A DNA stretch of 28,919 nt. It comes from a virus. This document shows, in pieces, positions 1 to 28,919 of this stretch. The notes beneath the pieces are model-generated. The model did no database searches. It was not told where the DNA came from and saw only the letters and a program-made list of their open reading frames with translations. The stretch spans positions 1 to 28,919 of the IMG/VR virus record IMGVR_UViG_3300047557_001636, one strand, 5' to 3'. Position 1 is the stretch's first letter; every line of letters starts with the position of its first letter. The position numbers and the translations under genes were made by a program.

Positions 1-1
1 C

Positions 2-469
2 GGGGAGAAAATTTATTTTACCGGAGAGGCTTGTAAGAATGGGCACGTCGCCTATCGGTACGTGCAGTCGGGGACGTGCTCCCAATGCTTACGGGCCAGC
101 AATTCCCAAACCGTGGACGCCAATGTGATGGCCCGTCGAGAGGCTTCCGCCCAGCTCGTGCAAGTCAAAATCCGTTTGCACCGGGTCGACATCGAGATAT
201 TTAAGGCGGCGGCCTATGCCATGGCCTTGGCGCGCTTTCCAGTGCTCCAAGTCGGTGATGTCTATCCTGGTCACCTTCCGATGGATTGCGATAGCCTCAC
301 AGGCCTTTACAAATTTAATTGCCACTCTCAGGACGTTGAGCAAATGAAGGCCATCGCCAAGGGGCTGATTGCCTCGCACCCGGTCGCCTATCTCGCTCCA
401 TCCGCCCAAGCCAACGTCGAAAAGTACGGCAAAGTCGACCCGGTGCCGGAGTGGGCGGACAGGCCTTAA
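2..469 (+). CDS. Zinc-finger phage protein, 5' end cut by window edge
   Basis: The reading frame is open from base 2 and has no start codon inside the window that keeps its N-terminal motif, so the gene begins to the left. The first visible residues contain YFTGEACKNGH followed about 12 residues later by CSQC. This Cys/His then Cys-x2-Cys pattern resembles the zinc-binding start of phage recombination-endonuclease-VII/HNH-type proteins. The rest of the visible chain (about 125 residues) shows no HNH or endonuclease VII signature that I recognise, so nuclease activity is not claimed. A GTG at 62 could serve as a start, but it would remove the first Cys/His pair. The gene ends convergently with the minus-strand gene at 466; the two stop codons overlap. 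A minus-strand open frame over the same bases is rejected because only this strand carries the metal-binding motif. Confidence 0.6.
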   Translation, partial: GEKIYFTGEACKNGHVAYRYVQSGTCSQCLRASNSQTVDANVMARREASAQLVQVKIRLHRVDIEIFKAAAYAMALARFPVLQVGDVYPGHLPMDCDSLTGLYKFNCHSQDVEQMKAIAKGLIASHPVAYLAPSAQANVEKYGKVDPVPEWADRP

Positions 470-675
470 GAGCCTCGTGTCGACCCGCCTTGTGCGGCCA
501 AGTAGTCGCACCGGGCGACCGCAATGCTCAAGCCGTCCGGCGTGCGCTCATAGGCGCTTTCGCTGGTGCTATGGGTCACACCCACGACCATGACGGCATA
601 GGCTTTGCCAGTATCCAAGACCCAATAGACGCCCCCGGGGGCGTCGTGCTTTATGTCGCGTTCACGGTAGCTCAT
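466..675 (-). CDS. Small conserved phage protein, 69 aa
   Basis: Small protein starting MSYRERDIKHDAPGG, with a compact alternation of beta-like and charged segments and no membrane segment or catalytic motif that I recognise. The start codon overlaps the stop of the upstream 73-aa gene in an ATGA arrangement (672-675), so the two are probably translated from one mRNA driven by the promoter at 929-957. It is the last gene of that short leftward unit and ends against the convergent plus-strand gene. An 18-bp perfect palindrome (628-645) lies inside it and encodes the DAPGG stretch. The function is unknown. Similar short proteins occur in phage accessory regions, but I cannot tie this one to a named family. 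Confidence 0.6.
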   Translation of the reverse strand: MSYRERDIKHDAPGGVYWVLDTGKAYAVMVVGVTHSTSESAYERTPDGLSIAVARCDYLAAQGGSTRGS

Positions 676-893
676 GACTTAGTCCACATCCAAAACGATT
701 CGACAAACTTTTCGACCGTCGACTCTGCAATGGGGCCGGAAGCCAAAAGATTGCCGGAAGTGCTGGATTCAAAGCGGAGCCGCTTACCTTTGATGATTAC
801 GCAAACCCCAAGCGTTTTGTCGCCCCGGCGGATTTGTCCTTGTAGACCTAGAGTTGCTCCATATTGCGCGAGTGCTGCAAGTACCTTTTCCAT
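672..893 (-). CDS. Small hypothetical phage protein, 73 aa
   Basis: Starts at an ATG (891-893) preceded by GGAG with an 8-nt spacing. The leader closely resembles the one before the plus-strand gene at 13721. The protein (MEKVLAALAQYGATLGLQGQ...) is mostly polar with a short aromatic C-terminus; I see no known domain, no signal peptide and no membrane helix. It is the first gene behind the class I promoter/operator at 929-957 and overlaps the next gene by ATGA. Its role is unknown. Its position directly behind a regulated early promoter suggests an early accessory protein, for example a host-takeover protein, but that is inference from context only. Confidence 0.55.
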   Translation of the reverse strand: MEKVLAALAQYGATLGLQGQIRRGDKTLGVCVIIKGKRLRFESSTSGNLLASGPIAESTVEKFVESFWMWTKS

Positions 894-928
894 TTTCTTT
901 GCTCCGGTTGTTTGTGTTGACGCCCTAG

Positions 929-957
929 ATATTAGATAAATAATTTACCTATGTCAA
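929..957 (-). promoter_or_regulatory. Class I promoter with palindromic operator in the spacer (site 1)
   Basis: On the minus strand, -35 TTGACA (952-957) and -10 TAATAT (929-934) are 17 bp apart. The spacer contains AGGTAAATTATTTATCT (plus-strand 934-950), an imperfect palindrome found at three other promoters in this window. The promoter points at the 73-aa gene (start 893). It follows directly after the terminator at 962-983, so it opens a new transcription unit. The match to sigma70 boxes is seen in the sequence; the operator role is inferred from repetition and symmetry. Confidence 0.75.
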
Positions 958-961
958 CAAG

Positions 962-983
962 AAAAAGCCCGCACGTGGCGGGC
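962..983 (-). terminator. Rho-independent terminator of the Gp49-family gene
   Basis: Read on the minus strand, a 6-bp GC stem (GCCCGC/GCGGGC, 967-972 with 978-983) with a 5-nt loop is followed by a run of five T (962-966). It lies 28 bp after the stop codon of the gene at 1011-1628, and its T-run is followed within a few bases by the -35 box of the next promoter. Confidence 0.75.
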
Positions 984-1010
984 AAAAGTGGTGGCAAGGA
1001 GACCTGGCGA

Positions 1011-1628
1011 CTATATCACGGCGGCCAAGCGGAGCTCCAGAATGTCCGCATAGGCTTGCATGGCGTAGGCCTGAGCCTTGAGGCGGTCTTGCTCCGCCGG
1101 GTCGACCTCGGCAAAGCGCGGCCCGTTGATGAAGCGTACCAAGGCGGCGACCTTCTGGTCCAATTCAACCTTTTCCTTGAGCATGCGGAATTGGTGCGGC
1201 GGGAGCTTTTCGGCCGGGCTCAGCTCACGGTCAACGCCGTTGCGCGCGGTGGCCAGGAGAAAGCCTAGCAACTCCCACACCTTGCGCTTCACTTTCTCGA
1301 GCGCGTAACGCTCCCCAAGCGCCTGGTCGTAGTTGGCCGGATCCACACAGGCGGACTCCTCCACGATGGTGAAGCCGTTGGCCAGCTTTGCCAGCACGAC
1401 GCTATGGTTGCCCATGCGGGTGCCCTCGTGGCCAAGGATGAAGGCGTCGACCATTTCCTCCGTGATACGGGAGGGGTCGTTGCCTTGCGCCAGGTAAGCC
1501 GCCTCAAAGGTATCCTTGGGGCTCCAGCTCGTGTAACCGTCCGGGTATTTGACGGCATAGCCCGGGGCGCCGTCCTTGTCTTGCGGCCAGGCCATTACCT
1601 GTTTGGTGCCAATGTAAAATTGCGTCAT
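1011..1628 (-). CDS. Phage Gp49/gp66-family protein with C-terminal helical domain
   Basis: A 205-aa protein. Residues around 18-48 (GYAVKYPDGYTSWSPKDTF) match the short domain that often precedes phage Gp49-type proteins. The next part (LGHEGTRMGNHSVVLAKLANGF, SACVDPANYD, then VWELLGFLLA) is the Gp49/gp66 signature. The last third (FRMLKEKVELDQKVAALVRF and a helical end) resembles the small crAss001_48-related domain, so three units common as separate phage modules appear fused. Biochemical function is unknown for these families. ATG at 1626-1628 is chosen because AGGAG sits 8 nt upstream; the GTG two codons earlier is too close to it. A terminator-like hairpin lies just upstream in the leader (1645-1665) and a true terminator follows the gene. 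Confidence 0.8.
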   Translation of the reverse strand: MTQFYIGTKQVMAWPQDKDGAPGYAVKYPDGYTSWSPKDTFEAAYLAQGNDPSRITEEMVDAFILGHEGTRMGNHSVVLAKLANGFTIVEESACVDPANYDQALGERYALEKVKRKVWELLGFLLATARNGVDRELSPAEKLPPHQFRMLKEKVELDQKVAALVRFINGPRFAEVDPAEQDRLKAQAYAMQAYADILELRLAAVI

Positions 1629-1644
1629 GCTCACAGCTCCTGAG

Positions 1645-1665
1645 AAAAAGCCGCCCGGAGGCGGC
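1645..1665 (-). terminator. Terminator or attenuator hairpin in the leader of the Gp49-family gene
   Basis: On the minus strand, GCCGCC and GGCGGC (1650-1655 with 1660-1665) form a 6-bp stem with a 4-nt loop, followed by five T (1645-1649). It lies between the end of the pentapeptide gene (1680) and the ribosome site of the next gene (AGGAG at 1636-1640). No promoter fits in the gap, so the downstream gene should depend on read-through. Confidence 0.7.
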
Positions 1666-1679
1666 AGGGTTGGTGGTTG

Positions 1680-2627
1680 TTAAGCCTCTTCGACTACGGT
1701 AGGCGGCCACGCTTCAAAATGCGCCAGCACGAGCCCCAAGGCGGCCGTGTACTCCTTGGCATGCACGTTGTCGCCGTGTTCTCCTTGCAGCTTGTCCCGG
1801 AATTCTTCCACGGTCCCGAAGAAGCAACCAGCGCGAAGGTAGACGCCCTTTCCCGTGAGGAATGCCGTCAAAACGTCTTGCCGCGAACCAATTGGACCGA
1901 CCGCGAAATACGGACGGTCGCCAGTCAGTTTGCCCGCGTCCCCAAGGTTCGCTCTGCGAAGGTTCGCGCTGCGAAGGTTCGCGCCGCGAAGGTCCGCGTC
2001 CCCAAGGTTCGCGCCGTAAAGGTCCGCGCCGCGAAGGTCCGCGCCGTTAAGGTTCGCGCTGCGAAGGTTCGCGCAGAAAAGGTTCGCGCAGCGAAGGTTC
2101 GCGTCCCCAAGGTCCGCGCCGTAAAGGTCCGCGCTGCGAAGGTTCGCGCTGCGAAGGTTCGCGCCGTAAAGCTCCGCACCGTAAAGGTCCGCGCTGCGAA
2201 GGTTCGCGCAGCGAAGGTTCGCGTCCCCAAGGTTCGCGCTGCGAAGGTTCGCGCTGCGGACCTTCGCGCCGCGAAGGTCCGCGTCCCCAAGGTTCGCGCC
2301 GCGAAGGTCCGCGTCCCCAAGGTTCGCGCCGCGAAGGTCCGCGTCCCCAAGGTTCGCGCCGTAAAGGTCCGCGCCGTAAAGGTTCGCGCTGCGAAGGTTC
2401 GCGTCCCCAAGGTTCGCGCCGCGAAGGTCCGCGTCCCCAAGGTCCGCGCCGTAAAGGTCCGCGCCGTAAAGGTCCGCGCTGCGAAGGGTCGCGCTGCGAA
2501 GGTTCGCGCTGCGAAGGTTCGCTTTCGCGTTAATCGCGGCGGCCAACGTAATTGCGACGCTGTTGTTTTCGCATTCGTGGCTGAAAAGCACTTCCAAAGA
2601 AAAGCGGCTTTTAATCTCAATCTTCAT
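1680..2627 (-). CDS. Pentapeptide-repeat protein, 315 aa
   Basis: The middle of the protein (about residues 36-229) is an almost unbroken series of A(N/D)Lxx pentapeptides such as ANLRS, ADLYG, ANLGD and ADLRG. In the pentapeptide-repeat family these fold into a right-handed quadrilateral beta helix; some members mimic DNA and bind gyrase, but most phage members have no known target. A 35-residue N-terminal part and an 85-residue C-terminal part are non-repetitive; the latter includes a cysteine-containing segment and a hydrophobic helix near the end. The ATG at 2627 has CTGGAG upstream, and the class I promoter at 2667-2696 points at it. One repeat reads AKV instead of AxL and looks like a 12-bp inversion (2256-2267). 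Long open frames on other frames of this region are by-products of the repeats. Confidence 0.85.
   Translation of the reverse strand: MKIEIKSRFSLEVLFSHECENNSVAITLAAAINAKANLRSANLRSATLRSADLYGADLYGADLGDADLRGANLGDANLRSANLYGADLYGANLGDADLRGANLGDADLRGANLGDADLRGAKVRSANLRSANLGDANLRCANLRSADLYGAELYGANLRSANLRSADLYGADLGDANLRCANLFCANLRSANLNGADLRGADLYGANLGDADLRGANLRSANLRRANLGDAGKLTGDRPYFAVGPIGSRQDVLTAFLTGKGVYLRAGCFFGTVEEFRDKLQGEHGDNVHAKEYTAALGLVLAHFEAWPPTVVEEA
1942..2523. repeat. Tandem 15-bp repeat array encoding pentapeptides
   Basis: About 39 near-identical 15-bp units built from GCGAAGGTTCGC, GCGAAGGTCCGC, CCCAAGGTTCGC or GTAAAGGTCCGC cores (plus-strand reading), matching the pentapeptides of the gene on the minus strand. 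The low variety of unit types at DNA level suggests recent expansion or gene conversion between units. Confidence 0.85.
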
Positions 2628-2666
2628 GGTATCGACTCCAGTTAATTTAGGGATGTTACGGGGATC

Positions 2667-2696
2667 ATTATAGATAAATTATTTATCTAATGTCAA
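2667..2696 (-). promoter_or_regulatory. Class I promoter with near-perfect palindromic operator (site 2)
   Basis: On the minus strand, -35 TTGACA (2691-2696) and a perfect -10 TATAAT (2667-2672) are 18 bp apart. The spacer holds AGATAAATTATTTATCT (2672-2688, plus strand), the most symmetric copy of the class I operator: only the central base is unpaired. It drives the pentapeptide gene. The 3' end of the upstream zinc-ribbon frame runs through the -35 and the operator, with stop codons at 2679-2681 or 2683-2685 depending on frame. Confidence 0.8.
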
Positions 2697-2862
2697 CAAC
2701 ATTTGAGCGGGCGTCGGCTGAGGAAAGCACCGCGCCCAATCCTCCAAGCACTCCGGGCAAATGGGCTGGTCGGCGATCCTCATGCGGCTTCGACCGAATG
2801 ATATTGGGCCGGAGGCAAAACCCGCACGTGGCATGAGTGTGGGGCTGGCGACGCTTAAGCAT
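2679..2862 (-). CDS. Small zinc-ribbon protein apparently split by a frameshift
   Basis: Starting at an ATG (2860-2862) that overlaps the end of the primase gene, one frame reads MLKRRQPHTHATCGFCLRPN and then loses protein-like character. The frame one base further along reads ADQPICPECLEDWARCF and stops at 2679-2681. Each frame alone supplies one Cys-x2-Cys pair; joined by a +1 shift near 2778-2783 they give a four-cysteine zinc ribbon of about 60 residues. Codon style also switches between frames there. Explanations are a broken gene, a sequence error or a programmed +1 shift. Without a shift the first frame would run to 2683 (59 aa), or a 34-aa product could start at the ATG at 2781-2783, though that ATG has no clear ribosome site. 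The function may be DNA or RNA binding; this is inference. Confidence 0.45.
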
Positions 2863-5239
2863 GGGCGACTCCTTGCAAGGGGAAAGGCACGCGGGAATGG
2901 TTGTTGGCCTGTTCGTAAGCCTTGGCGGCCTCCGCGGCGCCTGCAATGTGGCGGGCCTGGCTGTCACGGTGCACAAACAAGCGCGGCTTGCCGCCGTCCG
3001 GGAGCACCAGATTGTTGACCCGGCCGTCCGCCAATGCTGGATGGTAGTCGTAGCCCATGTCGTGGAGCATTTCTTTGCGCTTGGAGTGGGTAACGCGGCG
3101 GCCCGCCCCCAGGCGCTCCAAGAGGCGGTCGAGCTGAATGGAGGAAATCCAGCCGCCGCAAAAGCCCGGGAGCCCCTGGCCAATGGCCTCCGCAATCTCT
3201 TGCTCAATGCCGCCCGTGCTGGCCTTGATGGCCTCCGCGGTGGAGCTGGTCACGGGGGCACGCTGGCACCCGGTCGCCGGGTTGTATTCGTGCGGGATTG
3301 GGAAGGTATGCAAAAGCTCCGACACGATGGCGTAACCCTCAGCCCGGAGCCAGTTGTAAAGGTTGGGGAAGTATTCTCCCACCATGCCGTCGCGCGCCAG
3401 GTCCGCGGCTTGCTGTTGGGCGGAGAATAGCGTGCAGATCCGGCGGTCGTTTTGGGTCTTGCGCACGGCGTCCTTGTGGTTGCTGTTGAGCATGAAATTG
3501 CCGCACACGTCAGCTGAGATTTGGTCGACGCCCTTGCCTTCAATCTCGAGGCCGTCCCCGCCGGTAATCATGGGCTTTAGCTCCTCGAAAACCTCAGCTC
3601 GGCTATCGGGCAAATAAATGTCCTCCACCCCGTAAAAGACCTTGCCAATCATCCAGGAATTAAATTGCGCGGCCAGCTTGGACGCCTTGGGCCAATGCAC
3701 GTAACGGCGCCCCACGGCCTCAGCAACGCACCGGGTGAACAAGGTTTTGCCGTTGCCCTCCACGCCCTGCAGCAAGGGTGCCCATTGAAACTTGACGCCC
3801 TTATGCTGGACACAGGCGGACATATAGCTGAGGAGGATCAAGCGGTCGCGCTCGTCCGGGAGCACCCGGCGGAGGTGGTCCAGGAATGGGCCGGCGTCCC
3901 CCACTTGGCGCGGGACTTCGACCGGCCAATAGGTGTTGACAAAGACCTGGCCGCCGCGGGAAATGAGGGCGCCCGGGGGATGCTCAGGGCGGAAGCAAGG
4001 CGCGTCGGCACGTGGAGCCCGATAGGCTTGAGACTGTGTGAAAGCCTCCCACGGGTCGCGCGTGGTCTTTTCGTTGGCGTTGTCCATGGGGAAGGTGTAG
4101 CCCCCGAAGTTGACGCGGAATTGGTCCGGTTTGAGGAGCACGCCCCCGGGCACCAAAACCCGGTGGATATCACGGACGTAGACGCACCCTTTGAATACGT
4201 TTAGCTGGTCCTCAATCGACAGGAAAGTCGACCCCCGGACCAACGACGGCCGCGGAGACTCAGCGTCGACGCCCGCCACAAAAGGGCCGGCCACGGGCTC
4301 CGGCTCCTTGTCCGTCAGGACTTCAAATTGCCGCCCCACGGCCCCCAGGATGGTGCGGGGTAAGTAGTCCTCCCGCTCCCATTTGTCCCGGGCCAACGCG
4401 GAGCGCTCCATAAGCCGGCGGATCCGCTCACAGTTGCGGCCAGTCCAAAAGGCCAAGTGTTGCGCCAAGGCGGCGTCGGCCTGGCTGGCATTGTAGGCGC
4501 GGGCGTCGTCCGGGTAAGCCTTGCTCAATGCCTCCAGGTTGCCGCCCCACAGCTCCGCAAAGCTGGCGCGGTCACCAAAGGCCGCTGCACTCGATTGGGA
4601 GCGGAGCGCGCGACGCAAAAGCTCCTCATCATCCTCCGGCCCGCGCCATTCCGGGCACGGCTCCGTCGTCCACTCTTGCTCCAAGGCTTGGGAAGGATCC
4701 GGCGGGAAGTATTGAGCCACGAGGCTGGGGAGGACGTGCGAGAAGTCCGCCGCGGCGTTGCCGATGGCGCCGACGCCGGTCAGGGCAACAAAGCGGCCCG
4801 TGTGGTAAAGCTCGAGGTGTAGAGGCTCATTCTTGCACCCGTGAGCCGGCGGCCGGCCAGTGCCGAAAATGTGGAGCCCTTGGCCGGATTGGGAGACCTC
4901 CACGGCCGCCCCCGTGAAAGCCTGGCACAGTGCCACAGCCAGCGGGGACCATTGGCCGTCGGCCTGGAGGCACCCGTCGATATCCAGAAACCAGAAGGGG
5001 TCGGCCTCAGTAAAGACAAAGCCGACGCCATACGGGGCACCCCATTGAGCGGCGGCGGCAATAGCTGTGGGCGCGTCGGTCCAGAATGCCGGGTCGTGAG
5101 CGGAAACCACGCGGCCGGAGCGGAAGTCGCACGGGAATTTATCGGTCTTGCCGGGCCTGGTCCGGCTGGGTTGCGCGATGTAGACAATAAACTGGCGGTA
5201 CGCCCCCATTGGCGCCAGTGCTGCCGGTAATTCGCGCAT
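2855..5239 (-). CDS. PrimPol-helicase replication protein (NrS-1 polymerase-like), 794 aa
   Basis: The N-terminal third has the archaeo-eukaryotic primase/PrimPol pattern: FLDIDG (about 84-89) with the catalytic aspartates, SQSGQGLHIFG (116-126) and ELYHTGRFVALTG (143-155). A helical segment follows (about 205-305, with HLAFWTGRNCERIRRLM), resembling the helix-bundle domain of NrS-1-type enzymes. The C-terminal half is a superfamily 3-type ATPase: Walker A GVEGNGKT (492-499), an acidic pair in GVEDIY (539-540), sensor-like SNHKD (586-590) and NDRR (597-600). Family members prime and extend DNA and unwind it as rings. ATG at 5239 has GGGAG 6 nt upstream, three bases after the stop of the TetR-like gene, so both probably share the promoter at 5601-5630. 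With the family B polymerase further right it would form the replication core. Confidence 0.88.
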   Translation of the reverse strand: MRELPAALAPMGAYRQFIVYIAQPSRTRPGKTDKFPCDFRSGRVVSAHDPAFWTDAPTAIAAAAQWGAPYGVGFVFTEADPFWFLDIDGCLQADGQWSPLAVALCQAFTGAAVEVSQSGQGLHIFGTGRPPAHGCKNEPLHLELYHTGRFVALTGVGAIGNAAADFSHVLPSLVAQYFPPDPSQALEQEWTTEPCPEWRGPEDDEELLRRALRSQSSAAAFGDRASFAELWGGNLEALSKAYPDDARAYNASQADAALAQHLAFWTGRNCERIRRLMERSALARDKWEREDYLPRTILGAVGRQFEVLTDKEPEPVAGPFVAGVDAESPRPSLVRGSTFLSIEDQLNVFKGCVYVRDIHRVLVPGGVLLKPDQFRVNFGGYTFPMDNANEKTTRDPWEAFTQSQAYRAPRADAPCFRPEHPPGALISRGGQVFVNTYWPVEVPRQVGDAGPFLDHLRRVLPDERDRLILLSYMSACVQHKGVKFQWAPLLQGVEGNGKTLFTRCVAEAVGRRYVHWPKASKLAAQFNSWMIGKVFYGVEDIYLPDSRAEVFEELKPMITGGDGLEIEGKGVDQISADVCGNFMLNSNHKDAVRKTQNDRRICTLFSAQQQAADLARDGMVGEYFPNLYNWLRAEGYAIVSELLHTFPIPHEYNPATGCQRAPVTSSTAEAIKASTGGIEQEIAEAIGQGLPGFCGGWISSIQLDRLLERLGAGRRVTHSKRKEMLHDMGYDYHPALADGRVNNLVLPDGGKPRLFVHRDSQARHIAGAAEAAKAYEQANNHSRVPFPLQGVAHA

Positions 5240-5242
5240 GCG

Positions 5243-5566
5243 TTACTCCCCGGCCAAAGTCTTGACGGCGGCGGCTTTCAGCTCCGGCGGGGCTTTTTGG
5301 GCGTTGGTGTCGCCGGCAGCCAGCCCTTGAGCGACGACGGCCAGGTTACGCGCTTGGATGGCGGCCCGCATGATGGCGCGGCGAAAGGCGACCATGGTGC
5401 CGAAATACTTGGAGGGCAAACCCTCCGCGCAATTGGCCTCCTTGGCCACAGCATGCCGCGTGAGGTTGGCCCAGCCGCCGGGCTTTGCCGCGACCTTGAT
5501 GGCGGCGTCGAGAATTTCTTGCTTACGGTCGGCGGGACACAGCCGGCGGGAGGTTTGCTTGGTCAT
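5243..5566 (-). CDS. Short TetR-like DNA-binding protein, 107 aa
   Basis: Residues about 14-66 fit the N-terminal DNA-binding domain of TetR-family regulators: a first helix (RKQEILDAAIKVAA), then a helix-turn-helix around 34-57 (NLTRHAVAKEANCAEGLPSKYFG) and a following helix (VAFRRAIMRAAI). Normal TetR proteins are about 190-220 aa and carry a ligand-binding domain; this one has only about 40 Ala-rich residues after the DNA-binding part, so it probably cannot sense a ligand in the usual way. It lies directly behind the class II palindrome at 5615-5630, which overlaps its own -35, so autoregulation is likely and control of the two other class II sites is possible. No good ribosome site precedes the ATG. 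TetR assignment is from pattern only. Confidence 0.65.
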   Translation of the reverse strand: MTKQTSRRLCPADRKQEILDAAIKVAAKPGGWANLTRHAVAKEANCAEGLPSKYFGTMVAFRRAIMRAAIQARNLAVVAQGLAAGDTNAQKAPPELKAAAVKTLAGE

Positions 5567-5600
5567 GGTAGGGTAATCCGGCAGATATCACTAGGGGAGC

Positions 5601-5630
5601 ATGGTAGCTAGTCAATGACGCTGCCGTCAA
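5601..5630 (-). promoter_or_regulatory. Class II promoter/operator upstream of the TetR-like and primase genes
   Basis: On the minus strand, TTGACGGCAGCGTCAT (5615-5630) gives a -35 TTGACG inside a palindrome with arms TGACG/CGTCA. A weak -10 TACCAT (5601-5606) follows at 18 bp. The same palindrome with small changes occurs at 8759-8774 and 10367-10382, each time over a -35. The TGA stop codon of the upstream membrane-protein gene lies within the -35. Confidence 0.65.
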
Positions 5631-5881
5631 CGCCTACGGATGAAACGATGGTGCACCCACATTGACGCCACGATGCCAAAGGGTCCGCCGGTCAGATAGG
5701 CGACCATTTCCAACACCGTGGCATTTGGGGCCAGTTTGAGAACGACGAGATTCGAGGCGCCAATGCCAAAAGACGTAAGGAAAGCCGCCACGTAATGGCC
5801 CCGGTTCACGTTGAGAGACTGGAGGCCAAGGAAAAAGACCAAGGCGAAAGTGGACAGGAATAGGGCCAGGAGGCTGGTCAT
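5627..5881 (-). CDS. Small membrane protein with about three hydrophobic helices, 84 aa
   Basis: Begins MTSLLALFLSTFALVFFLGL and has three hydrophobic stretches, at about residues 3-21, 31-53 and 58-77, the last ending GGPFGIVASMWVHHR before a basic tail (RFIRRR). This makes it an inner-membrane protein with few loops. The start is the ATG at 5879-5881 that overlaps the stop of the nuclease gene (ATGA); a longer frame upstream is only overlap with that gene. Size and topology could fit a holin, but it lies among DNA-metabolism genes, far from the endolysin, so I do not call it one. Its stop codon is embedded in the -35 of the next promoter. Confidence 0.65.
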   Translation of the reverse strand: MTSLLALFLSTFALVFFLGLQSLNVNRGHYVAAFLTSFGIGASNLVVLKLAPNATVLEMVAYLTGGPFGIVASMWVHHRFIRRR

Positions 5882-6363
5882 AACGTACCCTCTCCGGCAC
5901 AGAACGCCGCGTCGCCCCCGACAGCGGTCACAAGCTGCGCCCAATTCAATTGCGCGACCTCATGGTCGTCGCCAACGTAGTGCCACCCGGGCCGCTTGCA
6001 TTCCCGGCTCACAAATTGCCCGATAACCTGGCCGACGTGCCGGGGCCCAATCAGCACAGGCCGGACCCCGATCAAATCCCCGGATTTGCAAACCTCGTTG
6101 ACATGCTTGGAGTCATTGGCGAGGCCGTAGCGCACCGGCACGCCCCGGGCATCGACCAAGGCGCCGACGTTGTTGCGCCACAGCCTCACACCCTTGCGGG
6201 CGGCTTCCAGTCGGACGGCCGATTGCACGGCGGCTTCACTGGTGCCCTTGACTGTGGCCGGCAACGTGTGGCCGCCGTGCATCCCGAAGAGGGCTTGCAG
6301 TTCGTTGAGGGCTTGCATGGTGACGCCGTGGCGCACGGCCCATTGGTAGACGGCTGGGGTCAT
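5878..6363 (-). CDS. VRR-NUC domain nuclease, 161 aa
   Basis: Matches the phage VRR-NUC (PD-(D/E)XK) fold: an N-terminal helix with SEAAVQSAVRLEAARKG (Glu43), a strand LWRNNVGAL, then SGDLIG (Asp96) and QFVSRECKRPG (Glu121, Lys123), which together form the usual metal-dependent active site. Family members cut branched or structured DNA and in phages are thought to act in recombination or in resolving replication intermediates. The first 40 residues are an extra N-terminal helical part. The gene starts 3 bp after the methyltransferase gene and overlaps the membrane-protein gene by ATGA, so it belongs to the leftward unit that starts at the SF2 helicase. Confidence 0.82.
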   Translation of the reverse strand: MTPAVYQWAVRHGVTMQALNELQALFGMHGGHTLPATVKGTSEAAVQSAVRLEAARKGVRLWRNNVGALVDARGVPVRYGLANDSKHVNEVCKSGDLIGVRPVLIGPRHVGQVIGQFVSRECKRPGWHYVGDDHEVAQLNWAQLVTAVGGDAAFCAGEGTL

Positions 6364-6366
6364 GCT

Positions 6367-6963
6367 TCAAATACCAAAAAATAAGAATGGAAAATTCTGG
6401 CGTGTCTTTGCTGCCCCCCCTCGGTTGGGTGATGGCAAGCGATGTTTTGCCGGAAGGATGAATAGGTCAACCAAACGCATGCCGACGTCTTCCGCCCATT
6501 TAATGACATTTGCATGCGTGCAGTGCATCCGGTGATTGTGAATAATGTCTTGACATTTGAATATCAAAATTCCGCCTTTTCTTAAGATTCGACGACTTTC
6601 GACCAAAGTACCCTTGTAATGGGTTTCGAGTTCATCGTAGCGCCAATATCCCGCAAAACGATTCGCCATAATCATTTTGCCGTTTCCTTCGCGACCAGCG
6701 CGAACGTATGTTAAAAACGGCGGGTCAAAAACAACACTATTTAAGCAACCATCGATTAACGGAAGCGCCGTGCTGCACGCTTCGATAACGTCGTCGGCCT
6801 GCGGGTCAATGTCAAATTTAAGAACCGGCGGTGCAATGTCTCCGTAAAATTTTCCATTGCCGTAAGTTATGTCGCAATCAAAACCTTGCGGGCAATATAG
6901 GGCTTGAATACCCTTAAGAATTTCAATTTGGTCAAAACTTACCGATTTAATAACTTCGTTCAT
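6367..6963 (-). CDS. DNA methyltransferase (DPPF type), 198 aa, unusually AT-rich
   Basis: Has the catalytic motif IV of amino-methylating DNA methyltransferases, VVFDPPFLTY (DPPF at 80-83), followed by a typical strand/loop RILRKGGILIFKCQDI and a C-terminal NFPFLFFGI. DPPF/DPPY enzymes methylate adenine N6 or cytosine N4. It is short for the class and I do not see a clear FxGxG SAM-binding loop, although DIDPQ (51-55) may belong to the SAM site. Base and codon use are clearly richer in A/T than the genes on both sides, a sign of separate origin. It starts 2 bp after the helicase gene, with AGGGG before the ATG. The target sequence is unknown. Confidence 0.75.
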   Translation of the reverse strand: MNEVIKSVSFDQIEILKGIQALYCPQGFDCDITYGNGKFYGDIAPPVLKFDIDPQADDVIEACSTALPLIDGCLNSVVFDPPFLTYVRAGREGNGKMIMANRFAGYWRYDELETHYKGTLVESRRILRKGGILIFKCQDIIHNHRMHCTHANVIKWAEDVGMRLVDLFILPAKHRLPSPNRGGAAKTRQNFPFLFFGI

Positions 6964-6965
6964 TT

Positions 6966-8717
6966 TTACCCCTGATTTGCAAAATATGCGGCAGCGTCGA
7001 CCGTCCCGTCAATGCCGACCTTTGCCAATTCAGCGTTGACCCGGGCCGTCAGTTCTTCCGCCTCACGGGTGCCCAGGGTTTGAGCGTTCGCCACGTCTAG
7101 CCCAAAGCGGTAATAAAAACGACGGTAGCTTTCGGACTCTCCACGACCTTGCGCGGCTTCTAGCCCGGCCCACCAGGCGATAGCGTTACGCAAGGCGGCT
7201 TGGCCCTGCTGGCGTTCCCAATGGCGCTTGCGGACGGCGCCAGCCACTTCCGGGGCGGCTCCATAGGGGATTACCGCGTCGCCATCAATGCGGGCAATCT
7301 CCCCGCGGAGGGCGGCCAAGGTCTCCGCGTCTAGCTCCGTGAGGTCGCCGTCGACAAACTCCGGGGCGCTCCGGCTTGGGGGCGGCGGGTAATGGCCACA
7401 GTAGGGGCAAGACTTGTGCACGCGCTCGTAGGGCTGGAGGCATAGGTCGTTGACGCAAACCCGGAGCGGGATGGCGTCCGACTTCTTGCTACTCCTCCGC
7501 TCCCGGCGGTCCAAGCTCCATTCCCGCCGGGCGTCCGGGAGCCCGTGGCGGAGCACGTTGTTGACGTGGTCGATGATAAAGGCGACCGGCTTTTCGCTGG
7601 CTGCAATGGCCGCCCGGCGCCCCTCGTCCGTGAGGTTGGCATGCACCGCTCCCGCCTCCTTGCTGAGCATGAGCCGGAGCGCACGGCCAAATTGCTGGGA
7701 GTAAAGGGCGAAAGACTCCGTCGGCCGCGCAAAACTCACGACCTCAATTGCCGGGAGGTCGAAGCCTTCCCCGAATAGATCCACGTTGACCAACTGGAGC
7801 ACTTCCCGGGCTTTGAAGCGGCGGAGGATTTGCGCCCGCAAGGCGTCCGGAGTCTTGGCGCTTACGACCTCCGCCGGCACGCCCTGAGCGCGGAATGCGG
7901 CAGCAATCTCCCCGGCGGCCTCCACGTCGACCGCAAAGGTCACTCCCAGCTTTCCCGGCGCCAGCTTGAGGTAATGGGCCACGACGTCCCCGGTAATGTG
8001 GGACTTGTGCACGGCTTTGCGGAGCTGGTCCGCGTTGAAATCCCCGGTCGCCTGGCTCGTGGCCACTTGCGACAGGTCCAAGTCGGACGGCGGGGCAAAA
8101 ATACGGTAGTCCGTCAAATAGCCCATGTCGATGATATCGCGCATGGAGGGCGCCAAGACCATGGCGTCAACCAGCCCGTCCGCATGCCGCCCAAGCCCCT
8201 TGCCGTCCGCCCTCTGCGGCGTGGCTGTGGGATATAGGCCGCGGGCGTTGGGGAACATGGCTGCTGCCGCGCCCCATTTGTTGGCCTTGAGGACGTGGTG
8301 TGCCTCGTCCTGGACAACCAGCTGCACTTGCTTAAACCACGGGTCGGCGGCATCCATGCGGATAACGGTATCCACTCCGCCGACGCCGGTCTTGGCGTTT
8401 GGGTCAAAGAAGCTGTAACCCAGCTCCGCGACCTGCAGCGCGCTGATTACCCGGATCAAGCTGGAGCCCTTCTTGGCGCCGGCAATGCGGTGGCGGACGC
8501 CGTTACGGGCCAAGGCGATGGAGATTTGGCTTACAAGCTCCTGGCGGTGGGCGATGGCAATGGAGGCGCCGGGCTCGTCGTAAAGGATTTTGGACAGGAG
8601 CACGGTTTTTCCGGAGCCCGTGGCGGCCACAGGCATGACGTTGACCGCTCCGGTTTGCCAGGCGGCGTAAACGCGGGCTTCCAGCTCAGCTTGGAAAGGA
8701 CGTAAAGGTACGGGCAT
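6966..8717 (-). CDS. SF2 DNA/RNA helicase (DEAH) with zinc ribbon, 583 aa
   Basis: Contains the ordered motifs of a superfamily 2 helicase: Walker A ATGSGKT (32-38), AHRQELVSQ (56-64, motif Ia), DEAH (137-140), TATPQR (164-169, motif III), LFGEGFDLP (314-322, motif V region) and QFGRALR (342-348, motif VI). A four-cysteine zinc ribbon follows (Cys 421, 426, 437, 440), then a helical C-terminal domain of about 140 residues. Such phage helicases, related to the UvsW/RadD-like group, are linked to recombination and fork remodelling. The gene starts a leftward operon with a methyltransferase, VRR-NUC nuclease and membrane protein. Its promoter (-35 8769-8774, -10 8746-8751) shares a palindrome with the plus-strand gene at 8812. 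The ribosome site is weak (GAGA). Confidence 0.88.
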   Translation of the reverse strand: MPVPLRPFQAELEARVYAAWQTGAVNVMPVAATGSGKTVLLSKILYDEPGASIAIAHRQELVSQISIALARNGVRHRIAGAKKGSSLIRVISALQVAELGYSFFDPNAKTGVGGVDTVIRMDAADPWFKQVQLVVQDEAHHVLKANKWGAAAAMFPNARGLYPTATPQRADGKGLGRHADGLVDAMVLAPSMRDIIDMGYLTDYRIFAPPSDLDLSQVATSQATGDFNADQLRKAVHKSHITGDVVAHYLKLAPGKLGVTFAVDVEAAGEIAAAFRAQGVPAEVVSAKTPDALRAQILRRFKAREVLQLVNVDLFGEGFDLPAIEVVSFARPTESFALYSQQFGRALRLMLSKEAGAVHANLTDEGRRAAIAASEKPVAFIIDHVNNVLRHGLPDARREWSLDRRERRSSKKSDAIPLRVCVNDLCLQPYERVHKSCPYCGHYPPPPSRSAPEFVDGDLTELDAETLAALRGEIARIDGDAVIPYGAAPEVAGAVRKRHWERQQGQAALRNAIAWWAGLEAAQGRGESESYRRFYYRFGLDVANAQTLGTREAEELTARVNAELAKVGIDGTVDAAAYFANQG

Positions 8718-8745
8718 TTGCGTATTCTCAAATTACGGCGAAATC

Positions 8746-8786
8746 GGTATTTGCTTTGTTGACAGCATCGTCAATAATGGTACCAC
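8746..8786. promoter_or_regulatory. Divergent promoters sharing a class II palindrome
   Basis: TTGACAGCATCGTCAA (8759-8774) has perfect 5-bp arms, and each arm is a -35 box. Plus strand: TTGACA (8759-8764) with TACCAC (8781-8786) at 16 bp, toward the gene at 8812. Minus strand: TTGACG (8769-8774) with AATACC (8746-8751) at 17 bp, toward the helicase gene. A protein bound here would block both -35 boxes at once. Confidence 0.65.
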
Positions 8787-8811
8787 GTTAACCCAACGAG
8801 GAGCCCTAGCC

Positions 8812-9165
8812 ATGAAACCGAAAACCGTACAAATCAGCCACGCCGTCGCCAAGGCCTTGGAAACCAGCAAGCGGACGGCCGACGAGGTGTTGCGCGAAGT
8901 CCTCCAGATCAAGTCGGAAGGCCTTGAGACTGCGGAAGGTGTCATTTTCCCGGAGGGTACCGCTTTCCTGTCCTGGTACAAGGAGCGCCCGCATTGGGGC
9001 CACGTCAAGGACGGCGCCATAGTCATCCAGGGGGAGCGCTTCCCCAGCGTGTCCGCCGCGGCCGTCAAAATTACCGGGCGGCCGACCAACGGGCGGGACT
9101 TCTGGCAAGCCAAGCTCCCCGGGAAATCGGAATTTGTCCGCATTTCCAAGCTACGCCAAGGTTGA
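8812..9165 (+). CDS. DUF4357/RAMA-like small protein, 117 aa
   Basis: The C-terminal half (AFLSWYKERPHWGHVKDGAI... FPSVSAAAVKITGRPTNGRDFWQAK) has the pattern of the DUF4357/RAMA-like domains that accompany methyltransferases and other DNA-modifying proteins and are predicted to recognise DNA. The N-terminal half (KTVQISHAVAKALETSKRTADEVLREVLQI) looks like a short ribbon-helix-helix or SeqA-like oligomerisation segment. The ATG at 8812 has GAGGAG upstream. It is a single-gene plus-strand unit driven from the divergent promoter at 8746-8786. Its last 15 bases overlap, tail to tail, the end of the methyltransferase gene at 9151. The function is inferred: a DNA-binding protein possibly linked to the phage's own methylation. 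Confidence is high that the gene is real, moderate for the family. Confidence 0.7.
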   Translation: MKPKTVQISHAVAKALETSKRTADEVLREVLQIKSEGLETAEGVIFPEGTAFLSWYKERPHWGHVKDGAIVIQGERFPSVSAAAVKITGRPTNGRDFWQAKLPGKSEFVRISKLRQG

Positions 9166-10350
9166 CCGTCGGGCGGCATATTCCGCGTGTTCCGTGTCCA
9201 GCTCAAAGGCGACGCATTGGAAGCCCTCGAGCTTGGCCGCCAGCGGGAAAGTGCCGGAGCCCGCAAACAGATCCAAGAGCGTGCCGCCTGGCGGGCAAAT
9301 GAGCTTGGCCAGGTAACGACCCAAGGCCAGCGGCTTGACAGTGGGGTGCTTGTTGTCCTTGCCCTTCTCGCTCTTGCTGGCCTTGGCGCAATAGTGGAAT
9401 AAAGCCGCCTCCAAGTCGTACTGGACCCATCCGCATTGCTGAAAGAAGCGGGCCGCGCTCCCGGCATCCGGCCGCGGCTCCGCGCCATTGCTCCCCCGCG
9501 CCATATTCCCGTACACGTTTTGAGTCTTTCGGTTATCTGAGCGCGTGGAGGCCTTGGCAAGTTGCCCCGCGGCCTCCGGGAACATTTCCAGCACCTCCGC
9601 CGACCCGTCATGGATAAAGTTGGCCGGCCATCGCCCGTCGAGCCCCAGCACCCGGGCGCCCTCTTTCGGTCCCGTGGTATTCATTCCCCAGCCATCCGCC
9701 CCGTCGTGCTGGCTTACATTCATGGTCCGGAGCTGGGAGGCGTCCGCCACGGGGTCGACCGGGATCCTGCAGCCGTCAATGTTGAGACCGCCCACGCCCC
9801 AAGCCAGCACATTGGCGGCCACGGTGGGGGCTTGCATTGGCTTGCGTGCGACACAAATGGGCTCGTGAGCGGGCTTTAGGCCGGTGCCCCAGCCTTCCCA
9901 CAGCTGAGCGGCCAGCGTAGCGGGGGCGGTAATGTCGAAAGACTCCCCAAAGCCATAGCCTTCGTCGCGCCCCGTGGCCGCCCGGTATTGCTGGCCAACG
10001 ACTTGGCGCTGAGCCCCGTAAATCTTGTCGATTGCCTTGGAAATGTCCAGGGACTTGGGGAAGCCTGAGCCGTAGACCCACATGATGGAATCCCGCACCT
10101 CAAAGCCGGCATCCTCAATGGCACAGGCCATGCGGTGGTAAGTTCTGGAGCCGGAGAAAGCCAGCATGTGGCCGCCAGGCTTGAGGACGCGGAGCGCTTC
10201 CCGCCACATGGCCACGTCGTAGGCGATCCCGGAGCGGTCCCATGCGTGCCCCATAAAGCCCAGCTCATAGGGAGGGTCGGTAAGGATCGCGTCGACGCTG
10301 TTGTCCGGGAGCATCGCAAGGCCGTGTCGGCAATCCAAGTTCAAAATCAT
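9151..10350 (-). CDS. DNA methyltransferase (N4/N6 class), 399 aa
   Basis: The catalytic motif AILTDPPYELGFMG (DPPY at 25-28) lies near the N-terminus, and the SAM-binding motif LLDLFAGSGTF (about 358-368) lies near the C-terminus, preceded by HPTVKPLALGRYL. This order is that of beta-class amino-methyltransferases, which modify adenine N6 or cytosine N4. The region in between (about 100-330) would hold target recognition. Length is normal. No restriction endonuclease partner is visible, so it is likely a solitary phage enzyme that protects phage DNA or marks it; a divergently controlled DUF4357/RAMA-like gene overlaps its 3' end. The ATG at 10350 has no ribosome site, and a -10-like TATAGA lies just 5 nt upstream, suggesting a leaderless mRNA. 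Confidence 0.88.
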   Translation of the reverse strand: MILNLDCRHGLAMLPDNSVDAILTDPPYELGFMGHAWDRSGIAYDVAMWREALRVLKPGGHMLAFSGSRTYHRMACAIEDAGFEVRDSIMWVYGSGFPKSLDISKAIDKIYGAQRQVVGQQYRAATGRDEGYGFGESFDITAPATLAAQLWEGWGTGLKPAHEPICVARKPMQAPTVAANVLAWGVGGLNIDGCRIPVDPVADASQLRTMNVSQHDGADGWGMNTTGPKEGARVLGLDGRWPANFIHDGSAEVLEMFPEAAGQLAKASTRSDNRKTQNVYGNMARGSNGAEPRPDAGSAARFFQQCGWVQYDLEAALFHYCAKASKSEKGKDNKHPTVKPLALGRYLAKLICPPGGTLLDLFAGSGTFPLAAKLEGFQCVAFELDTEHAEYAARRSTLA

Positions 10351-10355
10351 TTTTA

Positions 10356-10395
10356 TCTATACCCTGTTGACGGTAGCGTCATTATCGGGAATACT
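10356..10395. promoter_or_regulatory. Divergent class II promoter region
   Basis: Plus strand: TTGACG (10367-10372) and AATACT (10390-10395) are 17 bp apart, toward the gene at 10434. The -35 lies in TTGACGGTAGCGTCAT (10367-10382), one base different from the site at 5615-5630. Minus strand: TATAGA (10356-10361) could serve as -10 for the methyltransferase gene, but its -35 is weak and only 15 bp away (ATGACG, 10377-10382). The sequence 10352-10368 also resembles the -10 and leader of the class I promoter at 13658. Confidence 0.6.
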
Positions 10396-10433
10396 TCGTT
10401 CGCCGTCAATCAACTTAATGGAGATTTCCAATC

Positions 10434-11450
10434 ATGGTGCAAATCAGCTGTAACCCCGCGGACCTCAACGGCGCCCAGCGCAAGGCCGTGGCCGACTTTG
10501 TTCTCAACTTCCCGGGCGCTTGCGCTGGCTTGTGTGGGGGCGTGCCGCACGAAACCACGGTCGTCGCTGAAATCCACGACACGACCGCCACGGTGGCGCT
10601 TGTGCCCCAAGTCAATGAGCTGGATGCCCTCCGGCACGATCATGAGTCGACCATGCCGGAGGCCGCTTTCGGTGCCGTAGATACTGCGCCGGCCGCCGCT
10701 TTCGGCCTTCCCGATATTGGTCAACTCGAGGTGTCTCCAGCCGCTGCTTTCGGAGGTGTCCTCGCCGCCCCTTTGGTCGGTTCCACCCCCGTAATTGTGG
10801 GGGCCTTTACCGTTGCCCCGCCGCCCCCGGCGAATACTGCCCCGACTACGACGACGCTTGGTCCTGTCTCTTTGGCCGCGGGTGCCGCGCCGGCCGGTGT
10901 TGAGCTGGACAAACACGGCCTCCCGTGGGATAACCGTATCCACGCGGAAAGCAAGGCCAAAATTGCCGACGGCTCCTGGCGAAAGAAGCGCGGCGGTGAT
11001 CCGGTCTTGGTTGCCCAAGTTGAGGCGGAATTGCGCCAAGTCATGGGGGCGCCGTCCAGCCCTTTGGTCCAAGGTGTTGCACCTGCCCCGACGCCTGTTT
11101 CCGTTGCGGCCTCTACCACTGTACCGTCTGCTCCGACTGGCGCTGTCCCCCAGCCGGTAGCGCCCCCGCCCGCTCCCGCCCCTGTAGTTGGTGCGGCACC
11201 TTCCATGCCGGCGGCCCCGAGTGCTGCCCCCGGAGCTGAGGTTGCCCAGCCAGATCCGCGCCAGCAATTTGTCGCGCTGATTGGCCGAGCCTCCGCCGCT
11301 ATCCAGGCCGGCAAGGTCACGCAAGAGGAAATCAATCAGGTTTGCCAAGGTGCCGGAATTCCCGCGCTCCCGCTCCTGGCCAATCGCCTGGACCTCGTGG
11401 GCACCGTGGCCGCTTCCATCGACGCAATCATTGCGAGTCGTGGCCAATGA
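10434..11450 (+). CDS. Ala/Pro-rich phage protein with GLPWD motif, 338 aa
   Basis: The protein combines a short N-terminal domain (about 1-70), a long low-complexity Ala/Pro/Val region with three AAFG repeats, a compact conserved-looking block VELDKHGLPWDNRIH...SWRKKRGGDP (about 156-190), a second Pro/Ala linker, and a C-terminal helical domain (about 268-338). I have a general memory of the GLPWD block in other phage early proteins, without a known activity. The gene is first in an operon with a RecB-like nuclease and a probable ssDNA-binding protein (ATGA overlap with the former), which suggests a role in recombination or replication, perhaps as a partner of ssDNA. The ATG follows GGAG at 10 nt. 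An open frame on the minus strand here is a codon shadow. Confidence 0.72.
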   Translation: MVQISCNPADLNGAQRKAVADFVLNFPGACAGLCGGVPHETTVVAEIHDTTATVALVPQVNELDALRHDHESTMPEAAFGAVDTAPAAAFGLPDIGQLEVSPAAAFGGVLAAPLVGSTPVIVGAFTVAPPPPANTAPTTTTLGPVSLAAGAAPAGVELDKHGLPWDNRIHAESKAKIADGSWRKKRGGDPVLVAQVEAELRQVMGAPSSPLVQGVAPAPTPVSVAASTTVPSAPTGAVPQPVAPPPAPAPVVGAAPSMPAAPSAAPGAEVAQPDPRQQFVALIGRASAAIQAGKVTQEEINQVCQGAGIPALPLLANRLDLVGTVAASIDAIIASRGQ

Positions 11451-12589
11451 GCGGCGCCCATTCAGTCCTCCCGCCCTCCGGGGCGGCGGCTTGGAAACTG
11501 TGCGCCCTTTGGGTCACCATGAACCAAGCCTATCCCCAGCCCGACACGCCGGAGACCTTGGAGGGCAACGCCGCACATTGGGTGGCGTGGGAGTTGTTGG
11601 CCGGCCGCCAGGTATCGGAAGGCACGCCCGCCCCCAATGGGGCAATCATTACCGACGAAATGATCGGAGGCGCGGAGCTTCTGGTCGACACGGTGCGCAC
11701 CCGCATGCCGCTGGAGACTTTCGAGCAATGGCACGTGGAGGAGCCGGTAAGTATTGCCCGGATCCATCCGCAATGCTGGGGCACGCCGGACGTTTGGGCA
11801 TTCTCCCGTGCCTCCGCGGTGCTCGAGGTTGCCGACTATAAATTCGGGCACCGCTTTGTCGACGAGTACGAAAACGACCAAGGCGTGGCGTACACGGCCG
11901 GGATTTTGGATAAGCTGGCGGAGATTTTGGGCAAAGGCCCGGGGCTCCTGGATCAAGCTGTAACCGTCAACTTTACGGTCATCCAGCCCCGATGCTTTTA
12001 CAAGGGAAAGCCCGTGCGCACGTGGTCTGTGAGGGCTTCCGACCTCCGGGCGCATATCAATATCCTGTCCAATGCAGCAGGGGTGGCCCTGGCGCCCAAT
12101 CCGCCGGCCGTTACCAATGAGGAATGCCAGGATTGCCCCGGGCGCCATGCGTGCCCAGCGTTGCAAAAGGCGGCCTATCACGACGCGGAGATTGCCACGC
12201 GCTCCAGCCCCGTGGAGTTGCCACCGGCCGCCGCGTCCCTGGAGTTGCGCATGCTCGAGCGCTCCTTGGCCCGCTTGCAATCCCGAGTCGAAGGGCTCCG
12301 GGAAGCTGTGGCCACGTATGGGCGCCAAGGGCATCCGACGCCATTCCACCGCTTGGAGCAAGGTTACGGTCGACAGCAATGGACCGTCCCGCCGGAGCAA
12401 GTCTTGGCCATGGGTCAGCTATTTGGCGTCGACCTTTCAAAGCCTGGCGTAAAGACCCCGACGCAAGCTAAAAAGTCGGGCGTTGACGAGGCCGTCATTA
12501 AGGCATACAGTATTACCCCATTGGGGTCGATTAAGTTGGTTCCCGATAATCCCGCCGACGCCCGCCGGGTGTTTGGTTCTACGTTCTAA
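11447..12589 (+). CDS. DUF2800-type RecB-like nuclease, 380 aa
   Basis: The start is the ATG at 11447 that overlaps the previous stop (ATGA); the longer upstream frame is overlap only. The protein begins SGAHSVLPPSGAAAWKLCAL, like DUF2800 proteins, which carry a Cas4/RecB-like PD-(D/E)XK nuclease fold. Candidate catalytic residues are His near HWVAWELL, Asp in GTPDVWAF, and Asp and Lys in VLEVADYKFG. Near residues 225-240 a cluster CQDCPGRHACPAL, with Cys201 in PRCFYKG possibly also contributing, recalls the metal or Fe-S cysteine cluster of that superfamily. A helical C-terminal part follows. The likely role is exonuclease action on phage or host DNA ends in recombination. It is followed after 11 bp by the ssDNA-binding gene. 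Confidence 0.75.
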   Translation: MSGAHSVLPPSGAAAWKLCALWVTMNQAYPQPDTPETLEGNAAHWVAWELLAGRQVSEGTPAPNGAIITDEMIGGAELLVDTVRTRMPLETFEQWHVEEPVSIARIHPQCWGTPDVWAFSRASAVLEVADYKFGHRFVDEYENDQGVAYTAGILDKLAEILGKGPGLLDQAVTVNFTVIQPRCFYKGKPVRTWSVRASDLRAHINILSNAAGVALAPNPPAVTNEECQDCPGRHACPALQKAAYHDAEIATRSSPVELPPAAASLELRMLERSLARLQSRVEGLREAVATYGRQGHPTPFHRLEQGYGRQQWTVPPEQVLAMGQLFGVDLSKPGVKTPTQAKKSGVDEAVIKAYSITPLGSIKLVPDNPADARRVFGSTF

Positions 12590-12600
12590 AGGAGTTTCGC

Positions 12601-13611
12601 ATGTCTCAGCGTATCAATATCACTTCCCCGGTCGGCCGCATCGTTATGGGCTCCCTGTACGACCCCAGCACCACGGACGCGGAAGGCAAGCCGCTGGTCG
12701 TAAAGACCGGCCCCAACGCCGGCCAGCCGCGCGTCAACTACTTCTTTGCCCTGGCCATCCCCAAGGGCGGCGAACCCCATTGGGCTCATACGCCGTGGGG
12801 TCAACAAATTTGGGCCGTCGGCAATCAGGCCTTTCCCAATGCCGCGCAATCCCCGGCCTTTGCTTGGAAAATCGAGGACGGCGACAGCCAGATCCCCAAC
12901 AAGAAGGGCCGCAAGCCTTGCGACAATGAGGGCTGGAAAGGCCATTGGATCCTCAAGTTTTCCGGCGGCTTTGCCCCCAAGGTGTACCAGCAAGAGGGCG
13001 CCGGTTACGTCCAGGTCATGCCAAAAGACTTTTGCAAGCCGGGCTATTTCGTGGAGGTCGCCTTTAGCGTGGAGGGCAATGGTAGCCAATCCCAGCCGGG
13101 CGTCTACCTCAATCATTCCATGGTTTGCTTCCGTGCCTACGGCCAGGAAATCCAATTTGGCCCGGACGTCGCGTCGGCTGGCTTTGGCCAAGCTCCGCTC
13201 CCCGCTGGCGCCAGCATGACGCCGCCGGCCGGTGCCATTCCGATGCCACAGGCTCCCGCCGCGGGTGTCCCCGGCATGCCTCCGGCTCCGGGCGTAATGC
13301 CTGGCGCGGCCCCGACCATGCCGTTGCCTCAAGGTCTCCCGCAAGTGCCGGGGGTTGCTCCGCTCCCTTTGCCGCCCGCTGGTTCTGTGCCGATGCCCTC
13401 CGCCCCTGTCCCGGGTGAGCCTGTGCCCATCCCGGTTATGCCTAATACCGGCTTTGTCCAGGTGCCCCCGCCGGCTCCCGCTCCCGTGGCTCCCCCGGCC
13501 GCACCGATGCGCCAAATGACGCCGGCCGCCCAAGGTATCCCCTATGAGTCCTACATTGCCCAAGGTTGGACCGACGCGCTTCTGGTTCAACACGGCATGA
13601 TGCTGGCCTAA
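12601..13611 (+). CDS. Probable ssDNA-binding protein (DUF2815-like) with long Pro-rich tail, 336 aa
   Basis: The first 195 residues look like an OB-fold ssDNA-binding protein of the DUF2815 type: ITSPVGRIVMGSLYDP near the start, VNYFFALAIPKG, WKIEDGD, GHWILKFSGG, PGYFVEVAFSVEGN and PGVYLNHSMVCFRAYG. A very long Pro/Ala/Met/Val linker (about 200-305) leads to a short conserved-looking end, YESYIAQGWTDALLVQHGMM. In ssDNA-binding proteins such tails usually recruit partner proteins. A strong ribosome site (AAGGAG, 12590-12595) precedes the ATG, consistent with high expression. A hairpin terminator follows the gene at 13621. The family is judged by pattern and by operon context with the nuclease; no search could be made. 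Confidence 0.72.
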   Translation: MSQRINITSPVGRIVMGSLYDPSTTDAEGKPLVVKTGPNAGQPRVNYFFALAIPKGGEPHWAHTPWGQQIWAVGNQAFPNAAQSPAFAWKIEDGDSQIPNKKGRKPCDNEGWKGHWILKFSGGFAPKVYQQEGAGYVQVMPKDFCKPGYFVEVAFSVEGNGSQSQPGVYLNHSMVCFRAYGQEIQFGPDVASAGFGQAPLPAGASMTPPAGAIPMPQAPAAGVPGMPPAPGVMPGAAPTMPLPQGLPQVPGVAPLPLPPAGSVPMPSAPVPGEPVPIPVMPNTGFVQVPPPAPAPVAPPAAPMRQMTPAAQGIPYESYIAQGWTDALLVQHGMMLA

Positions 13612-13620
13612 TCGTAACCG

Positions 13621-13640
13621 CCTGGCCCTTCGGGGCCGGG
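13621..13640 (+). terminator. Hairpin after the ssDNA-binding gene
   Basis: CCTGGCCC and GGGCCGGG pair over 8 bp (with one T-G pair) around a TTCG tetraloop, 9 bp after the stop codon. The tract that follows is CTCCCCTAAAATAATT rather than a clean T-run, so termination may be partial. It separates this operon from the class I promoter at 13658. Confidence 0.55.
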
Positions 13641-13657
13641 CTCCCCTAAAATAATTG

Positions 13658-13686
13658 TTGACGTAGGTAAATTATTTATCTATACT
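13658..13686 (+). promoter_or_regulatory. Class I promoter/operator of the DNA polymerase operon (site 3)
   Basis: -35 TTGACG (13658-13663) and -10 TATACT (13681-13686) are 17 bp apart. The operator AGGTAAATTATTTATCT (13665-13681) is identical to those at sites 1 and 4. The leader and ribosome site that follow (AACCGGAGCAAA just before the gene at 13721) are nearly the same as those behind site 1. Confidence 0.8.
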
Positions 13687-13720
13687 CCGTTCATCAACTC
13701 AACGAACCGGAGCAAACGAA

Positions 13721-13984
13721 ATGAACATTCAAGCCGTAAAAACTGATATTGAAAAATCCGCCAGCCTGCAAGTTAAAGGCTTCACGCTTGATGCTGGCAG
13801 AATCGCCCTAGGTGCCATTCGTTCCGCTTTGCAATGTCGCGCCAAAAACCGCAAGGACGTCGCCATGCGAGCATTCTACCGCTGCATTTCGTGTTGCCGC
13901 GAATTGGCAATCAGCGGCGACAATACCGACCGTAGCGAAGCCGGTCGAATCAAACAAGAAGCTCTTTTACTCATCAAATTATGA
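13721..13984 (+). CDS. Small hypothetical protein, 87 aa
   Basis: First gene behind the class I promoter at 13658; GGAG lies 8 nt before the ATG. The protein (MNIQAVKTDIEKSASLQ...) is predicted helical and basic, with three cysteines in CRAKNRK...RCISCCREL that could bind metal but show no standard spacing. I do not recognise a family. Base composition is less GC-rich than in the polymerase gene. Its stop overlaps the next start (ATGA), so it is translationally coupled to the 30-aa gene and, through it, to the polymerase operon. The function is unknown. Confidence 0.65.
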   Translation: MNIQAVKTDIEKSASLQVKGFTLDAGRIALGAIRSALQCRAKNRKDVAMRAFYRCISCCRELAISGDNTDRSEAGRIKQEALLLIKL

Positions 13985-14073
13985 TTTCTCCCCCGCCCCC
14001 GCCTCCGGTCGACGCCAAGCGTGTGCGCCGCTACAACGAACAAAAAGCCGCTTACGAAGCCCAGCAAAAATGA
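13981..14073 (+). CDS. Proline-start microprotein, 30 aa
   Basis: ATG at 13981 overlaps the stop of the 87-aa gene, and its own TGA (14071-14073) overlaps the start of the 80-aa gene, both as ATGA, so it sits in phase in a coupled chain. The peptide begins MISPPPPPPVDAKRVRR and continues as a charged helix. Its first 12 residues and the DNA behind them are nearly the same as the start of the DNA polymerase gene at 14312 (MMSAPPPPPVDA). It may be a real microprotein, a coupling leader, or a leftover copy of the polymerase start. Confidence 0.5.
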   Translation: MISPPPPPPVDAKRVRRYNEQKAAYEAQQK

Positions 14074-14312
14074 AAATTTCAGGCACTCCCGATACCGCTC
14101 ACGGTCCTTACTATGTCTCAGCGATTGACGCGGGGCGTACTTTCTTGATGGCAGGCCCCTATGAACTCCACGGGGCGGCACTTGCCGACGTTGATCGTAC
14201 TTTGCGTATCGCATACGAACATGACGTCCGGGCTTGGTTCATGGCATGGGGGACCGTCCGCGTCGAAGGTTGCCAACGTCAAGGTCGACTTAACGAATTG
14301 GGGCTCATGTAA
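14070..14312 (+). CDS. Conserved-looking small phage protein, 80 aa
   Basis: Starts at the ATG at 14070, overlapping the stop of the microprotein gene; its TAA shares its last A with the ATG of the polymerase gene. The sequence includes GPYYVSAIDAGRTFLMAGPY, then LADVDRTLRIAYEHDVRAWFMAWGTVRVEG, an alpha/beta pattern that resembles small proteins in other phages near replication genes. No catalytic motif is visible. Because it is tightly coupled to the polymerase it may be a polymerase-associated factor, but that is context only. Confidence 0.65.
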   Translation: MKISGTPDTAHGPYYVSAIDAGRTFLMAGPYELHGAALADVDRTLRIAYEHDVRAWFMAWGTVRVEGCQRQGRLNELGLM

Positions 14313-16357
14313 TGATGAGCGCCCCGCCCCCGCCGCCGGTCGACGCCCCGCGCCCTTTGGCTTTCTACGACACGGAATGCTATCCGAATTATTGGCTCCT
14401 CAAGTTTCGGCCACGGGGCGGGGCTGTTTATAGTTTCCGCCTGTTTGCCGGTCAGGCTTTCAGCCCGGAGGAAACGGCGAGGATCCGCACGCTTTTTGAG
14501 CTGTTCACGACGGTCAGTTTCAACGGCAATTATTACGACGTGCCTCAGCTTACGGCCGCGCTGCAGGGCTACACGGCGGAGCAATTGAAGTGGCAAAACG
14601 ACCGGATTATTGACGACAAGGTAAAGCCGTGGGAGCTTGGCTTGCCCGATTGGCGGCCGGCGGACCATATCGACGTGCGTAAGGTCATCCCGGGCAAGGG
14701 CGGCCAGAAATACAAGGCCGGCATTATCCATTACAAGACAATGCGCGACCTCCCCTATGATCCCGCCAGCTATTTGACGGCGGAGCAAATAGCCCAGGTG
14801 GACGAGTATTGCGAGAACGACTTGGGCCAGCTGGAGGCGCTTTTTGATGCCGTCCGCCCCCAAATCAAACTCCGAGAGGCATTGGGCGCCCGGTATGGCC
14901 TAGACCTCCGGAGCAAGTCCGATGCCCAGGTCGCGGAGGCGGTTCTAAAACGGCGGTGTGAGATTGCCACGGGGCGGCGGATTTACAAGCCCGACATTGA
15001 CTGGAATATGCAATTCCGTTTTGACGTGCCGCCCTTTATCTCCTATCAGCTCCCCCAGCTCCAGCGCGCCTTGGCGATTGTCCGCGGATCCATTTTCCGC
15101 ATTACGCCCGCCGGCAAAGTGGACATGCCCCCGGAGCTGAAAGGGCTCACAATTACCATTGGCACGTCGTCCTATAAGCTGGGAATCGGCGGCCTCCACA
15201 GCCAGGAGAAGCAAGCGGGCCACCGTGCCGACGACTATTGGTGCCTCCGTGACAATGACGTCGCCAGCTATTACCCGTCGCTTATCCTCAACTCCGGTGC
15301 CTGGCCGGAGGCTATGGGGGAAACCTTCTTGCAAGAGTATGGCGGGATTAAATCGGAGCGCCTGGAGGGCAAGCGCAAGGCCAAGAAATTGACCAAAGGC
15401 ACGCCGGAGCACGAGGATGCGTCGACGCTGGATAGTGGCGGCAAAATTATGCTCAATGGCACTTTTGGCAAGACTTTGAGCGGCTTTAGTGTCCTATTCG
15501 CTCCAAAAATGGGCATTCAAACGACCGTGAGCGGTCAATTGTCCATCCTGATGCTGATTGAATGGCATGAGCTTTACGGTATCCCCGTGATTTCGGCCAA
15601 TACCGACGGCATCATTGTGAAATGCCCGCGCCACATGGTACACGTGTCGGAGGCCTTGATTGCCGAATGGCAAAAGCGCACGGGCTTGGAAATGGAGACC
15701 GTAGAGTATTTGGCCGTCTACTCCCGGGACATTAACAATTACATCGCCATCAAGTCCAAATGGGACGAGGAGGCCAAGCAATGGACCCGGACCCCGGACG
15801 GCACCAAGCGCAAGGGGGAATATGCCCCGACCTCGTTGATTATGAAAAAGTCCCCCGACCTCGAGATTTGCGCGGACGCCGTGGCGGAGTTCCTGGAGAA
15901 AGGCACGCCCGTGCTTTATACCATTTCCGCGTGCCGGGATTTGCGCAAGTTCGTGATTATCCAGAACGTGGCCGGCGGGGCCGTCAAAATGTGGGGCGAG
16001 GGGCCACGGCATAAGCGAGTTATGGACATGGTGTCCACACTCCAGGCGCGGGGCTGGGTTAAAGAGGGTCGCCAATGGCGTCGCGGGGATATCCTGGCGC
16101 CGGCCGCGACGGCTTATGAGCAATGCTTTGCGCCCCAAACGCCGGAGTATTTGGGTGAGGTGGTGCGCTGGTATTACAGCACGCAAGCGCCCGGCCCTAT
16201 CGTCTGCGCAACCAACGGCAATACCGTGCCCCTTTCCTATGGTGCCCGACCCTGCATGACGTTGCCGGACGCCTTCCCGGAGGATATCGACTATCAATGG
16301 TATGTCGACAAGGCGGAGGCCATGTTGCGCGACCTTGGATACTACACGTTGACATAG
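14312..16357 (+). CDS. Family B-type DNA polymerase with 3'-5' exonuclease, 681 aa
   Basis: The N-terminal exonuclease has FYDTE (Asp20, Glu22; Exo I), SFNGNYYD (Asp76; Exo II) and YCEND (Tyr166, Asp170; Exo III). The polymerase part has motif A DVASYYPS (Asp316-Ser323), motif B KIMLNGTFG (Lys378, Asn382, Gly386) and motif C SANTDGI (Asp432). In family B motif C is usually DTD; here the first Asp is Asn430, a change I recall from some phage polymerases, while the Asp that binds catalytic metal is kept. At 681 aa it is compact. The start MMSAPPPPPVDA is proline-rich. It is the fourth gene of a coupled operon (TAATG overlap with the previous stop). Its last codons form the -35 of the next class I promoter. 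Confidence 0.9.
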   Translation: MMSAPPPPPVDAPRPLAFYDTECYPNYWLLKFRPRGGAVYSFRLFAGQAFSPEETARIRTLFELFTTVSFNGNYYDVPQLTAALQGYTAEQLKWQNDRIIDDKVKPWELGLPDWRPADHIDVRKVIPGKGGQKYKAGIIHYKTMRDLPYDPASYLTAEQIAQVDEYCENDLGQLEALFDAVRPQIKLREALGARYGLDLRSKSDAQVAEAVLKRRCEIATGRRIYKPDIDWNMQFRFDVPPFISYQLPQLQRALAIVRGSIFRITPAGKVDMPPELKGLTITIGTSSYKLGIGGLHSQEKQAGHRADDYWCLRDNDVASYYPSLILNSGAWPEAMGETFLQEYGGIKSERLEGKRKAKKLTKGTPEHEDASTLDSGGKIMLNGTFGKTLSGFSVLFAPKMGIQTTVSGQLSILMLIEWHELYGIPVISANTDGIIVKCPRHMVHVSEALIAEWQKRTGLEMETVEYLAVYSRDINNYIAIKSKWDEEAKQWTRTPDGTKRKGEYAPTSLIMKKSPDLEICADAVAEFLEKGTPVLYTISACRDLRKFVIIQNVAGGAVKMWGEGPRHKRVMDMVSTLQARGWVKEGRQWRRGDILAPAATAYEQCFAPQTPEYLGEVVRWYYSTQAPGPIVCATNGNTVPLSYGARPCMTLPDAFPEDIDYQWYVDKAEAMLRDLGYYTLT

Positions 16358-16377
16358 GTAAATTATTTATCTACACT
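16349..16377 (+). promoter_or_regulatory. Class I promoter/operator embedded in the polymerase stop (site 4)
   Basis: -35 TTGACA (16349-16354) and -10 TACACT (16372-16377) are 17 bp apart. The operator AGGTAAATTATTTATCT (16356-16372) is identical to sites 1 and 3. The polymerase reading frame ends Leu-Thr-stop within the -35 and the first spacer bases (TAG at 16355-16357). It drives the run of small genes up to 17627. Confidence 0.78.
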
Positions 16378-16407
16378 CTCAGTAATACCAATCACGAAGA
16401 GTTGATG

Positions 16408-16725
16408 ATGCTAATTTTTGAGCCTGGTTTAATGGCCAATATGGAGGACGGGCACTTGCTTGCCAGCTTGCGCACGGAGCCTTCCATTATTCGCACGGCG
16501 GTGGAGCTGGATTTGATTGAGCGCATGGAGCGCCTGTTGGATGAACTGGCCGACCGTCCGACGGAAGATGAAATGGAAAAACGGTACGAAAGTCTGCTTG
16601 AACAAAGCGAATTTAGGGCGCAATTGATTCAAGAAATAATCGAACTTTGCAACAAGCCTGGCAGCAAAAAAGACCTTGTTGCCGCCATAAAAACGGCGCT
16701 TGGAAATAGCTACGTTGAACTTTAA
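16408..16725 (+). CDS. Small acidic helical protein, 105 aa
   Basis: Two adjacent ATGs (16405 and 16408) lie behind GAAGAG; the second gives the better 6-nt spacing. The protein (MLIFEPGLMANMEDGHLL...) is strongly helical and acidic, with long amphipathic stretches (LIERMERLLDELADRP, EKRYESLLEQSEFRAQLIQE) that suggest a coiled coil or dimer. I do not recognise a family. The second half is more A/T-rich than the first. It is the first gene of the unit driven by the promoter at 16349-16377; 24 bases separate it from the next gene. Confidence 0.6.
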   Translation: MLIFEPGLMANMEDGHLLASLRTEPSIIRTAVELDLIERMERLLDELADRPTEDEMEKRYESLLEQSEFRAQLIQEIIELCNKPGSKKDLVAAIKTALGNSYVEL

Positions 16726-16749
16726 TTTTGTCCAAACAAGGAGCAATAA

Positions 16750-16911
16750 ATGGAATTCAAGACAGGCACCAAATTGACGTGCCGGGATACCGGGGCGGTG
16801 TTTATTATCACGGAGTCGACGGAAATTGTTACGCGGTACCGCAACGGGGCAATCCAAGGGGAATGCCACACGCCGCGGCTTGCGGAGCTTTTCGAGGTGG
16901 GGGGTGTCTGA
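16750..16911 (+). CDS. Small hypothetical protein, 53 aa
   Basis: AAGGAG lies 7 nt before the ATG. The peptide MEFKTGTKLTCRDTGAVFII continues as a short beta-rich domain with ITRYRNG-like turns and ends FEVGGV. Its stop codon TGA shares its A with the ATG of the next gene (TGATG), so the two are coupled. The pattern of strands recalls small Tudor/SH3-like folds, but this is only an impression; no function is assigned. Confidence 0.6.
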   Translation: MEFKTGTKLTCRDTGAVFIITESTEIVTRYRNGAIQGECHTPRLAELFEVGGV

Positions 16912-17093
16912 TGGCCGCTAAAGTTTCCGCCGCGATGGTCAAAGCCCGCAAGCTGGTAACGGAAAAGGGGGCAACCCCCTATGCCGCGGCCAAGGAATGC
17001 GGCTTGACCCGCTCCGCCATCTATATGGCACCCTGGTACAAGGAATGGAAGGCGGCCCAACAATCCCGCAACTGTAAGGACTACCCGCAATGA
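16911..17093 (+). CDS. Small helix-turn-helix protein, 60 aa
   Basis: The sequence KARKLVTEKGATPYAAAKECGLTRSAIYMAPWYKEWKA forms a clear helix-turn-helix: helix, then AAAKECGL as the first HTH helix and TRSAIYMA as recognition helix. This is the size of a minimal DNA-binding protein and resembles the HTH of transposase or terminase-small-subunit N-termini. The start overlaps the previous stop (TGATG) and the end overlaps the 19-aa frame (ATGA). It is one of two evident DNA-binding candidates in the window that could act on the repeated operators, the other being the TetR-like protein; its own unit is under class I control. Confidence 0.65.
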   Translation: MAAKVSAAMVKARKLVTEKGATPYAAAKECGLTRSAIYMAPWYKEWKAAQQSRNCKDYPQ

Positions 17094-17149
17094 GTTGGCA
17101 CGACCACCGCGGACACGTTCCGCCCAAACCGCCGGAGCCCACGAAATGA
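17090..17149 (+). CDS. Microprotein frame in a coupled chain, 19 aa
   Basis: MSWHDHRGHVPPKPPEPTK lies between two genes with ATGA overlaps at both ends (17090-17093 and 17146-17149). The precise fit suggests that ribosomes pass from gene to gene through it. It may be a functional His/Pro-rich microprotein or only a coupling element; the sequence alone cannot decide. Confidence 0.4.
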   Translation: MSWHDHRGHVPPKPPEPTK

Positions 17150-17337
17150 AGCCTGCGACCTTTCCCCGCACTATCCGCCAGGCGCTTGGCCCTTACGCGC
17201 GCCTTGAACTGCACAAGCCGACGTCGCGCTGGCGTATTGCCGGCCGCGCGCTGGTCAAGGGTTGCGCCTACTTCGTGGCCGCCGTACTGGCTGGCGCCGC
17301 TTTCGGCTACTTCCTGGCTTTCGTGGAGCGCCTGTAA
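17146..17337 (+). CDS. Small single-span membrane protein, 63 aa
   Basis: Basic N-terminal half (KPATFPRTIRQALGPYARLE, SRWRIAGRALVKG), then one hydrophobic helix (about 38-59, CAYFVAAVLAGAAFGYFLAF) and a short VERL tail, which fits an inner-membrane protein with a cytoplasmic basic N-terminus. Starts in an ATGA overlap with the 19-aa frame; the next gene begins 3 bp after its stop. Unknown role. It is far from the lysis cassette in transcription terms but only 280 bp from the holin gene, which is on the other strand. Confidence 0.6.
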   Translation: MKPATFPRTIRQALGPYARLELHKPTSRWRIAGRALVKGCAYFVAAVLAGAAFGYFLAFVERL

Positions 17338-17339
17338 CC

Positions 17340-17627
17340 ATGCGCAAGACGCCGCACGTATGCAAGGCCGCGCAGTATAGCGACCAGATGGTTTGCCATG
17401 CGTGCGGCCTTTATTGGGACGTCAACGACCCGGAGCCGCCGGCCTGCCAGAAAGGTAAGCGGAAGGCGGCACCGATTGTCGTCGAGCCCTCGCCGCTACG
17501 TTTTCCGGAAGAGTTGCCCCCCGACGTCGCCGCTGAAATGGTCAAAACGTACCAGGCCAACGGCGGACGCGCGGAGGGCATGCGGGCGGCTTACCGCCTG
17601 CTATTGGACCGTATCAGCCCCGATTAA
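17340..17627 (+). CDS. Zinc-ribbon phage protein, 95 aa
   Basis: Cysteines in HVCKAAQY, CHACGLYWDVNDPEPPAC form a small metal-binding knuckle at the N-terminus (about residues 7-39). The rest is basic then helical (PEELPPDVAAEMVKTYQANG ... MRAAYRLLLDRI). The CxxCGxxWDxNDPxPPxC pattern is one I associate with small phage proteins of unknown function. It is the last gene of the rightward early unit and overlaps by 14 bases, tail to tail, the 3' end of the holin gene; no terminator is visible at this junction. Confidence 0.68.
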   Translation: MRKTPHVCKAAQYSDQMVCHACGLYWDVNDPEPPACQKGKRKAAPIVVEPSPLRFPEELPPDVAAEMVKTYQANGGRAEGMRAAYRLLLDRISPD

Positions 17628-18189
17628 CGGTTGGAATGCTGGGGTCGGCTTGCATCTTTCCCCGGTACCAAGAGGCAATGCCCAGGATAGGGGACACGAC
17701 CGCAATGATGCCCGCCACGGCCGCCAAGATCCCCGGCAATTGCGCCAGGCCTTCCGCGCGGTTGTAAATGATGGCCGCCCCGTAGGCAGCAAAGACCGTA
17801 AGCACGGACAGGACGACCGCCAATGCCACAGCAAAGCCGACGGCCGGGCGCCAGCCGTAGGTCGGCCAATGCTCCGACGCGGCCTCCGCTTGCATGGTCT
17901 TGTTTACGTCACCGGCGGCTTGCGCGGCGGCGGCAATCTCCGCCTTGGCCTGATCCGTGGCCAGCTCTTGGAGCTTGACCCGTTGGTCGGCCTCAATTTG
18001 CGCCAGCTTGACCGCCGCGTCGGGGTTGGTTTGGAGCGCCTGGCTTACCGCGGACGGCGTGGGCTCCGTGCCCAGCGCGGACGCGATGATGCCTCCGATA
18101 GCACCCCCGGCCGGGCCGCCCAGGAGCGTGCCCAAGAGCGGGGCGGCCTTGGCCACGCTGGCCGCTATGTCTTTCCATTCCAAGCTCAT
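17614..18189 (-). CDS. Holin with three hydrophobic segments (GTA/3TM type), 191 aa
   Basis: Matches the 3TM holin family: a Gly/Ala-rich hydrophobic N-terminus (about 10-40, LLGTLLGGPAGGAIGGIIAS), a charged helical middle (VKLAQIEADQRVKLQELATD), a SEHWPTYGWRPAVGF motif leading into a long membrane helix (about 113-139), and a last helix (about 150-172). Holins open the inner membrane so that the endolysin reaches the cell wall. The start is the ATG at 18189, which overlaps the stop of the endolysin gene (ATGA); a longer frame is overlap. It is the last gene of the late operon and meets the early genes tail to tail. Confidence 0.85.
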   Translation of the reverse strand: MSLEWKDIAASVAKAAPLLGTLLGGPAGGAIGGIIASALGTEPTPSAVSQALQTNPDAAVKLAQIEADQRVKLQELATDQAKAEIAAAAQAAGDVNKTMQAEAASEHWPTYGWRPAVGFAVALAVVLSVLTVFAAYGAAIIYNRAEGLAQLPGILAAVAGIIAVVSPILGIASWYRGKMQADPSIPTVNRG

Positions 18190-18572
18190 GCCGGGTACTC
18201 CTTGAAAGGTAATTGGAAGTGCGGGCCGTCCCTGAAGGTGCGCCAATCGCCGCCCCATTCAATAGGCACGGAAAGCTCCGCCGCGGCTTTCTTGACCACG
18301 GCTGCGACCTTGGCGTACAAAGGCCAGTCCCAGCGCACGGAGCCGCCGACGATAGCCCCCAGGTCGACCGCATGGCCGGTAATGTGGCGGCTGTTCATGG
18401 TCTGGCTGGCACCGGCGGCGACAAGCTGCTCTTGGCGGGCCTTGGAGCGCACCCCCTCGAGGACAGCGAAGTCCACAGTGCTGATCTCGATGGCGCGCTT
18501 GACGCATGCGACCAGATCCGGATGGACTCCGGCAAGCCGATCAAGGGACTTCTGACTGAGCTTGAAGGTCAT
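18186..18572 (-). CDS. Endolysin, M15-family peptidase, 128 aa
   Basis: Small single-domain enzyme with the zinc-binding pattern SRHITGHAVD (His63, Asp70) and a C-terminal EWGGDWRTFRDGPHF (Glu105 as catalytic base, His118 as third ligand), as in VanY/L-alanyl-D-glutamate peptidases such as T5-type endolysins. It would cut peptide stems of peptidoglycan. No signal sequence, so release depends on the holin coded just downstream. GAGGAAG lies before the ATG at 18572. Base use changes here: this gene and the holin look like the early region, while genes to the right look different. Confidence 0.88.
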   Translation of the reverse strand: MTFKLSQKSLDRLAGVHPDLVACVKRAIEISTVDFAVLEGVRSKARQEQLVAAGASQTMNSRHITGHAVDLGAIVGGSVRWDWPLYAKVAAVVKKAAAELSVPIEWGGDWRTFRDGPHFQLPFKEYPA

Positions 18573-18925
18573 GACAGCTTCCTCAATTTGTACAGGGTGG
18601 TCAGATATAGTCCCTCCAGAGTCTGGAGCAGGTTATCCAGTGCCGGGAGACCCTGGGTCAGCGCCTTCCGGTTCTTGTTGATCCAGACAAGGTCCTCCTC
18701 AAGGAGATCGATGATCTCGGCAACCTTGGGCTGTTTGCCCAAGGCGCCAACCTCCACCAGATCGAAGGCGCCTTGATGAGCTTCCACCAGCGCATCCAGA
18801 TGGCCGATGACGCCATCATAGAAGTCACCCAGGGCGGTGTGCCGAAACCCGGAGGTCTCCGCCCAGTGGGCAAGATGCGCGGCGTTGCGAGCGGCGAAGA
18901 CGCGCTCAATGAGCTCAGAGATCAT
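18569..18925 (-). CDS. DUF5856-like helical phage protein, 118 aa
   Basis: Helical protein with ARNAAHLAHWAETSGFRHTALGDF followed by FYDGVIGHLDALVEAHQGAF. This His/Trp/Glu pattern is like that of the Dps/ferritin-like DUF5856 phage proteins. Whether it binds metal is not known. It starts in an ATGA overlap with the upstream coiled-coil gene and overlaps the endolysin gene in the same way, so it is translated as part of the lysis cassette. Its role in lysis, if any, is unknown. Confidence 0.7.
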   Translation of the reverse strand: MISELIERVFAARNAAHLAHWAETSGFRHTALGDFYDGVIGHLDALVEAHQGAFDLVEVGALGKQPKVAEIIDLLEEDLVWINKNRKALTQGLPALDNLLQTLEGLYLTTLYKLRKLS

Positions 18926-19179
18926 TGCTTGTCCACCTTGTTATCCAGCTTGTCTTCGATCCGATCCAGCTTGGCGAAGATTGCACTAGACAGCTTATCG
19001 AAGGAATCCTGCTTGACATACTGTCCGGCAAGCAAGACCTTTAAGTCACTGACCTCGCTGCTCAAGTGGCGGTCAGCCCCCTCAAGATTCTTGACGGCCT
19101 CCCACATGGCTTTCATCCACCATCCGCCAAGGGCACCAGCCACGGCGAACACGACATTGAACATTTGTTGTTGATCCAT
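18922..19179 (-). CDS. Membrane-anchored coiled-coil protein of the lysis cassette, 85 aa
   Basis: An N-terminal hydrophobic stretch (about 8-27, NVVFAVAGALGGWWMKAMW) is followed by a charged coiled-coil-like region (LEGADRHLSSEVSDLKVLL, then FAKLDRIEDKLDNK). This one-span topology occurs in phage antiholins, small holins and inner-membrane spanin subunits. It is the first gene of the coupled lysis block (ATGA with the next gene) and begins 13 bp after the tailspike gene. No lipoprotein partner (outer spanin) is visible nearby, so a specific role is not assigned. Confidence 0.68.
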   Translation of the reverse strand: MDQQQMFNVVFAVAGALGGWWMKAMWEAVKNLEGADRHLSSEVSDLKVLLAGQYVKQDSFDKLSSAIFAKLDRIEDKLDNKVDKQ

Positions 19180-19191
19180 TTTATCCTCTAA

Positions 19192-21039
19192 TTAAGCCAC
19201 TAAGAAACCGCTGAACTGATGAAGAGAGGGGCTAGCAACAATATCCATAATCTTACCGCCAGTCCCGCCTCCGCATTGTACCTTTACGACGGCGGTATTG
19301 CCTTTATCCATGTACACCAACCCGGACACCGTTGGCGTGAAGACGGCGATCCCGGTAACCGTTGTGATACTTGGCGGGGTAGGGGTGCCAGTCCCGGTAA
19401 CGGTTGTGATATCGAACCCTTGTTGAAGGGTTTCTGTTGTAGTAACAATTTGGAGGAAGGCGTAGGTTTGATCAGTACCGCCCTCCAGACGCACCGTAGC
19501 ATTAAGCTGGTAGAAACCGTCCGACGGTGCCGTAAAGGTGCCGGTCGTCGTGTCAAAATCTCCCCCGGCGTCGAAGTCCTCAACATCAAAAGGCACTTGG
19601 TATAACGTGCCGTCCCCGGTCACGTTGCTGTGGAGCGTGTTATTGCGTGCGCGGAATGCCGACGTACCGCTCTGCTTAATATTCTTGAAACCGTTGTCAA
19701 TGACAGGCTTATCAGAGGCCGTTCCTGCCACGGTGTTGAAGTCGCACCCGCTATCGAGCTTAACTGATGCCGTGCTAAACCCTCGGATCACGTTTCCGGT
19801 TACTGAGTTGCGCTGGGAAGCATTTGCCCCGTTCGCATACAGGTGAATACCATAGGCACCACCATCAATGACGGTGTTACCAGTGATGGTGTTGTAGAAG
19901 CACCCTGCGAGGTTGTTTTGTGTCTTAATCCCTGGGAGGCCAGAGCCGGTAGCCGTGATCACATTACCGGTGATACTGTTGAGTTCTGCTCCGTCCATGC
20001 CAATGGACCCCACCCCGCCGGAGTTGCAGTTACCATCCAGGCGGTTTCCGCTGACCACATTTCGGTAGCAGGCGTTGTCTAGCGTGATCCCCTCGAAGCC
20101 GCTATTACGCACGATGTTACTGGAGATCACGCTGTCTTTGGCGGCATTTTGAGCGATGCCAACTTCAGCGTTATCTGCGAGATAGTTATTGGTGACCATG
20201 TTGAACCGGCAAGTGCTCGACTGCCCGTCCAGGCCGATGCCATGACTGTTGCCTTGGTAGATGAAGCAGCCGTCAATCAGGTTGTACGAGCCGGTGATGA
20301 AAATCTGCGCCGCCCGGCCGTAGGTCGGGAACGGGAAGCCAGAGCGATTCCCGTCGAAGTCAAGCCCGGACACCCGGGCGTAGTCCCCCGTAATGGCTAG
20401 AATAGTGATCGGGGCATACCGTTTGAGAACAGCGCTGCGTTCACCAACCAGGTCAACGCGGTTGGTGATCGTAAGCGTCGAGGTGATCTTATATGTTCCG
20501 GCAGGGATCACGACCTTACCCTCGACGGCTGCCGCGGCAGCGATAGCGCGCTGAAAGGCCACGGTGTCATCGGTGGCGTTGTCACCTTTTGCGCCGAAAT
20601 CCGTTTTGACGTTGTAGGACTGTTGCTCGATCCAGTTATGCAGGGTGGTGGCAACGGAGTTGGCAACAGTTCGCTTCACCCCGATCAGCGCATCACCTTT
20701 CGCCAAATCAGAGGTGTCAGCCAGGTCGCCACGGAGGGTCGAAATCGAAGTCACCGAAGATTCGGTGAAAACAACCCGACCTTTGGAATCAAGGGCTAAG
20801 AGAGAATAATCATCTTCGTTAAGATAAACGCGCGCGGGAGAGCCGTTGCGAACAATGTAACCCCCGGAAGTGCGAAGAGGTTGGGCTGCTGGGATAGTAC
20901 CGGCCTCATCCCAATAGACGGTCAGTGGCGAAGTAACCGGATTCATGCCGACACTGCCGATATAGACCTCTCCTGCTTGCAAAGGAGCGCCGCTTACATC
21001 GAAGAACTGCTGAAACGGGGAAGCGACTTGGTACATCAT
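19192..21039 (-). CDS. Tailspike: P22-type head-binding domain, beta-helix, C1q-like C-terminus
   Basis: Residues 1-95 (SPFQQFFDVSGAPLQAGEVYIG, LTVYWDEAGTIPAAQPL, SPARVYLNEDDYSLL) match the P22 gp9 head-binding domain, which docks the spike to the tail. From about 145 (VKTDFGAKGDNATDDTVAFQ, a pectate-lyase-fold start) to about 440, repeated N-x-I-x-G/N-x-V strands form a right-handed parallel beta helix, the usual place of glycan binding or cleavage. The last 150 residues (NVTGDGTLYQVPFDVEDFD, then TGTFTAPSDGFYQLNATV) look like a C1q/TNF-like trimer domain. Two ATGs (21039, 21036) share AAAGGAG; the second has better spacing (7 nt). The first overlaps the previous stop. Receptor and enzyme specificity cannot be read from the sequence. 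Confidence 0.88.
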   Translation of the reverse strand: MMYQVASPFQQFFDVSGAPLQAGEVYIGSVGMNPVTSPLTVYWDEAGTIPAAQPLRTSGGYIVRNGSPARVYLNEDDYSLLALDSKGRVVFTESSVTSISTLRGDLADTSDLAKGDALIGVKRTVANSVATTLHNWIEQQSYNVKTDFGAKGDNATDDTVAFQRAIAAAAAVEGKVVIPAGTYKITSTLTITNRVDLVGERSAVLKRYAPITILAITGDYARVSGLDFDGNRSGFPFPTYGRAAQIFITGSYNLIDGCFIYQGNSHGIGLDGQSSTCRFNMVTNNYLADNAEVGIAQNAAKDSVISSNIVRNSGFEGITLDNACYRNVVSGNRLDGNCNSGGVGSIGMDGAELNSITGNVITATGSGLPGIKTQNNLAGCFYNTITGNTVIDGGAYGIHLYANGANASQRNSVTGNVIRGFSTASVKLDSGCDFNTVAGTASDKPVIDNGFKNIKQSGTSAFRARNNTLHSNVTGDGTLYQVPFDVEDFDAGGDFDTTTGTFTAPSDGFYQLNATVRLEGGTDQTYAFLQIVTTTETLQQGFDITTVTGTGTPTPPSITTVTGIAVFTPTVSGLVYMDKGNTAVVKVQCGGGTGGKIMDIVASPSLHQFSGFLVA

Positions 21040-23654
21040 TTTGCTCCTTTACTGTTGAGGGCCGCTTGGACGCGCGCCTTGAGCTTGCGATTCTTCATTG
21101 TGGTGATCGATGCCTTGAGAAGGTGTGCGACCGGGACGGGAAGTCCGGTCGTACCATAACTTGCTACAGTATCCAGAGCAGTCAGTAAAGCACTCGCGGT
21201 ATTGCTTGTGTTAACGGCTCCAGGAGGGGCGGTGGCCACATCCTTTGCAACATCATTGATGAGGCGGATTTGCTCGGCGCCCTTCTTGCCGAAGATGAAG
21301 TCTAGCTTCCCGGATCGATCGAGTTGGGCCACGGCGCGCTCTAGGGCAGGAGCTGATACGATGGGGTTGCCTCGGGTATCTCGTGATGCTCCGCCGAAGG
21401 CTTGCTCTTGAATATGGCGGATAGTGGCGCCCTGAAGCTCCTTCCAAGCCTGCTGGCCGCTATCACCTTCCGTCTGGAGGATTCGGCGGAGCTGGCGGAC
21501 ATCGTCCAGGCTACCATTCTTGATAGAGCGGTCAAAGACGTTTTCCAAGGCAACGACGCGATCGGCGCTGGTACGCTTCATGCCAACCAGATCCTTAATG
21601 AGGCCAACGTTCTCGTAATCGGCGGCGTACTTGGCCCGGGCAGCCCGTGCCTGTTTGTACAGGTTGCCACCCAGGCCGTCAGTAGCCTGATCGACCGCTC
21701 CCTTGAGGATGGAAGCCTGTCGAATGTTGGTCGGCTCCATGTCAGTGTTACGGTTGATGGCCTGCCGGAAGGTCTCTGCCCGCTTGAGGGTAACCGGAGC
21801 TGCCACTAGGTTCCCGTTCGCGTCCTCCGTGGCGATGCCGAGCTTAATTGCCCAGTCCTTCGCAGTCTTCAGCAGCGGAGCAGTAGCGACATCAGGCCAG
21901 TTGTCGTTGATGTGCTGAACGACGCTGTCCAGCGTAACCGGCTGCTCCAGCTCTCCAGCCTTTTCGGCCTCTTTGTAGAGAGTCCGGATCTTCGTTTTGT
22001 CCCGAGCTGCCCTTGCCCGGATGGCCTGATCGACAGCAGTACCGACGCTTCGGAGATCGGCGGTCTCTGCTCCAGTCATGTCGATGAACGCATCGAAGTT
22101 CTTGTAGATGGCGTCATTCTGGTCGGCAAAGCGTTCGCGAATCGGAGCGCCTACTTCAGGATTCTTGGCTACCTCCCGTTCGAACTGCTGCTGCTCGAAG
22201 GTGCGCTCGCGCTGGCCCTTGGTCAGCTCAATCGGGACAGGAAGTTCCTCAGCCTTGCCTTGGCGGAGGGTGGCCATGTCCGCACCAGCAACGCCGACGC
22301 TTCCTCCGGTCCCAGGGGTCGGACGTTCCGGGGTGCCCGTGACGGCTTGTTTCATCTTTCCGGCGACTGCCTTTACCTGCTCCAAGGCTGGGGCAGCCTT
22401 GGCCGCGACGGCCTCGACAACGGGGGCAGCCTTAGCGACTGTGGCAGCCTTGACAGCTGGGGCAGCATTACGCATGGTCGCCCCTAGCATGCCCATTTCG
22501 GCGGTGAGAGGCGTGACCGGGATTGTCTGCTGCAGAAAATCGCCGACGGCCTGAGCCTGCTCTCGACCCTGCTCCGTGCGAGGCGCATAGGTCAACAATT
22601 GGGCACCTTCCATCGCGGCTTTTTCCACCAGGTCGGCAGCCTGCTGAGTTCCAAAAGTCCCGTCCAGGACGTTCTGAATCATCTGCTTGAGCGTGCCGCC
22701 GACCATGCCCACGGTGCCGCCAGTCATCCCAGTCAACATAGTCAATTCAGCTTCGTGTGCGCCAACCAGTCGCTCGCCTGCGCCAACCAGTCGCTCGCCG
22801 AGCGTGGGCTCCTTCGGGCGTTGAATGATGCCCTGCTCAGTGGGAGGCTGCCAATTCGGGTCGTCAGTCGGAATCAAGCTGGTGGTCTGGACAGGTAACT
22901 TCACCAACCCCGCCTTCATATCAGCCTCAAGGTCATTTCGTTCCTGCTCGCTGAGCTTGCCTTGCACGTAGGCATCAGAGATAGCCTTGGGCAGCATTAC
23001 AGCAGCCGGCTTCTCAGTCGGCGATTGAGTCTGCTGGCCATTGAGCGCTGCGCCCTTGGGAAGCATGACCAGACCAGACTTGACGTCGGCCTCAAACTGG
23101 CCAGCCTCATCCGGCGTCATCTTGCCGGCCTTGTAGGCTTGGTAGACCTGGTTGATCTGACTAGACGAGGGGCCGGAGTTCTGCTGATACTGCGGATTGG
23201 CAGCCATGACGCGCTGGAAGGTGCTGCCGCCAGCCGGCTGGCCACCCTGAGCGATCTGCTGCTGGTCACCAACGACACGGGCCGCGTACGCACGAGTGCG
23301 CGGGCCCCAGTTGGCACGGACCGTTCCACCGTGGTACTCGGCGACGGCTGCTTGCACGTTACCCTTGTTGCGGTCCAGACTATCCTTCAGGAGCAGACCA
23401 GCAACCTCAGCCGCATTCTCAGGGTTGAGGTACGGGTCGATGCCGTACTTATCGATGGCAGCCTTGCGGGTCGCCGGGATAATCTGGAAGACGGTGCGCG
23501 CGCCAGCCTCGCTGACCTGGTCGTGGTTGCTGCGTTCGCCCTTGGTGACAATGGCCGCAAGAAGACCGTCCGGAAGACCCAGCTTGGCCTCAGTGGCCGT
23601 CGCCAGGTCGGTCCAGTACGGATCCTTGTAGCTGTTTGGGGTGTTGGTTGCCAT
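21036..23654 (-). CDS. Internal virion/ejection protein with lytic transglycosylase domain, 872 aa
   Basis: The N-terminus (about 20-130) is an SLT-like lytic transglycosylase: LPDGLLAAIVTKGERSNHD with Glu40 as likely catalytic residue, ARTVFQIIPATRKAAIDKYG, and VQAAVAEYHGG. Such domains open peptidoglycan during DNA delivery. A long central part holds hydrophobic Gly-rich stretches (ELTMLTGMTGGTVGMVGGTL), Ala/Lys-rich helices and an extended C-terminal helical domain, as in P22 gp16-like and T7 gp16-like ejection proteins. The ATG at 23654 shares one base with the previous stop (TGATG); an earlier TTG/GTG frame is overlap. A 21-bp tandem repeat at 22758-22799 duplicates GERLVGA. Confidence 0.85.
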   Translation of the reverse strand: MATNTPNSYKDPYWTDLATATEAKLGLPDGLLAAIVTKGERSNHDQVSEAGARTVFQIIPATRKAAIDKYGIDPYLNPENAAEVAGLLLKDSLDRNKGNVQAAVAEYHGGTVRANWGPRTRAYAARVVGDQQQIAQGGQPAGGSTFQRVMAANPQYQQNSGPSSSQINQVYQAYKAGKMTPDEAGQFEADVKSGLVMLPKGAALNGQQTQSPTEKPAAVMLPKAISDAYVQGKLSEQERNDLEADMKAGLVKLPVQTTSLIPTDDPNWQPPTEQGIIQRPKEPTLGERLVGAGERLVGAHEAELTMLTGMTGGTVGMVGGTLKQMIQNVLDGTFGTQQAADLVEKAAMEGAQLLTYAPRTEQGREQAQAVGDFLQQTIPVTPLTAEMGMLGATMRNAAPAVKAATVAKAAPVVEAVAAKAAPALEQVKAVAGKMKQAVTGTPERPTPGTGGSVGVAGADMATLRQGKAEELPVPIELTKGQRERTFEQQQFEREVAKNPEVGAPIRERFADQNDAIYKNFDAFIDMTGAETADLRSVGTAVDQAIRARAARDKTKIRTLYKEAEKAGELEQPVTLDSVVQHINDNWPDVATAPLLKTAKDWAIKLGIATEDANGNLVAAPVTLKRAETFRQAINRNTDMEPTNIRQASILKGAVDQATDGLGGNLYKQARAARAKYAADYENVGLIKDLVGMKRTSADRVVALENVFDRSIKNGSLDDVRQLRRILQTEGDSGQQAWKELQGATIRHIQEQAFGGASRDTRGNPIVSAPALERAVAQLDRSGKLDFIFGKKGAEQIRLINDVAKDVATAPPGAVNTSNTASALLTALDTVASYGTTGLPVPVAHLLKASITTMKNRKLKARVQAALNSKGAK
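22758..22799. repeat. Two perfect tandem copies of a 21-bp unit in the ejection-protein gene
   Basis: TGCGCCAACCAGTCGCTCGC plus one more C occurs twice head to tail (22758-22778 and 22779-22799). In the protein it gives GERLVGAGERLVGA. In frame, so it adds one heptad to a predicted helix. Confidence 0.9.
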
Positions 23655-25015
23655 CACTGAGCCCCCGGTTGAGCCCACCGCATGTAGCTACGGTTCGGGA
23701 CCTGTTGTTGCGCCTGCTGGGTCGCACGCTGCTCGACCTTCGTGGCCATGTACTGGCGTGCAAAGTCGGTGAAGGTGCTGCCGGCTGGCACGTTGATGCC
23801 GTCAACCACAATGTCTGTCTTCGGCTTGCCCAGGTGGCCGACCGAGTTGACCCACTCGGCCTTGGCGTTCTCCGAGACGGCCGAGTACTGCTGAAGCTTG
23901 GCCATGCCGCGCAAGAACGACGCCATGGTGTTGGCGTCAGCGGTCTCCGGCGGGAAACCTTCCAAGGCCAGCTTGACGTCCTTGTCCGACGCAGGACCGG
24001 CGGGCAGCATCGACTTGACCTGGCTCTGGCGAAGGCGCACGTACTCCTTACGCATCTCAGTCAAAGCGTCCTGGTTGCCGGTCGCGCCCTTCAGCCACTC
24101 GCTGGCACGCGAGAAGCCGCCGTAGCCGCCACCCTGCTTCTCCAAGCGAGTCGCCAGGTCCAGCAGCTGACCAGCCGATTGGTCGGCGGAGACCGAAGCC
24201 ACCGTGGAGTCGTTGATCAGTTTCTTGGCGCCGTCGTCCAGGGTCCCAGACTTCTGGCCTAACTCATACAGCTTCAGCTCGACGTCGCTCTGCAACTTGT
24301 CGCGGTCGAGCTTGAGTCGTGCCGCGCGCTCACCAATCTGGCTGTCGATGTTGCGGACGTTGGCCGCCGTCTGGTTGTTCTCCAACGCCAGACGCTGGGG
24401 CGTGTTCTTGGCCTCGTACTCCTTCTGGGTCGCGGTGGCCTCGCCCTGGCGAACCTCGCTGGGCAGCTTGGACAAGGTCGAGAAGGTCGTGGTGAACTTC
24501 TCAGGACCGAGGACAGACGAGAGCATCAGGCCAGCGGAGTTAAGGGCGACTTGCGGGTTCTGGTCAATGAGCTTGAGCATTGTTTCCGCGTGTTGTGCGT
24601 CTTGTGTGTTACCTGAGTTCTTTGCCGCGGCGATCTGTTGACCAAGCAGGTCCTTTGCAATTTCAGGTTTCCCCGCATTCAACGCGGCGTAGACCTGAGA
24701 TGCCTGGCCAAGCCGAGCCTGCTGCTGGTCTTGGTTCAGCATTGACCACGTGTTCTTGAAGTGCTCAGCAAGTTGCGGGTATTTAGTGGTGATCGCAGCG
24801 AAGTCCTGGGCAGTCGGATTCGACTTGGTGGCCAGTGCGCCAAGATCAGTCTGCATCTGTTTTTGCTGTTCGAGCGCGTACTGCTTCTGGGCCAAGTCTT
24901 GCTGGCGAGCAGCGTTCTGGTCCATTGCCTGGCTCAGACCCAGACCGGCCTGAACGCCTTGAATAGCACCTTCGAAGGGGTTCTGTACTTGGATGCGGTA
25001 GTCCATCGGTTGCAT
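23654..25015 (-). CDS. Ejection/internal virion protein, 453 aa
   Basis: Rich in Gln, Ala and Lys and almost entirely helical, with LAQKQYALEQQKQMQTDLGA and later ALENNQTAANVRNIDSQIGE coiled-coil regions, typical of P22 gp20-like DNA-transfer proteins. The start YRIQVQNPFEGAIQGVQAGL resembles the N-termini of many podovirus internal proteins. It lies between two other ejection-type genes, sharing TAATG with the one before and TGATG with the one after. The role is likely packaging inside the capsid and release into the cell envelope to form a DNA conduit. The exact counterpart is not assigned. Confidence 0.75.
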   Translation of the reverse strand: MQPMDYRIQVQNPFEGAIQGVQAGLGLSQAMDQNAARQQDLAQKQYALEQQKQMQTDLGALATKSNPTAQDFAAITTKYPQLAEHFKNTWSMLNQDQQQARLGQASQVYAALNAGKPEIAKDLLGQQIAAAKNSGNTQDAQHAETMLKLIDQNPQVALNSAGLMLSSVLGPEKFTTTFSTLSKLPSEVRQGEATATQKEYEAKNTPQRLALENNQTAANVRNIDSQIGERAARLKLDRDKLQSDVELKLYELGQKSGTLDDGAKKLINDSTVASVSADQSAGQLLDLATRLEKQGGGYGGFSRASEWLKGATGNQDALTEMRKEYVRLRQSQVKSMLPAGPASDKDVKLALEGFPPETADANTMASFLRGMAKLQQYSAVSENAKAEWVNSVGHLGKPKTDIVVDGINVPAGSTFTDFARQYMATKVEQRATQQAQQQVPNRSYMRWAQPGAQ

Positions 25016-25659
25016 TAGAATTTCCCCATAAGTTTCATCGTGCCGAGCATCGAGGCAGTGTTAGCAATACCGCCCCACATCTGCGCGTTCGCCTGCCCGG
25101 AGGCTAAGGCGGCTCCGGCCTGGGCTGCCCCCTGCTGTCCGAGAGCGTTGATGATCTGGTTGGATGAATTTTGCCCGGCGTTACCAACACCGGCCGCGGC
25201 GTTCTGCCCGATACTGGTGATACCTCCGAGGTTGCTGTATTGCTGTTGGATCAGCTGGCTCAGCAACTGCGGCCGGAACTGGGCAAGAGCTGCTTGGGTG
25301 TTTCCACCGCGGAGCCCTCCTGTAGCGCTAGCATTCTGGAGGATAGAGTTCTCCCCTTGCTGTAAGAGCGCTGCCATCTGTGGGCTACCAGAGATGGCGC
25401 CGATCGCCTTCTGCTGCTCGTCAGCGCCGTTAAGGCCGAGGAGATTCTGCTGCGCGGTCAGGGCACCCGTTCCTGCCTGGGTGTAAGGTTTGAGGAGATC
25501 CTGAATAGCATTGAATTGACGGCGAGATTCGCTGATCTGAGCGGCGCTGGCATCCCCCTGCGCTTGCGCTGCCGAGTCTGCGGCATCGGATGCCGATTGG
25601 CTGGCCATATACCCGCCAATGACGGTTGCGCCAGCCACGGCGACCATTCCCCATGTCAT
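25015..25659 (-). CDS. DNA-transfer protein (P22 gp7-like), 214 aa
   Basis: Begins MTWGMVAVAGATVIGGYMAS, a hydrophobic segment, followed by SASDAADSAAQAQGDASAAQ and QFNAIQDLLKPYTQAGTGAL, the latter a typical block of podovirus and P22 gp7-like injection proteins. The rest is Ala/Gln/Gly-rich and helical with LSQLIQQQYSNLGG. It probably leaves the virion with the two proteins coded downstream. The ATG overlaps the stop of the cupin gene (ATGA); GGAG lies in the end of that gene. Confidence 0.78.
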   Translation of the reverse strand: MTWGMVAVAGATVIGGYMASQSASDAADSAAQAQGDASAAQISESRRQFNAIQDLLKPYTQAGTGALTAQQNLLGLNGADEQQKAIGAISGSPQMAALLQQGENSILQNASATGGLRGGNTQAALAQFRPQLLSQLIQQQYSNLGGITSIGQNAAAGVGNAGQNSSNQIINALGQQGAAQAGAALASGQANAQMWGGIANTASMLGTMKLMGKF

Positions 25660-26105
25660 TTCAGTTCTCCTTGTGCGGCCGGAGCAGCTAGCGCAAGCTC
25701 TTCGTGCTCAATATGCTCCGCTTCAATCAGCGCTAAGTCTTCAGTGTCAGTGGCGTTGGTATGGACAGTAACGAACCGCACCTCCTCTAAAGCCAGGACG
25801 ACCCGCTTAACCCCAGGCGGCGAGACAGAGATGTGGCCGGCCTCGACCACCATACGGCCAAACTCGCTTATGACTTCGGCACGGCCTTTCAACACCATAA
25901 GGAAGTGGGCGTGCTTATGGATCTTGCCAACCATGAGCATTCCGGCAGGGATAGTCAGCTCACGCAGGTACATCCCAGGGGCAAAAAAATGCCGCGGCTC
26001 CGGTTGATCGCTTTGGATCGGAAGCATTGCTTCTTGCAGGCGCGTAATCTGGTCACGCGTCGGAAGCGAGGTTTCGTTGTTACACTGGGGAAGGTCGGCA
26101 GACAC
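25656..26105 (-). CDS. Cupin-fold protein in the virion operon, 149 aa
   Basis: GTG at 26105 is chosen because AAAGGAG lies 7 nt upstream; a GTG much earlier (26246) would overlap the previous gene and has no ribosome site. The protein has a single cupin-type beta barrel: FFAPGMYLRELTIPAGMLMV, then GKIHKHAHFLMVLKGRAEVI with His63, His65 and His67 as possible metal ligands, and VEAGHISVSPPGVKRVVLAL. The C-terminus is acidic and Ala-rich. A cupin between a decoration-like gene and ejection genes is known to me only as an uncharacterised podovirus protein; it may be an assembly or structural factor rather than an enzyme. Confidence 0.75.
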   Translation of the reverse strand: MSADLPQCNNETSLPTRDQITRLQEAMLPIQSDQPEPRHFFAPGMYLRELTIPAGMLMVGKIHKHAHFLMVLKGRAEVISEFGRMVVEAGHISVSPPGVKRVVLALEEVRFVTVHTNATDTEDLALIEAEHIEHEELALAAPAAQGELK

Positions 26106-26187
26106 AAGCAATCTCCTTTTCAGGGCGTTGTGAGCTGCCGGCTGCTCGAATGGCTCGGCTGGCGAGGCATCGGCATCACCTGTGGCA

Positions 26188-26217
26188 ATTATAAGGTGGC
26201 TGGCACCATCAGCGCAA
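26188..26217 (-). promoter_or_regulatory. Possible promoter before the cupin and ejection genes
   Basis: On the minus strand a perfect TATAAT (26188-26193) lies 18 bp after TTGCGC (26212-26217, four of six consensus bases). It is in the 127-bp gap before the cupin gene, the largest gap in the visible late operon. The -35 falls inside one arm of the inverted repeat at 26205-26265. Weak support only. Confidence 0.35.
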
Positions 26218-26265
26218 CAGGTGTCTTGATCCTTAGGTAATCTCACGCCCTGTTGCGCTGATGGT
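26205..26265. repeat. 17-bp perfect inverted repeat at the end of the small beta-rich protein gene
   Basis: ACCATCAGCGCAACAGG (26205-26221) and its exact reverse complement (26249-26265) flank a 27-nt loop. The right arm encodes the last residues (TISATG) of the gene at 26233-26565; the left arm is non-coding. In the late mRNA it would form a long stem with the stop codon in the loop. No T-run follows, so it is not a standard terminator. Confidence 0.85.
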
Positions 26266-26565
26266 CAAGGCGGTCGCCGTTCCGGCCAGGGTGCTGATAA
26301 ATCCGCCGGATTCCAAGGATTGGCCGACCAGCTCCGGGCAATTGTAAGTCTCCCCTGCAGCAATCGACTTGGCGCTCAATACGCAATTGGACGCGGCGGC
26401 CGCACCCCCGGAGGCCACAAGGTTGGCGGAGAAAGTCACGGGGGCTCCGGTTGTATTGGTAACCGTGAACTTATCAATCACGGTTTTGCAATTTGTGGCC
26501 GTGTACTGGGTTGTTTGGGCGTTTTCCGCTTGCTTGCGGGGAATGATATTTTTGACGGTAATCAT
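26233..26565 (-). CDS. Small beta-rich virion protein (decoration or fibre type), 110 aa
   Basis: MITVKNIIPRKQAENAQTTQ is followed by a strand-rich immunoglobulin-like pattern (DKFTVTNTTGAPVTFSANLV, SIAAGETYNCPELVGQSL, FISTLAGTATALTISATGRE). Proteins of this type occur next to fibre genes in several phages and may decorate the virion; this is from general memory. ATG at 26565 has AAAGGA 7 nt upstream, part of which lies over the previous stop. Codon style resembles the early region more than the neighbouring late genes, and a 17-bp inverted repeat covers its 3' end, so it may be a recent insertion. Confidence 0.68.
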   Translation of the reverse strand: MITVKNIIPRKQAENAQTTQYTATNCKTVIDKFTVTNTTGAPVTFSANLVASGGAAAASNCVLSAKSIAAGETYNCPELVGQSLESGGFISTLAGTATALTISATGREIT

Positions 26566-26576
26566 GGTGGTTTCCT

Positions 26577-27590
26577 TTACCAAGCTGGGATATAGCGGGT
26601 TGTTCCGTTATCGTTAATCGGGATCCATTTCGTCGGGTTGCCGGCGACGGGGGCGTTGGCCAAAGTACCTGCCGCTGCGCCAGCTCCGTTCGAAAGAGTA
26701 GTTGTCGACCTTATAAGTGTCGAGCTGCTTACAGTTAAGGCACCAGAGATGTCTAAATTTCCAGGAAGACTTGAGTTTCCGGACGACTTCATAGAGACTC
26801 CAACAGAACCAGCTGCATTTCTCAACGCCAATTCTGTGTTGCCGCTTGAATCTTGCCAGAGTCCTGAGCTATTTGAAAGACCAGACGTCTTATAAACAAA
26901 CATCCATTTGGCGCCGGAAGAAGAAACGCCACCTGTGGATCCAACCACTTGCAGCTTTTCTCCAGATCCAGTCGAGCCTCCAACCCTGAAATTTCCGCCT
27001 CCTGACACGGCAAGAACATCGCCAGCGGCTGCGCTGTTAAGTTCCAATGGAGTCCCAGCAACAGCTCCGTTACAAGCGATGTTTGACTTTAAGACTCCTC
27101 CCAGTCTGAAATCGATGTAAGCTGTTTTTGTTGCACCTCCGCTTAAACCAAAAGCCGCATTTGCTGCAGCCGCTAAGCCAAGAGATGAGAATGTTCCTGC
27201 TGCAGGTGCGGTTCCGCCAATAACGGCGCCGTCGATGGTGCCCCCGGTGATCTTGACACTTGCCGGGTTGTAAAAGTTGTTCGGTTCTGCCGGTGGAACG
27301 TAGAGATCCAGATGTGAAGAAAAATCGGTTGGCGGCCCGTAGCTGTCGGAAGCCACGCTCTCCTGGGAAGGCGCCAGAAGGAGTAAAGCAAGTTGGTTGG
27401 CAACGACCGCCAGGGCAGCCAAAGCCTCCCCTGCCTGCTGCTGGGCCGCACCGGCTGTGGCCTCAACGTCTTCAAGACTCGACGGCAATCCATCTGCCAC
27501 AGCCTTGAAAAGGCCCTCGAACGCCTTGATGGCCTGCGGGCTTGGAAGAAACTTCGCGAGTTGCGCACGATTCAGATTTATGTTAGACAT
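26577..27590 (-). CDS. Fibre-like virion protein, 337 aa
   Basis: The N-terminal part (about 1-85: LPSPQAIKAFEGLFKAVADG, then a Gln/Ala-rich helix) would serve as an attachment or coiled-coil stalk. From about 108 (VKITGGTIDGAVIGGTAPAA) the protein is Gly/Ser/Thr/Ala-rich with repeating short strands, as in phage fibres. The end GNPTKWIPINDNGTTRYIPA resembles fibre C-termini in other phages. The ATG overlaps the stop of the gp10-like gene by 8 bases, with GGAG at 7 nt. It may bind the tail tip or a receptor. The middle has lower GC than the ends. No reverse transcriptase or variable repeat is visible, so it is not called a diversity-generating target. Confidence 0.7.
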   Translation of the reverse strand: MSNINLNRAQLAKFLPSPQAIKAFEGLFKAVADGLPSSLEDVEATAGAAQQQAGEALAALAVVANQLALLLLAPSQESVASDSYGPPTDFSSHLDLYVPPAEPNNFYNPASVKITGGTIDGAVIGGTAPAAGTFSSLGLAAAANAAFGLSGGATKTAYIDFRLGGVLKSNIACNGAVAGTPLELNSAAAGDVLAVSGGGNFRVGGSTGSGEKLQVVGSTGGVSSSGAKWMFVYKTSGLSNSSGLWQDSSGNTELALRNAAGSVGVSMKSSGNSSLPGNLDISGALTVSSSTLIRSTTTLSNGAGAAAGTLANAPVAGNPTKWIPINDNGTTRYIPAW

Positions 27591-28919
27591 TTAGCGGCTC
27601 CACGCGTGCCTCAAGCCTAGAAAAGGACAAGAAGGCGTCCGAAGTTCCGCGAAACTTCTGCGCCCTCCAATGGCGCATCGCACCTTGCTGAAGCCAGCTA
27701 AGGCGCACATTTCGCTGTCCCATCTTTCCAGCGCGCTTCGGTTTCTCTTGGCTCCAAATCTCGCCATCCAGGGTATAAGATGTCCACACGATAGGGTCGG
27801 CGTCGGCGGAAACCCTTCCAGTCAGCGTGACCAGCTCCAACTCGTGGATAATTGCGCCGCGTCCCTCGTTATACAAGATGGTGGTCCCGAATTCCCAGCA
27901 GACGGGCATACCATATTGATAGGAGTGACTGTCGGTCAGTGTCCCATATTGCCCTGTGACCGGATCACCGACAATCCACTTATCATAGCAACGAACAAGG
28001 CCTCGGGCACGATAGCGCTGCTTCTCTAGCAACCCGCTATCTAGCACGAACCAGACTGGTTCCTCGACTGCTGTGGAGCCAGCAGCATCATAAACTAGCG
28101 TCTGATTCGGAAGATGGACGTAGAGGAACTGGTGGTTGTCTTGAATCCGTGTTTCCAGAAGGCATTCGTTGCTAAGGGTGGTTTCGCTATATCCAGCGAG
28201 GATCTGGTCGATCTCGCGAGTCGATAGCTTGCTAGCCGTCCCGTTGATGGCAGACCAGACCGAGATGGGCTCATTACGCCCACCGCCGACGAAAGCAACG
28301 GTATCCATGAAGAAGCATGCGGAGTAACGCCCAACTGCCCCTCGAGACACGAAAGACCCTGGGATGCGCTGGAAAGGGAAGAAGCTCCCTCCGACGTTCG
28401 AGTATGCCTCAATCGTATAGCGGCCGACAGCGTAAGGCTCATCCCGGATCTTGATTAGGCATTGAATGCTGTCGGGATCAACCTCGGCGCTACCGTACTT
28501 GAGCGGATTCACCTGTGTCGGGTCAGTCAGCTCCGTGACTACCAGGCTGGTTCCATCTGTGGTCATGAAATAGCCATCGACCCAAAGGACGTCCCGAACT
28601 GCCCCAAGATCCGGATCGGTGACACGGACCAGCGCGACACCATCCCAATAATGCAAGATCCCTTCAGTGCAGATTGCCAGACGGTCAAAGGAGTAGTCCA
28701 TTCCGACAATATCGGTCCCTCCGATGTCTTGGATGACCTCAAGAGTTCCGTCATACTCGATCTTGACGAATTTTGATCCCATGACGCGGTAACATACGCC
28801 GTTCCACGCGATCCCTCCTCGGTCTGGCCCAGGCCCAGTCCCCAATAGATCAACGCCGTCTGCCGGCCTCAGGTATCCGGAAGAAATCCCTTGAGACTTC
28901 GGGACCGGGATAAGATTGC
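27583..28919 (-). CDS. P22 gp10-like packaged-DNA stabilisation (tail hub) protein, N-terminus missing
   Basis: The open frame continues to the right edge; the TTG at 28845 is an internal Leu codon (frame GYLRPADGVDLLGTGPGPDR reads through it). 444 residues are visible of about 470 expected from P22 gp10. Matching features include GIAWNGVCYRVMGSKFVKI, YAVGRYTIEAYSNVGGSFFP, SFVSRGAVGRYSACFFMDTV, HQFLYVHLPNQTLVYDAAGS and CYDKWIVGDPVTGQYGTLTD, in the order known for the phage stabilisation family. These proteins form the tail hub that plugs the portal after DNA packaging and carry the needle and spikes. This supports a podovirus-type tail and fits the gp9-like spike downstream. Confidence 0.88.
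   Translation of the reverse strand, partial: NLIPVPKSQGISSGYLRPADGVDLLGTGPGPDRGGIAWNGVCYRVMGSKFVKIEYDGTLEVIQDIGGTDIVGMDYSFDRLAICTEGILHYWDGVALVRVTDPDLGAVRDVLWVDGYFMTTDGTSLVVTELTDPTQVNPLKYGSAEVDPDSIQCLIKIRDEPYAVGRYTIEAYSNVGGSFFPFQRIPGSFVSRGAVGRYSACFFMDTVAFVGGGRNEPISVWSAINGTASKLSTREIDQILAGYSETTLSNECLLETRIQDNHQFLYVHLPNQTLVYDAAGSTAVEEPVWFVLDSGLLEKQRYRARGLVRCYDKWIVGDPVTGQYGTLTDSHSYQYGMPVCWEFGTTILYNEGRGAIIHELELVTLTGRVSADADPIVWTSYTLDGEIWSQEKPKRAGKMGQRNVRLSWLQQGAMRHWRAQKFRGTSDAFLSFSRLEARVEPLNV

Follow-up and report, generated by a model that had tools for sequence, protein, structure and literature searches.

A phage-encoded protein of 107 amino acids is very likely a minimal, autoregulated repressor of the TetR type that has no ligand pocket and would act on early promoters by way of a short palindrome, as comparison across many related genomes suggests. 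One and the same palindrome lies over the promoters of the TetR-like gene and of the replication genes, so it is very probable that the protein shuts off the early genes in a family of mostly lytic phages. The window, by which we mean the whole stretch of DNA that was analysed, is the 28,919-base virus record IMGVR_UViG_3300047557_001636, which is probably a fragment. The features of the window on which the argument turns are the following.

2855..5239, - strand: primase (phrog_1829, NrS-1 polymerase-like; profile match), directly downstream of the TetR-like gene
5243..5566, - strand: 107-aa TetR-type helix-turn-helix (HTH) regulator (phrog_8723) without the C-terminal ligand domain (profile match and AlphaFold2 model)
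5615..5630, - strand: operator 1, TTGACGGCAGCGTCAT, some 50 bp ahead of the start codon of the TetR-like gene; candidate autoregulation site
5627..5896, - strand: holin-like small membrane protein (phrog_7045; profile match), at the end of the helicase operon
5878..6363, - strand: endonuclease (phrog_93; profile match), helicase operon
6367..6963, - strand: DNA methyltransferase 1 (phrog_24333; E 1.1e-66)
6966..8717, - strand: DEAD/ResIII helicase (profile match), leading the operon behind operator 2
8759..8774, + strand: operator 2, TTGACAGCATCGTCAA, flanked by the helicase operon (-) and the RAMA/DUF2924-like gene (+), which diverge; 25.6 bits
8812..9165, + strand: DUF2924/DUF4357/RAMA-like gene (profile match), behind operator 2
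9151..10350, - strand: N6/N4 DNA methyltransferase (N6_N4_Mtase, E 7.7e-25), behind operator 3
10367..10382, + strand: operator 3, TTGACGGTAGCGTCAT, flanked by the methyltransferase (-) and a 338-aa recombination/ssDNA gene (+), which diverge; 19.9 bits
10434..11450, + strand: first gene of the recombination/ssDNA operon (phrog_11133; profile match), behind operator 3
11342..12589, + strand: DUF2800 exonuclease-like gene (DUF2800, E 2.6e-23); the start is that of the mechanical ORF, and the true start is probably further in
12483..12498, + strand: operator 4, TTGACGAGGCCGTCAT, in the last part of the DUF2800 gene and 110 bp ahead of the ORF at 12601; 19.7 bits
12601..13611, + strand: gene at the position that the Gp2.5-like ssDNA-binding protein has in JD001/PEAT2 (position and tblastn matches in relatives; no Pfam match for its product), behind operator 4

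The initial annotation had reported three copies of the 16-mer TTGAC(G/A)GYA(G/T)CGTCA(T/A), at 5615-5630, 8759-8774 and 10367-10382. All three are present there, and they are the only exact matches to that pattern in the window. When up to three mismatches are allowed, the pattern has 12 matches against the 1.43 expected from shuffled sequence, a number reached in 0 of 100 shuffles. The three original copies all fall in the window's intergenic DNA, which amounts to roughly 1.8 kb and in which a uniform model predicts 0.05 sites of the form TTGAC-N6-GTCAA with at most one mismatch. The first copy had been placed directly upstream of the TetR-like gene, and this too is borne out, with 32 of 53 relatives sharing its position. 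Scoring with a weight matrix built from the relatives ranked operator 2 highest in the window and brought to light operator 4, which the first reading had overlooked; this site has TACAGT at a spacing of 17 and its position is conserved in 24 of the 53 relatives. That each palindrome supplies a -35 element stands in part: TTGACG and TTGACA fit such a box, but the window's accompanying -10 hexamers agree at a mediocre 3-4 of 6 positions.

The same element recurs well beyond the window. Our comparative set consisted of about 95 records with a homolog of the 107-aa protein, picked by similarity to the TetR-like protein or the primase and never by the motif; homologs are found in 54 of 50,697 phage records, plus most of the viral contigs found via the primase. 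In this set the perfect arrangement TTGAC-N6-GTCAA occurs 89 times in 42 records, while any other spacer from 0 to 20 gives between 0 and 5 occurrences. A blind ranking of all 5-mer inverted repeats with spacers 0-15 put TGACG-N4-CGTCA first (120) and TTGAC-N6-GTCAA second (89), the next repeat having a count of 33. The resulting consensus is TRTTGACGRnnYCGTCAAYA, with TTGAC in the -35 position. Of the four phages looked at first, Scuro, 138 and JD001 have the element ahead of the TetR gene and again in the region where the helicase and recombination genes diverge, and in the fourth, AeroV_348, it is not clearly present; the hosts of phages carrying the element include Klebsiella, Pectobacterium, Vibrio, Acinetobacter, Shewanella and Edwardsiella. 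In IMG/VR the exact 20-bp palindrome is found in 21 viral records, 9 of them with phrog_8723 (base rate about 0.1% of phage records), and its spacer control, one base longer (N5), in 3. The initial annotation's proposal that the TetR-like protein reads the palindrome thus gains support from co-occurrence across phage lineages, from the site directly upstream of its gene and from covariation with the HTH, all of which suggest a putative regulator and its operator. A bacterial regulon using the same operator was considered and rejected: 45 scattered bacterial contigs carry the palindrome, and none has a TetR homolog nearby. An FNR/CRP-type site was likewise set aside on spacing; FNR sites have the form TTGA-N6-TCAA, and the arms here are TTGA-N8-TCAA.

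The position of the operator relative to promoters is equally regular. Over the 89 perfect sites in the relatives, TATAAT-like hexamers are enriched at a spacing of 17/18 behind the -35, and when the better side of each site is taken, 65 of the 89 have at least four matches to a -10, where about 18 would be expected for a single side. Since the -35 box and the upstream spacer lie under the operator, its occupation should exclude RNA polymerase. Among the 53 loci scored, sites lie upstream of the TetR gene in 32 (at about 30-50 bp), of the helicase in 24, of the gene in the ssDNA-binding place in 24, of the recombination operon in 22, of the RAMA-like gene in 13 and of the second methyltransferase in 11. 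In Vibrio phage 138 and Klebsiella phage JD001, small-gene cassettes have extra sites 10-70 bp ahead of them, and several of these cassettes are oriented against the virion genes; the regulon thus seems to extend to non-virion genes across the whole genome.

The protein itself bears the marks of the TetR HTH. The phrog_8723 profile matches its residues 1-105 (E 6.5e-32); TetR_N matches the window protein alone at E 0.0073, which falls short of Pfam's cut-off, and is matched by 27 of 33 relatives (best 1.3e-11), and the joint profile of the relatives matches solved TetR regulators (E 4.9e-10). The TetR-type helix-turn-helix, whose absence from a predicted structure the initial annotation had listed as a refutation, is present in the AlphaFold2 model (pLDDT 90.4), with predicted helices at 11-27, 37-44, 49-55 (recognition) and 58-71 and short ones at 75-83, 87-90 and 94-105. 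The best structural matches of this model are TetR regulators (Z 8-10.7 over 68-100 residues), and its Foldseek E-values are all above 0.001. The canonical C-terminal ligand-binding and dimerisation domain (helices 5-10) is missing, its place being taken by a conserved tail of about 35 residues (AQGLAxGDxxAxKAPxELKxxALxxL); the protein is therefore a member of the TetR HTH superfamily and not a canonical two-domain TetR. From the missing pocket domain we infer a ligand-free early switch. Without the canonical TetR dimer interface, the protein would have to dimerise by way of the tail or the DNA. Many relatives (29 records) match the domain twice in one chain, which is predicted to have two TetR-type HTHs (pLDDT 89); it is possible that the double-HTH chain is a covalent pseudo-dimer on the same palindrome.

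The correspondence between protein and operator can be followed across 59 distinct homologs that use the operator and 21 that do not. Of 102 alignment columns, the one that best separates the two groups, in counts that ignore kinship, is that of the window's Gly49, the first residue of the recognition helix (43 of 59 users, 2 of 21 non-users). A phylogeny-corrected test of Gly49 against the operator gave only two supported contrasts on a weakly resolved tree, and beyond Gly49 the recognition helix varies considerably among operator users. A second column is that of Arg37. In the four users with Val or Leu there, operator position 6 is rarely or never G (L004, L037 and L047 have mostly A, L045 has T), and 47 of 50 users with Arg or Lys have a G6 fraction of at least 0.25, in a post hoc grouping that ignores kinship. 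Both the Arg37-column residue and the operator differ between the sisters L037 and L043 (98/98 support). These patterns suggest that Arg37 may contact the G at position 6.

Six phages that share the helicase and had given no BLAST match to the TetR-like protein served as controls. In MSW-3, chosen as TetR-negative, an unannotated homolog came to light (gp58, E 1.5e-24), along with six sites of at least 14 bits, one of which precedes gp58 by 62 bp; in MR14 there are a short homolog, one strong site and several weaker ones. Stenotrophomonas phage B2 and Silvanus have diverged HTHs and lack the sites, and in Mulvp2 and 1.251.O there is neither a homolog nor a clear excess of sites. Of 82 distinct homologs, 21 (about a quarter) have no such operator nearby; AeroV_348, CKB-S1, PD0307, 97.13, PY6, SFCi1 and several contigs encode the protein and lack the motif. 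A de novo search for replacement operators in the clades without the motif found nothing convincing. In PD0307 and CKB-S1, repeats can be seen by eye upstream of the TetR gene and in the divergent region.

Other readings of the palindrome must be weighed against these data. That the sites are plain sigma70 promoters, in which TTGAC is the -35 and the downstream GTCAA coincidental, draws on the agreement of TTGAC(A/G) with the -35 consensus; it is refuted by the restriction of the second arm to N6 (89 vs 0-5) and by a symmetry that reaches out to TRTTGACGR...YCGTCAAYA, and its probability is negligible. The palindrome could also be the site of some other phage or host regulator, with the TetR-like protein merely sharing the gene module. 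Several prophage-like records have a single exact 20-bp palindrome each and no homolog of the protein, and the small RAMA/DUF2924-like protein encoded behind operator 2 is a further point in favour of such a regulator; however, the operator varies together with HTH residues in the TetR-like protein, the motif-less phages that retain it tend to have a changed recognition helix and an intact primase/helicase module, and the site stands directly upstream of its gene in most of the loci scored, so we regard another reader as improbable. In the two prophage-like records inspected closely, the palindrome lies upstream of a 212-aa ORF near the terminase.

If the TetR-like protein does read the site, it might act there as an activator, a dual regulator or a replication timing factor rather than as a repressor of early promoters. 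Some TetR-fold regulators, those of the LuxR/HapR type, both activate and repress, and such proteins are among the structural matches of the 107-aa model. Against this, an operator over the -35 box and upstream spacer fits occlusion, and the sites are at promoters, those of small nonstructural genes included; there is little likelihood of such a role. A function in lysogeny or superinfection immunity, in place of a lytic-cycle shut-off, is somewhat less improbable than either of the last two readings, though still unlikely: prophage repressors share the logic of an autoregulated repressor over early operons, but no integrase or lysogeny module was recognised among the genes examined in the 28.9-kb fragment, and according to Comeau et al. 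(2012, PMC3391216) phage 138 is lytic and has no lysogeny genes.

Under the repressor interpretation that we prefer, a dimer of the protein would bind the two-fold symmetric TTGACG-N4-CGTCAA, which overlaps the -35 box and upstream spacer of presumed early promoters of the host sigma70 type. Transcription of the TetR-like gene and primase, of the helicase/methyltransferase/nuclease operon and of the recombination/ssDNA-binding operon would start from these promoters. Host RNA polymerase would fire them upon infection, and the protein, once accumulated, would block its own and the other early promoters, giving negative autoregulation and early-gene shut-off by a repression that would need no small-molecule pocket. 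We infer binding, dimerisation, repression rather than activation, timing and the absence of a ligand from the comparisons above. On a broader scale, we find it fairly probable that this is a widespread and previously undescribed phage system in which pocket-free TetR-type repressors, with single or tandem HTHs, govern an early regulon genome-wide through one conserved operator and a readable specificity code (Arg37-G6 and a Gly starting the recognition helix). If so, sequence alone would suffice to predict regulator, operator and early genes. Little is known of how small non-model lytic phages, the therapy-relevant Klebsiella jedunaviruses among them, pass from early to late expression, and a testable regulator, operators and target genes are offered here across many genera. 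The unusually small TetR and its tandem versions would allow dimerisation and specificity to be studied without a ligand domain, and as an annotation aid the operator points to regulators that were overlooked, MSW-3 gp58 being one, and to early genes dispersed between the virion genes.

The TetR-like genes of phages phiPLPE, CP-T1 and 138 were noted by Comeau et al. (2012, PMC3391216), who suggested that they were co-opted from bacteria and have a link to osmotic stress; that paper contains none of the words "promoter", "operator" or "palindrome". The window protein belongs to the same family (CP-T1 and 138 match it), and 138 shares the gene neighborhood. A TetR-like protein has thus already been named in phage genomes, and in the open-licence literature on phage TetR operators, jedunavirus promoters and minimal TetR proteins we found no report of this operator or its regulon. 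Lambda Cro and CI are small phage HTH dimers that act over early promoters and are autoregulated. The present protein would resemble them as a small, putatively autoregulated phage HTH protein over early promoters; it differs in its TetR-type fold, in having single operators and not tripartite clusters, and in that no lysogeny module was recognised. With the TetR family (TetR, QacR, KstR, BetI; PF00440) it shares the three-helix N-terminal HTH, the TetR_N pattern and helix 4, and probably also a short palindromic operator over the promoter, with a probable autoregulation site upstream of its own gene. Unlike these regulators it has about 100 residues, with a short conserved tail instead of the ligand-binding and dimerisation domain, is encoded by a phage, may control replication operons and, in many relatives, has two HTHs per chain.

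Gp58 of Edwardsiella phage MSW-3, a gene product annotated as hypothetical, is a member of the mini-TetR family that the annotation missed, and a predicted operator lies 62 bp upstream of it.

L172:36989-37273, gp58 of MSW-3

In many relatives the protein is ~165 aa long and has two TetR-type HTH domains in tandem in one chain, the N-terminal of which contains a conserved IPDGSF motif; this tandem form is carried by records L048, L049, L052, L056, L073, L076 and most of L079-L099, and by phages L004 and L009. Judged from sequence, the TTGACG palindrome is the predicted operator of most of these double-HTH forms as well.

This palindrome is absent from phages PD0307 and CKB-S1, both of which carry the TetR-like gene; different sequences (AATTRACGYGGAGAAARTTAGCA; GCTAGATTAGCGCT), candidate diverged operators, recur there at two places, in front of the TetR gene and in the divergent region at the helicase.

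L011:36230-36260 and 30980-31095, recurring non-TTGACG sequences
L012:36440-36550 and 40825-40870, recurring non-TTGACG sequences

Psp6, a Pseudomonas phage with a TetR homolog, also has csrA among its annotated genes (L010:4508-4753).

The prophage-like records L101, L103, L109, L111, L116 and L117, in which no TetR homolog was found, each contain one exact intergenic copy of the 20-bp palindrome; L103 and L116 have a 212-aa ORF and terminase downstream of this copy.

A short inverted repeat, TTCGC-N3-GCGAA, is present in 11 copies in the window, and these probably stem from the near-identical repeats of a long gene.

1680-2627, - strand, pentapeptide-repeat gene (315 aa)
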